Shown: positions 1 through 64,000 of the stretch, in pieces
Numbering within the stretch: position 1 is the stretch's first letter
Layout of the letters: each line of letters begins with the position of its first letter
Assembly (NCBI RefSeq): GCF_014696135.1
Contig: NZ_JACJPP010000011.1
Location: forward strand, 248,001-312,000
Direction of reading: 5' to 3'
From: Nodosilinea sp. FACHB-141
GTDB lineage: Bacteria; Cyanobacteriota; Cyanobacteriia; Phormidesmidales; Phormidesmidaceae
DNA: 64,000 bases
Translations under genes and position numbers: made by a program
The notes under the pieces: model-generated
Seen by the model: only the letters and a program-made list of their open reading frames with translations
Databases searched by the model: none
What the model was told of the DNA's origin: nothing

Positions 1-435
1 CCATTGCCGCCCGTTCACCAAGCTCCATACGGCTATCTGAACAGTCTGGAGGGCTTGGCTGATTCCCCCACAGGCCAGGTTCCTGCGATCGCACGAAGTG
101 AGCCAACCGCTCCATGCCTTGCCCGGGTCGTGGGTCGCGGCTACCGTGAGATACTAATAGATAAGCTGTCGATGCAGATGCAGACACAGGCAAACTCTAA
201 CTCTCTAAACAACAGCAGCAGGTCATCCACACACCGCTCAACCCTGGGGCTAGCGCACTACAGAGGGAAATCTTGCCGCCTTACAACAGGTAGTGCTGGC
301 CCCTCATTATAAAGATTTAGTTCAAGGCGTCTGGTATCGTATCCATCAAAAGGTATGAGGGTTAGTTAGCTCGATATTTGGCGGCCCCAAGTAGCTCAGC
401 TCCCAGACCCATTGTGGTAAAGTAAAAACTGGTTT
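1..435. other. No confident gene; possible partial ORF at the left edge
   Basis: I see no gene I can defend here. On the minus strand an ATG at 113-115 opens a frame of 38 codons without a stop that runs off the left edge. It begins MERLAHFVRSQEPG and could be the N-terminus of a truncated gene, but no ribosome binding site is evident and I do not recognise it. A 102-codon plus-strand frame from 4 has low-complexity, unlikely composition. The stretch just before 436 should contain the tRNA promoter. Confidence 0.3.
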
Positions 436-506
436 GCGGGTGTAGTTTAGTGGTAAAACCTTAGCCTTCCAAGCTAATGATGGGGGTTCGATTCCCCCCA
501 CCCGCT
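436..506 (+). tRNA. tRNA-Gly (anticodon TCC)
   Basis: The sequence folds as a 71-nt cloverleaf. The acceptor stem pairs GCGGGTG (436-442) with CACCCGC (499-505), followed by discriminator T. The anticodon stem is TTAGC/GCTAA around loop CTTCCAA, giving anticodon TCC, which reads GGA/GGG glycine codons. The T arm is GGGGG-TTCGATT-CCCCC. CCA is not encoded. It is followed after 7 bp by a TGTACA-type transposon end, a position typical of type V-K CRISPR-associated transposons that home to tRNA genes. Confidence 0.97.
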
Positions 507-513
507 TAAATAG

Positions 514-600
514 TGTACAGTGACTCACTATTTGTCATCGGTGACGTATCAGTGTCGTTGAGGCCAGATTTAATGTCATTGAGACATAATTGTGTCGTCA
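514..600 (+). mobile_element. Tn7-like / type V-K CAST-type transposon left end (solo or remnant)
   Basis: The terminus reads TGTACAGTGAC, identical over these 11 bases to my recollection of the left end of the Scytonema hofmanni CAST element. Inward of it, TGTC motifs occur at 533, 553, 574 and 593 (TGTCATCG, TGTCGTTG, TGTCATTG, TGTCGTCA), spaced 20, 21 and 19 bp, as expected of a row of TnsB-binding sites. It starts 7 bp after a tRNA-Gly gene. Known V-K elements insert about 60-66 bp past a GTN PAM with the left end facing the target. Possible PAMs GTT (445-447) and GTG (450-452) inside the tRNA lie 66 and 61 bp before the terminus. No TnsB, TnsC, TniQ or Cas12k gene and no matching right end were found in the window, so the element is decayed or deleted. 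The family assignment is inference from memory, without alignment. Confidence 0.68.
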
Positions 601-740
601 AACCGCTGGTGACACATTGTTTGTTTTCTAGGAAGCCTTTAGAAGGCTAAGGCTTTACCTTTCAAATTGCTTAAGGCCTTGTCGGCGCTGCTTTTTAAGC
701 CATAATCTCTAGAATTTGCCGAAGTGGCAAGGTTGCAGGC

Positions 741-777
741 CTTTCAACCTCCCCTGTTCAGGGTGGTTGATTGGGAC
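741..777 (-). repeat. CRISPR-repeat-like 37-bp hairpin, single copy
   Basis: This 37-bp stretch begins CTTTCAACC on the plus strand, so on the minus strand it ends GGTTGAAAG, the usual 3' end of cyanobacterial CRISPR repeats. It is palindromic: CAACC (745-749) pairs with GGTTG (765-769) and CCCTG (752-756) with CAGGG (759-763). Only one copy is present and I found no second repeat or spacer-length partner, so it is not an array. It lies about 140 bp inside the transposon-like end at 514-600, where a degenerate repeat of a V-K element would make sense. It could also be a chance hairpin. Confidence 0.35.
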
Positions 778-1044
778 GGCAGCTTAAATAAACAATGCCT
801 TCTGAGGCGAGTTTAGGGCAAAGGGTGAGCGTTGAACGATGAATGGAATAGCTAGCGGGAAGGACACCTTGCTGCATCCACAAGGGATAACCATTGACGT
901 TGTGTAGCTGTAGGGTGCGATCGCCCTATTTAGCCTCATGTGACCTGCCGGGCTAGCCGAGCAAAATAAATGTACACTTACCCCTTGACTCTCTAGCTCA
1001 CTGGAAGCTTCACCATAGAGCCATACGAGTTCAAAGGCTTAGCC

Positions 1045-1239
1045 ATGACGATTCAGCTGACTGTTCCTAACCTGGCTTGTTCTGCCTGTGTCGATACCGT
1101 CACCCAGGCAATTCAAGCGATCGATGCCACGGCCCAGGTGAATGCTGACCCCAAAACGAAGCAGGTCAACGTTACTACCGCAGCATCGGAAAGCGAGATT
1201 AAGCAGGCGATCGCCACTGCCGGCTACACCGTTGCCTGA
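1045..1239 (+). CDS. atx1: Atx1/CopZ-type copper chaperone
   Basis: A 64-residue single heavy-metal-associated domain protein. It carries copper(I) in the cytosol and hands it to P-type ATPases. The metal loop is C12-S-A-C15 in an NLACSACV context. As in cyanobacterial Atx1, the usual Met before the first Cys is absent; here the residue is Ala. The sequence runs MTIQLTVPNLAC and closely resembles Synechocystis Atx1 as I remember it. It sits 35 bp upstream of the PacS-type ATPase in the same direction, so the two are probably co-transcribed and work together in copper delivery to the thylakoid. Confidence 0.9.
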   Translation: MTIQLTVPNLACSACVDTVTQAIQAIDATAQVNADPKTKQVNVTTAASESEIKQAIATAGYTVA

Positions 1240-1274
1240 GCCCGTAGCCTACTCAAAATTTGAGGATCAAAGCG

Positions 1275-3524
1275 ATGGAAAACCAAACCTTTAAGCTGCG
1301 GGGCATGAGTTGTGCCGCCTGCGCTAGCAATGTCGAAGCCGCCATTCGCTCGGTGCCCGGTGTCGATGTCTGTAACGTCAATTTTGGGGCTGAGCAAGCG
1401 GCTGTCACCTACAACCCTCGGCAAACGAATCCAGCCGAGATTCAGGCGGCGGTGGATGAGGCGGGCTACAAAGCCCAGCCCCTGGATGATGTTATGGCCC
1501 TAGAAGACGATGTCGAGCGGCGAGAGCGAGAAGCTGAAAACCGCAAACTCACTCGCAAAGCTGTGTTTAGCCTAGCGATCGCCGCCATTTTAGTGCTCGG
1601 CTCGTTGCCGATGATGACGGGACTGCCGATTCCGTTCATTCCCATGTGGCTACACAACCCCTGGGTTCAGCTGGTGCCGACCACGCCTGTGCTGTTCTGG
1701 GCGGGCAATTCCTTCTACATCAACGCCTGGAAAGCTCTCAAGCGCCACTCGGCTAGCATGGATACGCTGGTGGCCGTGGGCACCGGCACCGCGTTTCTCT
1801 ATTCGCTGTTCCCTACCCTCTACCCCCAGTGGTTCATTGACCAAGGGCTCAACCCTGACGTGTACTTTGAAGCTGCTGCGGTGATTATCGCCCTGATTTT
1901 GCTGGGACGACTGTTGGAGAACCGGGCCAAGGGCCAAACCTCCGAAGCCATCCGCAAACTGATGGGCTTGCAGGCCAAAACCGCGCGGGTGATTCGCCGG
2001 GGTCAAGAAGTTGATATTCCCATCGCTGAGGTGGTGCCGGGCGACATCATTCTGGTGCGTCCTGGCGAGAAAATTCCGGTGGATGGCGAAATCGTCGAAG
2101 GCGCTTCTACCCTGGATGAGGCGATGGTGACGGGGGAAAGCGTGCCCGTGCAGAAGACGGTCGGTGACGAGGTGATTGGGGCAACGCTAAATAAAACCGG
2201 CAGCTTCAAGTTTCGCGCTACCCGCGTGGGCAAAGACACGTTTTTGGCGCAGATCGTCAAGCTGGTGCAGCAGGCCCAGGGGTCAAAGGCCCCGATTCAG
2301 AAGATGGCCGATCGCGTGACAGCCTGGTTTGTGCCGATGGTGATGGCGATCGCGATTCTTACCTTTATTGTTTGGTACAACGTCATGGGCAACGTCACCA
2401 TGGCGCTGGTTACCACCGTGGGCGTGCTGATTATTGCCTGTCCCTGTGCTTTGGGCCTGGCGACGCCGACCTCGATTATGGTGGGCACGGGCAAAGGCGC
2501 TGAGAACGGCATCCTCATTAAAGGAGCTGACAGTCTGGAGCTAGCCCACAAAATTCAAACCATCGTGCTCGATAAGACGGGCACCATTACCCAAGGCAAG
2601 CCGACTGTCACGGATTACTTGACTATCAACGGCACAGCGACTGAACTGCACTTACTGAAGCTGGCGGGCTCTCTAGAACGCAACTCCGAGCATCCCTTAG
2701 CCGAAGCTGTGGTCAACTATGCCCAATCTCAAGGGGTGACCCTAGAGGAGGCTCAAAGCTTTGAGGCCGTTGCCGGAAGCGGTGTTCAGGGCACTGTGGC
2801 GGGTCAACGCGTCCAGATTGGCACCCACCGCTGGATGCAAGAACTTGGCATCGCCACCGATCGCCTACAGCAGCAGTGGGAGCGCACCGAATATTTGGGT
2901 CGTACCGTGGTGTGGCTGGCCGTTGATGGTCGGGTAGAAGCCATTCTGGGCATCGCCGATGCGGTTAAACCCTCCTCTGCTGCCGCTATTCGCACCCTGC
3001 AACGCATGGGGCTGGAGGTGGTGATGCTAACCGGCGACAACCGCCGCACCGCCGAGGTGATTGCCCGCGAAGTCGGTGTTACCCGCGTCTTTGCCGAGGT
3101 GCGCCCCGGCCAAAAAGCCGCCCAAGTCGAAAGTCTGCAATGGGAAGGCAAGATCGTGGCCATGGTGGGCGACGGCATCAACGACGCCCCTGCCCTCGCT
3201 CAAGCGGATGTCGGTATGGCGATCGGCACGGGCACAGATGTGGCGATCGCCGCCAGCGACATCACCCTGATCTCCGGCGACCTGCACGGCATCGTCACCG
3301 CCATTCAGCTCTCCCGCGCCACTATGGCCAATATTCGCCAAAACCTGTTCTTCGCCTTCATCTACAACGTCGCAGGCATCCCGATCGCGGCGGGCATCCT
3401 CTACCCCATCTTTGGCTGGCTGCTCAGCCCGATTATTGCCGGAGCCGCGATGGCCTTCAGCTCCGTGTCAGTGGTGACGAATGCGCTGCGGTTGCGGAAC
3501 TTTCGGCCCAGGTTGCGAGGGTGA
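1275..3524 (+). CDS. pacS: Copper-transporting P1B-type ATPase, PacS-like
   Basis: A 749-residue copper(I) ATPase. ATG 1275 is preferred over the upstream TTG at 1260. It has one N-terminal heavy-metal domain with GMSCAAC (C13, C16), then eight predicted membrane segments. The other family marks are the TGES actuator motif, IIACPCALG metal-binding CPC in membrane segment 6, the phosphorylation motif DKTGTITQG, the SEHPLA motif, and [10 protein letters not shown]. The N-terminal stretch [10 protein letters not shown] resembles PacS, the thylakoid ATPase that supplies copper to plastocyanin, rather than CtaA; this distinction is from memory. It follows the Atx1 gene and precedes a cupredoxin gene, which supports a copper homeostasis operon. 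Confidence 0.93.
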
Positions 3525-3637
3525 TAGGGGTACGGGGTGATGGAGTGATTAGGTGATTTAAGTGTTGAACCCTCAATTACTCCCCAACTCCCCTACCCCA
3601 TTACTCCCCCACTCCCTACTCCCTCACCCCCCATTCC
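3525..3637. repeat. G-rich/C-rich low-complexity inverted repeat
   Basis: A run of GGGGTGATGGAGTGATT-type sequence is followed by about 60 bases of ACTCCCC-type sequence, so the two arms can pair. It fills the gap between the copper ATPase and the cupredoxin gene. Closely similar purine/pyrimidine arms recur at 4956-5064 and 32258-32434, and C-rich arms alone occur inside genes at 6432-6474 and 23241-23290. It may act as a terminator or be a small mobile repeat. Confidence 0.6.
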
Positions 3638-3650
3638 CAGATTCTTTCCC

Positions 3651-4256
3651 ATGAAACTCAAACACCTTACCCTCAGCGGTTTCGCCAGTTTGATCCTCAC
3701 CACCACCCTTGCCAGCAGTACCCTAGCCCAAATGGATCATACGGGCATGGCTGAGTCCACTGGGCAGTTTCAGCGCATCGAACAACCCCTATGGTCTAGA
3801 GTTGCCGTTACCAGTGCTGGGCTAGGGCTGATCGGCCTCGAACTCTGGTGGTTCTTATTCAGCAAACCTAAGTCTCGCCAAGCTACGGCTACGGACGGTG
3901 TGCAGGAAGTCACCGTTACCGTCGATGGGGGCTACGATCCCAGCCACATCGTAGTGCAGGCGGGGCAGCCAGTGCGGCTGAATTTTTACCGCAAAGATCC
4001 CAGCAGTTGCTTAGAAGAAGTGCGCTTCCCTGATTTTCGCATTGCCCAGGTGCTGCCGGTAAATCAGACTACGGCAATCGAGTTCACCCCAACCCAGCCC
4101 GGTCGCTACGAGTTTGCCTGCGGCATGAACATGTTTCGCGGCACCGTCGAAGTGGTGGCCAATGGTGGTCAAGCCGCCCTGCCTGAACCTCTAACCGCCG
4201 TGAAGTTTGCCCATTCCCCATCCCATGCTGTAGATGCTGCCGCCGATGTAGTCTGA
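3651..4256 (+). CDS. Membrane-anchored cupredoxin-domain protein
   Basis: A 201-residue protein with an N-terminal signal peptide (cut likely after STLAQ, residue 27), a membrane segment at about 51-71 (VTSAGLGLIGLELWWFLF) and a cupredoxin-like domain at about 85-172. That domain has the PSSC motif and the C-terminal FACGMNMFRG motif with Cys and Met as likely copper ligands. It is not plastocyanin, which is shorter and lacks the membrane anchor. It follows the Atx1-PacS genes and probably binds copper in the periplasm or lumen as part of the same response. Which ligands actually bind copper is inferred. Confidence 0.8.
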   Translation: MKLKHLTLSGFASLILTTTLASSTLAQMDHTGMAESTGQFQRIEQPLWSRVAVTSAGLGLIGLELWWFLFSKPKSRQATATDGVQEVTVTVDGGYDPSHIVVQAGQPVRLNFYRKDPSSCLEEVRFPDFRIAQVLPVNQTTAIEFTPTQPGRYEFACGMNMFRGTVEVVANGGQAALPEPLTAVKFAHSPSHAVDAAADVV

Positions 4257-4369
4257 CTCGCATCTGCTTCCACGTTCCAATTAGTGAAGAACACGGGCGT
4301 AGACTGGGTCGGCGCGAGTACCCTGGCAACGGGGATTAACCTGGCCAACCCCGTGAGGTGCCGCCAACT

Positions 4370-4972
4370 ATGCTGATCTACGGTCTGTGTTTTGTCGTCG
4401 GGGGCATTTTTGTCTTGCTGGCTGCCGTCGGCGGGTTGGATGGCATAGACATCGACACCAATTTTGACTTCGATGTTGAAGCATCTGCCAGTGTTGACGA
4501 CATTGACGCGGGCACCCAGATTGACCAAACGCTGACGGCTCTGCGCGATCGCTGGTGGCTGCCCTTTCTCAGCCTGCGGTTTTGGACCTTTGCCCTCTGC
4601 TTTTTTGGTCTGACAGGGCTATTGATCAACCTGGTACAGCCCAACTTGGTGGGGTGGCTAGGTGCGCTAATTGCACTGCTGATGGGTCTGTTTTGTGGCC
4701 TGGTGGCGGCGCTGGTGCTGCGATCGCTCGGTCGGCAGTCGGTCAGTAGCCTGATTCGTCCCGAAACCCTGACAGGCCAGATCGCCATAGTGGAAATTCC
4801 CTTTGATACCAACAGCCGAGGCAAAGTCAGCCTCAGCATTGCCGGCTCGACCGTCAGCTTTTTTGCCATTACCCAGGAAGAACGCGAGTTTCACGTCGGC
4901 GAAACGGTGCTGGTGGTGGGGATGGAGCATAACAAGCTATGGGTGGCAGCGGCGGAGGGGTTGAGGGAGTAG
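4370..4972 (+). CDS. NfeD-like membrane protein
   Basis: A 200-residue protein with a first membrane segment at about 1-22, an acidic loop, two further membrane segments (about 70-115) and a C-terminal OB-fold-like domain (TGQIAIVEIPFD...GETVLVVGME). This matches the short NfeD/YuaF class that partners flotillins. ATG 4370 is preferred over GTG 4358 because of a GAGG at 4355. Two flotillin genes follow, so the three probably form a membrane microdomain unit. The family call is from architecture and context. Confidence 0.75.
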   Translation: MLIYGLCFVVGGIFVLLAAVGGLDGIDIDTNFDFDVEASASVDDIDAGTQIDQTLTALRDRWWLPFLSLRFWTFALCFFGLTGLLINLVQPNLVGWLGALIALLMGLFCGLVAALVLRSLGRQSVSSLIRPETLTGQIAIVEIPFDTNSRGKVSLSIAGSTVSFFAITQEEREFHVGETVLVVGMEHNKLWVAAAEGLRE

Positions 4973-5064
4973 GGAGTGATGGGGTAGGGGAGTGATGGCG
5001 TGGGGGAGTTGGAGCAAGACACTCCATTAACCCATCACCCCGTAACTCCATCACTCGATCACCC
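4956..5064. repeat. G-rich/C-rich low-complexity inverted repeat
   Basis: GGGAGTAGGGAGTGATGGGG-type sequence (from the last codons of the NfeD-like gene to about 5010) is followed by CCATTAACCCATCACCCCG-type sequence to 5064, so the arms can pair. It is the same kind of element as at 3525-3637. It overlaps the 3' end of the NfeD-like reading frame, which ends AAEGLRE. Confidence 0.6.
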
Positions 5065-5118
5065 ACATTTTCAATACGGCTTGGTGCTAGCGGTGACGAC
5101 TCAAGGAAGAGGTTATGT

Positions 5119-6492
5119 ATGGCGGATGGAATGACTAAGGCTGATACGGTGGCGATCGCGGAGGTGATGCCAGCGGTGCCGGTGATTGGGCAGAGCGGGG
5201 GGCGGGCCTTAGGAGGTGGGGCGATCGCCGTCCTGATCTTTGTGGTGCTGCTCACCATCTGGGGCGTCAATGCCTTGGTGCAGATCTGCGACCCTAACAA
5301 AATCTTGATTATCTCCGGGCGCAAGTACCGCCGCGCCGATGGTCAGACCTTGGGTTACCGGGTGATCTACGGCGGGCGCACCTTTCGCATTCCCATTCTC
5401 GAAACGGTCAAAACCATGGATTTGACCACCATGCCAGTGCCGATTGAGGTCACCAATGCCTACTCGAAGGGGGGCACGCCGCTGGATATTCAGGCGATCG
5501 CCAACGTCAAGATTGCCCGCGATGAGGTGCTGGTCGGTAATGCGATCGAGCGCTTTTTGGGCCGAGGTCGCGAAGAAATTTCTCGGGTGGCGCGCGAAAC
5601 CCTGGAGGGCAACCTGCGCGGTGTGGTAGCCACCCTCACCCCCGAACAGCTGAACGAAGACCGGCTCCAGTTCGCCGAGCGCATTGCCAGCGATGTGCGC
5701 AACGACCTAGTCAAACTGGGGTTGCAGCTCGACACCCTCAAGATTCAGAGCGTCGCCGACCAGGTTGACTACCTCAACTCCATTGGGCGGCGGCAGATCG
5801 CCAACGTGGTGCGCGATGCCGAAATTGCTGAATCTAACGCCGTTGCCGAAGCCGAGCAAATTGAGGCCGACAGCAGCCGCGAGGCCGAAGTGGCCAAAAC
5901 CCAGGCTCGCACCGTAATTCAAGAAAAAGAAAACGAGCTGCGCCGCATCACTGCCGAGGTCGAAAAGCAGGCCCGCATTGAAGAAGAGCGCACCCTGACC
6001 GCCGCCGAAGAGGCCCGCGCCCGCGCCCAGCGAGAACTCCAAGCGATTCGCGCCCACCTGGAACAGGCCCGCCTCGAGGTGGAAAAGGTGCTGCCCGCCA
6101 AGGCCCAGCAGCGCGCCCAAGAGTTTCAGGCCCGAGGGGCCGCCGCCACCCTTGAAGAAAACGCTAAGGCTTCGGCCCAGGCCAGCCAAATGCTGGTTCA
6201 GGTCTGGCAAGAAACCGGGGTGGATGCCTCCCAAATCTTTTTGGTGCAGCAGCTCGAAATGGTGCTCAAAGAGGCAGGGCGAATTCCCGGTCGGCTGCAC
6301 CTGGGACAGGTGAACGTGATCGACAACGGCGACGGCAAGGCGATCGCATCGCTCCTCAACGCCTATCCCGAAATGGTGAAGCAGTTTTTGCGCCAGTCCG
6401 AAGATATCCTCGGCATTCCTCTCGCCGCCATCTCCCCCCTCACCCCTCCACCCCCCACTCCCCCATCCCTACCCTCGGAGCAAACTCCATGA
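5119..6492 (+). CDS. Flotillin family protein (first copy)
   Basis: A 457-residue SPFH/band-7 protein. It has a membrane segment at about 34-56, an SPFH domain at about 60-240 (YSKGGTPLDIQAIANVKI, RETLEGNLRGVVATLTPEQ) and a long charged Ala/Glu-rich coiled coil at about 235-350. Flotillins oligomerise and scaffold membrane microdomains. A strong AGGAAGAGG lies just before the start. The extreme C-terminus is an odd proline-rich tail (PLTPPPPTPPSLPSE) encoded by the C-rich repeat at 6432-6474. Its stop overlaps the start of the second flotillin by 4 bp (ATGA), so the two are coupled. Confidence 0.88.
   Translation: MADGMTKADTVAIAEVMPAVPVIGQSGGRALGGGAIAVLIFVVLLTIWGVNALVQICDPNKILIISGRKYRRADGQTLGYRVIYGGRTFRIPILETVKTMDLTTMPVPIEVTNAYSKGGTPLDIQAIANVKIARDEVLVGNAIERFLGRGREEISRVARETLEGNLRGVVATLTPEQLNEDRLQFAERIASDVRNDLVKLGLQLDTLKIQSVADQVDYLNSIGRRQIANVVRDAEIAESNAVAEAEQIEADSSREAEVAKTQARTVIQEKENELRRITAEVEKQARIEEERTLTAAEEARARAQRELQAIRAHLEQARLEVEKVLPAKAQQRAQEFQARGAAATLEENAKASAQASQMLVQVWQETGVDASQIFLVQQLEMVLKEAGRIPGRLHLGQVNVIDNGDGKAIASLLNAYPEMVKQFLRQSEDILGIPLAAISPLTPPPPTPPSLPSEQTP
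6432..6474 (+). repeat. C-rich repeat arm inside the flotillin gene
   Basis: CTCCCCCCTCACCCCTCC-type sequence is read in frame as the proline-rich tail of the first flotillin. It matches the C-rich arms of the intergenic repeats at 3525-3637 and 4956-5064. The second flotillin has no such tail. Confidence 0.55.
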
Positions 6493-7772
6493 GCCTCATC
6501 TTCACCCTCCTGGTGGTCATGTTTGGGGCCACCGGCAGCCTGCTGCTGATCATCAAAAACCTCTACTACATCTGCCAGCCCAGCGAAGTGCTGATCTTTG
6601 CAGGCGATCGCCGCACCGTCGGCGATGGGCACAGCGTCGGCTATCGCCTAGTCAAGGGTGGCAGCAGCATTCGCAAACCCCTGCTCGAAAAGACGTTCCG
6701 TATGGAACTCACCAACATGATCATCGAGCTGAAGGTAGCCAGCGCCTACTCCAAGGGCGGCATCCCCCTCAACGTGGATGGCGTGGCTAACATCAAAATT
6801 GCGGGTGAAGAACCGGCGATTCACAATGCGATCGAGCGCCTGCTGGGCAAGAGCCGCGAAGAGATCGAAAAAATTGCCCGCGAAACCTTAGAGGGCAATC
6901 TGCGAGGCGTGCTGGCCACCCTTACCCCTGAACAGGTGAACGAAGACAAAATGGCCTTTGTCCGCAACCTGCTCGACGAAGCCGACGACGACTTAGCCCA
7001 GCTCGGCCTCATCCTCGACAACCTGCAAATTCAAAATATCTCCGACGACGTTGGCTACCTCAACTCGATCGGTCGCAAACAGCGGGCCGATCTGCTGCGC
7101 GACGCCCGCATTGCTGAAGCCGAGGCCAAGACCCAATCGGCCCTGCAAGCCGCCGAGAACCTCAAACGCACCTCCCTGCGCCAGATTGAGGCCAAAATAG
7201 AGATCACCCGCGCCGATGCCGATCGCCGCCTGCAAAACGCCCTCAGCCAGCGCCAGGCCGCCATCTCCGAAGCCGAGTCTGAGATCGCTGCCGAAGTCGC
7301 CCGCACCGAAGCCGAACTCGCCGTCCAGCGCGAACGCCGCAACCAGGTCGAGCAGCAGCTCCAGGCCGATGTGATTGCCCCCGCCGCTGCCTCTTGCCAG
7401 CAGGCCCAGGCCCGCGCCAAAGGCGACGCCGCCAGCATTGTCGAAGATGGTCGCGCCCGCGCCGAAGGCATTCGCGAACTGGCTACCACTTGGAAGGCCG
7501 CAGGCGACCACGCCCGAGAAATCTTTCTCTTTCAAAAACTGGAGTCACTGCTGGCGAATTTGGTCGACACCGTGCCCGACGTGCAGGTCGAAAGCATCAC
7601 CGTGATCGATCCGGGGCGGGGCGGCAATGCCACCAAGCTGGCCTCGTTCATGGAGCAGATGAAGCAGACCACGGGGCTAGATTTAGCCCAGACGTTGCAG
7701 AATTTAGGTGGCGGCAGCGTTTCGCAGGGGGCACTAGCCACCAAACTAGATGCTGATACAAATCAGGACTAA
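6489..7772 (+). CDS. Flotillin family protein (second copy)
   Basis: A 427-residue paralogue of the preceding flotillin. It has an N-terminal membrane segment at about 2-24, an SPFH domain (YSKGGIPLNVDGVANIKI, RETLEGNLRGVLATLTPEQ) and a long coiled coil at about 200-330. The two copies share motifs but differ in length and tail, so they probably form a hetero-oligomer. The start ATG overlaps the previous stop (ATGA). No band-7 residues look lost. Confidence 0.88.
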   Translation: MSLIFTLLVVMFGATGSLLLIIKNLYYICQPSEVLIFAGDRRTVGDGHSVGYRLVKGGSSIRKPLLEKTFRMELTNMIIELKVASAYSKGGIPLNVDGVANIKIAGEEPAIHNAIERLLGKSREEIEKIARETLEGNLRGVLATLTPEQVNEDKMAFVRNLLDEADDDLAQLGLILDNLQIQNISDDVGYLNSIGRKQRADLLRDARIAEAEAKTQSALQAAENLKRTSLRQIEAKIEITRADADRRLQNALSQRQAAISEAESEIAAEVARTEAELAVQRERRNQVEQQLQADVIAPAAASCQQAQARAKGDAASIVEDGRARAEGIRELATTWKAAGDHAREIFLFQKLESLLANLVDTVPDVQVESITVIDPGRGGNATKLASFMEQMKQTTGLDLAQTLQNLGGGSVSQGALATKLDADTNQD

Positions 7773-7794
7773 GGCGTTTGTTACTGGTTAGTCC
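7766..7794 (+). terminator. Possible terminator stem after the flotillin operon
   Basis: GGACTAA (7766-7772) and TTAGTCC (7788-7794) can pair across a 15-nt loop. The stem includes the flotillin stop codon. There is no T run, so it is only a candidate. Confidence 0.3.
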
Positions 7795-9008
7795 TATGGA
7801 TCACTACTTAACCCACTACGCCGAGCAAGAATTAAAGCGCTAAGACGTTTGGGCATGAAACAGGAGAATCTTTGTAGCCCGCGGCTGAGTTTACTAAGCC
7901 GCAATACTAGGCCTTGGCTCAAACTGGCAGGATGAAGGGCTGCTGGTAGGCGGCAATTGCGGCGAGCTGCCTCCATCCGCTTGGCCTAGTAGAGCCAGGT
8001 GGGTTAAGCACTGTTGAAATGCGGCCTGCGTTAGCGGCGGCAGACTCAAGGACAAAGTGGTGGTGCAAAAGCACAAGGTGATCGCGGCTCCTGTTGTCCC
8101 AAAAATAGGGGTTTTCTCTTAACGCGGGCTGCCAGTAATCCTAGTCTGGGGAGAAATAACCGTATTTTCAACTAGTAGCTTAAGGGAGTAAATTAGGTTG
8201 GCGGGCAGACCATCGCGATCGCCTGCTCAAATTATTTTGTACCCAATCAACACTACCTCTATCGAGAGAATTTGTTCTCGCCTCAGGGAAATTGCTGAAC
8301 TTTGCGCTAGAGAACGGCACCAGTAAGAGCAAGTAAGGAACTAAATTGGATAGCTAAACTTTACGACTTTCCTTTTAGAGACAGAGATAACAAAAGGAGC
8401 GTAAAGAGTGGGTTGCTAGCAGGGCTTGAGTTACGGTTTGTAATGCCAGAAGGTGTTTGGGGTTTTTTGAAGAGAACTGGGCATATTCACTAGAGGGATA
8501 TGTTTTCGATGGCGAATAACTTTCAACAGCCATTCCCTCTCTTGCTACCTAGTTCACTTTTGGAACGGATCCATCTATGCTTTAAGTCCCTCCTGTCTTC
8601 GTTTAACTTCTCAATTTGAATCTGTTGGCACACTCTACGCTATGGATTCCCTAAGTTATAAATTTTTTAATTTGATTGCTCAAGCAACAATAACTTCACC
8701 AATAATTAAGTTGCTTTGTAGTAATCTGAAAAATCTAGGCTTACACCAGATTGGCTCAATTCACCTCAATTTATTAGTAGCCTTGGCGTATCGCAAACGA
8801 AGCAAGCCTGCTAACTAATTCAGATGTAGCCGTTTAATACTTTTTGAGGGAAACCAAACTTCCTCTTAAAGTCTTGTTCGTTCGCCATTGTCTTTGAGAT
8901 TGTAGTGTTGCTTTTTGGCATCGTTGGCTGCTGGTTTTTCAGTGCCTTGATCGCTTTTGAAACACCAGCGAAACTCAAAGTCTCGCTCATTCCACTAGGA
9001 GTACACTA
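7773..9008. other. 1.2-kb gap without a recognisable gene
   Basis: Only two mutually overlapping minus-strand frames of 60 codons (7794-8076) are open, with no ribosome binding site and no recognisable product. The second half is AT-rich and contains an imperfect dyad around 8776-8818. The ribosome binding site AGGAG of the DUF4347 gene is at about 8996. The space may hold decayed genes, a long promoter region or an RNA I cannot recognise. Confidence 0.5.
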
Positions 9009-12000
9009 ATGTTTCAGCATGCCCAGTCCGTTGTTTTTATTGATGCCAGTGTTAGCGACGTTCCGCACCTCGTAAGTGGGGTGTTGCCTGGGGTTGCTGT
9101 CAAGGTGTTAGCTGCCGATGTGGATGGTGTTGCTCAGATTACCAACTACCTTGAGGCTTACCCTGCCAGCACTGTGCATATTGTCTCCCACGGTGCTCCT
9201 GGTGTTTTGTATTTGGGTAACACTCAGCTCAATCTGACTAATCTAGAGAACTACGCTCAAGCGCTACGGTCGTGGTTCTCTCCTCAAGCTTCAAACCCTA
9301 CCCTGCTGCTCTATGGCTGCAATGTGGCTGCCGGAGATGCGGGCGAAGAGTTGATTGAGAAGTTGCACCAACTCACTGGTGCCGATATTGCTGCTTCTCG
9401 TCAAGTGATTGGTCAAGGGTACTGGTCGCTAGAGGTTAGCCCGACTCAGACTACTGCCCTCGCCCCCTTTAGCACTCCCGTACTCGCCTCTTGGGCCGGC
9501 AAATTGGCTCCTATCATTAATAATCTCAGCAATTCATCTTATAGCGAGCAAGGTCCTGCCTATATCTTAGATAACGACATTACCTTCTCCGGAGGCACAA
9601 ATTACAAAAATGGTTACATCGAGTTCAGCCTTGGGACAGCCACCTCGTTTGACTTTTTAACTTTAGCAACGGACGGCAGTCCAGCCATCGGCAACGGTCA
9701 GATCTCGATTGTTGGCAATGCCGTCTACGTAGGGAATGGCAGTGCCGCCTCGGTCATCGGCAATGTTGACTCTACATTTGATGGCCAAAACGGCCAAAAA
9801 CTGCGTATTAACTTCTCCGCAGGCTTTGAGAATGGCAATTTCAATTTGGGAACAAGTGGAAGCACAACGATCACAGGTTGGACTGGTGTCAACCAGCAGG
9901 TAAGGTTCGGCATCGACACGATTGCCGGGTTGCCCACTCCCGTGGATACCACCTTTCCAGGTAATAACGTTGATCGAGGGCAAAATATACCCCAGAACCC
10001 AGGAACATTTAGCACAGTACTCAGTAGTACCCAGAATGATGGGGGTGGCAATTCTGTTCAGTTAAGAAGTACTGGCATCACGACTAAGACTGGCTATGAT
10101 ATCGTGCGTGGCCCGTCTATTTACAGCAACGGCACGGTGCAACTGTCAGTCGGCGACCAGGTCTCTTTTGAATGGCAGGCGCAGGGTGGCGGTGATGCCT
10201 ATGATGTTTACGGTTATCTTGTCGACGTCAACACTAACAACATAGTCACGATCCTTAACCAGACGGGGAATAGTGACACTGCCTCGACGACGTGGGCAAA
10301 ACAAACCGTCAACATTACTCAATCAGGGGAATATCGGTTCGTTTTCGTTGCAGGTACGTTCGACTTTACAGGTGGTCGAGCGGCAGGGGCACAGCTCTTT
10401 ATTGACGATGTGGTCGTGACCCAGGCCGTACCACCAGTTAACCCCAATGACAGCATATTGTCTGCGATCGCTCAAAGGGTTCAGTACAACAACACGTCTG
10501 ATGCCCCTGAAACATCGAAAACGCTGACCGTCTCAGCCAAGAATAATCTTGGTGAGACTGCTAGTGGCACGGCCACAATCACGATTACCCCCGTCAACGA
10601 CTTGCCCACTGGCACCGTCACCATCAATGGCACCCTCGCTCAAGGCCAAACCCTAACAGCAAACACTTCTACCCTGGCCGATGCCGATGGCCTAGGTACT
10701 CTGAACTACCAGTGGCAGCAGTCCACCGATGGCATCACTTGGGCAACGATTGCTGGGGCTACGGCCAATACTTTTACTCTCACCCAAGCGCAGGTCAACC
10801 AATTCGTGCGCTCGCAGGTCAGCTATACCGACGGCGACGGCAGCCTCGAAACCGTTAATAGCAATGCTACGGCAGCCAAAGTCAACGGCGCACCTACAGG
10901 CGGCGTCACTGTTGCCGGTACAGTAGAGCAGGGTTCGCTGCTCACCGCCACATCCACTCTGGGAGACCCCAATGGCCTAGGTACCTTAAACTACCAGTGG
11001 CAGCAGTCTACCGATGGCATGACCTGGACGACTATCTCTGGGGCCACGGCGAGCACGTTTACGCTGACCCAAGCCCAAGTTGGCCAGTTTGTAAGATCCC
11101 AGGTTAGCTACACCGATGGCGGTGGCAACCTCGAAACCGTTAATAGCAATGCCACAGCAACCAAAGTTGCTAACGTTAACGACGCACCCATGGGTGGCAT
11201 TGCTGCTAGCGGCACTGCTACACAAAATGCTGTTCTCACCGTCGATACCTCTGCCCTGTCCGATGCCGATGGTCTGGGCGCTCTAAACTACCAGTGGCAA
11301 CAATCTACCGATGGCACCACCTGGACTGCCATCACTGGGGCAACAGCGAGTACGTTTACGCTGACCCAAGCCCAGGTTGGTCAGTTTGTGCGATCGCAGG
11401 TGAGCTACACCGACGGTGGCGGCACCCTCGAAACGGTTTTTAGCAATGCAACAGCCACCACAATCGCCAACGTCAACGATGCTCCTGGTGGTTTGAGCCT
11501 TGCAAAGGTCTATCGAACTTCTATCGATGGTTATATCGATAATTTCGAGGTTTACAACCCAACAACCAACGTTTGGAAGACCCTAAACCCCATCGCCACG
11601 TCTACTCAGCTAGCAGTCTCGAGCAATAACGAGCTGTACATGCTGAACGATAATACCAATATTATTCAGCGCTATAACCCTGACACTGATACTTGGGTCG
11701 ATGTACAGGCCGGGCCAAATGTCAATTGGGACTATGGCAACTTAGAGGTTACTAACAATAATGAGTTTATCCTTACAGCCCAGGGACAAACTACTCTCTA
11801 CTACACTCAAGGTGGTACTTGGAATTCTTTGGCGTTGCCTGGAGGAGCGTCTACAGCGGCAGACTATGACCCAGTAACAGGTAAGTTTGTAGTTGGCCAA
11901 TTTTCTCAGTATGGTGCTTGGGAAGTAAACCTAGCTACTGGTACCATCACGACGTTTAGTGTTGGTGGTCAGATTGACAGCGGTGAAACCCGACGATTCG

Positions 12001-14237
12001 GCGAAATTTACGACGGGCGCTACTATTCGCAGGGTTATAACTACCCAATTTACGCCTACGACTTGGCCAACAACACGCTGGCGCTTCAGCAGGTTAGCCC
12101 TGCTTACAACTCTGTAGGCAACTGGCTATCAGCGGCAGTAGATGCAGGCGAGGGGCTATTTTATCTAAATGGATTTAATAGTACCAACTTCTCTAGTTGG
12201 GACCCTGTGACCAATACCTTTGTCGCCCTGGCCCCAGCGTTAACGGCAAGCGGCCACAATACTCTAGCTGCTACGTCGGTTGGTGCTCCTGTTACCCTCA
12301 GTGGTGCTCCCCAACAAAACAGCGTACTCACCGCAAACACATCCAATTTAGTAGACCTAGATGGGTTGGGTGTGCTCAACTACCAGTGGCAGCAGTCTAG
12401 CGATGGCATCACCTGGACGGCGATCGCTGGAGCTACGGCAAGTACGTTCACTCTCACCCAAGAGCGCGTAGGTCAGTTTGTGCGGGCACGGGTGAGCTAC
12501 GTTGATGGCTTTGGCGCTGCTGAGGAGGTCTTTAGCGCTCCTACAGCTAGCAAAATCGCCAACGTTAACGACCTACCTACAGGTGGCGTGACCCTCACCG
12601 GTAATGCAGAGCAAGGCTCACTGCTCACTGCCACTCCCACCCCCGATTTTGGCGATCTCGATGGCTTGGGTACCTTGAACTACCAGTGGCAGCAGTCTAG
12701 CGATGGCACCACCTGGACGACCATTGCTGGGGCTACAGCCAGTACCTTTACCCTCACCCAAGCACAGGTCGGTCAGTTTGTGCGGTCGCAGGTCAGCTTC
12801 ACCGACGGCGGCGGCAGCCTCGAAACCGTTAACAGCAATGCTACAGCAGCCAAAGTAGCCAACGTTAACGACGCACCCACGGGCGGTGTCACCCTTAACG
12901 GCACCGGTACCCAAGGTCAAACTCTGACGGCAAATACCTCAAACCTGTCTGATGCCGATGGCCTCGGTACCCTGAACTACCAGTGGCAGCAGTCTACCGA
13001 TGGCAACACCTGGACGACCATTGCTGGGGCTACGGCTAATACCTTTACCCTCACCCAAGCACAGGTCAACCAGTTCGTGCGATCGCAGGTAAGCTACACC
13101 GACGGCGGTGGCAGCCTCGAAACCGTTAACAGCAATGCTACGGCAGCTAAAGTAGCCAATGTTAACGACGCACCTACGGGCAGCGTCACCGTCAACGGCA
13201 CCGTCGCCCAGGGTCAAATTCTGACTGCAAATACCTCTACCCTGGCCGATGCTGATGGCTTAGGTACTCTGAGCTACCAGTGGAAACAATCTAGCGATGG
13301 CATTACCTGGAGCAACATTGCCGGCGCGACTGGCAACACCTTTAGCCCCCGCAACGCTCAGGTAAGCCAGTTCTTGCAGGTAGCGGTGAGCTATGTGGAT
13401 GGACAGGGCACTTCAGAGTCGCTGACGAGTGCGCCCACCAGCGGAAGCGTCGCGAAGTTCAACGCCACCTCTGACTTTAACAATGACGGTTCTGTTGACA
13501 TCTTCTGGCGGCATCAAAGCGCTGGTCAGACAGTATTCTGGCTAATGGATAATATCAACTTTGCCGGGGGTGATTTTCTCTCACCGACTATAGAAGTAAA
13601 AGACGTGAACTGGGACATCAAAGCTTTGGGTGATCTCAATGGCGACGGCAAAGCTGACCTAGTCTGGCAAAACAAAGCCACTAATCAGGCTGCTGTTTGG
13701 CTCATGGATGGGGTTAATCTTACGTCCGGTGCTCTTCTTCCTAATGATGCTGCCTCTGGCTGGAAGGTAGTTGAATCTGGCAACTTCAACAAAGACACCA
13801 ATGTCGACAAAAAAGACGACCTTCTCTGGCGTAACGCCAACACCGGTGAGCTTGCTGTTTGGTTCATGAATGGCACTAACTTTGTCTCTGGAGAGTTTAT
13901 TACCGTTAATGCAGGTCTCGATTGGGAGGTGGGGGCCGTAGGCGACTTTACCAAGGATGGCAAGACAGACATCTTCTGGGAAAACCGCATTACCGGTGCC
14001 AACGTATTCTGGGAAATGGATGGTGCTACCTTCGTTAAAAGTCACCAAACCACTGCCGCTGCCGCTGAATGGAAGGCGAAGGGAGCCGCTGACTTTAACC
14101 AGGATGGCAACCTAGACCTACTGTGGCACAACCCAGGAACTGGGGAAAATGCGCTGTGGTTGATGAATGGCACAAATCTAGTAGAGGGCGTTACTACACT
14201 ACCCACTACGGACGTTAGCTGGAACCCTGTCGTGTAG
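9009..14237 (+). CDS. Giant DUF4347 protein with seven repeats and FG-GAP-like C-terminus
   Basis: A 1742-residue protein. DUF4347 spans about 6-165, with a VHIVSHG motif (H61) and an LLLYGCNVAAG motif (C104) that recall a caspase-type His/Cys pair. A jelly-roll-like region covers about 170-490. From about 524 come seven repeats of roughly 85-90 residues, each with NYQWQQS-DG-TW, GAT-STFTLTQAQV and VRSQVSYTDG. Between repeats 3 and 4 sits a 260-residue insert (about 830-1095) with Kelch-like YNPTTNVWKTLNP motifs. The last 255 residues carry FG-GAP/VCBS-like DFNNDGSVDIFW repeats. There is no classical signal peptide. DUF4347 proteins are common in cyanobacteria and thought to be surface or secreted. 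Function is unknown. Confidence 0.8.
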   Translation: MFQHAQSVVFIDASVSDVPHLVSGVLPGVAVKVLAADVDGVAQITNYLEAYPASTVHIVSHGAPGVLYLGNTQLNLTNLENYAQALRSWFSPQASNPTLLLYGCNVAAGDAGEELIEKLHQLTGADIAASRQVIGQGYWSLEVSPTQTTALAPFSTPVLASWAGKLAPIINNLSNSSYSEQGPAYILDNDITFSGGTNYKNGYIEFSLGTATSFDFLTLATDGSPAIGNGQISIVGNAVYVGNGSAASVIGNVDSTFDGQNGQKLRINFSAGFENGNFNLGTSGSTTITGWTGVNQQVRFGIDTIAGLPTPVDTTFPGNNVDRGQNIPQNPGTFSTVLSSTQNDGGGNSVQLRSTGITTKTGYDIVRGPSIYSNGTVQLSVGDQVSFEWQAQGGGDAYDVYGYLVDVNTNNIVTILNQTGNSDTASTTWAKQTVNITQSGEYRFVFVAGTFDFTGGRAAGAQLFIDDVVVTQAVPPVNPNDSILSAIAQRVQYNNTSDAPETSKTLTVSAKNNLGETASGTATITITPVNDLPTGTVTINGTLAQGQTLTANTSTLADADGLGTLNYQWQQSTDGITWATIAGATANTFTLTQAQVNQFVRSQVSYTDGDGSLETVNSNATAAKVNGAPTGGVTVAGTVEQGSLLTATSTLGDPNGLGTLNYQWQQSTDGMTWTTISGATASTFTLTQAQVGQFVRSQVSYTDGGGNLETVNSNATATKVANVNDAPMGGIAASGTATQNAVLTVDTSALSDADGLGALNYQWQQSTDGTTWTAITGATASTFTLTQAQVGQFVRSQVSYTDGGGTLETVFSNATATTIANVNDAPGGLSLAKVYRTSIDGYIDNFEVYNPTTNVWKTLNPIATSTQLAVSSNNELYMLNDNTNIIQRYNPDTDTWVDVQAGPNVNWDYGNLEVTNNNEFILTAQGQTTLYYTQGGTWNSLALPGGASTAADYDPVTGKFVVGQFSQYGAWEVNLATGTITTFSVGGQIDSGETRRFGEIYDGRYYSQGYNYPIYAYDLANNTLALQQVSPAYNSVGNWLSAAVDAGEGLFYLNGFNSTNFSSWDPVTNTFVALAPALTASGHNTLAATSVGAPVTLSGAPQQNSVLTANTSNLVDLDGLGVLNYQWQQSSDGITWTAIAGATASTFTLTQERVGQFVRARVSYVDGFGAAEEVFSAPTASKIANVNDLPTGGVTLTGNAEQGSLLTATPTPDFGDLDGLGTLNYQWQQSSDGTTWTTIAGATASTFTLTQAQVGQFVRSQVSFTDGGGSLETVNSNATAAKVANVNDAPTGGVTLNGTGTQGQTLTANTSNLSDADGLGTLNYQWQQSTDGNTWTTIAGATANTFTLTQAQVNQFVRSQVSYTDGGGSLETVNSNATAAKVANVNDAPTGSVTVNGTVAQGQILTANTSTLADADGLGTLSYQWKQSSDGITWSNIAGATGNTFSPRNAQVSQFLQVAVSYVDGQGTSESLTSAPTSGSVAKFNATSDFNNDGSVDIFWRHQSAGQTVFWLMDNINFAGGDFLSPTIEVKDVNWDIKALGDLNGDGKADLVWQNKATNQAAVWLMDGVNLTSGALLPNDAASGWKVVESGNFNKDTNVDKKDDLLWRNANTGELAVWFMNGTNFVSGEFITVNAGLDWEVGAVGDFTKDGKTDIFWENRITGANVFWEMDGATFVKSHQTTAAAAEWKAKGAADFNQDGNLDLLWHNPGTGENALWLMNGTNLVEGVTTLPTTDVSWNPVV

Positions 14238-14313
14238 CGGCAAGTGGTAGGTTGCTAAGCCGGAGTGGCCGACTACTCTGGCAATCGTCTTCAGACCCAA
14301 GCAATTCTGAACT

Positions 14314-14345
14314 CATAGCCTTAACCAAGGTTATGGGTTTTTCGC
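14314..14345 (+). terminator. Rho-independent terminator of the DUF4347 gene
   Basis: CATAGCCTT (14314-14322) pairs with AAGGTTATG (14327-14335), one G-T wobble, across a 4-nt loop, followed by GGTTTTT. It lies between convergent genes, 80 bp after the DUF4347 stop. Confidence 0.75.
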
Positions 14346-14477
14346 TTTTCTAAGGCATTGAAACCACCGTGCCGACCATAGTACCGAGTTGCTCTATAAT
14401 TCTGGCAAACTTCTACGGGGCCTGACCCGATGGGTGCAAAGACAGCTTTGACTGGGCAACGGCAAGGGGTGGCAAGG

Positions 14478-15872
14478 CTAAATGTCCTTCTTAAAGCGAT
14501 CAAACTTAGCAGTGGGTCCTTTGCTTGGAGGCAAGCTGCTTAGGACCTCACCCGGCGACGATCGCCCCTTAGCACAGACCAAACCCACTAGCGGTACCAG
14601 GTAGAGATAGCAGGCAAAGGGAATAAACCCCGCATTTACCCCCAGAATAGTGGCTGGAACCAGCCCAGCGATGTTCCAAGGAATTAACGGGGAGATCACC
14701 ACGACGGTGTTTTCTAGGTCGAGGGCTAGGGCAGGAGGCGGGGCAGAGGTGCGGTGGTAGGTAGGGCCGAGCAGCTGCTGGGTCAGCAAAATGGCGATGG
14801 TTTGGGTGCAGCCAAAGGCGGCGGAGAGGGTACCAAGGAGGGTGGTGGCCCAGATGCGATCGCCCGGTGTTTTGACCCGCTCTAGCGATCGCTCCAGCCG
14901 GTGTAGCAGCCGCGTTTCGGCAAAAATGCCCACAAAGGCGGTCGAGATCACTACCACCAGCGACACCCGTAGCATCGCTGCCACGCCGCCACCCAGCACA
15001 ATAGCGTTGAGCGGCGAGTCAGCCTCTAGGTGAAACCCGGTGAGCAGATATTGCAGCACCTGCCACCCGCTGTAGTGCTGATAGGCCACCGCCACGGCGA
15101 TCGCCGTGGTGGTGCTGGCCACCATGGCCCTTTGCACCGGTACCCGCAGCAATGACAGCACCACCATGACCCCCGCCGGCAGCAGCGTCACCGGCCCCAG
15201 TCGAAACTCAGTCGCTAAGTCGGCTATCAGGCTCGACTCGGCCAAGGGCACTGGGGCGAACCCGGCAAAGCCAGCATAAATTGCGATCGCCAGCCCCAGG
15301 GGCAACAGCGAGGTGCGCCACATGCGGCGAATGTTGTCGTAGAGGTCGGTGCGAGTGATGGCGGCGATCAGCAGCGCGCTAGAGGACATGGGTGAGGCGC
15401 GATCGCCCACGTAGGCTCCAGCAATAATTGCTCCGGCAATCAGGTGGCGATCAAACCCGCTATTTTCGCCCCCCGCCACCATGATCATCAGCGCCACCCC
15501 GACAGTGCCCACAGTGCCAAAGGAGGTGCCCAGCAGCAGTGACACAGCGCTAGCTAAGCCAAAGGCCACCAACACAAAGCTGTGGGGCGTCACCACTTGG
15601 AGGCCGTAGTACACCAGCGTTGGCACCGTGCCCGCCGCCATCCAACTGGCGGTGACGGCACCAATAATGAGCAGCACCCCAATTACGGGCAAGGCTTTTT
15701 GGCTGCCGGTCCACCCCATAGCCGCCAGCGCCTGTAGCGAAAAGCCTCGTCGGCGCAGCACTCCCACAAATAAGGCCATGGCCAGCAGCAGCGGATAGGC
15801 GATAAATATGCCCTGCACCGCACCCACCAGCAGCAACCCAAACGACAGCCCAAAGGCCAGTCCAATATCCAT
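14478..15872 (-). CDS. NhaC-family Na+/H+ antiporter-like protein
   Basis: A 464-residue, very hydrophobic protein with about 11-12 membrane segments. It has GTSFGTVGTVGVALM near 125 and GAIIAGAYVGDRASPMSSS near 165, both typical of the NhaC branch of the IT superfamily, which exchanges sodium for protons or carries organic solutes. Length agrees with NhaC (about 460-500). It stands alone between converging DUF4347 and a co-directional kinase gene 177 bp upstream. The exact substrate cannot be read from sequence. Confidence 0.82.
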   Translation of the reverse strand: MDIGLAFGLSFGLLLVGAVQGIFIAYPLLLAMALFVGVLRRRGFSLQALAAMGWTGSQKALPVIGVLLIIGAVTASWMAAGTVPTLVYYGLQVVTPHSFVLVAFGLASAVSLLLGTSFGTVGTVGVALMIMVAGGENSGFDRHLIAGAIIAGAYVGDRASPMSSSALLIAAITRTDLYDNIRRMWRTSLLPLGLAIAIYAGFAGFAPVPLAESSLIADLATEFRLGPVTLLPAGVMVVLSLLRVPVQRAMVASTTTAIAVAVAYQHYSGWQVLQYLLTGFHLEADSPLNAIVLGGGVAAMLRVSLVVVISTAFVGIFAETRLLHRLERSLERVKTPGDRIWATTLLGTLSAAFGCTQTIAILLTQQLLGPTYHRTSAPPPALALDLENTVVVISPLIPWNIAGLVPATILGVNAGFIPFACYLYLVPLVGLVCAKGRSSPGEVLSSLPPSKGPTAKFDRFKKDI

Positions 15873-16049
15873 AGCAAGGGATTTACCGAAAACAGCCTGC
15901 GTTTACCCTAGCGAAGGGCGATCGCCTCAGCAAAACCCTCCATCTATCCTGGCTATCGATGCTGTCGATGGGCGATAGCGATCGCCGCTGCTAAAACCTC
16001 TGCTCTGACCCGTCAGCTGTCAGCTTTTGAGTCAAGTAGAGATAACGCC

Positions 16050-19000
16050 TCACTCTAAAAGCCCACTGTGAGCGGCACGGCTGGCCATAGCTAGTTCTGT
16101 CACCACCAGCAGCAGTCTTTCGGGCTCGATAGGTTTAGTCATATGTTGTTGAAAGCCGTTGGCCAAGGCACGGTGGCGATCTTCTTCGCGGGCAAAGGCG
16201 GTGACGGCGATCGCCGGTACTCGGCTGCCATATTCGGCCGGCAAGTGGCGAATCTGTTGCAGCAGGGTGTAGCCATCCATGTCGGGCATGGCGATGTCAC
16301 ATACCAAGACATCGGGCTCAAAATTGGTCAAATGGGGCAACACCTCATGGGCCGAAGCGACGCCTCGCACCTCGGCCCCATACTGACTCAGCACCGTAGT
16401 AATTAAATCAAGGCTGTCTTGGCTGTCGTCAACGGCCAGCACTCTAACCCCCGTTAGGTCAATAACGGTGGGCAGAGGGGCGTCCTCAAGGGGCGGAACG
16501 GCGGCATCAGTCATCAGCGGCAGCCGCAGGGTAAAGGTTGACCCCTGCCCCTCGCCTGGGCTATCGGCGATAATGCTGCCACCGTGGGCTTCGACCAAGT
16601 ACTTAACGATCGACAGCCCCAGCCCCAGCCCGCCGTACTGGCGAGTAATCGACACATCTTCCTGTCGAAACGAGTCAAAGAGCTGCGGCAAAAACTCGCG
16701 GCTAATGCCCTTGCCGGTATCGGTGATGGTCACCTGGGCGCAACCGTTCACCGCTTCGAGGCACAGCTCGATCTGCCCGCCCTGAGGCGTAAATTTGACA
16801 GCGTTAGACAAAAGATTCCAGATCACCTGCTGGAGGCGGGCGCTATCTCCTCTGACTAAGCAATCGTCGGCTAGGGTAGTGTGCAGCACGATCGCTTTGG
16901 CCTGCACGGCGGTTCTCACCACATCTGTAGAGGCCTCAATTACCGAGGCTAAATTGATCGCAATATCGCTAATCTCAAGCTTGCCCTGCAGAATTTTAGC
17001 TACATCGAGCAGGTCGTCGATCAGCTGGGTTTGCAGCTTGGCGTTGCGCTCGATAGTCGATAAGGCGCGACGAGTCTTTTCGGCATCGAGCTGATTAGTC
17101 TGAAGCAGTTTAGCCCAGCCCAAGATGGGGTTGAGGGGCGACCTGAGTTCATGGGAGAGAATCGCCAAAAACTCGTCTTTGGTGCGGTTGGCCCGCTCCG
17201 CATTTTCTCGCGCTGTCTGCTCTCGCTCTAGCAGCTGCTTGCGCTCGGTGACATCGCTGGCCGCTCCAAACCATTCAACGATTTCATTGTGCTCGTTGAG
17301 TAGCGGCACCGCCCGCGACACGGTCCAGCCCACGGTACCGTCTGGTCGCAACACCTGGTGTTCTAGCTCAAAGGGGCGCTTGTCGCCAATGGCCTGCTGA
17401 ATGGCCTCCTGCACTCGCGGGCGATCGCCCTGGGGAATGTAGGTGTCTAGCCACGAGCCATTGGGGCGATCGGTGCCAGTCAGCAAAGCCTGACCATCAA
17501 TGCTGTACATCTCGCTCCAGTCAGCGCTCATTTTATAGAGCGTATCTGAGCTAGCGGTGACGAGTAGGCGAAACTGGGCTTCGCTTTGGCTCAACCGCGC
17601 TTCGGCCTGGGCGCGCTCGACGGCTGCCCAAGTGCGCTCGGCGGTCTCGTGAATCAGCGAAATTTCAAGGGCCGTCCAGTCTCGGGGAACCGACTGACCG
17701 ACGCTAAACACCGCGACCAACTGGTAGTCTTTGACCAGGGGAATGGAGACCACTGCCGCCATGCCTAACTCTTTAAACTGAGCCTGTTCTGCTGGGGTAA
17801 GCATCGTGGTGTTGGCCACGTCGGCCAGCAGCAGCGGATGCCCCGTGCGCAGCAGCGTATGCACAGTTGAGAAATCTTCAAAATGGTAAACCCCTACTAG
17901 GCTGGGCTCACCGGCTTGCCTATAGTCATTGTGAACGGTACCCATGAGGGTAGCTTCGTTGTATTCGTAGTAATAGACTCGGCTGGCGTTTAGCTCTTCG
18001 CCAATCAGGTGGCAGGCGGTGGCTTGCACCTCAAGGGGGTCGCTCAGCACTCGCAGCGCATCGGCTAGGGTGACTCGAAACGCGTCTAGTTTGGCGGCTC
18101 GATGCAGTCGGGCCTCAGCCTCTTTGGCTCCGGTGATGTCTTGGAAGAGCACGGCCACTTTGCGCTCGTGGGGGGCACCGACGCGAAAGGCGTTGACGTC
18201 AAACCATCGACCCATTGACTGGGCCTGGTCTTCAAAGCGCATAGGTTCGCCGGTGAGGGCAACTCGGCCGAAGATGTCAAACCAAAAGGGCTCAATATTG
18301 GGCACTAGCTCGCGAATGGTCTTGCCGAGGGCATTGGCTAGCCCCGACTGCCGCTCAAAGACGGGATTGGTCTCGATGTAGCGGTAGTCGATGGGCCGCT
18401 CTTGCTCGTCGAAGATCATCTGCAAAATGCAAAAGCCTTCGTCCATGGAGTTGAACAGTGATCGATATTTGGTCTCCGAGGCGCTTAGGGCGGCTTCGGC
18501 TAACTTGCGATCGTGGATGTCAACTAGGGTGCCAAACCAGCGCACAATTCGGCCAGTCTGCGGATCGCGGTAGGGTTCGGCCTGAATCAAAAACCAGTGG
18601 TAGAAACCGGCTGCTGAGCGAATGCGGTGCTCAGTTTTGAACAAACTGCCGCTCCCTAGCGCTCGGTTGAACGTGTTCAGCGTCATGGTCACGTCATCGG
18701 GATGGACGCAGCTGATCAGAGCCTCGACCGCTGTGGTTGGCTCGCGATCGGCCCCCGTATAGTTCCTCCACTGCTGGTTAACAAACTCGACTCGACCGGC
18801 GGCGTCGGTAATCCAGATTACTTCCGGCACCGTATTGGCCATCAGACGAAACCGTTCTTCGCTTTCTTGCAGGGCAGTGGCGGTGCGCTGGCGTTCGGTA
18901 ATGTTGCGGGTCGAGCCCACCACCGCTTGCACTGAGCCGTCTGGGTCAGACAGCGGGGTGAAGATGTGCTCGTAGATGCCACTGATGCCGGTTGGACTGG

Positions 19001-20063
19001 TGTATGAAGCCTCATCTCTGACGGGTTGGGCGGTGGTGAACACTTGCTCAACCTGTCGCTGAAGTTTGGCCGCTAACGTTTTGGGGTAGTTGAGGTCAAA
19101 GAAGTTTTTCCCGACAACATCTTCTAATGACAATCCCCACAGGTCGAGCAGGGGTTGGTTGGCAAACACAAAGCGGCCCTGGCGATCGAAGAGATAGACA
19201 AAATCGCTGATGGCCGACAGCATGGCGTCGAAAACGTGCGATTGCTCAACTAGATCGTCGTTGCTGTTGTCGAGAGCAGCCTCAGACTGTTTGAGCGCGC
19301 TGATGTCAACGGCGGTGCCGTAGCTCACCTGCTGCTCAGCGTCCAGCTGACAGCGCCAGCGCAGCCAACGATAGGTGCCATCGCGATGGCGATAGCGGTT
19401 TTCAAATGCCAAAATTTCGCCGCCAGAGAGCAGGGTGTCTGCCGCTGCGATCGAGGGGGCGACATCGTCTGGATGGATAAAGTCAAGCCAGGGGCGGGCG
19501 GTCATTTCGGCGGTCGTCCAGCCCAGCACCTGTTCAAAGGTGGGGCTCACCCAGCGAAAATAGCCGTCATAGCCGGCGATCGCCTGCAAATCTGACCCCA
19601 CGGCAAGAAACCGCTCTCGATCCTGCAGTCTGGGGTAGGTGACTGGGTGGGTGCAGGGCATCACCGCATCGAGAGCCCGCTGAAGCTGATCGACGGTAAA
19701 CTCGCTGCGGCACAGATAGTCGATCGCCCCCAGTTTCATCGCATGTATGGCCACATTGGCATCGTTCTCGCCAATCACAATAATCGGTGGGCATTGGTGG
19801 TGCAGCTGAGCCCTGAGGTGTTGCACTAGCTCAAAACTGCGACTGTCGGGATGGTGAGACTCTAGAAGAATGCCATCGACTTGCTGAGTCTGACACAGGT
19901 CTAAGATCGGGCCGTCATACAGCTGAGCTACAACCTGATACGACAGTTCGCCATGCTGCTGCAAGAGCTGCTGATAGATATCGGCTCTGCCGTAAACCCG
20001 ATCTAGAACGAGAACGGTGCGCTGGTTGCAGGTTGGCCTCGTAGAGCCATTGAGGTTTGCCAT
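16050..20063 (-). CDS. Hybrid sensor histidine kinase with multiple PAS and a GAF domain
   Basis: A 1337-residue cytosolic hybrid kinase with no membrane segments. The order is: N-terminal receiver-like domain (about 15-135), four PAS/PAC units (about 150-655), GAF (about 665-810), a fifth PAS (about 820-955), HisKA with LSHELRSP (His near 971), HATPase with the N box NLLSNAVKF and GLGLGLSIVKYL (near 1147), and a C-terminal receiver with VCDIAMPDMDG (Asp near 1259). In the N-terminal receiver the expected phospho-Asp position reads ILLESHHPD, so Glu replaces Asp and it is probably a pseudo-receiver. No response regulator gene lies next to it. The ligand is unknown. Confidence 0.9.
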   Translation of the reverse strand: MANLNGSTRPTCNQRTVLVLDRVYGRADIYQQLLQQHGELSYQVVAQLYDGPILDLCQTQQVDGILLESHHPDSRSFELVQHLRAQLHHQCPPIIVIGENDANVAIHAMKLGAIDYLCRSEFTVDQLQRALDAVMPCTHPVTYPRLQDRERFLAVGSDLQAIAGYDGYFRWVSPTFEQVLGWTTAEMTARPWLDFIHPDDVAPSIAAADTLLSGGEILAFENRYRHRDGTYRWLRWRCQLDAEQQVSYGTAVDISALKQSEAALDNSNDDLVEQSHVFDAMLSAISDFVYLFDRQGRFVFANQPLLDLWGLSLEDVVGKNFFDLNYPKTLAAKLQRQVEQVFTTAQPVRDEASYTSPTGISGIYEHIFTPLSDPDGSVQAVVGSTRNITERQRTATALQESEERFRLMANTVPEVIWITDAAGRVEFVNQQWRNYTGADREPTTAVEALISCVHPDDVTMTLNTFNRALGSGSLFKTEHRIRSAAGFYHWFLIQAEPYRDPQTGRIVRWFGTLVDIHDRKLAEAALSASETKYRSLFNSMDEGFCILQMIFDEQERPIDYRYIETNPVFERQSGLANALGKTIRELVPNIEPFWFDIFGRVALTGEPMRFEDQAQSMGRWFDVNAFRVGAPHERKVAVLFQDITGAKEAEARLHRAAKLDAFRVTLADALRVLSDPLEVQATACHLIGEELNASRVYYYEYNEATLMGTVHNDYRQAGEPSLVGVYHFEDFSTVHTLLRTGHPLLLADVANTTMLTPAEQAQFKELGMAAVVSIPLVKDYQLVAVFSVGQSVPRDWTALEISLIHETAERTWAAVERAQAEARLSQSEAQFRLLVTASSDTLYKMSADWSEMYSIDGQALLTGTDRPNGSWLDTYIPQGDRPRVQEAIQQAIGDKRPFELEHQVLRPDGTVGWTVSRAVPLLNEHNEIVEWFGAASDVTERKQLLEREQTARENAERANRTKDEFLAILSHELRSPLNPILGWAKLLQTNQLDAEKTRRALSTIERNAKLQTQLIDDLLDVAKILQGKLEISDIAINLASVIEASTDVVRTAVQAKAIVLHTTLADDCLVRGDSARLQQVIWNLLSNAVKFTPQGGQIELCLEAVNGCAQVTITDTGKGISREFLPQLFDSFRQEDVSITRQYGGLGLGLSIVKYLVEAHGGSIIADSPGEGQGSTFTLRLPLMTDAAVPPLEDAPLPTVIDLTGVRVLAVDDSQDSLDLITTVLSQYGAEVRGVASAHEVLPHLTNFEPDVLVCDIAMPDMDGYTLLQQIRHLPAEYGSRVPAIAVTAFAREEDRHRALANGFQQHMTKPIEPERLLLVVTELAMASRAAHSGLLE

Positions 20064-20456
20064 TATAGGGAGTGATGCCCCCGCCGCTCTAAGGTGTGAA
20101 GGTCTACTCCTAAATCGACGGCAAACGGCTTCTGAATACGCTCTGTAAGCTGCCCTAGGGTGTAAACGAGGTAGCCCGCTTCCGGCTGCAATTGAGAAGG
20201 GGAAGAGGGTGTCCGCGTTGACAGCATAGACTTCAGAATTTGGGGGGCTAGGTAGTTTTGTTCAAATCTTATCGGCTTTTCCCGATCGCGTTAATCCACC
20301 CGCAGACGGTACTTTAGAGCCTTTGCTTACCGCTAAAGAAGGATTGGGCTGGGATCGGGAGGTGCGTTGCTATTGAAGTTAGCTACTACCAGGACGGGAA
20401 TGCTAGCAAAATAGGATCATGGCAACCTAACCGGCGATCGCGCTGAGGAGCACCGA
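20064..20456. other. Divergent promoter region, no gene
   Basis: I see no gene. This gap separates the minus-strand histidine kinase from the plus-strand lipoprotein gene and must hold both promoters. GAGGAG at 20444-20449 is the ribosome binding site of the lipoprotein. Confidence 0.5.
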
Positions 20457-21086
20457 GTGAGACAACTTAACGCCCAAAGCATAATGGCAGCTTTGGTGAT
20501 AATTGCGATCGCCAGTTGCAATACGCCGCCAACCCCTACCCCCGAAGCATCATCTCCGACCCCAGCCGAGTCGGGCGCTGCCGCTGACCCTAATAGTGAG
20601 AGCAACCTGCCTGCAGACGAGGTGATTCTGCAAACCGTTTACGACCAAGTCGAAAGCCTCGACCTCTGCAACGGGTTTTATCAGCCCGAGGTTGCCCAGG
20701 CAGAGTCGCGGGTCTATCGGGTAGATGACCGTGCCCTAGTGGAGCTGGTCTGTGCCAACGCCGCCTACCAGTCGGTCTACGCCTACGTGGCCTACCAGCC
20801 CGATGGCTCGTGGCAGCCGCTGTCGCTCGACGTGTTTTATCCCGATGAAACCGGGCAGTTTGTGCGCGCTAGCGAGGGCACTGTAGGCGGCCTGACCACC
20901 TTTGACCCTGATCAAGAGCTACTGACGGTATTTAGCAAGGCGCGGGGCATTGGTGACTGCGGCTCGCTAGCCGACTACCGCTGGTCGGGGGGTGAGCTAG
21001 AGCTAGAAACCTTCCGCTACCAGGAATGCAGCAACTCGCCCGGGGAGGTTGTCGAGCCCGCTGACTATCCCCAGATTTATCCCTAA
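20457..21086 (+). CDS. Lipoprotein with DUF1176-like C-terminus
   Basis: A 209-residue protein with a GTG start preceded by GAGGAG. An N-terminal lipoprotein signal ends IAIASC (Cys21). A Pro/Thr/Ser/Ala-rich linker (22-55) follows, then a folded domain. The C-terminal part has KARGIGDCGSLADYRW and FRYQECSN, matching the conserved Cys-containing end of DUF1176 proteins. It should be tethered to a membrane facing the periplasm. DUF1176 has no established role. The gene is likely separate from the ATPase pair that starts 91 bp downstream. Confidence 0.72.
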   Translation: MRQLNAQSIMAALVIIAIASCNTPPTPTPEASSPTPAESGAAADPNSESNLPADEVILQTVYDQVESLDLCNGFYQPEVAQAESRVYRVDDRALVELVCANAAYQSVYAYVAYQPDGSWQPLSLDVFYPDETGQFVRASEGTVGGLTTFDPDQELLTVFSKARGIGDCGSLADYRWSGGELELETFRYQECSNSPGEVVEPADYPQIYP

Positions 21087-21177
21087 ACCCATTCGGCACT
21101 AGCATAGGGTCGCTAAAGCTTTACCTTCGCCTGCCTGCCCTTGCGCTACCCTGAGGGCAACCTTACAGCCGTTGCCT

Positions 21178-22485
21178 ATGCTGGATCTACAGCAGTTTTA
21201 TGATGCCTGCGACCCCACCCAACCGCTGCGGGGCAAGCGCTACTACATCGACTTCTCCACCGTGCGCGGCGGCGACATTGTTCAAGAGCTAGAGCGCAAA
21301 ATTGCCCGCTTGGCTCGCAACCGTCCCACTACCCAGCTATTTACCGGCCACATCGGCTGCGGCAAGTCGACAGAACTCTTTCGCCTTCAAGACGCTCTGG
21401 TGCGGCGCAGCTACGAGGTGGTCTACTTTGAGTCAGACCGCGACTTAGAGATGGCCGATGTCGAAATCTCCGACATTCTGCTTAGCATTGCCCACAACAT
21501 CAGCGAGCACCTCGACAAACTTGGCATTGCTACCCGGCCCACCTACCTGCAAGGCCTGTTTCAAAACCTGGCCGACACCCTGCGCACCCCGATGGAAATC
21601 TCCGATGTGAGCTTTTCGGCAGGCATTGCCAGCATTACGGCCTCGGCCAAGCAGAGCCCCGACATGCGTAGCCAGCTCAGACAGTATCTGGAGCCGCGCA
21701 CCCGCAGCATTATTACCGCCATCAACGACGAGCTGCTCACCCCCGCCAACGATCGCCTCCAAGAGCAGGGCAAAAATCGCCTGGTGGTGATTATGGATAA
21801 TCTCGATCGCATCGACAGCGCCCCCCGCTCCCAGGGACGGCTTCAGTCAGAATACATTTTTGTGGATCGGGGTGAGCAGCTCAGGCAGCTCGACTGCCAC
21901 ATGGTCTACACCATTCCCCTAGAGCTGATGTTTTCGAATGACCTGGTGCGGCTATCGAATCGCTTTGGCACCAACCCCATGGTGCTGCCCATGGTGCCAA
22001 TGCAAGACCGCAAGGGCAACACCGACGAGGCGGGCATGGCGCTGCTGCGGCAGATGGTGCTGATTCGCGCCTTCCCTGATTTCAACGTGAACCAGCGCAT
22101 CGACGCGGTGGGCGAAGTCTTTGACGAGATGGCCACTCTCGATCGCCTCTGCCAAGTGAGCGGCGGCCACATGCGCAACCTAATTCGCCTGCTAGATGGC
22201 TGCCTGCGCAAGCAGGACCCACCCTTTTTGCGCGACACCCTAGAGGCGGTGATTCGCAACGAGCGCGACAGCCTGATGGGTCTAGTCAGCGACCACGAGT
22301 GGGATCTGCTGCTCCAAGCCGTCTCCCGGCAGGATGTGCAGGGCGATGAAGACTACAACATTTTGGTGCGCAGCCTGTTTTTATACGAGTACCGTGACGC
22401 CCAGGGCCGCTGGTTTGGCCCTAACCCCCTGCTGGCCGAGACCGATCGCTACCGCAGCTGGCTGGCCCAGCAGAGTCGACCATGA
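21178..22485 (+). CDS. P-loop ATPase, first gene of a coupled ATPase pair
   Basis: A 435-residue ATPase; ATG 21178 preferred over TTG 21172. Walker A is GHIGCGKST (about 57-65) and Walker B is LVVIMDNLD (about 201-209), where Asn replaces the usual acidic residue after Asp. The core resembles KAP/AAA-type NTPases. The C-terminal 130 residues look like a helical/winged-helix tail (SGGHMRNLIRLLDGCL). No nuclease or membrane domain is visible. It overlaps the next gene by 4 bp (ATGA), so the products are coupled. I do not recognise a named function. Confidence 0.75.
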   Translation: MLDLQQFYDACDPTQPLRGKRYYIDFSTVRGGDIVQELERKIARLARNRPTTQLFTGHIGCGKSTELFRLQDALVRRSYEVVYFESDRDLEMADVEISDILLSIAHNISEHLDKLGIATRPTYLQGLFQNLADTLRTPMEISDVSFSAGIASITASAKQSPDMRSQLRQYLEPRTRSIITAINDELLTPANDRLQEQGKNRLVVIMDNLDRIDSAPRSQGRLQSEYIFVDRGEQLRQLDCHMVYTIPLELMFSNDLVRLSNRFGTNPMVLPMVPMQDRKGNTDEAGMALLRQMVLIRAFPDFNVNQRIDAVGEVFDEMATLDRLCQVSGGHMRNLIRLLDGCLRKQDPPFLRDTLEAVIRNERDSLMGLVSDHEWDLLLQAVSRQDVQGDEDYNILVRSLFLYEYRDAQGRWFGPNPLLAETDRYRSWLAQQSRP

Positions 22486-25214
22486 GCGGGCTTCAGCGCC
22501 TGGGCACCAGTGACATTGTGGCCCACAACCGGGCAGCTCTGGCTGAGCTTAAGCGGGCAATCACCCTCAGGCCCAATCGCTTTTCGCTGGTGCTGGCTCG
22601 GTGTAACTACTCGCGCTTGCAGCGGCTGATGGTCGATCATTTGCAGACCTATACGCCTTTGGTGGAGCGATCGCTGCCTACCCACGTCACTACTCTGCTC
22701 CAGGCCTTGACCCTGCCCCTCGATTCCCCATTACCTTCGGCGCTGATGGTGACCGGCCTAGAGCAGCTGGAAAATGCTGCGGCGGTGTTTAAAGCCGCTA
22801 ACCTGGGACGCAACGCCTTTCCGCAGGCGCTGCCGTTTCCGGTGGTGCTGTGGGTGAGCGATCGCACTCTGGCCGTTCTCAACCGCCATGCTCCCGACTT
22901 TAAGAGCTTTGCCGCTGCCCCTATCCCCTTTGAATATCCCCCCGGTGAGCTGATCGACTCACTCCACGCCAGCGCTAACGACCTATTCGCCACCATGCTC
23001 TCATTGGGGGATAGCAGCCCCCACCCCGCCGAAGCTACTGACTTTCAACCGGGGTCGACCTTGCGCACAGAGCTAGAGTTTGCCCTGGCTGACATTGCCC
23101 AAACCCACGCCACCCTTGGCAGTGAGCTCAAGGCCAGCCTCGACTTTCTCAAGGGCCGCGACGCCTTTAGCCGCAGCGACCTCGACGTGGCCCGCTACCA
23201 CTTCGAGCAAAGCTTGAACTACTGGCAAAAATCCACTCGTGCCCACCCCCCTACCTCCCCACCCCTAACTCCGCCACCCCCTACTCCCCGCCAAAAACAA
23301 GCCGTCCTCCTCTTCTATCTGGGAGCGACCTGTCGCAGTCAGGCGATCTTGCAGCGAGTGGTCTACGATCGCATGCTGCACAAGGCCGAGAGCTACTTCA
23401 CCGCCTGCCTGCGCATTTTTCGCGACCTGGGGGAGCCCGACCTGGTGGGCAAATTTATTCACGCTCTGGCAGAGGTGCAGCAAAAACTGGGGGCCTGGAC
23501 CGCCCTGGCCCGCACTGCCCAAGAGGGGCTGACCCTGCACCGCCAAGACCCCATTCGCTTGGCGCGCAACCACGGCTACCTGGCGGAGGTGGCCCTGGCC
23601 CAGGGCGATGCCGCCACTGCCAAAACCAACGCCGAGCGGGCGCTGAATATCCTGGCGATCGCAGGGGCCGTCACCATCGGTTCCGCCAGCGAACCCGATA
23701 CCGATTCGTCTCGCTCTGCCCTAGCGATGGCTAATCAGTATCAGCGGGGTTGGTACCTCTTTCTGCTAGGGCGGGTCTACATTGCCCAGGTGCAGCCCGA
23801 GGCGGCCACTACCCTGCTCGAAGCGGCCTACACCTACACCGACCCCAACACCGATCTGCCCCTCTACCGCAGCATTCTGCAAACGCTGCAGCAGCAGTAC
23901 TACCAGCAAAAAAAATACCGCGCCGCCTTTGGGGTCAAGCTCAAGCAGCGCCAGGTCGACACCCGCTTTAAGCTGCGCGCCTTCATTGGGGCGAGCGAAA
24001 TTCAGCCCCAGGAGCCCCTGCGGGGGAGCGGCGAGGGCTCTTCCCAGGCGCTATTGGCCACCGAAATTCAGTCCTCGGGTCGCCAGGCCGATGTCGATGC
24101 CCTCACCGATCGCCTGGAACAGGCCCGCTACCCGCTGGTGATTATCCACGGGCCATCGGGAGTAGGCAAAAGCTCGATTCTCTACGCTGGGCTAATGCCC
24201 GCGTTGGCCAAGTCGTTTCCTGAGGGGCGATCGACTTTGGCAGTGCTGGTCAAGGGCTACCGCGACTGGCCCGACGAGGTCAACCAAGCTCTGGCCCGCG
24301 CCTTACAGCAGGTCAGCGAGACCGACGGCATTCCCCCGGCGGCCCCCATTGACCCCATTGACCTGAGCGATCGCCTCAAACGCTTCACCGAGCAGAGCTA
24401 TCGGCAAATCGTGCTGATTTTTGATCAGTTCGAAGAATTTTTCGTCGATGCCGTAGAGCTGACCCAGCGCCGCGACTTCTACGCCTTCTTGCTCGACTGC
24501 CTCAACACGCCCTACATCAAGGTGGTGCTGTCCCTGCGCGAAGACTACCTTCACCACCTACTCGAAATTGAGCGCGGCTTTGACCTCGATATTCTCAACA
24601 ACGACATTCTCAGCCGCGAATACCGCTACTACTTGGGCAATTTTAAGGCCACCGACGCCAAATTTTTAATTCGCCGCCTCACTGATGACGCCCACTTCTA
24701 CCTCGAAACCGCCCTGATCGACCAGCTGGTGGCTGACCTGTCGACCCCCATCGGCGAGGTGCGCCCGATCGAACTTCAGGTGGTGGGGGCTCAGCTCCAG
24801 CGCCAGGAGATTAATACCTTGGCGGAATATCTCGACCTGGGCAACTCTCCCAAAGAAACCCTGGTGCAAAATTTTTTGGGCACCGTCGTTGACGATTGCG
24901 GCGCTGAAAATGCCGATCTGGCTCGCCTGGTGCTCTACCTGCTCACCGATATCGATCGCGACAGTCGCCCCTATCGCCCCCAACGCAGTCGAGAAGACAT
25001 CGAAGAAGAGATCAAACTGCGCGGTGCCGTCTACCAGGCCGACCAGCTCGACCTGGTGCTAGATATTCTAGTGGGCTCGGGTCTGGTGTTTTTGCTGCCC
25101 GACATCCCCATCGATCGCTACCAGCTGGTGCATGACTATCTGGTCAGCTACGCTCGCCGAGAACCGCCTGCGCGTTTGCTCAGCAAGCTGCGGCGCAGCC
25201 GAGCTCTGGGGTAA
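22482..25214 (+). CDS. TPR and nSTAND1-type NTPase, second gene of the pair
   Basis: A 910-residue protein. Residues about 1-190 resemble a AAA/STAND ATPase core (ALMVTGLEQLENAAAVF, PFPVVLWVSDRTLAVL) but lack a Walker A. A proline-rich linker at about 254-268 is encoded by a C-rich repeat. Residues about 270-500 are TPR-like helices. Then comes an intact P loop GPSGVGKSS (about 556-564) and Walker B VLIFDQFEEFF (about 645-655), the hallmark of nSTAND1 ATPases. The C-terminus is a winged-helix-like region ending LVHDYLVSYARREPP. STAND proteins act as signal-triggered switches. No effector domain is present, so the effector may be its partner or elsewhere. Confidence 0.78.
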   Translation: MSGLQRLGTSDIVAHNRAALAELKRAITLRPNRFSLVLARCNYSRLQRLMVDHLQTYTPLVERSLPTHVTTLLQALTLPLDSPLPSALMVTGLEQLENAAAVFKAANLGRNAFPQALPFPVVLWVSDRTLAVLNRHAPDFKSFAAAPIPFEYPPGELIDSLHASANDLFATMLSLGDSSPHPAEATDFQPGSTLRTELEFALADIAQTHATLGSELKASLDFLKGRDAFSRSDLDVARYHFEQSLNYWQKSTRAHPPTSPPLTPPPPTPRQKQAVLLFYLGATCRSQAILQRVVYDRMLHKAESYFTACLRIFRDLGEPDLVGKFIHALAEVQQKLGAWTALARTAQEGLTLHRQDPIRLARNHGYLAEVALAQGDAATAKTNAERALNILAIAGAVTIGSASEPDTDSSRSALAMANQYQRGWYLFLLGRVYIAQVQPEAATTLLEAAYTYTDPNTDLPLYRSILQTLQQQYYQQKKYRAAFGVKLKQRQVDTRFKLRAFIGASEIQPQEPLRGSGEGSSQALLATEIQSSGRQADVDALTDRLEQARYPLVIIHGPSGVGKSSILYAGLMPALAKSFPEGRSTLAVLVKGYRDWPDEVNQALARALQQVSETDGIPPAAPIDPIDLSDRLKRFTEQSYRQIVLIFDQFEEFFVDAVELTQRRDFYAFLLDCLNTPYIKVVLSLREDYLHHLLEIERGFDLDILNNDILSREYRYYLGNFKATDAKFLIRRLTDDAHFYLETALIDQLVADLSTPIGEVRPIELQVVGAQLQRQEINTLAEYLDLGNSPKETLVQNFLGTVVDDCGAENADLARLVLYLLTDIDRDSRPYRPQRSREDIEEEIKLRGAVYQADQLDLVLDILVGSGLVFLLPDIPIDRYQLVHDYLVSYARREPPARLLSKLRRSRALG
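23241..23290 (+). repeat. C-rich repeat arm inside the STAND gene
   Basis: A run of CCACCCCCCTACCTCCCC type is read in frame as a proline-rich linker (PPTSPPLTPPPPTPR) between the N-terminal ATPase-like domain and the TPR region. Its composition matches the C-rich arms of the intergenic repeats elsewhere in the window. Confidence 0.55.
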
Positions 25215-25392
25215 CGCTGGGTGCTTAGCTTATCCCTAGTAAGCAGTAAGGGGAAGCCTGAATGTGTTTAAAGTCACCTGCCCAATGAAAATATCGCTCT
25301 TTTTTGGGGAATCATTGATTTGCATCTACCTTAAGGCGTACTCTAAATCTATTCCTTAAGAGGGATGCAAAGTCGCCCGATAGAGTTACCGT

Positions 25393-25674
25393 ATGAATGA
25401 CACCTGGCTTTCAGATTACGTTATCTACTCAGAACGAGCAGGACAAGGCTACGCCCGACGAGCCTGTCGCCCCCTAGAATCCCACATTAAAAAGATGCTG
25501 GGGCTGCCCATTAGCGAAGTCTCTATCCAAGCCGAAATCAAATATCTCAGCCTGGTTGCCGGTGGCGCGACCTGCGAGTGCCCGGCCTGTAAGCTCAGAG
25601 CCCCTGGCAGTGCCGGTATCTTCTGGTCCGTCACCCGCAAAGACGCCGTGGAAAAGGTCTCTGAGGTAGAGTAA
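25393..25674 (+). CDS. Hypothetical 93-residue protein with a Cys cluster
   Basis: I do not recognise this protein. It has an Arg-rich N-terminal half, a middle hydrophobic strand pair (EIKYLSLVAGG) and a CECPACK motif (about 61-67) that could bind zinc. There is no clear ribosome binding site before the ATG. It is followed by a strong hairpin at 25737-25770, as expected for a real transcription unit. Confidence rests mainly on codon use and context. Confidence 0.55.
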   Translation: MNDTWLSDYVIYSERAGQGYARRACRPLESHIKKMLGLPISEVSIQAEIKYLSLVAGGATCECPACKLRAPGSAGIFWSVTRKDAVEKVSEVE

Positions 25675-25736
25675 ATCAAACCTCTGCTAGGAAGCAAAAT
25701 TTCCTCAAAAATCTTGTTTCGCACTAGTTAATCCCC

Positions 25737-25770
25737 GATGCCCATTGTTCTGTAAAGAATAGTGGGCATC
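25737..25770. terminator. Long hairpin between convergent genes
   Basis: Fifteen bases at 25737-25751 pair with 25756-25770 (GATGCCCA with TGGGCATC, then inner pairs with two G-T wobbles) across loop GTAA. It lies between the 93-residue gene (plus) and cysC (minus). No T run is present on either side, so it may be a bidirectional attenuating hairpin rather than a classical terminator. Confidence 0.6.
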
Positions 25771-25875
25771 ACTGCTACAGCGGTAGAGTAACCGGCGCAT
25801 ACAGTCTGAGAGAGCGCCTACCATCGAATTGCCTAATCTGATGGCAGGCTAGGATGCCGTCACTGATAGCGTTGG

Positions 25876-26427
25876 CTAGGCCACCGCCGCTGCCGCCAGG
25901 TAGCCCATGGCTTCGAGCTTGTCGATCACCTGGGCCACGCTCTCTTCGACGGATTGTTGATCGGTGTGGCAGTGCACCTCGGGGTTGAGGGGCGCTTCGT
26001 AGGGGTCGTCAATGCCAGTAAATTGCTTGATTTCGCCAGCGCGGGCTTTTTTGTAGAGGCCTTTGACGTCGCGGTCTTCGCAGACGCTGAGGGGGGCATC
26101 GACAAACACTTCGACAAAGTCACCGATGCGATCGCGCACCGTATCCCGTGCCTCGCGGTAGGGCGAAATTGCCGACACCAGCACCACCACGCCGTTGCGG
26201 GTCAGTAGGTGCGACACAAAGCCAATGCGGCGAATGTTTTCATCGCGGTCTTCTTTGCTAAAGCCCAGGCCCTTGGTGAGGTTAGTGCGCACAACATCGC
26301 CGTCGAGCACCTCCAGCTGGCAACCCCGCTGGCGCAGTTCGGCCTCCAGAGCCCGAGCGATGGTCGATTTGCCCGACCCGCTCAACCCCGTAAACCAGAT
26401 CGTTACTCCACGCTGCGCTGTCGCCAT
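25876..26427 (-). CDS. cysC: Adenylylsulfate kinase
   Basis: A 183-residue APS kinase. It phosphorylates adenylylsulfate to PAPS in sulfate assimilation. P loop GLSGSGKST (about 15-23), then [29 protein letters not shown], the substrate-binding signature, and the [21 protein letters not shown] segment are all present. Length is normal for CysC. The BrkB-family gene lies just upstream on the same strand with a 37-bp gap, so they may share a transcript. Confidence 0.95.
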
Positions 26428-26464
26428 TGGCCCATTCCGTAAACTGCTCTATAAATTAAACCAC

Positions 26465-27487
26465 TTACTGGCCCCCTACCTTGGCCGTGAGCTTTTTCTG
26501 CCCCTTGCGGCTGCCGAATTGGTGAGCGTAGACGTAGGTAAACTCGCCACCCAAAAAGAAAATTTGGCTGGTGAGGTAAATCCACAGCATGAGCACCATG
26601 ACCCCACCTACGACCCCGTAGGAGCGAAACTGACTGCCCAGGCTAATTACACTGTTACTGATCAGCTGCTGCAAAATTAGCCACAGAATGGAAGTGAGCA
26701 GTGCCCCCAGCCACACATCTCGCCAAGCTACACGGGTGCTAGGCAGAGTTTTATAGAGCACCATGACCACCAGCGTCAGCGTCACGAAAGAGATGCCTAG
26801 CCGCAGCCACGATAGCAGCTGTACCTGATCGATTGCCAGCACCGTCACCCACTCGTTCACCCCTTCCAAAATCTTGGTGATAGTGCCGATAGCAATGTTG
26901 GAAAGCAGCGACACAAAGATGAGGCTGGTGGCCCCAATCACCAGCAAAAACGCCAGAAATCGCCGCCATAAAAAGATAAACGCCACTTCTCCCATACCGT
27001 CAAAGCGGTGGTGGCTGGGCTTGGTGTGCCAAATTTTGTCAAAGGAGCGGCTGAGGGCCCCAAAAAAACCGCTGGAGGTAAACAACAAAATGCCAAAACC
27101 GACAATGCTGGCGCTAGTGCTGCCGTTGTGAAACTCTATGAGGGTGGCCTGCACTAGGGGAAAGGCGTCGGGGGGCAAGGCCTCTTGGGCGAAATGGAGC
27201 ACGGCGTTGTAGGCATCGGTGCTGGGGCCAATGAGAAAACCCACAATGCTCAACGACACCAAAATCATCGGGAACATCGAAAACAGGGCGTAGTAGGCGA
27301 GAGCGGCACCCATCTCAAGGCAGTCGTCTTGCTGCCACTTCATCAGGGTGCGGCCGATCAGCTTGGTCCACGCTGACTGCCCCACTCGATACTTAAAAAA
27401 ATCGAGCATAGCCGCGTTGTTGATCCATTGGTGTGCCAGTGACCATGCGCGTCGCCAATGCTCTAACCGCGCCAGTTGTCTCCTCAT
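26465..27487 (-). CDS. YihY/BrkB-family membrane protein
   Basis: A 340-residue inner membrane protein with six predicted membrane segments and the family motifs ALAYYALFSMFPMILV (about 63-78), TSSGFFGALSRSFDKIW and WRDVWLGALLTSILW. The family was once called RNase BN, which is incorrect; its true role is unknown, with transport suggested. The first 25 residues precede the usual start, so an internal Met (MLDFFKYRVG, residue 28) is an alternative. Cyanobacteria usually carry one or more copies. Confidence 0.88.
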   Translation of the reverse strand: MRRQLARLEHWRRAWSLAHQWINNAAMLDFFKYRVGQSAWTKLIGRTLMKWQQDDCLEMGAALAYYALFSMFPMILVSLSIVGFLIGPSTDAYNAVLHFAQEALPPDAFPLVQATLIEFHNGSTSASIVGFGILLFTSSGFFGALSRSFDKIWHTKPSHHRFDGMGEVAFIFLWRRFLAFLLVIGATSLIFVSLLSNIAIGTITKILEGVNEWVTVLAIDQVQLLSWLRLGISFVTLTLVVMVLYKTLPSTRVAWRDVWLGALLTSILWLILQQLISNSVISLGSQFRSYGVVGGVMVLMLWIYLTSQIFFLGGEFTYVYAHQFGSRKGQKKLTAKVGGQ

Positions 27488-27829
27488 TCTACTGACCCTA
27501 TTTGTTCGCTAGAGGGTTGTGCCAGCTACCTACAGTGGCACAAAACACAAAAAGTAGAGCACCAAAGGACAAAATTGCTCGGTTTTAGGGCAATTCTCTT
27601 TTAGAGAGGCGTCGCCAAGCCCCAAAACCACTAGGGTGTAGCTCTCAGCTCTCACAGCTCCATACTGTCAAATCCCTGCCGGGAAGGACGATCTACTGTG
27701 GCAGTTTTTACCAGTAGCTCAGGGCATCTACCGTTGACAAAAATGAGCTGCAAAATCTAGCCCCGCCGCACTCAGCTGCCAGGCGAGCTACAAAGACGTA
27801 TTTGCTTTCATGAATAGCTTTGACTGGCG
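27488..27829. other. Gap without a recognisable gene
   Basis: I see no gene. The right part is the 3' flank of the small 75-residue gene and the left part the promoter of the BrkB-family gene, both on the minus strand. Confidence 0.5.
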
Positions 27830-28057
27830 TCAGTTCGCTGGTACTTTGACGCTGACTTTCTCACGCTTAGGGGCGGGAGCTACTAGGTGGGGGGCAATAG
27901 GCTGCATAGGGGCAACCTGAGGAGCCGTAGTGGTCACGTTCTGGGCGACTTCAGCTTCATCCATTTGGTCGCAGAGGGCTTTAGATAGGGCCATAGCGGA
28001 GTAGATGCCCGCCAAATAAAGCACAATATCAAACGCTCCAAAGTACAGATGAAACAT
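27830..28057 (-). CDS. Small membrane-associated hypothetical protein
   Basis: A 75-residue protein not recognised by me. The first 25 residues form one hydrophobic segment (FGAFDIVLYLAGIYSAMALS). The rest is a Pro/Ala/Val-rich tail ending in a basic VSVKVPAN. AGGAGG lies about 12 nt before the ATG, which supports translation. It stands alone. Confidence 0.6.
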   Translation of the reverse strand: MFHLYFGAFDIVLYLAGIYSAMALSKALCDQMDEAEVAQNVTTTAPQVAPMQPIAPHLVAPAPKREKVSVKVPAN

Positions 28058-28271
28058 GAGCCTAGCCCTCCTAGCGCATAAGGTTATTGCTGATACTACC
28101 CCATCCTTTATCAGGGTTCCAAGGGGGCAAAGTAATGGCTCTACCTAAAAGCCCTGGCCAGTGGACAGGTAGTGGGCAGATTTTGATAAAGAAAATTCGC
28201 TAGAAGTGCAGAGCTGCTGTTAAGAGGTCACCGAAGTGACTTCATATAGCCCTTGAGAGGAAACAGATGCT

Positions 28272-29084
28272 TCAGTTGCCCCAAAATTGGCGAAAATCTT
28301 CGTCTTGGTCGCTGAGCTGTGCCCAGGGGACACCCCACTGCCGTATAATCTCCGCTAAACGGGCGCAGGCCGGCCGTTCGGTAGCATAGTGGCCCGCATC
28401 GATCAGCACGAGGTTGCGATCGCGCCCTTCCTGAAACTGGTGAAACTTGCAGTCTGAGGTCAGATAGGCCTGCGCCCCAGTCTTTGCAACTGCTCCCATA
28501 AAACTGGCCCCGCTGCCCCCTAGCACCGCCACCCGGCTAATAGTTTGGGTTAGATCGGCGGCGGGAGAGTAGATCAGGCGAGGCGGCGAGAGCTTGGCTT
28601 GAATTAGATTGAGCAGCTCTTGCAGACTGAGGGTGGGGCTAAAATCGCCTACGCGCCCATAGCCAATGCCGGGTTGGGTGGGCACCACGGGCTGAGAGTT
28701 TTGCAGGTGCAGTACCTGGGCTAGCAAGTCGGCGGTGCCGTCTTGCACCTGGTCAAAGTTAGTGTGGGCGGTGTAGATGCCAATGTTGTGGGCGATCGCC
28801 TGTCGCACCATATCCCCCACTGGGTCGCCCTGGATGACGCGCTTCAGCGGGCTAAAAATCAGCGGATGGTGGGCCAGAATTAGGTTCACACCCACGCCTT
28901 GCTGACGGAGTTTGAGGGCTTCGGCCATCACCGCCAGAGTGGGAGTGAGGCACACCAGCACGTGGGCCGGTTCGTCGAGCAGCCCGGGCTGCACTTGCCA
29001 ACCACAGTTGTCCCAGTCTTCTTGCCAGGCGGGGTTGGCCCAGGCTTCGAGTTTAGAGATCAGATCTGCGATCGCAAGGGCCAT
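28272..29084 (-). CDS. Nif3-like dinuclear metal centre protein (DUF34)
   Basis: A 270-residue member of the NIF3/YbgI/DUF34 family, hexameric proteins with a two-metal site. Visible metal-ligand motifs are WDNCGWQVQPG near the N-terminus, ILAHHPLIFSPLK (about 69-81), HTNFDQVQDG (about 106-115) and LIDAGHYATERP near the C-terminus. Length is normal. The family is nearly universal, and its role (possibly GTP cyclohydrolase-related or metal handling) is unsettled. Confidence 0.92.
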   Translation of the reverse strand: MALAIADLISKLEAWANPAWQEDWDNCGWQVQPGLLDEPAHVLVCLTPTLAVMAEALKLRQQGVGVNLILAHHPLIFSPLKRVIQGDPVGDMVRQAIAHNIGIYTAHTNFDQVQDGTADLLAQVLHLQNSQPVVPTQPGIGYGRVGDFSPTLSLQELLNLIQAKLSPPRLIYSPAADLTQTISRVAVLGGSGASFMGAVAKTGAQAYLTSDCKFHQFQEGRDRNLVLIDAGHYATERPACARLAEIIRQWGVPWAQLSDQDEDFRQFWGN

Positions 29085-29187
29085 AAAAAAATACCGCTGA
29101 CCGGGGTAGCCAGCTCCAGGAGAAAACCCTCCTAGTTTACCGCGCTACTCCCTGGCCAACGGCATCAGAAAGGGCTGTTGATTGTGC

Positions 29188-29535
29188 TTACTTGGTCAAA
29201 TTGCTCAGAGCGGCTTTGATCTTATCGATAGGCGAAGTGGCCTGGCCAGAGTTAGCGGGGGTGTTCATCTGGTTGGTATCGGCGTTTTTCTGCACTTCGT
29301 TCAGCCCTTGGTTGGCTCGGTCGATTACCTTGTCGCCGTTGAGGGCATTCTCAGGCTGCACCGATTTTTCAGCTTCGTTGTATACACCATTGAGGGGGGC
29401 TGTGCCTTGGGTGGGGCTGCTAGGGGTACTGCTGTTGGCCAGAGCAGGGGTAGCGGTCAGCAGCACCAGCATGCAGGAAAGAGCGATCGCAACATTGCGT
29501 GCCCAGGCCATCGCTGAAGCAAAAAAGGTATTCAT
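29188..29535 (-). CDS. Secreted hypothetical protein
   Basis: A 115-residue protein. I place the start at ATG 29535, preceded by TGGAG, rather than at 29601, because this exposes a signal peptide (about 1-34, ending ATPALANS). The mature part is hydrophilic with LNGVYNEAEKSVQPEN and a basic C-terminus. I recall similar cyanobacterial proteins of unknown function (a DUF-type family) but cannot name the role. It lies downstream of ftsH in the same direction with a 195-bp gap. Confidence 0.65.
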   Translation of the reverse strand: MNTFFASAMAWARNVAIALSCMLVLLTATPALANSSTPSSPTQGTAPLNGVYNEAEKSVQPENALNGDKVIDRANQGLNEVQKNADTNQMNTPANSGQATSPIDKIKAALSNLTK

Positions 29536-29730
29536 AGTCGGTCTCCAGAATCGGATAGGAAAACTTATTTCGGCGATTTGGTGGTTCTGTCTCATCACCA
29601 CCTGCCAAAGCTCCCCAGTTCTAGCGATTCATCCACCCCCATTGAATCCTCCCACAGACATAGGTAGGAGGTCAGGATAGAAAGCGTTAGCACTCTATCT
29701 TTAGGCAGAGACAAGGCGCCGCAAGCCGCT

Positions 29731-31641
29731 CTAACCAGCTTTGACCAAGAATTTCTCAGGAATTTGAGTGTATTCGCTGACAATCTGGCGAAATTCTTCG
29801 CCGTCCACGGTTTCGCGCTCTAGCAGTACGTCTACTAAGTGGTCCATCAATACGCGGTGCTCGCGCAGCAGGCTGCGGGCGCGATCGAGGCAGGTTAAGG
29901 CAATGCCGCGCACCTGAGCGTCGATCTTGCTGGCCATTTCCTCTGACACCTCGCTGCGGGGCATCAGGTTACGACCCAGGAACACCTGGTTGTCCATGCT
30001 TTCTAAAGCTACGGGACCAAGCTCAGACATGCCGTAGAGAGTCACCATCTGGCGGGCCAGATTGCTCACCTGCTGAATGTCGCCGCTGGCTCCGGTGGTG
30101 GTTTCGTCGTCGCCAAACACCTCGGCCTCGGCAGCAAAGCCCCCCAGGGCAACAGTGATGCGATCGATCAGCCAGTTGCGGGTGTAGAGGCCACTATCGA
30201 TGATGTCTTCGTTGGGCAGCGACTGGGTAAAGCCCTCAATGCCACCCGATCGCGGAATAATCGTCACCTTGTTCAACTCGTCGGAGTGGGTCAGCAGGGT
30301 GGTGAGCAGGGCGTGGCCAACCTCGTGGTAGGCAGTCATGCGCTTGCGGCTGCTGTCGAGCAGGGGGGTGAGGCTGAGGCCAATGGTGATGCGATCGATC
30401 GCATCTTCGATCTCGGTCATGCCCATCGACTCTTTGCGACGGCGGGCGGTGAGAATAGCCGCTTCATTGAGCAGGTTGGCCAGCTCAGCTCCAGAAAAAC
30501 CGGGGGTGCGCCGCGCTACGGCCTCCAGAGAAACCTCGGGCTCAATCTTTTTGTTGCGAGCGTGCACTTCCAAAATGGACAGCCGCCCCTTGTAGGTGGG
30601 CAGATCGACCACCACCTGACGGTCAAAGCGGCCCGGACGCAGCAGCGCCAGGTCGAGTACATCTACCCGGTTGGTGGCGGCAATCACGATGATGCCGCTG
30701 TTGCCCTCAAAGCCATCCATCTCGGTGAGCAGCTGGTTGAGGGTTTGCTCACGCTCGTCGTTGCCGCCGCCGATGCCCGCGCCCCGCTGGCGACCCACGG
30801 CATCAATCTCGTCGATGAATACGATGCATGGGGCATTCTCTTTGGCCTTGCGGAACAGGTCGCGCACCCGTGATGCGCCTACGCCCACGAACATTTCGAC
30901 AAACTCAGAACCGGAGATGCTGAAGAAGGGTACGGCAGCCTCGCCCGCGATCGCCTTGGCCAGCAGCGTCTTACCCGTACCGGGCTGACCAATCAGCAGC
31001 ACCCCCTTGGGAATGCGCGCCCCGATGGCGGTAAATTTCTCCGGGCTCTTGAGGAAGGTAACCACCTCTTGCAACTCTTCCTTGGCCTCTTCGATACCAG
31101 CTACATCGTCAAACACGACGCCGGTTTTGGCCTCCATCTGAAAGCGGGCCTTTGACTTGCCAAAACTCATGGCGTTGCCTGCCCCTGCCGCCGATCGCCG
31201 CAGTAGCAGCAGCAGACCAAAAATTAGAATCAGCGCCAGCAGCGAATTGGTAGCCAGCCAGGCCAGGGCACCGCTGCTCGACGAGTCGCGAATTTCCACA
31301 TCGACATCGTTGGCGCGCAGGCGGCGAATCAACTCCGCGTTGCGCTCTCCGGCAAACAGCGCCACCTGTTCTGGTTGGGCGTCTTCGGCGGCATCCTCTA
31401 GGGTGACGTAGGCAATGCCTCGGGTTTCGTCTAAATCAACCTGTTCGACCTGGCCCTGCTCAATTTTTTCTAAAAATTGCCCATAGGTCAGCCCTTCAGG
31501 CTCACCCTCAGCCTGGGCAAGGGCCGGAGGCAGCGGCATCAGGGTTTGCAGCAAAAACCAGCCAATAGTCATGACACCCGTGGCGGTTGCGCCAGTGCGG
31601 GGGCGGAGGGCAGCCTGCTTGCCAGGGAAACGTAGGGTCAT
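29731..31641 (-). CDS. ftsH: ATP-dependent zinc metalloprotease FtsH
   Basis: A 636-residue membrane AAA protease that degrades unassembled or damaged membrane proteins, in cyanobacteria including photosystem II subunits. It has an N-terminal hydrophobic/signal segment (about 23-44, ending PALAQAEG), a lumenal or periplasmic domain and a second membrane segment near 130-150. The AAA domain has Walker A GQPGTGKT (about 219-226), Walker B IVFIDEID and a second region of homology [14 protein letters not shown]. The zinc site AYHEVGHAL is intact. Which of the four cyanobacterial FtsH paralogues it is cannot be decided here. Confidence 0.95.
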
Positions 31642-31804
31642 AGACGGTTTAACTCAGCGAAACTTTACCCGACGCTAGTATCGCCAGATACCGGATGGGC
31701 TGTTCACTAGTCTAACCCTCTCGTCCTGAAATGACCGCCTAGCCCATATACCTTTTGCCCCGCAAATTAAACATTCGCGGGGCAAAAGAAGGATTTGTGT
31801 AGAA

Positions 31805-31878
31805 CGGGCCTGACGGGATTCGAACCCGCAACTTCCGCCGTGACAGGGCGGTGCTCTAACCAGTTGAACTACAGGCCC
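31805..31878 (-). tRNA. tRNA-Asp (anticodon GTC)
   Basis: The minus strand folds as a 74-nt tRNA beginning GGGCCTGTAGTTCAACTGG. The acceptor stem GGGCCTG pairs with CAGGCCC; the anticodon stem CCGCC/GGCGG encloses CTGTCAC, giving GTC; the T arm is GCGGG-TTCGAAT-CCCGT. It lies between ftsH and the MSMEG_0570-family gene. No transposon-type end is visible next to it, unlike the tRNA-Gly gene. Confidence 0.97.
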
Positions 31879-31964
31879 ATGACTTAGGCAATTTCTATAG
31901 TGCGGCCTAGTGGGGCTTTTGTCAAACGACTGGCGAGAATTTCTAAAATTTTCTTTGAACCCAG

Positions 31965-32252
31965 CTATTCCAAGAACTGGATCACCGTCACCGTGGGGGT
32001 AGGCAGGTAGTCGTAGCGGCTGGCGGTGGCCTCGATTTGGCGCAGCTGACCCAGGGCCAAACTACAGGGCATGCCGTATTTAGCCTGCACGCGATCGCTG
32101 GCGATGGTCAAGGCAGTGCGCGATCGCTCCACAAAATCCGTCAGCGGGTAACTGGTTGCAGGGGTGAAGTAGTCCTTCACCACCAGCGATGGGGAGTAGC
32201 AGGTGTCTTGGTTGCCGTCGGGCCACTGGATTTGGAAGCGAATTTCGGGCAT
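31965..32252 (-). CDS. MSMEG_0570 family protein
   Basis: A 95-residue protein matching the MSMEG_0570 (TIGR04042) family as I remember it: MPEIRFQIQWPDG, CYSPSLVVKDYF, FVERSRTALTIASDRVQAKYG and a short C-terminus. The family is linked to nitrogen starvation response and usually sits in a cluster with a nitrilase and radical SAM enzymes. None of those partners is in this window, so here it is an orphan. Its start codon is just 5 bp from a tandem repeat (32258-32320) that would form its leader. Confidence 0.8.
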   Translation of the reverse strand: MPEIRFQIQWPDGNQDTCYSPSLVVKDYFTPATSYPLTDFVERSRTALTIASDRVQAKYGMPCSLALGQLRQIEATASRYDYLPTPTVTVIQFLE

Positions 32253-32257
32253 GGCAG

Positions 32258-32434
32258 GTGGATGGGTAGGGGGTGGATGGGTAAGGGGGTGGATGGGTAA
32301 GGGGGTGGATGGGTAAGGGGGTAGGCGAATAGAGGGTGGGTGAAGGAAGAAGCAATTTGAGTTTTGAATCTGAGCTTAGGCATCAAACGCAAAACTCACC
32401 TATCCACCCCCTACCCATCCACCCATCTACCCCT
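32258..32434. repeat. Tandem 16-bp G-rich repeat with a matching C-rich arm
   Basis: GTGGATGGGTAGGGG (32258-32272) is followed by three exact copies of GTGGATGGGTAAGGGG (32273-32320). A C-rich arm with CCACCCCCTACCCATCC-type sequence lies at about 32398-32434, so the whole could form a large hairpin with a loop of about 75 nt. It lies between the MSMEG_0570-family gene and the peptide-binding lipoprotein, both on the minus strand. It belongs to the same family as 3525-3637 and 4956-5064. Confidence 0.8.
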
Positions 32435-34156
32435 CTAAGGGCGTCGCCACTCTGCGATATTCCAGGTGCTGAGATCCCAGGGGGTGAGGTTGATGCCGGT
32501 GAGGCGGTTGCTGACGCCGGAGACATCGGCGCGGTGGATGATGGGCATGACGGCGGCATCTTCGATCAACAAGTCGTTCATTTGAATGAAGAGATCCTGG
32601 CGCTCTTTGGGGTCGAGGGTGGCGGCGGCTTGCTGCCAGAGGGCATCGTACTCGGGGTTGCAGTAGCGGGCGTAGTTGCTGCCCGACCAGTTGTTGGCCT
32701 TTTGGGCAACTTCGGCGCAGGTGTAGGTCTGCATGTAGGAGCCGGGGTCGGGGTTGGTGTTGCCGGTGGCAAACATTTGCAGGTCAGCGGAGAAGCGCTC
32801 GAGGGTTTCGCGGCTGGCCGGGTCGCCTGAGAAGTAGACGCTGGCGTCGATGCTTTTCAGCTCTACCCCAATGCCGATCTGCTCCAAGGATTGTTTGACA
32901 ATCTCCTGGGTTTTCTGGCGCACGGGGTTTACCGAGCTTTGAAAGACCACCTGCATTTCTTGCCCGTCTTTGTCGCGGGTGCCGTTGTTGTTGCTGTCGA
33001 CCCAGCCTGCGGCGTCGAGCAGGGCAGCAGCGGCTTCGGGATCGTAGTCGTAGCTAGTGTTGCCCGAGGCAAAGGGGTCAGGGGCGACTAGAAAATTGGT
33101 GGTGGCTTGGCCAGTGGGGCCGTAGATCTGGGTGGCAATGGTGTCGCGATCGAGGGCCAGATTTATGGCCTGGCGCACCAGGCGATCGCTAAAAAAGGGG
33201 TGCGGAAACTCGGTGCTGGAGGTTTCGCCGTCCGCAGTGGCCTGGTTAGGGTCGGTGAAGTTGATGACGATGCGCTCGAGTAGCGAGCCAAAGTTAGTCA
33301 CCACTTTGCCCTGGCCCGCCGCCTCTAGCTGTTCAAGAATGGCGGCCTCGACCTGGAGGTTGTTGGCGTAGTCGACATCGCCTGTCTGTAGCACCGCTCG
33401 CGCTGCCGAGGTGGCATCGCCACCGCCCTTCAACTCTACGCGGCTAAAGGCGAGCTGGTCAGCGTCGCGGTAGTTGGGGTTGGCCTCAAAGACAATCACG
33501 TCGCCGGGGGTAAAGCTGGTGACGCGGTAGGGGCCAGTGCCCACGGGCATGGTGTTGGCGGGAGCCTCACGACCATTGGGGCCGTTGTAGTCTTCGAACA
33601 CGTGCTTGGGCAGCACCATGCCCTCGGTGCCGGTAAATACTAAGTACCAGGCGGGGTTGGGCTCTTTAAAGGTGATCTGCACGGTGGTGTCGTCAATCGC
33701 TTCTACTCGTTCCACCAGCTCGTAGGTGCCGGCGTTGACCGTAGCCACCTCAGGGTTGACGAGGAATTCATAGGTAAACGCTACATCCTCGGCGGTGAAG
33801 GGGGTACCGTCTGACCAGGTAATGCCTTCCTTTAGTTTCCAGGTGACGGAGGTGCCATCTGCAGCCACGCCGCCGTTGTCGAGGGTGGGCTCTTCGGCAG
33901 CTAAAAACAGCACCATGTTGCCCTCGGCGTCAAAGCTGGCCAGAGGTTCGAGGGTGATGCGGCTGGCCTCGGAGTCTTTAAACCCGCTGGAAAAGTGGGG
34001 GTTGAGAATGGTGGGGGCCTGCCAGTAGAGCAGCCTTAGGGTGTCGTCAGCAGCGGCTGTGTCAGTGCTGGTTTCAGTTTGAGAACTCTCCGGCGCCCGA
34101 CACCCGCTAAACAGCAGCAAACAGAGACTAGCGGCAGCGATCGCACGAACGTTCAT
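32435..34156 (-). CDS. Peptide/oligopeptide-binding ABC transporter lipoprotein
   Basis: A 573-residue SBP_bac_5 (family 5) solute-binding protein. ATG 34156 is preferred over TTG 34162. The signal ends LLLFSGC, a lipobox. The body has SARGFAD-type family features: LEPLASFDAEGNMVLFLAAEEP, WKLKEGITWSDGTPFTAEDVAFTYEF and the C-terminal WNIAEW. It should capture peptides or similar solutes for an ABC permease. No permease or ATPase genes are adjacent, so its partners lie elsewhere. Confidence 0.9.
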   Translation of the reverse strand: MNVRAIAAASLCLLLFSGCRAPESSQTETSTDTAAADDTLRLLYWQAPTILNPHFSSGFKDSEASRITLEPLASFDAEGNMVLFLAAEEPTLDNGGVAADGTSVTWKLKEGITWSDGTPFTAEDVAFTYEFLVNPEVATVNAGTYELVERVEAIDDTTVQITFKEPNPAWYLVFTGTEGMVLPKHVFEDYNGPNGREAPANTMPVGTGPYRVTSFTPGDVIVFEANPNYRDADQLAFSRVELKGGGDATSAARAVLQTGDVDYANNLQVEAAILEQLEAAGQGKVVTNFGSLLERIVINFTDPNQATADGETSSTEFPHPFFSDRLVRQAINLALDRDTIATQIYGPTGQATTNFLVAPDPFASGNTSYDYDPEAAAALLDAAGWVDSNNNGTRDKDGQEMQVVFQSSVNPVRQKTQEIVKQSLEQIGIGVELKSIDASVYFSGDPASRETLERFSADLQMFATGNTNPDPGSYMQTYTCAEVAQKANNWSGSNYARYCNPEYDALWQQAAATLDPKERQDLFIQMNDLLIEDAAVMPIIHRADVSGVSNRLTGINLTPWDLSTWNIAEWRRP

Positions 34157-34272
34157 GGGCAACTCAATTGAATCTTGAAGATTGGCAGCAGGGGTTCAGA
34201 CATGAAGCGAGGCTGACGGACAGGGTTGCACCAAGATGGCTTAAGCCTTAGCGGTTCCACGATCCCCAGGCA

Positions 34273-34812
34273 TTAGCGTAGCGGGTCAGCAGATTGAGAT
34301 GGTAGTACAAAATACAAATCTGTCTTTAAAACCAGCACCCGATTCACCCCCTCCTGCAGGGATGGCGGCGCTCCCTGAAGCTGGCGGTGCATGGTGGCAA
34401 TGATGTCGGCGGGCACCTGGCGCGATCGCCCCCGGTTTTGCTCGATCGCCAGGCTCAGGGGCAAATCAAACCAGACTAGGGTGATGGAGGTAAAGCCAGC
34501 TTGGCGAGCGGTTGCGATCGCCTCGCGCCGATGCCGCCGCCGGGCGTTGGTGGCGTCGTAGATCACGCCCTCTAGCTCGCCTTGGTGAATGGCCGCGATC
34601 GCTTGCCGCCATTGAGTCATCACTTGCTGCCAGATCCGCAGCCAGTCGCCCTGAATAGCTTCGTCGCCGTAGATCTGGGCCCGAAGGGCATCGGTGGCTA
34701 CAGTGCGGTAGCGAGGATTTGCCAAGACAAAATCCCTGGCCCAGGTCGATTTACCGCTGCCGGGAATACCCACCAGCATCAACAGGGGCACAGGGATCTG
34801 ATCTCGCGTCAC
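34273..34812 (-). CDS. AAA_33-type P-loop kinase
   Basis: A 179-residue protein with P loop GIPGSGKST (about 15-23), VIYDATNARRRHRR (about 84-97) and TLVWFDLPLSLAIEQNRGR, the pattern of the polynucleotide kinase-like AAA_33 group (T4 Pnkp kinase or similar). GTG start. It follows glgC with a 13-bp gap on the same strand, so it is probably co-transcribed. The substrate is unknown and could be a nucleic acid end or a small molecule. Confidence 0.82.
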   Translation of the reverse strand: MTRDQIPVPLLMLVGIPGSGKSTWARDFVLANPRYRTVATDALRAQIYGDEAIQGDWLRIWQQVMTQWRQAIAAIHQGELEGVIYDATNARRRHRREAIATARQAGFTSITLVWFDLPLSLAIEQNRGRSRQVPADIIATMHRQLQGAPPSLQEGVNRVLVLKTDLYFVLPSQSADPLR

Positions 34813-34825
34813 CGGGTACCCGGCC

Positions 34826-36115
34826 TTAGATGATCATGCCGTCGGGAATCACCGCGTTCTTCAGCACCACAACAATACCGCTGCGGATGTAGAAGCCCAG
34901 GTCTTCACGCTCAGCCTCCTGCACATTGTCTTTGTTGACAATCTGCACATTGCGGCCAATGCGGGCATTCTTGTCGATAATGGCACGGCGAATCACCGAG
35001 CCTTCGCCAATGCCCATGGGAATTTTGCCTCGGGTGAGGTGCTGGCTGCTCTCTGATAGCGGCTCGTAGTAGTCGGCCCCCATCAGCAGTGAGTCTTCGA
35101 TCACGCAGTCGGCGTTGATGCGCTGGCGCAGCCCCACCACCGAGTGGTGAATGCGGCAGTTTTTAAGAATGCAGCCCTCAGTGATGCTCGACTGGGTGAT
35201 TTGGCAGTCTTGCAGCTTGTTGGGTGGCAGGTAGCGGGCGCGGGTGTAGATGGGTGCGTCTTCGTGATAAAAGCTGAAGTCGGGATAGGGCTGCCGAGTC
35301 AGCGCCAGATTCGCTTCGTAAAAGGCTTCGATGGTACCGATGTCTTCCCAATAGCCGTCGAAAAGGTAGGCCTGCACGTTGTAATCGCGCGACGAGGCCG
35401 GAATAATTTCTTTGCCGAAATCCGTTTGGTCAAGGTTCTTACGCAGCAGGTCGATCAGCACCTGCTTTTTGAACACGTAGATGCCCATTGACGCAATAAA
35501 GGGCTTCTCGACCGCCTGCTCAGCGCTGAGACCCAGGGAGGTGGTGTCGACCTTCATCTGCTCTAGGGCTTCACCCTTGGGCTTTTCGCTGAAGTCGACC
35601 ACGCGGCCGGTGCTATCGACCTTCATCAGGCCAAAGTCGGAGGCTTGCTTGTAGCCAATGGGCACTACCGACAGAGTAATGTCGGCGTTGGTGGCTCGGT
35701 GGCGCTGGACAAACAGGCTGTAGTCCATGCGGTAGAGGTGATCCCCAGAGAGGATGATGAAGTCCTCTACATTCCAGGAGTCGAACAGCCACAGATATTT
35801 GCGCACGGCGTCGGCGGTGCCCTGAAACCAGCTGGGGCTCTCAGGGGTTTGCTGGGCCGCCAGCACTTCAACAAAGCCTTCAGTAAACTGCGAAAACTGG
35901 TAGGCACGGCCAATGTGTCGGTTCAACGAAGCGGAGTTGAACTGGGTTAATACGTAAATTTTGTGGATTTCGGAGTTGATGCAGTTACTTACGGGAATAT
36001 CAATCAAACGATATTTACCGGCCAAAGAAACCGCTGGCTTAGCCCGAAATTTAGTTAATGGATAAAGGCGAGTGCCGGCACCGCCCCCTAGAATTATGGC
36101 CAGAACTGATTTCAC
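34826..36115 (-). CDS. glgC: Glucose-1-phosphate adenylyltransferase
   Basis: A 429-residue ADP-glucose pyrophosphorylase, the first committed step of glycogen synthesis. GTG start preceded by GAGGG. It shows [20 protein letters not shown] (nucleotide-binding and activator loop), the substrate-binding FVEVLAAQQ segment, [10 protein letters not shown], and the C-terminal left-handed beta helix with IIDKNARIG and [15 protein letters not shown]. Length and motifs are those of the cyanobacterial, 3-phosphoglycerate-activated enzyme. The kinase gene downstream may share its transcript. Confidence 0.97.
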
Positions 36116-36391
36116 AAGATTCCCTCAATAAGCCCACAAACTGGCTCGTTTTCACCGTCTGTTTCACATTTCCAGTGTGAGCCTGAGGGTACCGCTTGAC
36201 AAGGGGTTTACGAAAATATTGTGGCGGAATGTGACCTGGGACACGCCAGCGGTTTTTAATGATCCCTATAGGGTAGGCCTTAGCCTCGGATAGGAGGTGT
36301 CGGCTGAGGAGCAGCGGGGCGGGCAGATTATAGGCCTACCGGTGAACTTGCCAACGTTGAAATTGTCTGACCTTTTACTAGGATCCAACTC

Positions 36392-38077
36392 TTAAAGTCG
36401 GATCACAGACAGCGTTATAGCGCTGGTGTTGTTTTCGGGAAAGGTGTCGATAAAAAAGCTACAAAGCTGGGCAGGTTCATCGACCTCTAGGGAGAGGGTA
36501 TCGGCATAGCCATTGAGGGTGGACCAGGTGCCGTTGACCCAGACGCCAGTTTTCAAATTTGAGACCCGGCCGCCGTAGATCCACAGCAGTACCCAGGGCT
36601 CGCCGGATTGGGTGTCGTCGCCGTAGTTAAAGGTGCCTGCTTTAATGCGAAGGATGTAGGAGCCGGGCTCAAGGCTGCAGGTGGTGGCTACCCGGTCCTG
36701 TAGGTACTGCATCTGGTCGCCTCTGAGCAAGACGGCGTTGTGGCGACTGTGCACGTTTATGGTTTGAATTGCGCAGGACTTAGAGACAACAGCCACATTT
36801 CGGACGGTAGCTGGTCCGGCTTTTAGGACCGCATCACCAGCCATATCTCGGACAGGAGCTGGCTTGACTTCTAGGACCGCATTACTAGCTACATCTCGAA
36901 CGGGGGGTAGCTCGGCTTCTGGATTTAGCACAGGGGGTGGGGCTGCACTGCCTACCGAGGCTGCATGGGGCGCTATTGGTCTGCTCTTACCCTTGAGCAG
37001 CCACCACAGTAGCCCGCCCAAAACAGGAATGCCCAACAGCCACCAGGGAAAACGCTCTGATGAAGCTGTCTCTGTTGTGGTGTCAGCGGGGGGGGCTAAA
37101 GCGGTGTCCTGTTCAGAGGTAGCGGTGGATTCAGGGGTTGCAGTTGGGGCTGGAGTAGCGATCGCAGGAGTAGCTTTAGGCGAGGGTGTTGCTGCCGGTG
37201 CTGTTGCCTTAGTTGCGGCAGCGGCAGTGCTAGTCGGCCCGGGCACCTTCATAAAAAAGCCGAGTAAGGCCAGGGCGGCGGGGGTTGGGTCTTCGGCGTT
37301 GTAGACGTAGGCCCGATGCTGGGAGTAGGGGTAGCGTGGGTCGTTGGGCAGCGTTTGGTGCATGGCTAAAACCCGGACATCGCTGCGGCCCAGCACCTGG
37401 GATGCCACCGCGTAGCCAATGCCGTCAGCACCGAGGGCATCGATTACGGCCTCGGTGTCATCGTCATCGATGGGGTCGGCAGTGGAGCCGGTGCCAAAGA
37501 ATGCCCCGTCAAAGGCAGCGTAGCGGCTCAAGGCAATGCGGGTATCGCTGTAGTTGGGGCGATCGACCACGCGAATGCGGGCAGGGGCACCACCGACCTC
37601 TGCCCAGTTCCTAATTTCGCCGCGAAACATTTGAGCAAACTGATCGAAGCTGAGGCTACCGTCAAAGGAGTTCTCGGTACCGACAATCACGGCAATTTTT
37701 TCGCGCTCAATAGGCACTTCTACTAGACCTTGACTGCGTTCGACGGCAGTCAAAGGTCGCCCGGCGGCCACAATATCTAGCTCGCCATCGATTAATGCCC
37801 TCAGCGCTGCGTCGGTGCGGCTGGCTCCCATTTCCACGGAGGCATTGGGGAAGCGTTGGAGGAAGCGATCGCGCAGGCCTTCGTTAACTAGCACCATACT
37901 GCTGGAGCCGTCGAGACGCAGCACCGCATCTGCCGGTAGCTCAGTGGGAATCGAGCTTTTGTCGGGGAGGGTGCTTGGAGCTTGGGCTAAAAGGCGATCG
38001 GCGGCGATCGGAGAAACCGCGGCTGTGGCCAGCAACAGCGCCACGGCCCGAGCCAGAGAAGGTGATTGAGTTGCCAT
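36392..38077 (-). CDS. PstS-like binding protein fused to a C-terminal beta-type domain
   Basis: A 561-residue protein. After a signal peptide (about 1-32) comes a phosphate-binding-protein-like domain (about 45-275, with DAVLRLDGSSSMVLVNEGL and IDGELDIVAAGRPL). A Pro/Thr/Ala-rich stretch follows, then a membrane segment near 343-360 (WWLLGIPVLGGLLWWLL). The C-terminal 130 residues (about 432-561) form a domain rich in beta-type strands with VLLWIYGGRVSNLKT and ITLSVIRL. The next gene upstream encodes almost only this domain. The whole may be a membrane-tethered phosphate or ligand sensor. The C-terminal domain I cannot name. Confidence 0.7.
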   Translation of the reverse strand: MATQSPSLARAVALLLATAAVSPIAADRLLAQAPSTLPDKSSIPTELPADAVLRLDGSSSMVLVNEGLRDRFLQRFPNASVEMGASRTDAALRALIDGELDIVAAGRPLTAVERSQGLVEVPIEREKIAVIVGTENSFDGSLSFDQFAQMFRGEIRNWAEVGGAPARIRVVDRPNYSDTRIALSRYAAFDGAFFGTGSTADPIDDDDTEAVIDALGADGIGYAVASQVLGRSDVRVLAMHQTLPNDPRYPYSQHRAYVYNAEDPTPAALALLGFFMKVPGPTSTAAAATKATAPAATPSPKATPAIATPAPTATPESTATSEQDTALAPPADTTTETASSERFPWWLLGIPVLGGLLWWLLKGKSRPIAPHAASVGSAAPPPVLNPEAELPPVRDVASNAVLEVKPAPVRDMAGDAVLKAGPATVRNVAVVSKSCAIQTINVHSRHNAVLLRGDQMQYLQDRVATTCSLEPGSYILRIKAGTFNYGDDTQSGEPWVLLWIYGGRVSNLKTGVWVNGTWSTLNGYADTLSLEVDEPAQLCSFFIDTFPENNTSAITLSVIRL

Positions 38078-38099
38078 GGTAGTATCCCTAACCGCTCCG

Positions 38100-38486
38100 C
38101 TAAATTCGCACGATCGAGAGGGTCAGTTCTTCGTCGTTGTCTTCTAAATAGGTGTCAAAGAAAAAGGCGCAAAGGGTAGCGGTCTCCACCACCTCCATAA
38201 CCAAGGCGTCGTCATAGCCGTTGAGCGATACCCAGGTGGCATTCACCAGCACGTTGGTTTTTTGGTTGATTACCCGACCGCCGTAGATCCACAGCAGCAC
38301 TACCGGCTCATTGCGCAGAGTATCGGCTCCATAGCCAGAGCCCGAGCGAATTTTGACAATATTAGTGCCCGGCTCTAGTTGTACCGAGACTCCGGTTCGC
38401 TGCAGCGCCTCCATTTGCTCAGGGCCGAACTGAAAGCAGTTGCGCTGACTGTGGACCGTTAGGTCTGTGACTGTGCACCCATCCAT
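38100..38486 (-). CDS. Stand-alone copy of the unnamed C-terminal domain
   Basis: A 128-residue protein. ATG 38486 is preferred, with a GGAG about 12 nt upstream, over GTG 38564, which lacks a ribosome binding site. The protein is almost entirely a domain shared with the neighbouring 561-residue protein: both contain VLLWIYGGRV, a Val-N-x-TW-SLNGY core and an LTLSIVRI-type end. It lies 22 bp upstream of that gene on the same strand, so the two are co-transcribed. It has no signal peptide in this start form. Function unknown. Confidence 0.7.
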   Translation of the reverse strand: MDGCTVTDLTVHSQRNCFQFGPEQMEALQRTGVSVQLEPGTNIVKIRSGSGYGADTLRNEPVVLLWIYGGRVINQKTNVLVNATWVSLNGYDDALVMEVVETATLCAFFFDTYLEDNDEELTLSIVRI

Positions 38487-38618
38487 AAACCCGGGTCTCC
38501 ATCCAACGAGTTTGCTACTTAGAGACTGTAGGGCGATCGCCCTGAGCCCAAACAAAGATCCCACAAATTTTAAGGAATGCCTACCCGCCTAGACTCCTGA
38601 ATTTGCCCTTGTCAAAAC

Positions 38619-38652
38619 AGTACAAGTGAACTATTGTTAGTTCATGCGTACT
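38619..38652. promoter_or_regulatory. Perfect interrupted palindrome upstream of the ParM-like gene
   Basis: AGTAC-N3-TGAACTA (38619-38633) and TAGTTCA-N3-GTACT (38638-38652) mirror each other exactly, with a 4-base centre. Twelve of 15 positions in each arm are palindromic. A further GTAC half-motif lies at about 38658. The site is 80 bp before the ParM-like start. It looks like an operator or a small centromere-type site bound by the ParR-like partner. Confidence 0.55.
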
Positions 38653-38732
38653 TATGGGTACAACCGTTCCCAACTTTATTGTGACGGTAGCCTAACGCAC
38701 CGCTGCCCTGATATCCCCCACGAGAGTTTCCT

Positions 38733-39791
38733 ATGACCACGACTACCGCCCCCCGCAGCCGCTCCGCCGCTGGTGCGTCTCGGTCTTCGGCCAAGGCTCG
38801 CGGCACCCAGGCGGCCAGCGCCACCACCCCGGTGCTTGCCCTCGATGCCGGCAACTACGACCTCAAATTTTTTGCCGGCAGTGGCCACCCCAAGGCCATT
38901 CGCTCGGTGCGCTACCAGCTGCCCCTGGGGCGCGATGCTGTCAGTTTCTCAGAAGCCTCTCCCCTGATCGAGCTGCCCGATGGTCGCCGCTACCACTTTG
39001 GAGCCCAGGCCTACAAATATCGCCGCCAGCAGCAAACCGTCATCGAAAATAAGGTGGAACTGGCCAAACTACATCTCTATGCCTGCCTTGAGCCCCTAGC
39101 CGGCAACGTAGCCGACTACAACCTCAACCTCCATGTCTCTACCCCGGATCCGGCCCGCAATGGGGAAGATATTCAGGCTCAGCTGCTCGGTGTCCACGAG
39201 TTCATTCGCAACGACGTTGAGTTTCGCGTCAAGGTCGAATCGGTGGAGGTGGGCCGTGAGGGCATGGGGTCCTACCACTATGCTAAGGCCCAGGGCATTA
39301 TCCCCGGCCAGGGCTACACCATTGTGGTCGATATTGGCGGCGGCACCTGGCTCACCCGCCTGGTCGATGCCGACGGCGAAGTCATTGACGAAAACATCAT
39401 GGATCGCGGCGGCACCTACGAATTGGCCACCGCCATCAGCTTTGACCACCGCCTCACCGACCTCTTGGGCAGCAGCGCCGACCCCTGCATCGTTATGGAT
39501 GGCTTTCGCACGGACCATGTCTACGCCGATACAGGCTTAGCCTGGGCTGACTGGCTCGATGAGTATTTAGACCCGTGGTTTAAGGGCATCTTTCAAACCG
39601 TGAAAGCCCAATACACCCCCTATATGCCCAGGGTGACGCGCTTTTTGGTGACCGGTGGTGGCTCCCACCTAATTGCCGATCGCCTGCAAGGGCACGATCT
39701 GTTCGCCGTCATGGGCGATCCTCAATTTGCTAACGTTCGCGGCTTGTTCTTGATGACCGGGGATACCCAACTATGCATGACCACCAAATAA
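38733..39791 (+). CDS. ParM/StbA-like actin homologue
   Basis: A 352-residue actin-fold ATPase. After a 31-residue Ser/Ala/Arg-rich extension come phosphate-1 ALDAGNYDLKFF (D38), phosphate-2 VVDIGGGTWL (about 201-210) and an adenosine motif VTGGGSHLIADRL near 310-322. This is the ParM/Alp family that segregates plasmids by filament pushing. The stop overlaps the next gene by 19 bp. It is chromosomal by context (chlI, glgC nearby), which is unusual for a partition system but known for integrated or orphan ParM-like genes. Confidence 0.75.
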   Translation: MTTTTAPRSRSAAGASRSSAKARGTQAASATTPVLALDAGNYDLKFFAGSGHPKAIRSVRYQLPLGRDAVSFSEASPLIELPDGRRYHFGAQAYKYRRQQQTVIENKVELAKLHLYACLEPLAGNVADYNLNLHVSTPDPARNGEDIQAQLLGVHEFIRNDVEFRVKVESVEVGREGMGSYHYAKAQGIIPGQGYTIVVDIGGGTWLTRLVDADGEVIDENIMDRGGTYELATAISFDHRLTDLLGSSADPCIVMDGFRTDHVYADTGLAWADWLDEYLDPWFKGIFQTVKAQYTPYMPRVTRFLVTGGGSHLIADRLQGHDLFAVMGDPQFANVRGLFLMTGDTQLCMTTK

Positions 39792-40111
39792 CCCAGCCCG
39801 TCCCCAACTCGGGTCGCCCAACCCGCCCCGACAATAAGGTTCGCCTCAGTCAGGATGTGCTCGAAAAAGCCGAGCTTATTGCTGCTGAGTGGGGGCTTAA
39901 GAACGCCCGCGCTGCTGTAGAGGCGGTGTTTCGCCGCTATTGCGACGACTACCTCTACGGTCGCCCTTCTGAAGCGGGAGACCGTTCTGCCGCTCGGGAA
40001 ACTGCTCTGCCCAACTATGGTGAAGCACAACCTGCTCCGACCAGGCGATCGCTTCCAGCTCCACCTAAGTGTGAAGCGCTAGATGCATTAGATCAGCTCT
40101 TGGCACTTTAA
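39773..40111 (+). CDS. ParR-like adaptor candidate
   Basis: A 112-residue protein. Residues about 20-60 read DNKVRLSQDVLEKAELIAAEWGLKNARAAVEA, a ribbon-helix-helix-like pattern suitable for DNA binding. The C-terminal half is Pro/Ala-rich and disordered-looking with a final hydrophobic ALDALDQLLAL that could contact the filament. It starts inside the 3' end of the ParM-like gene and ends before a strong terminator. The ParR role is inferred from order and fold pattern; no sequence family was recognised. Confidence 0.6.
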   Translation: MHDHQITQPVPNSGRPTRPDNKVRLSQDVLEKAELIAAEWGLKNARAAVEAVFRRYCDDYLYGRPSEAGDRSAARETALPNYGEAQPAPTRRSLPAPPKCEALDALDQLLAL

Positions 40112-40150
40112 AGTTATTGGAACGCTGGCAAAAACTTAGTTCACTCATCG

Positions 40151-40183
40151 GGTGCGTCAATGGTCTACATGACGCACCTTTTT
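40151..40183 (+). terminator. Rho-independent terminator of the ParM/R-like operon
   Basis: GGTGCGTCA (40151-40159) pairs perfectly with TGACGCACC (40170-40178) across a 10-nt loop, followed directly by TTTTT (40179-40183). It lies 40 bp after the ParR-like stop. Confidence 0.88.
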
Positions 40184-40423
40184 CTGTTTAGTGTAATGGT
40201 CTGCCGCAATGTCTCCGTTGGTGCCCTGGTAAGTTGTGCTAGGCAGATGGGAGTAGATGTCCTAACAGGGCTTTGAGAAGATAGTATGAGCAAAACTTAA
40301 AATTTGTAGCGCATCTTGCGCTCATCAATCTTCACAATTAAGGTCTGCCAATTATTTTTTCTCACCGCTGACTGGTTGCAGCAAATTTGTACATAGTGGG
40401 TAAGAATATTAGTTTGCTTGTGG

Positions 40424-41917
40424 TTACATGTTCTTGCACTTACTACAAAAGATTTCATAATGCTTGCTGAGAGCGCTTCGGTCTGGTACTGCATTTTGAT
40501 TCTGAGGTAAAGTCAGCTTTTGATTGGCTAAGTCTCGATAACAGGTACTGATAAGCTCGGGGGAAATCACTACATTGTAGGTGTCTGGTTGAATCGATAT
40601 TAGATGCAGATCAAACAGAGTATGTATGTCAGCCCTGAGCGGTAACCCATTTGTTGGGTGATTAGTTTCAGGCCCTAAATATGGAATTATATGTGCCGCT
40701 TCAATAGCTGGCTCTGCATCACAGTTGGTTATTGGGCACCGGCCACCGTAGTTTTTTAATAACTCACGCCGAAATTTAGATTGCCCTTGTCTTTGTACAA
40801 TGGAAGCAGTTATTCGCTGCCTGGCATCTTCAACAGTTCCAACATCAAAATATCCTAGAGCCTCAATTCTCTGACGCTCAGCAGCCAGTTCAGGTTGATC
40901 GAGGTTTTGGTTGACTGAATTCACAAAAGATTCTGACGTTGGAACACTCCATACTTTAACTAAGCCACCATCTTCAGTAAACGCAGTTGCATCACCACTA
41001 ACCAGTAATTTTCCATCGGGACTAAAATTCATGCTGGTCGGCCACATGAAATCTAAGTATTGCAACTTTTTATGGCTTCTTAGGTCCCAGATTTCTATTC
41101 CACTATGCATTTCAAAAGCTAGAAGTTGACCAGTAGGGTTGATTGAAAAACATCTAATATATTCAGATTGCTCAGCAAAACTTTTCTGTAATTCACCAGT
41201 CCGTACACTCCAGAATTTAATGCCACCGCCACCACTACTAACTAGACTGTCACCAGTTGGAGTGAAGGCGACTGTGCCAACATTGCTGGAGTGTCCTTCT
41301 AATACATGTAACTGTTTACCTGATTTAACATTCCACAATCTAACAGTGCGGTCATTACTTCCACTAGCTAGGATTTGACCATCAGGACTGAAGGCAAGGG
41401 TATTTACTCTAAGATCATGTCCTACAAACGTTCGAATTAATTCCCTGTTATCAATACTCCAAAGATAGATTGTTGTTTTTTGTCCGTCAGCAGTTTTGTA
41501 TTTGCTTTCTCCACCACTTGCAAGAAACTTGCTATCAGGACTAAATGCAACTGAATGAATTGGATCTTTGCGTTTGGCAAGCGTGCAAATTAAGTTTTTT
41601 GTTTCTAGATCCCATAAGCCAACAGTTTTATCAAAACTGCCACTAGCTAACGTTTTATTGTCAGGGCTGAGGCTAAGAGAAAGGATGGTTTCTGTGTGTC
41701 CTTCAAGAACGGATTCTAGTTCTTGAGTATCCAAGTTCCAGAAAAGAATTTTGTGACCACTAACACTAGCTATCATTCCGTCAGAAGTAATCGGAACTTC
41801 GTAAATCCAACTGGAATGACCTCTTAACTCAGCTACACATTCCCAAGCTTGGTGTGAACTAGGCATAGTGTCTAGATGATGATTATCTTTGAAAGCAAAC
41901 TCTAGCAACTCCCACAC
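40424..41917 (-). CDS. WD40 beta-propeller fused to an HNH nuclease
   Basis: A 497-residue protein. Residues about 25-335 hold seven WD40 blades, each ending in a W-containing LWD/FWN/LWS motif (for example LASGSFDKTVGLWDLET, LASGSNDRTVRLWNVKS), so the propeller should close. A linker follows, then an HNH nuclease domain of HNH_2 type at about 380-470: NYGGRCPITNCD, EAAHIIPY (H about 409), NGLPLRADIHTLFD (N about 423, H about 432). WD40 domains sense or scaffold and HNH domains cut DNA or RNA. The gene is clearly AT-richer than its neighbours, consistent with transfer. GTG 41917 and ATG 41866 are both possible starts; neither has a clear ribosome binding site. I know of no characterised system with this fusion. 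Confidence 0.82.
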   Translation of the reverse strand: MWELLEFAFKDNHHLDTMPSSHQAWECVAELRGHSSWIYEVPITSDGMIASVSGHKILFWNLDTQELESVLEGHTETILSLSLSPDNKTLASGSFDKTVGLWDLETKNLICTLAKRKDPIHSVAFSPDSKFLASGGESKYKTADGQKTTIYLWSIDNRELIRTFVGHDLRVNTLAFSPDGQILASGSNDRTVRLWNVKSGKQLHVLEGHSSNVGTVAFTPTGDSLVSSGGGGIKFWSVRTGELQKSFAEQSEYIRCFSINPTGQLLAFEMHSGIEIWDLRSHKKLQYLDFMWPTSMNFSPDGKLLVSGDATAFTEDGGLVKVWSVPTSESFVNSVNQNLDQPELAAERQRIEALGYFDVGTVEDARQRITASIVQRQGQSKFRRELLKNYGGRCPITNCDAEPAIEAAHIIPYLGPETNHPTNGLPLRADIHTLFDLHLISIQPDTYNVVISPELISTCYRDLANQKLTLPQNQNAVPDRSALSKHYEIFCSKCKNM

Positions 41918-42225
41918 TTATGCTTGGTAAAGCTAACCGATAATTTATAGGGAAGTTTTTTACCTAATCCACTGCTACAAAGTTATCAGGGGCAGGAAAT
42001 CAGTATAACTATCTCTTACCTTTGGCCCCAAGCGCTCAAATTCTCTTTAGCTCCAGCCTCCTCTACAGAGCTGATGAGTTAGCATCTACACCAGCCATCG
42101 CGGTCATACCGTAGCCAGTAGATGGTGAGGATCGCTCTTTTACATCGTGCTCAGCCAAAGGAGCGCAGGTACTGTGGCACAATGGAAGACACTCTTAAAT
42201 TTTGCCGTCATCTTTTGAAACGCCT

Positions 42226-43332
42226 GTGAATTCTACTGTTGCGACCCCCTCGGCCACCTTTGCCCCCGCTCGCCGCGCGGTATTTCCCTTCACCGCCGTG
42301 ATTGGCCAAGACGACATGAAGCTGGCCCTGCTGCTCAACGTCATCGACCCCAAAATTGGCGGGGTGATGATCATGGGCGATCGTGGCACCGGCAAATCCA
42401 CCACCATTCGCGCCCTGGCTGACCTGCTGCCCGAGATCGAGGTCGTGGCTGACGACCCCTTCAGCCGTTCGCCCCAGGATCGCGACGTGTGGGCCGAGCG
42501 CGGTACCGATGACCTGCCCGTGGCGCACAAGAAAGTGCCCATGGTTGACCTGCCCCTGGGAGCGACCGAAGACCGAGTTTGCGGCACCATCGACATCGAA
42601 AAAGCATTGTCTGAGGGCGTCAAAGCTTTTGAGCCGGGTTTGCTGGCCAAGGCCAATCGCGGCATTCTCTATGTAGACGAGGTCAACCTACTCGACGACC
42701 ACCTCGTCGACGTGCTGCTCGACTCCGCCGCCTCGGGCTGGAACACTGTAGAGCGCGAAGGCATTTCCATTCGCCACCCGGCCCAATTTGTGCTGGTGGG
42801 CTCCGGCAACCCCGAAGAAGGCGAACTGCGGCCCCAGCTGCTCGATCGCTTTGGCATGCACGCCGAAATTCGCACTGTGCGCGACCCCGAGCTGCGGGTG
42901 CAGATTGTGGAGCAGCGCTCTGAGTTTGACCAAGATCCCGCTGCCTACCTGACCAAGCATCAGGCCGAGCAGGAAGCGCTCCAGGTCAAATTGGTGGAGG
43001 CGCAGCAGCGGCTGGCCTCGGTCAACCTCGACTACGAAGACCGGGTGCGCATTTCCGAAGTGTGCTCAGAGCTAGATGTGGACGGGCTGCGGGGCGACAT
43101 CGTTACTAACCGGGCGGCTAAGGCGATCGCCGCCTACGAGGGCCGTACTGAAGTCACCCTCGATGACATCAAGCGGGTGATTGTGCTCTGCCTGCGCCAC
43201 CGTCTGCGCAAAGATCCTCTAGAGAGCATCGACTCGGGCTATAAGGTCGAGAAGGTGTTCTGCAAAGTGTTTGGTCTGGCCGACCCCGATGAAGCAGCAG
43301 TCAACGGTCGCCAGCCCGTGGGGGCGCGGTAA
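42226..43332 (+). CDS. chlI: Magnesium chelatase ATPase subunit I
   Basis: A 368-residue AAA+ subunit that with ChlD and ChlH inserts Mg into protoporphyrin IX. GTG 42226 is preferred over TTG 42202 because the conserved protein begins near [12 protein letters not shown]. Walker A is GDRGTGKST, Walker [30 protein letters not shown] and [20 protein letters not shown] are intact. It is a strong marker that the organism is photosynthetic. RuvC follows 8 bp later. Confidence 0.97.
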
Positions 43333-43340
43333 GCATTACT

Positions 43341-43841
43341 GTGGGTCAGCGCATTCTCGGGCTTGACCCAGGGTTAGCCATTCTGGGGTTTGGGGTAATC
43401 GACGGGGCCGATCTCTCGGCCCCCGCTGCCTCTGGCACCCATGCCGAGGCAGCAGTGGTCGATTTTGGCGTGATTGAAACCCCGGCTAAAACTCCGGTGG
43501 GCGATCGCCTTTGCACCATCTACACCGATCTGCACAGTCTGCTAGAGCTGTACAAGCCGGATTTGGTGGCGATCGAGAAGTTCTTTTTTTACCGCATGGG
43601 CAACACCATTTTGGTCGCCCAGGCGCGGGGGGTGGTGATGCTGGTGCTAGCTCAGCACAGCATGCCCTTTGTGGAGTTCACCCCGGCCCAGGTGAAGCAG
43701 GCGCTGACGGGCTACGGCAATGCCGATAAGTCTGAGGTGCAGCAGGCAGTGGCCCGAGAACTGAACCTAGAGCGCATCCCCCGTCCTGACGATGCGGCAG
43801 ATGGGCTGGCGTTGGCGCTAGCGGCTTGGTATCAGCGTTAA
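43341..43841 (+). CDS. ruvC: Holliday junction endonuclease RuvC
   Basis: A 166-residue crossover junction resolvase. It cuts Holliday junctions with RuvA and RuvB. GTG start. The catalytic acids are visible as LGLDPG (D9), AIEKFFF (Glu), and the paired Asp of [13 protein letters not shown] near the C-terminus. Length is normal. It lies directly downstream of chlI, 8 bp away, an arrangement seen in other cyanobacteria. Confidence 0.96.
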
Positions 43842-43890
43842 GACGTATCTAAATTCTTCGCTTCTCGTAACTGGCCAGCGGTTGGCAGCA

Positions 43891-44397
43891 TTAAGGAATC
43901 TCGCTAGCGGCTGAGCCTAACTCCTTCTTCAGCAGAATGGCCTCAGGGTAATAGCCGAGAGATTGATATAGCGCCTGCGCTACCTGATTGTCGCTAAACA
44001 CTTGCAAGCTAATCTGCCTGTGCCCCTGCTGCTGCGCCCACTGGTGAGCCACCGCGAGTAGAGCCGTGGCGATGCCGCGCCGCCGATGCTCGCGGGCGAC
44101 GTAGAGCATCAGCACGTAGGGATGCAGAACGCCGCTGCGCTGATCGGTCGCTTGCCCTAGCCAGATCGCCCCTACCGGGGCAGCGGGAGAACCAGCGGTA
44201 GACTCCACATCTACCCACCAGAGGGGCGTGTCTCGACCGAGGTAGCGATCGACTGTGGCGGCAATGTGGCCCGTAGGCTGGTGGGGGTCAAACTCGCTGT
44301 AGGTGCGCTTCATGAATTTGACCACGGTGGCGCGATCGTGGGTAGAGCCTACCCGCAGGCTGTAACCCGGTAACACAAAGAATTGCTCAGCTGTCAT
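43891..44397 (-). CDS. GNAT-family N-acetyltransferase
   Basis: A 168-residue acetyltransferase. ATG 44397 is preferred over 44415 because GGAGGG lies just before it. The acetyl-CoA-binding motif VAREHRRRGIATALLAVAHQWAQ (about 105-127) and the C-terminal NQVAQALYQSLGYY are clear. The target is unknown. It is divergent from the methyltransferase gene. Confidence 0.85.
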   Translation of the reverse strand: MTAEQFFVLPGYSLRVGSTHDRATVVKFMKRTYSEFDPHQPTGHIAATVDRYLGRDTPLWWVDVESTAGSPAAPVGAIWLGQATDQRSGVLHPYVLMLYVAREHRRRGIATALLAVAHQWAQQQGHRQISLQVFSDNQVAQALYQSLGYYPEAILLKKELGSAASEIP

Positions 44398-44523
44398 GTC
44401 CCTCCATTGGTGCAATGCAAACGACGCAACGCGAATACACCTGGCTCATCCTACTTTTTTCTGGCCAGAGAGAAACGAACTTGCTAGGCTGAGGGGAAGT
44501 TTGCGCGGCGTTGATATTGACCT

Positions 44524-45393
44524 ATGGCAACTCAGTCTAAAACCCTGTTTGAGCAGTTCTTCGCGCCGATCTTTTCGCACCTGGTCGATCGCGATGCCCT
44601 GCTGCGGCTGCGCGACAGCATTGATTGGGAAACCGGGGTGAACCAGTTCACCAATCCCCAGGTGGTGTACCCCAACTACTACAAGGTCAGCAACTTTCAC
44701 GGCATTAAGAACGGCTACCTGAATGTCGATGCCGCCCTCACCTACGACCCCATTACCCAATACGTGCTGCCCCCTGGCGAAAATTGGGTGCGAGAGAGCC
44801 TGGTCAAAGCCGTTGGGGGCGAGCCTCGGCGGATTTTAGACCTGGGCTGTGGCACGGGCACTACCACGCTGATGCTGAAGCGCCGCTTTCCCAATGCCGA
44901 GGTGATGGGCCTCGACCTGTCGCCTCAAATGCTGGTGATGGCCGACTACAAGGCTAAAGCGGCGGCAGTGGATGTGACATTTCGCCACGGCAACGCCATG
45001 GCCACGGGGCTACCCGCCGCATCCTTTGATATGGTGTGCGCCACGCTGCTGTTCCACGAGACGCCCCCGGCGGTGGCTAAAACCATCCTCTCAGAAGCGT
45101 TTCGACTGCTGACGCCCGGTGGGCAAATGCTGGTGCTCGACGGCAACCAGCGCACCCTGCGGGCCAGCGACTGGCTCAGCACCATTTTTGAGGAACCCTT
45201 TATTCGCGACTATGGCCAGGGCAATGTCGATGCCTGGTTGGGCTACGCCGGTTTCGAGCAGGTGCGCACGGAGGATGTGTTTTGGCTCAACCAGCTGAGC
45301 TGTGGCCGCAAGCCGCTGCCGGTAGCGGAGCGCATAGAGCAACCAGAGGGCGATCGCCAGTCCGATGACCTTCCCCTGCCTCAGCCCGCTTAG
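44524..45393 (+). CDS. Class I SAM-dependent methyltransferase
   Basis: A 289-residue methyltransferase with motif I LDLGCGTGTTTL (about 105-116), acidic motif VMGLDLSPQM and the motif-III-like LLTPGGQMLVLDG. The first 100 residues are an N-terminal extension. Substrate is unknown. It ends 21 bp before the second acetyltransferase gene, so the two may be co-transcribed. Confidence 0.85.
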   Translation: MATQSKTLFEQFFAPIFSHLVDRDALLRLRDSIDWETGVNQFTNPQVVYPNYYKVSNFHGIKNGYLNVDAALTYDPITQYVLPPGENWVRESLVKAVGGEPRRILDLGCGTGTTTLMLKRRFPNAEVMGLDLSPQMLVMADYKAKAAAVDVTFRHGNAMATGLPAASFDMVCATLLFHETPPAVAKTILSEAFRLLTPGGQMLVLDGNQRTLRASDWLSTIFEEPFIRDYGQGNVDAWLGYAGFEQVRTEDVFWLNQLSCGRKPLPVAERIEQPEGDRQSDDLPLPQPA

Positions 45394-45414
45394 CTCATTC
45401 AGCCCGCTGAAACC

Positions 45415-45948
45415 ATGACCCAGGTTCTGCACACTGAGCGCCTGATGCTGCGGCCCAGCACTATGGCCGACCTTGACGTGGTGCATGCGTTGTGGACTGA
45501 GCCAGACATACAGCGATTTCTCTTTGACGATCGCACCCTTTCCCGGCAGGAGGCCAGCGACTTTTTGGCGGCCAGCGATGAGAGTTTTACCCAGCAGGGC
45601 TACGGGCTGTGGCTGTTGTTTGAGCGATTGGGAGAGGCAACCGCTCCCTCAGACCCATCCCTAACTATTGCCGGGTTCTCTGGGCTAATCGCCGTTCCCG
45701 ATGAGCCACCCAGCCTGGTCTTTGGCACCCGACCTCAGCTTTGGGGCCGAGGCTACGCCACGGAATCAACGGCGGCAGTTTTGCGCTACGTCTTTGATGA
45801 GCTGGGGCTGGAACAAGTGGTGGCTGATGTGGATGAGCCAAATACGGCATCCATCCGTGTGCTAGAGCGTCTGGGAATGGTGCAGACGAGGCGAGCGATA
45901 GTGAATGACCGCCCTCTGCTCTACTACACTCTGCAACCTACCCAATAA
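45415..45948 (+). CDS. GNAT-family N-acetyltransferase (RimJ/RimL type)
   Basis: A 177-residue protein beginning with the RimL-like TERLMLRPSTMADLDVVHALWTEP and containing LWGRGYATESTAAVLRYVFDELGL, the acetyl-CoA motif, then NTASIRVLERLGM. This type acetylates N-termini of ribosomal proteins or small molecules; the target is not decided here. Confidence 0.88.
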   Translation: MTQVLHTERLMLRPSTMADLDVVHALWTEPDIQRFLFDDRTLSRQEASDFLAASDESFTQQGYGLWLLFERLGEATAPSDPSLTIAGFSGLIAVPDEPPSLVFGTRPQLWGRGYATESTAAVLRYVFDELGLEQVVADVDEPNTASIRVLERLGMVQTRRAIVNDRPLLYYTLQPTQ

Positions 45949-46114
45949 TCTCCAGATGTTGATTTGAGATAGCCTTTAGCCTCCGGTTCTATCCTGAACT
46001 ATTAGAAAAGCCAGGTGGGAATCCCTACGCTCTAACTAACGTTTAGTGATTTGTGACCTGGGTTTTAGCCCACCCTGCTTACACTAAAGACGTTGGATAG
46101 GTAGGCATAGGGCA

Positions 46115-48010
46115 ATGGTGCGACTTCAACCCTGGCAGTGGGCGGTGCTGGCGCTGCCTTTAGTGGCGATCGCGGGATTCATTCTAACCGCAGCAGGCGC
46201 GCAAATTCACGCCTGGAAGCTGAACTGGATCTGGGGCGTGATCGTTCTCATGCTGGTGCTATGGCGGGGATTGCTGGCCCGCTGGACTAAGCCCGTCTTT
46301 AAGCAGGTAGAAGAAGCCCTAGAGCAGGTTCAGCAGGAGCTGGATGAGGTGACCGAATCAGAAACCCCAGTCGGTATTCCTAACGTCGGCTCCGCTGCTG
46401 CGGCACTGGAGGATATTCTCGTTGCCGCCCAGCAAGACCCACCCCTGTGGGAAGACTGGAACCCCTTTTGGGAGCGCTGCCGCGAGGTGGTGACGGCAGT
46501 GGCCCAGGCCCACCATCCTGGCGTGAAATATCCCCTGCTCAACATCTATCTGCCCGATGCTTATGGCCTGCTGCGGGGCACCGTAGACGACGTCGATCGC
46601 TGGATTGATACTCTAACTCCGGTACTGGGCCAGGTGACCGTGGGTCAAGCGGTGCAGGGCTACGAGGTCTACCGCCAGGTCGAACCCTCGGCCCGCAAGC
46701 TGTGGCAAGCCTGGAACTGGGCGCAGTGGTTGATCAACCCCGCCGCCGCTGCCGCTCGCACCCTGAGCGAGCCCACCAACGCCCTGGCCAACCAGCAGCT
46801 TTTGGGCAATTTAAATGCGCTGTTGCGAGAAGCCACCCTGCGGAACCTGTACCGCCAGTCGGTAGCGCTCTACAGCGGTGAACTGCCGACCCTGCCTGGC
46901 CCTCAAAAGCCGCTGCCTACGGCCCAGACTCAGACCCTGCGAGAGATTCTTGACCAGGCCGAGTCAATGGAGCAGGTGGCCGAAAAGCCCGTCAACATTT
47001 TGCTGGTGGGGCGTACCGGGGCGGGCAAGAGCAGCGTGATCAACACGCTGTTTAACAGCGATCGCGCCGAGGTTGATGTGCTGCCCAGCACCGATACCAT
47101 CAGCACCTACCGCTGGCAGGGCGACGCGGGCGAAACTCTCACTCTATGGGATTCTCCGGGCTACGAGCAGGTGAATCGCACCGACTACCGCGACCAGCTG
47201 CTCGACTGCGCCCGCGAGGCCGACCTGCTGCTGCTGGTCACCCCCGCCCTTGACCCGGCCCTGCAAATGGATGCCGATCTGCTGCGCGATATGCGCGAGG
47301 AGGTGCCCGATCTGCCCGCCATTACGGCCCTAACCCAGGTGGATCGGCTGCGACCCCTACGGGAGTGGCAGCCCCCCTACGACTGGCAGTGGGGCAGTCG
47401 CCCTAAGGAAGTCTCTATCCGCGAAGCTACTCGCTACCGGCAAGAGCAGCTAGGGGAATTGTGCGATCGCATCATGCCTTTGGTCACTCGCAATGCTGAG
47501 CGCTCCGGGTGGAATGTCGAGGCCCTATCCACCGCATTAGTTGAGCTGATTGACCCCGCCAAAGAACTGCGGCTGGCCCGGTTTTTGCGCGATCGCGAAA
47601 CCAAGATCACGGCTTCGGCCCGTTTGATCAATCGCTACCGCCTGCAAATGAGCACCACCCAAGGGGTGACCGCCTTTCTCAAAAGCCCGGTGCTAAAGTT
47701 TCTCGCCACCCTCACCACCGGCTCCCCGGCTCTGGCCTACCTACTAGCCGAGCAAATTCCAGTCGAGCAGCTGCCTGTGGTGCTAGGCAAGCTCCAGCTC
47801 GCCTACGACCTGTTTAAGGTGATTGGCCCTGACAAGGTCCAGTTAGACCTACTCACCCTCTGGCCGCTGCTGCTCGACCACAACGACCAGCCCGATCGCG
47901 CCGCCTGGGCCTTCGGCCACGCCATGGTTGAATATTGGAGCCAGGGGCTGGCGATCGCTGACACCCGCCAGCGAGTTGAACATTACCTGGGGCAATATGA
48001 TAGTCGTTGA
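46115..48010 (+). CDS. Membrane-anchored GTPase
   Basis: A 631-residue protein with two N-terminal membrane segments (about 9-28 and 35-53), a helical region, and a GTPase domain: G1 GRTGAGKSS (about 297-305), G3 DSPG (near 345), G4 TQVD (about 406-409). The C-terminal 150 residues are helical and hydrophobic in part (TGSPALAYLLAEQIPV). It resembles Era/HSR1-like or YcjX/DUF697-type cyanobacterial GTPases; I cannot name it. It stands as a single gene with its own promoter region. Confidence 0.8.
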   Translation: MVRLQPWQWAVLALPLVAIAGFILTAAGAQIHAWKLNWIWGVIVLMLVLWRGLLARWTKPVFKQVEEALEQVQQELDEVTESETPVGIPNVGSAAAALEDILVAAQQDPPLWEDWNPFWERCREVVTAVAQAHHPGVKYPLLNIYLPDAYGLLRGTVDDVDRWIDTLTPVLGQVTVGQAVQGYEVYRQVEPSARKLWQAWNWAQWLINPAAAAARTLSEPTNALANQQLLGNLNALLREATLRNLYRQSVALYSGELPTLPGPQKPLPTAQTQTLREILDQAESMEQVAEKPVNILLVGRTGAGKSSVINTLFNSDRAEVDVLPSTDTISTYRWQGDAGETLTLWDSPGYEQVNRTDYRDQLLDCAREADLLLLVTPALDPALQMDADLLRDMREEVPDLPAITALTQVDRLRPLREWQPPYDWQWGSRPKEVSIREATRYRQEQLGELCDRIMPLVTRNAERSGWNVEALSTALVELIDPAKELRLARFLRDRETKITASARLINRYRLQMSTTQGVTAFLKSPVLKFLATLTTGSPALAYLLAEQIPVEQLPVVLGKLQLAYDLFKVIGPDKVQLDLLTLWPLLLDHNDQPDRAAWAFGHAMVEYWSQGLAIADTRQRVEHYLGQYDSR

Positions 48011-48107
48011 AACCCCTCTAATCCTCCTGCCGATGGGCTTAAAACGCGCCGGTTGTCTTTAGCATCGGTGAAGCCATCGGTCCTGCCCCCATCATCCTCC
48101 GAGAACA

Positions 48108-48626
48108 ATGCTGATCTTATCTGCCACCAACGGCACCAATCTCGAACTAGCCCGCGCCTTTGAATCTGAAGCAACTACCAGGGGCCTATCCGTAGAGATA
48201 ATTAGCCTCCCCGATCTACACCTGCCGCTCTATGACTCCCTTGGGGGCAGCAGTGCTGAGGAGGGCCTGAGCAAGCTGGCCCAAGCCATGCGGCAGCACA
48301 AGAGCCTAGTCATTTGCGCGCCCGAGTACAACGGCTCCATTCCCCCGGTGCTGACCAACGCGATCGCCTGGCTCTCGGTCAGCACCGACGACTTTCGGGC
48401 ATTGTTCAACTCGCGGCCTGTGGCCCTGGCTACCCACAGCGGCGGCGGTGGGCAAAAGGTCATGCTGGCCATTCGGCAGCAGCTTTCGCACCTGGGCTGC
48501 ACGGTGCTGGGACGAGAGGTGTTGAGTACTTCCCAAAAGGCGGCTAACCCCGAGGCGATCGCCGCCCTCGTCAGCCAGCTCGCCGCCCTCGAATCCGCCT
48601 ATGAAGGCATCCCAGCACAAGGCTAA
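48108..48626 (+). CDS. NAD(P)H-dependent FMN reductase
   Basis: A 172-residue flavodoxin-fold reductase. It has the N-terminal SATNGTNLELARAF FMN-binding loop, the CAPEYNGSIPPVLTNAIAW signature (about 66-84) and THSGGGGQ near 109. Such enzymes reduce FMN or quinones using NAD(P)H. Length is typical. It is convergent with the helicase gene. Confidence 0.9.
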   Translation: MLILSATNGTNLELARAFESEATTRGLSVEIISLPDLHLPLYDSLGGSSAEEGLSKLAQAMRQHKSLVICAPEYNGSIPPVLTNAIAWLSVSTDDFRALFNSRPVALATHSGGGGQKVMLAIRQQLSHLGCTVLGREVLSTSQKAANPEAIAALVSQLAALESAYEGIPAQG

Positions 48627-48655
48627 GCGCATTCAGGCGAAACGTCACGGATGGC

Positions 48656-48722
48656 AAAAGAACGAGAGTTCAGCACAAAAAGCGAATGATACGTTCTTTG
48701 ATCTTGGCTTTCTCGTTCTTTT
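48656..48722. terminator. Candidate bidirectional terminator
   Basis: AAAAGAACGAGA (48656-48667) pairs perfectly with TCTCGTTCTTTT (48711-48722) around a 43-nt loop. A run of T on either strand follows the stem. It lies between the convergent FMN reductase and helicase genes. The large loop makes it less typical. Confidence 0.5.
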
Positions 48723-48731
48723 ACTATCCCC

Positions 48732-51263
48732 TCACTTCCTATCCCACTGCTCTTTCATTCGCTGAATGCGCTCCAGCAGCGTCTCGTTTGACATGCGTGA
48801 ATTTAGCCGCTCCACCAGCAGCGGAAAGGCTAAGGGTGAGGGGCGTTTGGTGTCTTTCCACACGACCGATCGCTGGTCTAGCCGACTGAGCGTTTTTGCC
48901 AACCGGTGCGTCTCTAGCTGGTCTTGCAGCACCTCCCGCTCCGCCTGCTTGAGCAGCAGATTGTCTGGCTCGTATTTGGTGAACACCTCATAGAGCAGCG
49001 ATGTGCTCACCTGAAGCTGGCTCGACGTTTTGCGCGACCCCGGATAGCCCTTAAACACTAGCCCTGCCACCTGGGCCACACCGCGAAACTTGCGCTGGGT
49101 CAGCTCTGAAATATTGAGACTGGCGCGAATATCGTCCTCCAAATTCTCTAGGCTAAAGAAGTCGCTAGAGAACAAATCTTGGTAGGGATACCCTTTGGGG
49201 CCAAGAATTTCAAAGCCGTAGTCGTTGACCGAAATCGTAAAGGTTGCCGTTTTTTGCTTGGCGAATCGATAGCCCCAGAGAAACCCTAGTCCCTCATGGA
49301 CGAAACGGCCCTCAAAGGGGAACACATAGAGGTGTTGTCCCTCCCGTGTTTTGCAGCTTTCTACTAACAATTCATCGGCGGTTGGCAGCGTAGAAAGACG
49401 CTGCTGAGCTTCGAGAATGGGGGTAATGGTGAGAATTTCGTCGTTGGCGAGGGCAATGTCGTGGTCAACGGTTACGGATGGTGCATTGCTGTGCGAATGC
49501 ACCCTACGATTATCATCGTTGTCGGCGAGAAAGGATCGCACCCGCTCCACCTCGCGGCGCAAATGGTGGCTGAGTGTGTCCGAAATCGCCAGCTGGCCAC
49601 CGCCCCACGTGGGCGTCACCGTCGATTTTTTGCGGGTGCCTTTGACGTAGAGCACCATGTCTTTCATTTGAAAGTATTCCAGCTGCCGCCCGCCGAAAAA
49701 GAACACATCCCCCTGCTTCAGCCGGGATACAAAAGATTCTTCGACGGTGCCAATCTCTTTGCGGTTGGTGTAAACAATCTTGACCGGCGTGTTGGAGGTA
49801 ATAGTGCCAATGCCCATGCGGTGAATGCGAGCCAGTTTCGCATCGCTTACTTTGAAAAGCCTATCTTCTCGCACCACTTTTTTGTATCGAGGATAGGCCC
49901 CCAGACACTGACCACCGTTTTCAATAAAATCCAAAATCCACTGGTATTCTTCGTCAGTGAGGTCAGCATAGGCAACGGTTTGGCGCAAATTTTCCAGGGT
50001 CTTTTGCGGCTCAAAGCCATCGCCACAGGCGAGGGTGACGAGATGCTGCACCAGCACGTCGTAGGGCTTGTACTGGGGGCGGCGGGTTTCCATGTCGCCC
50101 ATCTCTAGCCCCCGGCGAAAGGCCGAGATTTCGAGCAATTCCAAAGCATTAGTCGGCAAAAAGAACACCTCCGAAGTACCTTCCGGCACGTGGGCGCTGC
50201 GCCCCGCTCGCTGCAACAGCCGTGCCAGATTCTTCGCGCTACCGATTTGCACGACCCGCTCCACCGGCTGAAAATCGACGCCCAGATCCAGCGATGACGT
50301 ACACACTACCCACTTGATATCGCCAGACTTGACCCCCGCCTCGATCGCCTCCCGCTCTTTTACATTGATCGAGCCGTGGTGCAGAGCAATGCGACCGGCC
50401 TCCTCTGGCAGGGCAAAGTTCAACGCCTGGTACCACCGCTCTGACTGGTTGCGGGTATTAGTAAAAATCAGGGTAGATTTCTCAATATCCAACGCCTCCA
50501 CCAGAGTTTCAAACATGCGCAGGCCTAGGTGTCCTGCCCAGGGAAACGTATCCACCGACTCAGGGCGAATGCTTTTGATTACCGTGTCGCGCTTCAGATT
50601 TGAGCGAATGATTACGGGCTCTGTGCTAAGACCCACAGCGGTTTGAGCCGCTTCTTCTAAATTTCCTAAGGTGGCCGAGATCGCCCAGGTGCGCAGGGTA
50701 GGTTGGAGCGATCGCAGATACCCCAAACACAGCTCTGCCTGAGTGCCCCGCTTCGAACTCATCAGCTCGTGCCACTCGTCCAACACCACCGCCTGCAAAT
50801 TGCTAAACCGCTTAGCCCCGTCTTTGTACGACAGCATCACCGCCAGCGATTCCGGCGTGGTGATCAGGATATTGGGCATGTTCTTGAGCTGCTTGGTCTT
50901 GCGCGCGGAACTGGTATCCCCCGTGCGCGACTCGACGGTAATGCCCCAGCCCATGGCCTCGATCGGGGCTTTGATTGCCTGCTCAATGTCCCGCGATAGG
51001 GCGCGCAGAGGGGTGATGTAGAGCAGTTGTAAGCCTGTGGTGGGGGTGGCGATCATTTCAGCGATCGCTCCCATTACCGCTGCATAGGTTTTACCCGACC
51101 CGGTGGGTACCTGCACTAGCCCGCTACGTCCATCGAGATAAGCTGCCCAGGTTTCAGCTTGAAAGGTGAGGGGTTGCCAGTCACGGGTGGCGAAGTACTG
51201 GGCAATAGGGACAAGGCGTGGGTCAGATGTCACAGGGCTATTGAGTGGAGATATTGGCATCAT
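48732..51263 (-). CDS. Ligase-associated-type DEXH-box helicase
   Basis: An 843-residue Lhr-like superfamily 2 helicase. Walker A PTGSGKT (53-59), DEWHELM (DEXH), SATLGNLEE and the C-terminal helicase motif ARLLQRAGRSAH are present, followed by a long Lhr-type extension. Length and layout match the ligase-associated DNA damage response helicase. That helicase usually sits with an ATP-dependent ligase, a nuclease and a phosphoesterase. None of those is next to it here, so it is an orphan in this window. Confidence 0.82.
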   Translation of the reverse strand: MMPISPLNSPVTSDPRLVPIAQYFATRDWQPLTFQAETWAAYLDGRSGLVQVPTGSGKTYAAVMGAIAEMIATPTTGLQLLYITPLRALSRDIEQAIKAPIEAMGWGITVESRTGDTSSARKTKQLKNMPNILITTPESLAVMLSYKDGAKRFSNLQAVVLDEWHELMSSKRGTQAELCLGYLRSLQPTLRTWAISATLGNLEEAAQTAVGLSTEPVIIRSNLKRDTVIKSIRPESVDTFPWAGHLGLRMFETLVEALDIEKSTLIFTNTRNQSERWYQALNFALPEEAGRIALHHGSINVKEREAIEAGVKSGDIKWVVCTSSLDLGVDFQPVERVVQIGSAKNLARLLQRAGRSAHVPEGTSEVFFLPTNALELLEISAFRRGLEMGDMETRRPQYKPYDVLVQHLVTLACGDGFEPQKTLENLRQTVAYADLTDEEYQWILDFIENGGQCLGAYPRYKKVVREDRLFKVSDAKLARIHRMGIGTITSNTPVKIVYTNRKEIGTVEESFVSRLKQGDVFFFGGRQLEYFQMKDMVLYVKGTRKKSTVTPTWGGGQLAISDTLSHHLRREVERVRSFLADNDDNRRVHSHSNAPSVTVDHDIALANDEILTITPILEAQQRLSTLPTADELLVESCKTREGQHLYVFPFEGRFVHEGLGFLWGYRFAKQKTATFTISVNDYGFEILGPKGYPYQDLFSSDFFSLENLEDDIRASLNISELTQRKFRGVAQVAGLVFKGYPGSRKTSSQLQVSTSLLYEVFTKYEPDNLLLKQAEREVLQDQLETHRLAKTLSRLDQRSVVWKDTKRPSPLAFPLLVERLNSRMSNETLLERIQRMKEQWDRK

Positions 51264-51457
51264 CCCAGTGTAAAGGGGGATAGCTGCTCAGACTATTGCA
51301 GGAACAATTGCCTTAGCACTCAGGAATGTTTAATGTATCAACTTTGACCTTACTTCATAAGGTTCTTTGAATTCTTGAGAGATCAGCCATCAACCAAAGG
51401 GAATAATGATTATTCAATAAGACAAGCCTCAATCGTTTTAAGGGGAGAAAATAAAGC

Positions 51458-51904
51458 ATGTTTGACTATATAAAGATTGCAGAAAATGCTATCAGATCTA
51501 TGCAAAAAGAATCGAATTCTGCGCCAGGTAAACCCCCTATATTTTGGAAAGGTATATTTATGACGGTGGAAGAAGCTGGGGCTGTAGTCAGGGCCTTGGA
51601 GACGCAAAAGGCTAAATATGCTAAACGCTATCGAAATACAGAGACTGGGTCAAGAATTACGGAAATTGCCTTTGACGGAACGGTTAAAGTATTGGATGCT
51701 ACTGCAAAAGGGCTGAAAGCTAATCCTCTTACTGCTCTTGCTGGCTTAGTTGTAGGCGGCGTAGAGCAGAATGTTGAGGCATTAGGTGAAACAGTTTCCC
51801 ACGGCATTGATGGCATCAACCAACAACGCAATTCTTCTCGGATTGCCGATATAGAAAACTGTATTAATGCACTTAATGAATTAATTAAAGAATCTATTGA
51901 TTAA
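51458..51904 (+). CDS. AT-rich orphan, hypothetical
   Basis: A 148-residue protein I do not recognise. GGGGAG lies about 10 nt before the ATG. It is mostly helical with Glu/Lys/Ala-rich runs (YAKRYRNTETGSR) and a hydrophobic stretch NPLTALAGLVVGGVEQNVEAL near 90-110. It is AT-richer than the chromosome around it, like the WD40-HNH gene. It ends before a perfect hairpin and is followed by the TIR gene, so it may be part of an acquired patch. Confidence 0.65.
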   Translation: MFDYIKIAENAIRSMQKESNSAPGKPPIFWKGIFMTVEEAGAVVRALETQKAKYAKRYRNTETGSRITEIAFDGTVKVLDATAKGLKANPLTALAGLVVGGVEQNVEALGETVSHGIDGINQQRNSSRIADIENCINALNELIKESID

Positions 51905-51978
51905 GTCTAAGAAGAGAGATTTTTGTTGGCAACAGTTGATTTCTGAATGTATCTAATCTCTGAAGTGGTGTCCCAGAT

Positions 51979-52009
51979 GTTAGATAAGGGGTCTCACCCC
52001 TTATCTAAC
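51979..52009 (+). terminator. Hairpin terminator after the orphan gene
   Basis: Thirteen bases GTTAGATAAGGGG (51979-51991) pair perfectly with CCCCTTATCTAAC (51997-52009) across TCTCA. Only a weak T run follows. It separates the 148-residue gene from the TIR gene. Confidence 0.7.
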
Positions 52010-52138
52010 TGTTAAAGATTCATGTTGTAAGGCCTACTGTGTAATGAATTGAATAACGCTGCTGGAACTGGAATCTTTTGGTTGCCGTCTATCATCCTAG
52101 CTACCAGGTGTGCATTCTACTTTTGGCAGCTAACTCCT

Positions 52139-53851
52139 ATGACTAATGCCAAGTCTATTTTCATCTCTTATCGTCGGCTAACTAGCATCGACATCACAGG
52201 GCGAATATATGACCGTTTAGTAGCTCATTTTGGCGAAAACAGCGTCTTTAAGGATATCGATTCAATTCCTTTTGGGGTGAATTTCCGTCACTATTTAGAG
52301 CAAGAGGTTAGCCATTGCCCCGTGCTGCTAGCAATCATTGACCCCCAGTGGTTAAGGGTTGCCGATGCCCACGGTAAGCCTAAATTGGCGAACCCCTCCG
52401 ACTGGGTACGGGTGGAAATTGAGGCGGCTCTGCGACGCGATCGCCTCGTCATTCCGGTGCTGGTAAACGGGGCCACGCTTCCCGAAGATGCTGCCCTGCC
52501 CGAGGGGCTAAGGGGTTTAGTGCATCGCCAGAGCGCGGTGGTGCGCTGCGACCCCGACTTTCACCGCGATCTGGATCGGCTGATTCATCGCATTGAAGGC
52601 GTATTTAATAGTTTGGCTGTGATTAGTTCCCCGTCCTCGCCGCCGCCGCTTTCCAGCCCGATCAATCAGCAGACTGCTGCCCTGGCCACCGCTAATAAAC
52701 CCGCTCAAGTGTCTAGCGCTCGGCCCATGGGGCGAAGACGTTGGCTACGCATGGCGGGTCTAGGGCTACTAGGCGGCGGCACGGCGATGGCGGTGCGTCA
52801 GCAGGTGCCAGCCCTACAGACCCTAGCCCCTGGGGATATTTCCCAGGCCATGCCCAGCCTGGCCACTCTACCCGATCGCCTTCAACAAGCCCTAGAGCAA
52901 GGGGAAGGCCCTACTGCGGAGCCACCAGACTTAGAACCCTCTGGTGTGGAGCCTCCTCTGGAACCTTCCGAGGTCGCGACTCCTGACCCAGAGGTGCCTA
53001 CCCTTGAGGTAGCGGATTCGGGTGAGCTGTACAGCTATGAATCGGTGAGTGTCGACGAGTTTGGCATGGGGCGATCGCAGATTAAATTTTCCACCCCATC
53101 CCACAAAGCCCTGCGGTTAGAAACTCCGATTGGCCCGGTAACCCTGCGGCTGGTGTCAATTGTAGGGGGCCAGTTTGTGCTGGGTGCCCCCGACACCGAG
53201 CTGGGCCACGACCCCTCGCAGCCGCCCCAAACCATTGCCGCCGTAGATTCGTTTTGGATGAGTGTGCACCCCATCACCCAAGGGCAGTGGCGGGCGGTGG
53301 CGCTGCTGCCCACTGTCAACCGAGAACTCGACCCTAACCCGGCCTACTTCACCGGCAACGATCGCCCGGTAGAGCAGGTGTCCTGGCAGGATGCGGTAGA
53401 GTTTTGCGATCGGCTCAACCAGCTGATCGAAACTCATCCCGATCAGCCCGGTCTGCGGCGCTACCGCCTGCCCACCGAGACCGAGTGGGAATACGCCTGC
53501 CGCGCCAAAACCACCACTCCCTTCCACACAGGTCAAACCCTCACCACCGACTTGGCCAACTACAACGGCACCAAACCCTACTGCCAAGAACCAGTCGGTC
53601 AGTTTCGCGGCACCACTACAGCCGTTGGGGCCTTTGGTAAAGCCAACGACTTTGGCCTCTACGACATGCACGGCAACGTGCTGGAATGGTGCTCCCCCAA
53701 CCGGGACGCATCCTCCAATGATGCCTGGCGAGTGGTGCGTGGTGGCTCATGGCAAAGCCCACCGCAGCAGTGCCGCTCAGCCCATCGAGCGGGCCTTAAG
53801 GCCGATACCCGCAGCAATGAGGTCGGCTTTCGCATTGTGGGTGAAGGGTGA
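52139..53851 (+). CDS. TIR domain - FGE-sulfatase-like fusion
   Basis: A 570-residue protein; ATG 52139 is preferred over TTG 52049. The TIR domain (about 1-150) begins SIFISYRR and has a conserved-position Glu in DWVRVEIEAAL, the likely NAD-cleaving residue. A Ser/Pro/Ala linker, then a twin-arginine-like RRRWLRMAGLGLLGGG stretch and an acidic/Pro-rich region follow. The C-terminal half is an FGE-sulfatase (formylglycine-generating-like) domain with GNVLEWCS, VVRGGSW, CRSAHRAG and a GFRIV end. The oxidising cysteine pair of true FGE is not evident after GGSW, so it is likely a binding fold. Such fusions occur in cyanobacteria and may be conflict effectors or sensors. Confidence 0.85.
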   Translation: MTNAKSIFISYRRLTSIDITGRIYDRLVAHFGENSVFKDIDSIPFGVNFRHYLEQEVSHCPVLLAIIDPQWLRVADAHGKPKLANPSDWVRVEIEAALRRDRLVIPVLVNGATLPEDAALPEGLRGLVHRQSAVVRCDPDFHRDLDRLIHRIEGVFNSLAVISSPSSPPPLSSPINQQTAALATANKPAQVSSARPMGRRRWLRMAGLGLLGGGTAMAVRQQVPALQTLAPGDISQAMPSLATLPDRLQQALEQGEGPTAEPPDLEPSGVEPPLEPSEVATPDPEVPTLEVADSGELYSYESVSVDEFGMGRSQIKFSTPSHKALRLETPIGPVTLRLVSIVGGQFVLGAPDTELGHDPSQPPQTIAAVDSFWMSVHPITQGQWRAVALLPTVNRELDPNPAYFTGNDRPVEQVSWQDAVEFCDRLNQLIETHPDQPGLRRYRLPTETEWEYACRAKTTTPFHTGQTLTTDLANYNGTKPYCQEPVGQFRGTTTAVGAFGKANDFGLYDMHGNVLEWCSPNRDASSNDAWRVVRGGSWQSPPQQCRSAHRAGLKADTRSNEVGFRIVGEG

Positions 53852-53895
53852 GGGGCATTCAATGTAAGGGATGGAAAAGCAGGTTTACGGTACAA

Positions 53896-53931
53896 GGTGT
53901 AGGGCCTAAGGCTTGCCGTAGACCCTACACC
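53896..53931. terminator. Bidirectional hairpin terminator
   Basis: GGTGTAGGG (53896-53904) pairs perfectly with CCCTACACC (53923-53931) across an 18-nt loop. It lies between the convergent TIR-FGE and mtnP genes. It recalls short GGTGTAGGG-type repeats common between cyanobacterial genes. Confidence 0.6.
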
Positions 53932-53958
53932 CTGCACCCTTTGCCTATTCCCCTAAAT

Positions 53959-54840
53959 CTACTGAGGCAAGTACTTCTTCAGCAGCAGGCTAAGTTTGTC
54001 AAGGGTTGCGGCAGGGGCCTTGTCGAAGGGGGTGATGATGGCGTACTTCAGCGCTGAGTGGGCTTCCGACTCGGGTGGATTGGCGGCAATGCGATTTACC
54101 ACTTCGCGAATTACCCGCTGGGCGTTGACGGCGTTCTTTTGCAGATTGCCGATTACCATCTCAACGGTGACGCTGTCGTGGTCAGGGTGCCAGCAATCGT
54201 AGTCGGTGACTAGGGCCAGGGTGGCGTAGGCGATCTCGGCCTCGCGGGCCAGTTTGGCCTCGGGTAGGTTGGTCATGCCGATGATGGTCGCGCCCCAGCT
54301 GCGGTACAGCTCTGACTCGGCCTTGGTGGAGAAGGCAGGCCCCTCCATGCAGACGTAGGTGCCGCCTCGGTGCAGATCAACATCGGGCAGCTCTAGGCTT
54401 TCTACAGCATCGGCCAGCACCTTTGCCAGGGCTGGGCATACTGGGTCACCAAAGGTAATGTGGCCCACTAGCCCCTCGCCAAAAAAGGTGTTGACTCGGT
54501 TGCGGGTGCGATCGATAAATTGGTCGGGCACTACCATATCCAGCGGCTTGGCAGCTTCTTTGAGCGAACCGACGGCGGAGGCGGAGATGAGGTACTCCAC
54601 CCCAAGGGATTTCATCGCGTAGATGTTGGCGCGAAAGGGTAGCTCAGTGGGCATGAGGGTGTGGCCGCGCCCGTGGCGAGCCAAAAACGCCACGCGAGTG
54701 CCATCCAATGTGCCCAGAATGATGGCGTCGGAGGGGCTGCCAAAGGGGGTGTCAACGAGAACTTCTTCGATGTCGGTGAGGGCTTCCATTTGGTAGAGGC
54801 CGCTGCCGCCGATGATGCCAATCTGTGCCTGTGCCGCCAT
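53959..54840 (-). CDS. mtnP: S-methyl-5'-thioadenosine phosphorylase
   Basis: A 293-residue member of the PNP/MTAP class. It splits methylthioadenosine, the by-product of polyamine synthesis, to adenine and methylthioribose-1-phosphate. [33 protein letters not shown] and the C-terminal [32 protein letters not shown] are typical. It lies 7.5 kb from the spermidine synthase fusion, with which it is functionally linked. Confidence 0.95.
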
Positions 54841-54845
54841 GGTAG

Positions 54846-55715
54846 TTACTGTCTAGTGCTGGACTGCATTATCATACCCGGCTGTTGCAAGAGCCAGAGG
54901 CCGGTGCTGGTCATGCCTGAGTCGTCCGGGCGCACTAGCAGAAAGTGGAGACCTTGGCTCTCGCGTTTGCGCTGCTCAAAGCGTTGACCTGCGGCGGTAA
55001 CGTCAGGGTCGCTGAAGGTGGTGAAGACCCAGCGATCGCACAACCCTGCATCCAAAATCAGTCCATCCGGTTCTCCCCGCACGTAACTCAGCCAGGCGGG
55101 ATTGTTAGCCTGAATCCACTGGGCCAGGGCCATCGCTTGTCGTCCGGCATCCACTACAATCCCAGGAATTGGCGTAGTGCTAGCTAAGCCCAAACCGGAG
55201 GGCATTAAGCTCGGCGGCAGGTGGCGTAGGGGAATAGGTTCGTAGGGCAGGGTTTGCTCAAAGTCGTAGGCGGATAGCGCCGTGAAACCCCAGCGATCGC
55301 CCCATAGATTTTCCGGCAGCGGCACAGGGGGTGGCGACTCGATGTGCAGCGGGTTGTAGGGAATGGGGACGGCATTGGGTTGGGTGGAATACCATTTGGC
55401 CCGCTGCTGAAGCCACTGGTGCAGGGTAGCGGTGTGGCGGGTCGATTCGACCGCAATTCCCAGCGACTCACAGCTCACGGTTAGCAGCGACAGCGCCTGG
55501 GGCCGAAACACCTGAATTTTCTCGGGGTGGCTACCGGCTTTTTCTAACGCAATGCCTATTTGCTCACTCACCCAGGCCTTGTTCACCGCCGATTGAGCAG
55601 TCATAGCCCCGTAGCTGAAAACAAAATCGTCGCTGCACAGCAGAATTTCCCAAAGGGGTTCGCCGCTGGGGCTGGTCAGGGGCGGGCGGTGGAGATCGGC
55701 TTGCCAGACAGTCAT
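54846..55715 (-). CDS. Tab2/Atab2 family RNA-binding protein
   Basis: A 289-residue protein of the Tab2/Atab2 (DUF1092) family, which in chloroplasts binds the psaB 5' leader and activates photosystem I translation. It begins [12 protein letters not shown] and ends [27 protein letters not shown] and [20 protein letters not shown] match family features. Only 5 bp from mtnP, same strand, so probably one transcript. Role in cyanobacteria is inferred from the plant homologue. Confidence 0.9.
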
Positions 55716-56031
55716 GGTGGGTATCTGGCCGCTACGGGCTCAGCGCAGGGGCTTACATTTTAAGGCGTGGGACTGAAGTCAGGCAGCAGGGTTGAAACAA
55801 CCAGCGGCAGTCTCAGCATAGGGGAGAAGGCTAACTTTACCTTACCTAAATTGGGTGGGTGACTCGTTGATGAATGGTTGAACCGGCAAAGGTGCCGCGC
55901 TCAACCTGAAACTGGAGGTTAGTAGGCTCAGTCTGTAGAGACCATCGACTCGCACCCTTCCCTGGGCAGATGGCCTGGGGTTAAAAAATGGTGCTATATG
56001 ATTGAGCCGTGGCGAGAGTGGGGAATGCAGG

Positions 56032-57318
56032 GTGAATCAAGTCTTACGCGTCAACCGAGCTACGGCGCTGGTGCTGAGGCCGGAGCCGCCAGGGCAGTTG
56101 GCTGCTAATGAGCAGGTAGCGATCGCCGCTGGCAGCGTCTATCCGCTGCAATCTTACGCCTATGCCGACGTTGACGGCGGGTTTAACGGCCACATCAAAG
56201 TGGCCTTTCGCGACAGCGCCCCCGGTGGGTTTAACACCTGGTTTGTGCCCAGTCGCAATACCCAGGTAGAGTCGGATGGCGTTGTGGTCTACCCCCAGGA
56301 AGACCAGGAGGGCATGCCCGTGCTGTGGATTAACACCAGCACCCTGCTAAAGCGCCGCCCCCTCGACTCGGCTCTGCTCAACCCCAGCGAAACTGTAGCC
56401 GTGGATCGGGGCCAATCCTACAACCTGCACTCCTACGCCTTTGCCGATAGCCAGGGCAACTTTAACAATCACATCAAAATTGCCATTCGCAACCCCGAAG
56501 ACTTTGTCAATGGGCTGAGCACCTGGTTTGTGTATACTCCCCACGCCTTTGTCACCCTCGACAACGATGTGGTGTTTCCGCGCCCAGACTCCAACGCCTT
56601 TGTCCTGCGCGTGACTGCTAACACTCTGTTTAAGCGTCGCCCGGTCGACAATAGCCAACTGGCTCCTAACGAGCGAGCCACCGCCTCGCCAGGCACAACT
56701 ATCGTGCTCAGCAGCTACGCTTTTGCCGATGCCCAGGGGTCGTTTAACGGCCACATTCGCTTTGCGATTAAGTATGTCAAAGACGACATCAATGGGTTGA
56801 ATACCTGGTATGTGTTCCAGGGCCATGCGCGGGTCGAGCGGGCCGGAGTGGTTGTGTATCCACCTCCGACGGCACCGGCGCCGCCCCAGTATGTGGGCCG
56901 TCCCTTTCGCCTACCGGGCAATACGTCGACGTTCTACACCGACCAGCCTATTATTCCCGGAGGCAGCTTTACCTGGGGAGAAGCCACGCGGGAGGCCACG
57001 CGCATTCCTGAAACCCAGGCGATCGTTGACAACATTATCGGCCTAGCTCGGGCACTCGAGACAGCACGCGATCGCCTCAACCGCCCCTTTCAAATCACCT
57101 CCTGGTATCGTCCCCCAGCGGTGAACGCGGCGGTGGGTGGAGCGACTCGAAGCCAGCATCTTTTCGGCCGCGCCGCCGATATTCAGGTGCAGGGGCTCAG
57201 CGGTCGCCAAGTAGCCAACGCGCTGATGCTGAGCTGGCCTGGGGGTATGGGTATCTACGGCAATATCCCCAACATCATTCACCTCGATACCGGCCCCAAA
57301 CGCACCTGGGGATTTTAG
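56032..57318 (+). CDS. M15-type D-Ala-D-Ala peptidase with three N-terminal repeats
   Basis: A 428-residue protein; GTG 56032 is preferred over TTG 56002. Residues about 1-285 are three repeats of roughly 85-90 residues, each with SYAFAD-QG-FN-HIK and an NGL-TWFV core. The C-terminal domain (about 290-428) is a peptidase M15A with SWYRPPAVN, the zinc motif SQHLFGRAADI and IIHLDTG. It may trim peptidoglycan cross-links; the repeats may bind the cell wall. No signal peptide is seen, so export is uncertain. Confidence 0.85.
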   Translation: MNQVLRVNRATALVLRPEPPGQLAANEQVAIAAGSVYPLQSYAYADVDGGFNGHIKVAFRDSAPGGFNTWFVPSRNTQVESDGVVVYPQEDQEGMPVLWINTSTLLKRRPLDSALLNPSETVAVDRGQSYNLHSYAFADSQGNFNNHIKIAIRNPEDFVNGLSTWFVYTPHAFVTLDNDVVFPRPDSNAFVLRVTANTLFKRRPVDNSQLAPNERATASPGTTIVLSSYAFADAQGSFNGHIRFAIKYVKDDINGLNTWYVFQGHARVERAGVVVYPPPTAPAPPQYVGRPFRLPGNTSTFYTDQPIIPGGSFTWGEATREATRIPETQAIVDNIIGLARALETARDRLNRPFQITSWYRPPAVNAAVGGATRSQHLFGRAADIQVQGLSGRQVANALMLSWPGGMGIYGNIPNIIHLDTGPKRTWGF

Positions 57319-57483
57319 AGCTAGTGCTTGACTGAGAATACAACGTGCCATACTGACCTCCCAAGGGAGCTATATCTGCAGTCCATATTGCTCAGAGCCA
57401 CGGTTGAAATGGACCGGTGCCTGCAACGGATTGCGATCGCTGGTTATGATAAAAGCGATTAAATTGATGTTTGCTAGATTGCT

Positions 57484-57729
57484 ATGCCTCAGCCCAAACA
57501 TACCCAGGCCCACCTGTCGCGCACGGTGCCCAAAGACCAGTCTGAATTCTTCAAAAAGCGCACCCGTGATTCGATGGAGTACTACATGGGTGCGAAGCTG
57601 CTAGAGGTGGGGGTGAACCCAAAAAATACTGTCTATCGCTGGACTTCGGAGATTAAGGGCAGCCAAGAAGTGATTACTGTGAGCGCCTACTGGGGCGATT
57701 CGCGCGAAAAGCTTGAGGCGTCAGAATAA
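57484..57729 (+). CDS. Small hypothetical protein
   Basis: An 81-residue protein not recognised by me. It is hydrophilic with a basic middle (FFKKRTRDSMEYYMGAKLLE) and a C-terminal strand pattern (EVITVSAYWGDSREK). No strong ribosome binding site is visible. It is convergent with rsmB, 20 bp apart. Codon use looks like the chromosome, which is the main support. Confidence 0.55.
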   Translation: MPQPKHTQAHLSRTVPKDQSEFFKKRTRDSMEYYMGAKLLEVGVNPKNTVYRWTSEIKGSQEVITVSAYWGDSREKLEASE

Positions 57730-57748
57730 CGGTTTTTTGAAGGGCATA

Positions 57749-59131
57749 TTAAGCCTGCTGGAGCTTCACCATAAAGAACCCATCCATGTTTTGGCGGTGG
57801 GGCCAGACGCGCACCCAACCAGCGGAGGCAACCTCTAGCTCGTCCCCAAAGTCGGGTGCTGGCGGCTGCACCTGCCAGGTGGGATAGGCGCGGCAAAATG
57901 ATTCAATCACCGCCTCATTTTCGGCGGGGTGTAGCGTGCAGGTGGCATAAACCAGAGTGCCGCCGGGTTTGACGCAGTAGGCAGCTTCGGATAGCAGAGC
58001 GCTTTGCAGTTCGGCTAGCGTCGCTATGCTGTCTGAATTTTGTCGCCAGCGAGCGTCGGCGTGGCGGTGCAGGGTGCCCAGCCCCGAGCAGGGGGCATCG
58101 ACCAAGACTCGGTCGGCCTGACCGTGAAACTGAGCTAAGTCAGTGCTGTCGCCCGCGTGGGTGTGCAGGTTGGTAAGGCTCAAACGGGTGGCATTGGCGG
58201 TAATCTTTTTGAGGCGGGAGGGGGCGCGATCGCAGGCCCACACCTTGCCACCTTCCCCCACTATCTCTGCCATCTGGGTCGCCTTACCCCCCGGTGCTGC
58301 ACACACATCCAGTACCGTCTCTCCGGGTTGCGGATCGAGCAGTAGCCCCACTAGCTGGGCACTGGCATCCTGCACGCTCCACCAGCCGGCTTCATAGCCG
58401 GGCAGGTTGGTGAGGGCTCCCTGGTGGTTCACCAGGCGCAGCCCCCAGGGAACACCGGGGATAGGTTCTACTGCAATATCTGCGGCGGCAAAGGCAGTTT
58501 TCACTGCTTCGACCGTGGCCTGCTGGCGGTTGACCCGCAGGTCGATGGAGGGCACCTGGTTAAACCACTGGCAGAGCTGATCGGTTTCTTCCGCGCCAAG
58601 TTGGTCGAGCCATAGAGCGATGAGCCAGTCGGGGTAGCTGTGACAAATGCCCAGGGCGATCGCCGAGTCATCGGGCAGGGCTAGGGGGTCGGTGCCGCCT
58701 TCCGACTGGCGCAGGTACTGGCGCAGCAGGCCATTTACTACCCCAGAAAGCTTACCTAACCCGTTCGCCTTGGCTAGATCAACGCTGGTATTCACCGCCG
58801 CCGAGTTGGGCACGGCGGTTAGATAGCGCAATTGATAAAGCCCCAGATGCAGCACAAGGCGCAGCACTGGGGGCTGTTTGTCCGCTGGGCGACTGCCCAG
58901 CTGATCGATGAGAGCGTCTAGGGTTCGCTGGCGGCGAACGATGCCATAGACCAGCTCAGTGGCAAAGGCGCGTTCGGCGGAGCGTTCCCCTGGGGAATCA
59001 CTTTCGCTCAACTTGGCCTGACCCAATGTGCGGTGTAGGGCTACATCGGCGTAGGCCCCAGCTTGCACCTGAAGCAGCACGTTTAAGGCCAGTTGCCGTG
59101 CCCCAGAAGGTGCAGCAGCCCGAGTAGTCAC
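57749..59131 (-). CDS. rsmB: 16S rRNA m5C967 methyltransferase
   Basis: A 460-residue enzyme that methylates cytosine 967 of 16S rRNA. The N-terminal third is a NusB-like RNA-binding domain (FATELVYGIVRRQRTLDALI), followed by the SAM-binding DVCAAPGGKATQMAEI and the two catalytic cysteines in VDAPCSGLG and YATCTLHPAEN. GTG 59131 is chosen; TTG 59143 is possible. The 62-residue gene and petN lie just upstream on the same strand. Confidence 0.93.
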   Translation of the reverse strand: MTTRAAAPSGARQLALNVLLQVQAGAYADVALHRTLGQAKLSESDSPGERSAERAFATELVYGIVRRQRTLDALIDQLGSRPADKQPPVLRLVLHLGLYQLRYLTAVPNSAAVNTSVDLAKANGLGKLSGVVNGLLRQYLRQSEGGTDPLALPDDSAIALGICHSYPDWLIALWLDQLGAEETDQLCQWFNQVPSIDLRVNRQQATVEAVKTAFAAADIAVEPIPGVPWGLRLVNHQGALTNLPGYEAGWWSVQDASAQLVGLLLDPQPGETVLDVCAAPGGKATQMAEIVGEGGKVWACDRAPSRLKKITANATRLSLTNLHTHAGDSTDLAQFHGQADRVLVDAPCSGLGTLHRHADARWRQNSDSIATLAELQSALLSEAAYCVKPGGTLVYATCTLHPAENEAVIESFCRAYPTWQVQPPAPDFGDELEVASAGWVRVWPHRQNMDGFFMVKLQQA

Positions 59132-59144
59132 GATTTTAGCCAAG

Positions 59145-59333
59145 CTAAGATTTTGCGCGCCGTTTGGAGGTCTGCCGATCGCGCTTGGCGGTCTGCTCGT
59201 CGTTTTTGCGGCGGCGGCGATCGCGCCAGTCGGCGGCGGTTAGATAGGCCACGCCGCCGGTTACGACGACCATTAGCACCAGGGCAATGGTGGCCAAAAT
59301 GCTAAAAGCTTGAGCTTGTACAGTTGCTTCCAT
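59145..59333 (-). CDS. Small single-membrane-span protein next to petN
   Basis: A 62-residue protein: one hydrophobic segment at about 9-32 (FSILATIALVLMVVVTGGVAYL) followed by a strongly basic tail (RDRRRRKND...KRRAKS). It is encoded between petN and rsmB on the same strand, 17 bp after petN. It looks like a small thylakoid protein but I cannot assign it to a known photosystem or cytochrome subunit. Confidence 0.7.
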   Translation of the reverse strand: MEATVQAQAFSILATIALVLMVVVTGGVAYLTAADWRDRRRRKNDEQTAKRDRQTSKRRAKS

Positions 59334-59350
59334 AGCTATAGACGCTGGGT

Positions 59351-59440
59351 TTAGAAACCGTTGCGACCCCAGACCACCATCGACAAAGAAAAGGTAAAGA
59401 CGACCAGTAGTGAAACCCAGCCGAACGACAGAATGTCCAT
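59351..59440 (-). CDS. petN: Cytochrome b6f subunit 8 (PetN)
   Basis: A 29-codon gene; translation begins [12 protein letters not shown] and ends MVVWGRNGF followed by TAA. This is the conserved PetN, a single-span subunit needed for assembly of the cytochrome b6f complex in the thylakoid. AAGAAAG lies 7 nt before the ATG. It is short enough to be missed by gene callers. The neighbours are the 62-residue gene and, further down, rsmB. Confidence 0.95.
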
Positions 59441-59554
59441 AGGTGCTTTCTTAAGACTCAAAACAACACAGCTACTTTTATCATAATGCCACGGCGTTTC
59501 CTCGCTTAAACATCTTGCTGCTCTGGGAAGCCAAGATTTCTGCTGGAAACCCGT

Positions 59555-60592
59555 CTATAGCCCCATCAAACAGCACAGCTTGTAGACGGCCCTAGCGCCC
59601 ACATTGCCGTCCCACTCGCCGTCGCCCACTTCACAGAGGTCAAAGCCGACGATCTGCCGCCCGCTGCGCACCACCTGGCGCAGCAGACAAAATACCTCTT
59701 CCAGCTCTAGCCCGCCAGGAACAGGGGTACCGGTGCTGGGGCAGAGCTTGGGGTCGAGACCATCGGCGTCGAAGCTGACGTAGACTTTCTCGGGCAGAGC
59801 CGCCACGATCGCCTCGCACTGCTGCATCCAGGGGATGCCCCGATAGGTATTTTCCTTCACCACCGAGTCGTAGTGGGTGACAACGCGCCCCTCAGACTGT
59901 TTGATCAGCGCCACCTCGTCGTGGCACAGGTCGCGAATACCCACCTGCACCAGCTTGCTCACCTGGGGCAGCTTCAGCAGGTTGTACATAATTGACGCGT
60001 GGGAGTAGCGAAAGCCCTGGTAGCCGTGGCGCAGGTCGGCGTGGGCGTCGATGTGCAGCACGCCAAAGTCAGGGTGGCGCTCGGCCAGAGCCTGTAGGTA
60101 ACCCAGGGGCACGCTGTGGTCGCCACCAATCACTCCTACCCGCTTGCCCTGGTCGAGAGCGGCGGCGGTCTGGGCGTAAAGCCAGCCGGTCATCTGTTCG
60201 CAGGCGTAGTTGACGTTGTCTAAATCGGTTTGAAGCAGGGGCTGGGTAGCGATCGCCACGCCCTCCTCCGTCGCTTGAATGACGCGATTTGCCGCTTCTC
60301 GCACCTGCTGATTGAGCTCGTACAAATGCTGGGGAATCGGCGGCATGAAGATGCCTTGGCGCCAGCCCTCGGGATTGTCGCGATCGTATAGATCGAGCTG
60401 GGGAGACGCTTCTAGCACCCGCTGGGGACCCTGAGCGGTGCCTTGGTGGTACGACACCGTTGCTTCCCAGGGCACGCCGAAGATGATAATGCCCGCTGTG
60501 TCGTAGTCGCAGGGCAGGCCGTAGAGGTTGCCGTTGTCGAGGCCGACACCACTGGGGTCGAAGGTTTGCAAATTGGCAGTTGAGGTAGTCAT
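59555..60592 (-). CDS. speB: Ureohydrolase, agmatinase-like
   Basis: A 345-residue arginase/agmatinase-fold enzyme. The metal ligands are visible in GGDHSVPLG, HIDAHADLRHG and SFDADGLDP. Agmatinase cuts agmatine to putrescine and urea, which would feed the SpeD-SpeE fusion encoded about 0.8 kb away. A caution from known biology: some cyanobacterial proteins named agmatinase are nickel-dependent guanidine hydrolases, and I cannot tell the two apart here, so the symbol is provisional. Confidence 0.88.
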   Translation of the reverse strand: MTTSTANLQTFDPSGVGLDNGNLYGLPCDYDTAGIIIFGVPWEATVSYHQGTAQGPQRVLEASPQLDLYDRDNPEGWRQGIFMPPIPQHLYELNQQVREAANRVIQATEEGVAIATQPLLQTDLDNVNYACEQMTGWLYAQTAAALDQGKRVGVIGGDHSVPLGYLQALAERHPDFGVLHIDAHADLRHGYQGFRYSHASIMYNLLKLPQVSKLVQVGIRDLCHDEVALIKQSEGRVVTHYDSVVKENTYRGIPWMQQCEAIVAALPEKVYVSFDADGLDPKLCPSTGTPVPGGLELEEVFCLLRQVVRSGRQIVGFDLCEVGDGEWDGNVGARAVYKLCCLMGL

Positions 60593-60608
60593 CGCAACGT
60601 GATTCTTC

Positions 60609-60947
60609 TCACTTTTCGGGAGGGATATGTACCTTTAATTCTTCAATTAAGGGAGGAATTTCTGATTGAACTACTTCCCAAACAATATCGAGGTTAATAT
60701 CATCGTAACCATGAACTAAGCGATTTCGCATACCGTTGATTTCTTGCCAAGAAATATTGGGCAAGTTTTGTCGAGTTGTCTCTGAGACACGTCTTGCCGC
60801 TTCAGCAATTACTAAAATCCTGCGAATGACCGCATCTTGGAGTTGAATATCCGCCACAAAATCGGTCTTTGAATATCGACCGATGTAAGCCACTATCAGC
60901 TCCGCTGACTGAAGCATGTCAAGCAGGAATTGAAGATCCCGTTGCAT
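60609..60947 (-). CDS. HepT-like toxin (DUF86 family)
   Basis: A 112-residue helical HEPN-type protein. It contains MRNRLVHGYDDIN, the R-x4-H-x-Y motif of HepT RNases. It overlaps the end of the MntA-like gene by 29 bp, the classic arrangement of a HepT/MntA toxin-antitoxin pair. In known pairs the nucleotidyltransferase adds AMP to the toxin tyrosine to silence it. Confidence 0.88.
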   Translation of the reverse strand: MQRDLQFLLDMLQSAELIVAYIGRYSKTDFVADIQLQDAVIRRILVIAEAARRVSETTRQNLPNISWQEINGMRNRLVHGYDDINLDIVWEVVQSEIPPLIEELKVHIPPEK

Positions 60948-61251
60948 AAATTACTTGGGCGGAGGAGAGAATAGCTTGGCGCCGTAGGTAATTGCGACTA
61001 GTTTCTATCCCTTGACGCGTAATCAGATCAACTCTTCTAGAGAATAGAACCGTCAGTTCTGCTTCCATCTGGTCGAGGGTGCAAAAGGTTGGATGAGCCG
61101 CTGGGCGAAATTGCACCATCACATCGACATCGCTGCCACCGTGAAAGTCATCGCGGAGAACAGAGCCAAACAAGGAAAACTCACTAACTTGCCAGCGATC
61201 GCAAAATTCAGCAATTTGTTCTATTGGTACTTCGATCTGAGCAACAACCAC
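60919..61251 (-). CDS. MntA-like nucleotidyltransferase antitoxin
   Basis: A 110-residue minimal nucleotidyltransferase with GSVLRDDFHGGSDVDVMVQF (about 28-47), the GSX10DXD motif. GTG start. It is the first gene of the HepT/MntA operon and its 3' end overlaps the toxin start. It would neutralise HepT by adenylylation, as shown for the family. Confidence 0.88.
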   Translation of the reverse strand: MVVAQIEVPIEQIAEFCDRWQVSEFSLFGSVLRDDFHGGSDVDVMVQFRPAAHPTFCTLDQMEAELTVLFSRRVDLITRQGIETSRNYLRRQAILSSAQVIYATGSSIPA

Positions 61252-61294
61252 GCTAGCTTAACCTGGGAACGGCAACCTACACTGCTCTGTAGAA

Positions 61295-61335
61295 AGGAGA
61301 TAGGAGATTGGCAAAGAATGCTTCTCCTATCTCCT
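61295..61335 (-). terminator. Terminator after the SpeD-SpeE gene
   Basis: A perfect 12-bp stem: AGGAGATAGGAG (61295-61306) with CTCCTATCTCCT (61324-61335), loop 17 nt. On the minus strand it is followed by TTTCT. It lies between the polyamine gene and the MntA-like gene. Confidence 0.7.
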
Positions 61336-61346
61336 AGTTTATTGCG

Positions 61347-62630
61347 TTAAGCCCTCAGCATGTTCTGCACAAAGGTGGGCAGCGCAAAGGCGGCTTGGTG
61401 CATGCCCACGTTGTAGTATTGCAGGCTGTGCTCGGCGGCAAAGACTTCAGACTTCGCCGCATCCATGCCCTGAATGGGGTGAGCCGCGCCCTTGGTGGCG
61501 TAGTTAAAGCTCCACATGCCCGTTGGGTAGGTGGGAATAAACGCCAAATAGCAGTACACGTTATCGTCGCCAAAAATGCCCTTCAAACAGTAGTGAATGT
61601 CCACAAAGGCATGCTGGTTAAACCGAGGTGACTCACTTTGGGCCGTGATCGCCCCACCAGGCTTAAGAATACGATGCACTTGCTGATAAAACGCCGTGCT
61701 AAACAGCCCCTCCGAAGGCCCTACCGGGTCGGAGGAGTCAATCACAATCAGGTCGTAGCTGGCATCGGGGGCGTTGGCCACAAAGGCGATGCCGTCTTCG
61801 ATGCGCAGGTCGAGCTTAGAGTCTTCGAGCGCCCCCGACAGCGAGGGCAAAAATTCCTTCGAAGCTCGCACCACAGCTTCATCGATTTCGACCATGGTGA
61901 CTTTCTCGACCTGGGGATGACGCAAAATTTCGCGCACGCTGCCACCGTCGCCGCCGCCGATCACCAACACATCTTTAAAGGTGGGGTTTAGCAGCATGGG
62001 CACGTGGATGATCATCTCGTGATAAGCATTTTCATCCTTTTCGCTGCACATCACCATGTTGTCGATGGTGAGCATTTTGCCGTAGGCAAAGGTGTCAAAA
62101 ATTTCGACGGTTTGGTAGGGCGATTTTTCGCGGAAAATGCGATCTCCCTTGTGGCGAATCGACAGCGCAATATCGTCGTTCTTGTCGGTAAACCAGACGC
62201 TGCGGCTCTGTTTTGGGGTCACCAGTTTATTGGTGATCTCGTCGCGCAGCTCACCCAGGTCAACGTCGATGCGCTCCAGCAGTTCGAGCTGGCCGCGGTT
62301 CATCTCTAGAGCCGAGCCGTAGTCGGCCTTGAAAGCGACCTTGAGCTTGTCGAAGGAGATCCAGGGATTGACAGTGTCGCCGCAGGTAAACAGATCAACC
62401 GCCGCGTAGCGGTACTCAGGCCAGGTGTGGATGGCCAAGTGACTTTCTTGAATCACCACTACCCCTGACACCCCAAAGGGCGAAAAATGGTGAAACACCG
62501 AGCTAATTACCGTGGCTCCGGCGTCGGCGGCAGCCCCTACCATGCTGCTTTCAATCAGCGGTACGTCGTTGAGAATGTCTGACGAGCAGCCAAAGAACTC
62601 AACCAAAATATGTCGTCCGAGCGAATTCAT
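61347..62630 (-). CDS. S-adenosylmethionine decarboxylase - spermidine synthase fusion
   Basis: A 427-residue fusion of SpeD and SpeE. Residues 1 to about 115 are bacterial-type AdoMet decarboxylase with the pyruvoyl-forming Ser63 in [12 protein letters not shown], His68 and Cys83 (VDLFTCG), at the same numbering as the Thermotoga enzyme from memory. Residues about 150-427 are an aminopropyltransferase with [14 protein letters not shown] and [13 protein letters not shown]. One protein would thus make and use decarboxylated AdoMet to form spermidine. SpeD-SpeE fusions are known in some bacteria. The putative agmatinase gene lies nearby. Confidence 0.93.
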
Positions 62631-62935
62631 GCGCCCTTTCCCCCTTAGAGTTGGCCCAAAACAAAGATCGACTACTGTATCACTGTTTCAGAGTCTATTT
62701 CCCCAAGGCAGTGCGAGGCGCTGCCTTAGGGATCTTGTAATGGTGTAGACCCCCAGGGGTGTTTTTGCCTGTCGGGCAGATCACAAGTTGTCGGGGGGGC
62801 AGGTTGGGGGGCGATCGCGCTCAAAAGATGAGGCCTTCCTCCGCGCCACCTGTACCTTCAGGTTCATAGACCGCAAAGAATTGTGGGGAGTGGTTCTACC
62901 CCGGCCTAACCAACCAGGCTAGGCCACCTATTTCC
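62631..62935. promoter_or_regulatory. Upstream region of the SpeD-SpeE gene with a stem-loop
   Basis: No gene is seen. AAGGCAGTGC (62705-62714) pairs with GCGCTGCCTT (62718-62727), one T-G wobble, and a shorter ACCCC/GGGGT stem followed by GTTTTTG lies at about 62748-62765. The region lies between the peroxiredoxin stop and the SpeD-SpeE start, both on the minus strand. It may be a terminator of the first or a leader of the second. Confidence 0.4.
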
Positions 62936-63487
62936 CTACACCCCCTGCTGCAACTCATCTAGTGCTGCCAGCACCTCTTGGCTGTGAATCACTGGCTGCA
63001 CCCCCAAAAAGCGGGCTCGCATTGTGCCGTCGGGGCCAATGATATAGGTGTGCCGCAGCGACATTGCTCCCAGCCATGAGCCATAGGCTTTACTCACCGT
63101 TCCTTTTGGGTCAGACAGCAGCGGAAACTCTAACCCCTCCGAATCGCAAAACTCGGCGTGGGACTCAACACTGTCGGCACTAATGCCAATTACCTGAGCA
63201 TTGCGGGCTTTGTACTCAGCAATGTCGCGCTCAAAGCGCTGGGCTTCAATGGTGCAGCCGGAGGTAAAGTCGCGGGGGTAAAAATACAGCACTACCCACT
63301 GGTCGCGAAAGTCAGCCAGTGACATCTCCCCATCGCCAGCGTTGGTTGGCAGGGTAAATTCTGGAGCTGGCTCTCCTAAAGGAATTTGGGCACCCCCCAG
63401 GGCTAGAGCCGGAGCGGGAGATATGACCCAGCTCAGCCAGGCCAGACAAAGACATAAAACGGCCTGAAGTAAGCGACGGCGATTCAT
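62936..63487 (-). CDS. Peroxiredoxin Q/BCP with signal peptide
   Basis: A 183-residue peroxiredoxin. An N-terminal signal (about 1-29, ending SPAPALA) directs it to the periplasm or thylakoid lumen. The peroxidatic Cys is in YPRDFTSGCTIEAQRF, where Ser replaces the usual Pro before Gly-Cys. The usual PrxQ resolving Cys five residues on is absent (Gln), so a further Cys (EFCDSEGL) may serve or the enzyme is one-Cys type. It reduces hydroperoxides. Confidence 0.9.
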   Translation of the reverse strand: MNRRRLLQAVLCLCLAWLSWVISPAPALALGGAQIPLGEPAPEFTLPTNAGDGEMSLADFRDQWVVLYFYPRDFTSGCTIEAQRFERDIAEYKARNAQVIGISADSVESHAEFCDSEGLEFPLLSDPKGTVSKAYGSWLGAMSLRHTYIIGPDGTMRARFLGVQPVIHSQEVLAALDELQQGV

Positions 63488-63650
63488 AAAAATCCAGTCC
63501 TGGGGAATAGAAAATTAATGGAAAAAACGGAACTAATCAAGCTCCAAATCATCCGATCGCTAGAGATTTCTGAAGGCTTTTTAACCAAAGTTTACAATAT
63601 TGCTGTCTTCATTTTATGCCCGCTGCCGCTCCCTTCAAGGAACTTTTACG

Positions 63651-64000
63651 ATGCCTCTAACTACTGACCTACAAACCATTACCCTTGGCCCCAACGGCCC
63701 CACTGTACCGGCGTTGGGGGTAGGTACCTGGGCCTGGGGCGACTCCCTGTTTTGGGATTACGGTAAAGCCTATAGCGACAGCGACCTGCACGCCGCCTTT
63801 GAGGCTTGTCTCGACGCCGGCCTGACTCTGTTTGACACTGCTGAAATTTACGGTTTCGGCAAGTCAGAGCGGCTACTGGGTCAGTTTATGCAGCAGCGTC
63901 CTCAGCAGGCCGTGATTGCTACCAAGTACTTCCCGCTGCCCTGGCGATTTTCTCAGCAGTCGGTAGTAGATGCGCTAGCCGCCAGCCTCGATCGCCTCCA
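63651..64000 (+). CDS. Aldo/keto reductase, 5' part only
   Basis: The frame opens at ATG 63651 and runs off the right edge. It reads MPLTTDLQTITLGPNGPTV at the start, with GVGTWAWGD and LFDTAEIYGFGKSE, which carries the catalytic Asp and Tyr pair of the aldo/keto reductase family. It is divergent from the peroxiredoxin gene. The C-terminal half is outside the window. Confidence 0.9.
   Translation, partial: MPLTTDLQTITLGPNGPTVPALGVGTWAWGDSLFWDYGKAYSDSDLHAAFEACLDAGLTLFDTAEIYGFGKSERLLGQFMQQRPQQAVIATKYFPLPWRFSQQSVVDALAASLDRL

Follow-up and report, generated by a model that had tools for sequence, protein, structure and literature searches.

A legible guide in a probable decayed left end of a type V-K CAST beside tRNA-Gly(TCC) in Nodosilinea sp. 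FACHB-141

Results

We analyzed a 64,000-nucleotide stretch of the draft genome of Nodosilinea sp. FACHB-141 (G000; 5.9 Mb in 31 contigs), located at G000:C11:248001-312000 and called the window below; coordinates refer to the window unless a contig or locus is named. A tRNA-Gly(TCC) gene, the attachment gene of the element described here, was detected on the plus strand at 436-506 by ARAGORN and Rfam RF00005. The terminus TGTACAGTGAC starts 7 bp past this gene on the same strand (514-524) and is identical in complete elements. It is followed by a segment that aligns with other left ends (LEs; 533-620, plus strand), in which TnsB-type sites with the motif TGTC(A/G)T(C/T) start at 533, 553, 574 and 593, at spacings of 20, 21 and 19 bp, and an inverted site lies at about 609-615. 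The terminus next to the tRNA and the four regularly spaced sites had both been reported in an initial annotation of this DNA, and our analysis confirms them. The motif occurs 12 times on the plus strand and 13 times on the minus strand of the window, and this is the sole place on either strand where four copies fall within 75 bp; such a cluster arose in 0 of 200 windows simulated with a first-order Markov model. The 5 bp before the terminus (509-513, plus strand) are presumably the left copy of a target duplication, judging by their position and by analogy with a congener's element that has GATGT on both sides.

A repeat search showed that positions 639-659 are a 90% reverse complement of positions 452-472 inside the tRNA gene. 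Read on the minus strand, this region consists of a 12-nt truncated repeat (R*, 670-659), which aligns with the R* of other elements, followed by a 17-nt anchor (homing) spacer (658-642) that matches a plus-strand protospacer at tRNA positions 453-469 in 16 of 17 bases. The one mismatch is an A in tRNA-Gly and a G in the spacer, and could still pair with the target strand as a G-T wobble. Among 300 simulated downstream sequences, the best spacer match had 4 mismatches and was reached in 14. Scanning the loci examined, and counting only tRNAs with a unit, we identified 24 tRNA-adjacent anchor units with at most three mismatches, of which 15 were perfect, 8 had one mismatch and 1 had two. Further in, a single full 37-nt CRISPR repeat (777-741, minus strand) lies in reverse orientation toward the LE. 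The same repeat forms arrays elsewhere, on contig C16 of the FACHB-141 genome and in G005, G011, G012, G013, G014, G015, G020 and G022.

Because the guide at 658-642 fits the register of the GTG at 450-452 (plus strand), directly before the protospacer, we assign this GTG as the PAM; the LE starts 61 bp on. The initial annotation had proposed insertion 60-66 bp past a GTN PAM, a geometry that either this GTG or a GTT at 445-447 would fit. The distance and the GTG stand; the GTT is present but was rejected, since the guide register begins after GTG. A homing spacer matching the tRNA, for which the annotation had suggested a search of the genome, exists within the remnant itself. The annotation, which ended at 600, had passed over the anchor spacer, the truncated repeat and the CRISPR repeat further in, and the remnant reaches to about 777-806.

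These features agree with the published layout of type V-K CASTs. Section 6 of PMC9938897 describes LEs that lie past a tRNA and are directed toward it, arrays in reverse orientation toward the LE, anchor units in which a truncated repeat (about 12 nt) is joined to an anchor spacer (about 17 nt), a GTN PAM, PAM-to-LE distances of 46-82 nt (with one exception of 147), and tnsB-tnsC-tniQ genes adjoining the right end. The distance of 61 bp measured here falls within the 46-82 nt given in that section. As far as the accounts consulted describe them, the type V-K systems ShCAST, AcCAST and AnCAST share with the remnant an LE past a tRNA, a GTN PAM, a reversed 17-nt anchor with truncated repeat, and 37-nt repeats. 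Unlike these systems, the remnant consists of the LE side alone: Cas12k, transposase genes and a right end were not found, and the tracrRNA is probably lost as well. On that side, we found every V-K feature considered, namely the terminus with its sites, R* with the anchor, the PAM distance, the reversed repeat and homology to a complete element. Sequence comparison supports reading the interval from 514 to about 777-806 as the decayed LE of a type V-K CAST.

The right edge can be placed only approximately, between 778 and 806. Similarity to a complete element in the congener G022 ends at 779, short of the tracrRNA region of that element, and the alignment of the window with G006:C261 sets in at about 807. 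This right flank (807-1044) is common to relatives, aligning from 853 also with G011:C15, and continues into the same downstream genes. Motif searches and alignment revealed no right end and no 5-bp target duplication to the right of 777, which leaves the insertion open at this end. An AATAG at about 847 was rejected as the right target copy, as it has no adjoining terminus, and a TGTACA at 971 was rejected as a right end, as it lies within the shared flank. Searches with G022 proteins found no Cas12k, TnsB, TnsC or TniQ in the window, where the sole match at E<=1 was to TnsB (E 0.81); the annotation had likewise listed neither transposase nor Cas12k here. With one end only and no machinery, the remnant is unable to move by itself.

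The TGTACA at 971 could in principle close a mini-element with a nearby right end, movable in trans, and just outside the right end of a CAST at G011:C19, a stretch of about 50 bp enclosed by two opposed TGTACA termini does resemble a collapsed mini-element. However, position 971 belongs to flank that G006 and G011 also have, and these two read TATACA or TATACC there; the TGTACA is without a GTGAC extension; and the FACHB-141 genome contains one full-length match only to 430-1000. We consider a mini-element at this locus highly improbable.

We also weighed whether the LE is one end of a complete CAST that extends rightward, in or beyond the window. The same contig does carry V-K genes, a Cas12k (C11, 761339-763306) and a TnsB (806550-808025), about 45 kb apart and of another V-K lineage; we record them as separate genes and do not imply that they belong to one element. 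This Cas12k, however, is only 38% identical to the Cas12k of G022, and beside it lie an LE of its own and an anchor that matches tRNA-Val(TAC) perfectly. The window from 807 onward is flank common to G006 and G011, and the machinery genes were not found in the window. Unless the assembly is wrong, a complete element attached to this LE is refuted, and we give it next to no credence. The decayed solo end suggested in the annotation is thus borne out, with neither machinery nor right end found and shared flank from 807.

For searches of whole genomes we used the TnsB and Cas12k of G022 as queries instead of Pfam PF06527 (TniQ), which gave zero matches in the FACHB-141 genome and likewise zero in controls. 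With the G022 query, we found no intact Cas12k of the remnant's subfamily in the FACHB-141 draft genome, only a broken piece. This piece belongs to a second decayed V-K locus, on C16 beside tRNA-His (L033 18944-19600 and L034 437-909), which retains an array and a perfect anchor. The C16 locus resembles the window remnant in its repeat family, in an anchor that matches the adjacent tRNA and in being without an intact Cas12k. It differs in keeping the array and the broken Cas12k piece, and next to its tRNA stands a different terminus (TGTTGAACGAC), which resembles one found beside tRNA-Gly in G012. Degenerated cas12k copies are mentioned in PMC9938897. A literature search on decayed and tandem ends, with the primary homing papers outside its range, returned no description of solo V-K left ends.

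In G022, the same tRNA-Gly(TCC) locus is occupied by a complete element of about 22.5 kb (G022:C10, about 874674-897150). Its order is right end, TnsB, a TnsC-sized gene, a TniQ-sized gene, cargo, Cas12k, array, R*, anchor and LE. The Cas12k scores 885 bits against NCBIfam V_Cas12k and matches the solved ShCas12k/Cas12k chains, and the TnsB scores 909 bits against solved TnsB. NCBIfam gave no match for the TnsC candidate and only a weak, unrelated one for the TniQ candidate, so these two genes are named from their size and their place in the gene order. Window positions 66-779 align with this locus at 79% identity, and the LE, R*, anchor and repeat of the remnant all align with their counterparts in the G022 CAST, which uses the same tRNA and the same 7-bp LE offset. 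The two differ in that the G022 element is complete, its anchor matches at 17 of 17 positions (16 of 17 in the remnant), GATGT stands on both sides of it, and an older LE scar lies beyond. This occupied site in a related genome bears out the annotation's reading of a V-K CAST left end with its body to the right.

The older scar lies in a precise position. The 5-bp GATGT before the G022 LE recurs beyond the right end, and directly past this second copy stands a further LE terminus, facing outward and accompanied by a TnsB-type site (locus L053 1095-1240; L037 near 17172). An intact CAST thus sits exactly against an older LE, two insertions stacked at one position, and since the two adjoin directly, the older scar did not block reinsertion. 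Of the seven TnsB loci of the window remnant's family that we read, two (G022 and G011:C19) have a second perfect LE terminus no more than 12 bp past the right end and five lack one; the matching target duplication was examined at G022 only.

To date the loss, we compared the locus across relatives. The sister genome G013 contains the whole remnant with the same right junction, at 95% identity over 1.4 kb, so the loss predates the split of FACHB-141 and G013. G011 retains the tip of an LE behind the tRNA and, immediately to the left of the shared flank, a broken fragment from the 5' part of tnsB (88% identity over 17 aa, 50% over 52 aa), and therefore once held more of an element at this locus. 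Among the loci read, none was an exactly empty tRNA-Gly site.

Differences between FACHB-141 and G013 number 9/435 upstream, 0/71 in the tRNA and 3/7 in the gap between tRNA and LE. Within the remnant they amount to 8/106 in the LE (514-620), 0/17 in the anchor, 1/12 in R*, 2/70 in the sequence between and 4/37 in the repeat, and on the right side to 0/29 in 778-806 and 8/238 in the flank. The three differences in the 7-bp gap exceed expectation for one inherited insertion, and later exchange near the LE is possible.

We used these counts to ask whether selection keeps the remnant, either because a related Cas12k uses its guide in trans or because its TnsB sites shield the tRNA from new insertions. 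The unchanged anchor is what this idea would predict; an intact Cas12k of the same family exists elsewhere in G013; and in G016 (C122, locus L050 12300-12645) an LE with its first base changed and a perfect anchor persist in a genome with no Cas12k or TnsB match to the G022 queries. The G016 remnant also includes a long palindrome, and part of it is similar to the sequence that lies past the array in G022. Other parts of the window remnant nevertheless vary freely, as the LE and repeat counts show next to that upstream. The LE (514-640) changed faster than upstream sequence (p=0.03; p=0.19 against the flank), and the guide half (641-782) was not slower than flank and upstream together (p=0.17). 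The LE shows no sign of constraint, and the anchor offers too little sequence to judge. In FACHB-141 itself we found only the broken piece of same-family Cas12k, and the new CAST of G022 landed immediately next to the old LE. Maintenance by selection is, in our estimate, very unlikely.

We then surveyed tRNA-Gly(TCC) flanks in 63 genomes of the family, leaving out 8 without a tRNA match. A terminus-like 11-mer with 0-2 mismatches to TGTACAGTGAC lies 3-15 bp past the tRNA in 14 of 26 genus genomes, G001 among them, and the remaining 12 show 3-7 mismatches. Outside the genus but within the family, 0-2 mismatches occur in 2 of the 29 flanks read (G052 and G054) and 3-7 in the other 27. The terminus is thus not ordinary tRNA flank; had it been so, this would have told against the initial annotation. 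G012, one of the 12, has a variant terminus, then a second LE, a perfect anchor, an array and, further in, Cas12k. On other contigs of G006 (C261, locus L052 281-400) and G004 (C374), a 3' tRNA-Gly fragment is followed by LE sequence, and G057 (C116) has a second place with a tRNA fragment and LE; the pattern is what the integration of an island at the tRNA, separating gene and scar, would produce. LE tips of about 11-14 bp stand just after tRNA-Gly in G010, G025 and G014, too few to call short tips favoured. Counting weak and distant matches, TnsB was detected in 15 of 26 genus genomes and Cas12k in 14.

Discussion

From the parts of the locus, their geometry, the homology to a complete element and the junction shared with a sister genome, all seen in the sequence, we infer with high confidence that a type V-K CAST inserted 61 bp past a GTG PAM, LE toward tRNA-Gly, and later lost the rest of its length. 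The element would have been guided to tRNA-Gly(TCC) by its own truncated-repeat anchor crRNA and would have placed its left end toward the tRNA. A later deletion, probably a single one, may have begun near the CRISPR repeat closest to the tRNA and ended in the right flank, taking with it the remaining array, tracrRNA, Cas12k, cargo, TniQ-TnsC-TnsB and the right end and leaving some 265-290 bp.

The leftover guide is probably silent and the remnant presumably inactive today. In AnCAST, a promoter adjoining cas12k drives the array and tracrRNA, and by this analogy the part that would express the guide is lost here. The silence is uncertain, because a weak resemblance to a promoter (730-702, minus strand) lies upstream of R*; the promoter scan returned two weak sites where 0.8 would be expected. 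The orphan guide may have kept a function, but we found no support for this, and we see only a small chance that guide and LE still form a working unit, used in trans by the Cas12k of related elements. If they did, a dead element would steer living ones to the tRNA-Gly site, or would hold the site.

The locus adds a further case to an established class of elements, and its guide can still be read. A tRNA flank can serve as a readable record of RNA-guided insertion, in which guide, target and end can be matched without the machinery. The pattern in the genus, with the terminus in 14 of 26 genomes and an LE beside a tRNA fragment in two more, together with the stack in G022, shows that V-K elements revisit one position. 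According to the review PMC11406308, the mechanism of V-K target immunity had not been compared with that of Tn7. The short old LE in G022 gave no protection against a new insertion, an observation that bears on target immunity in V-K elements.
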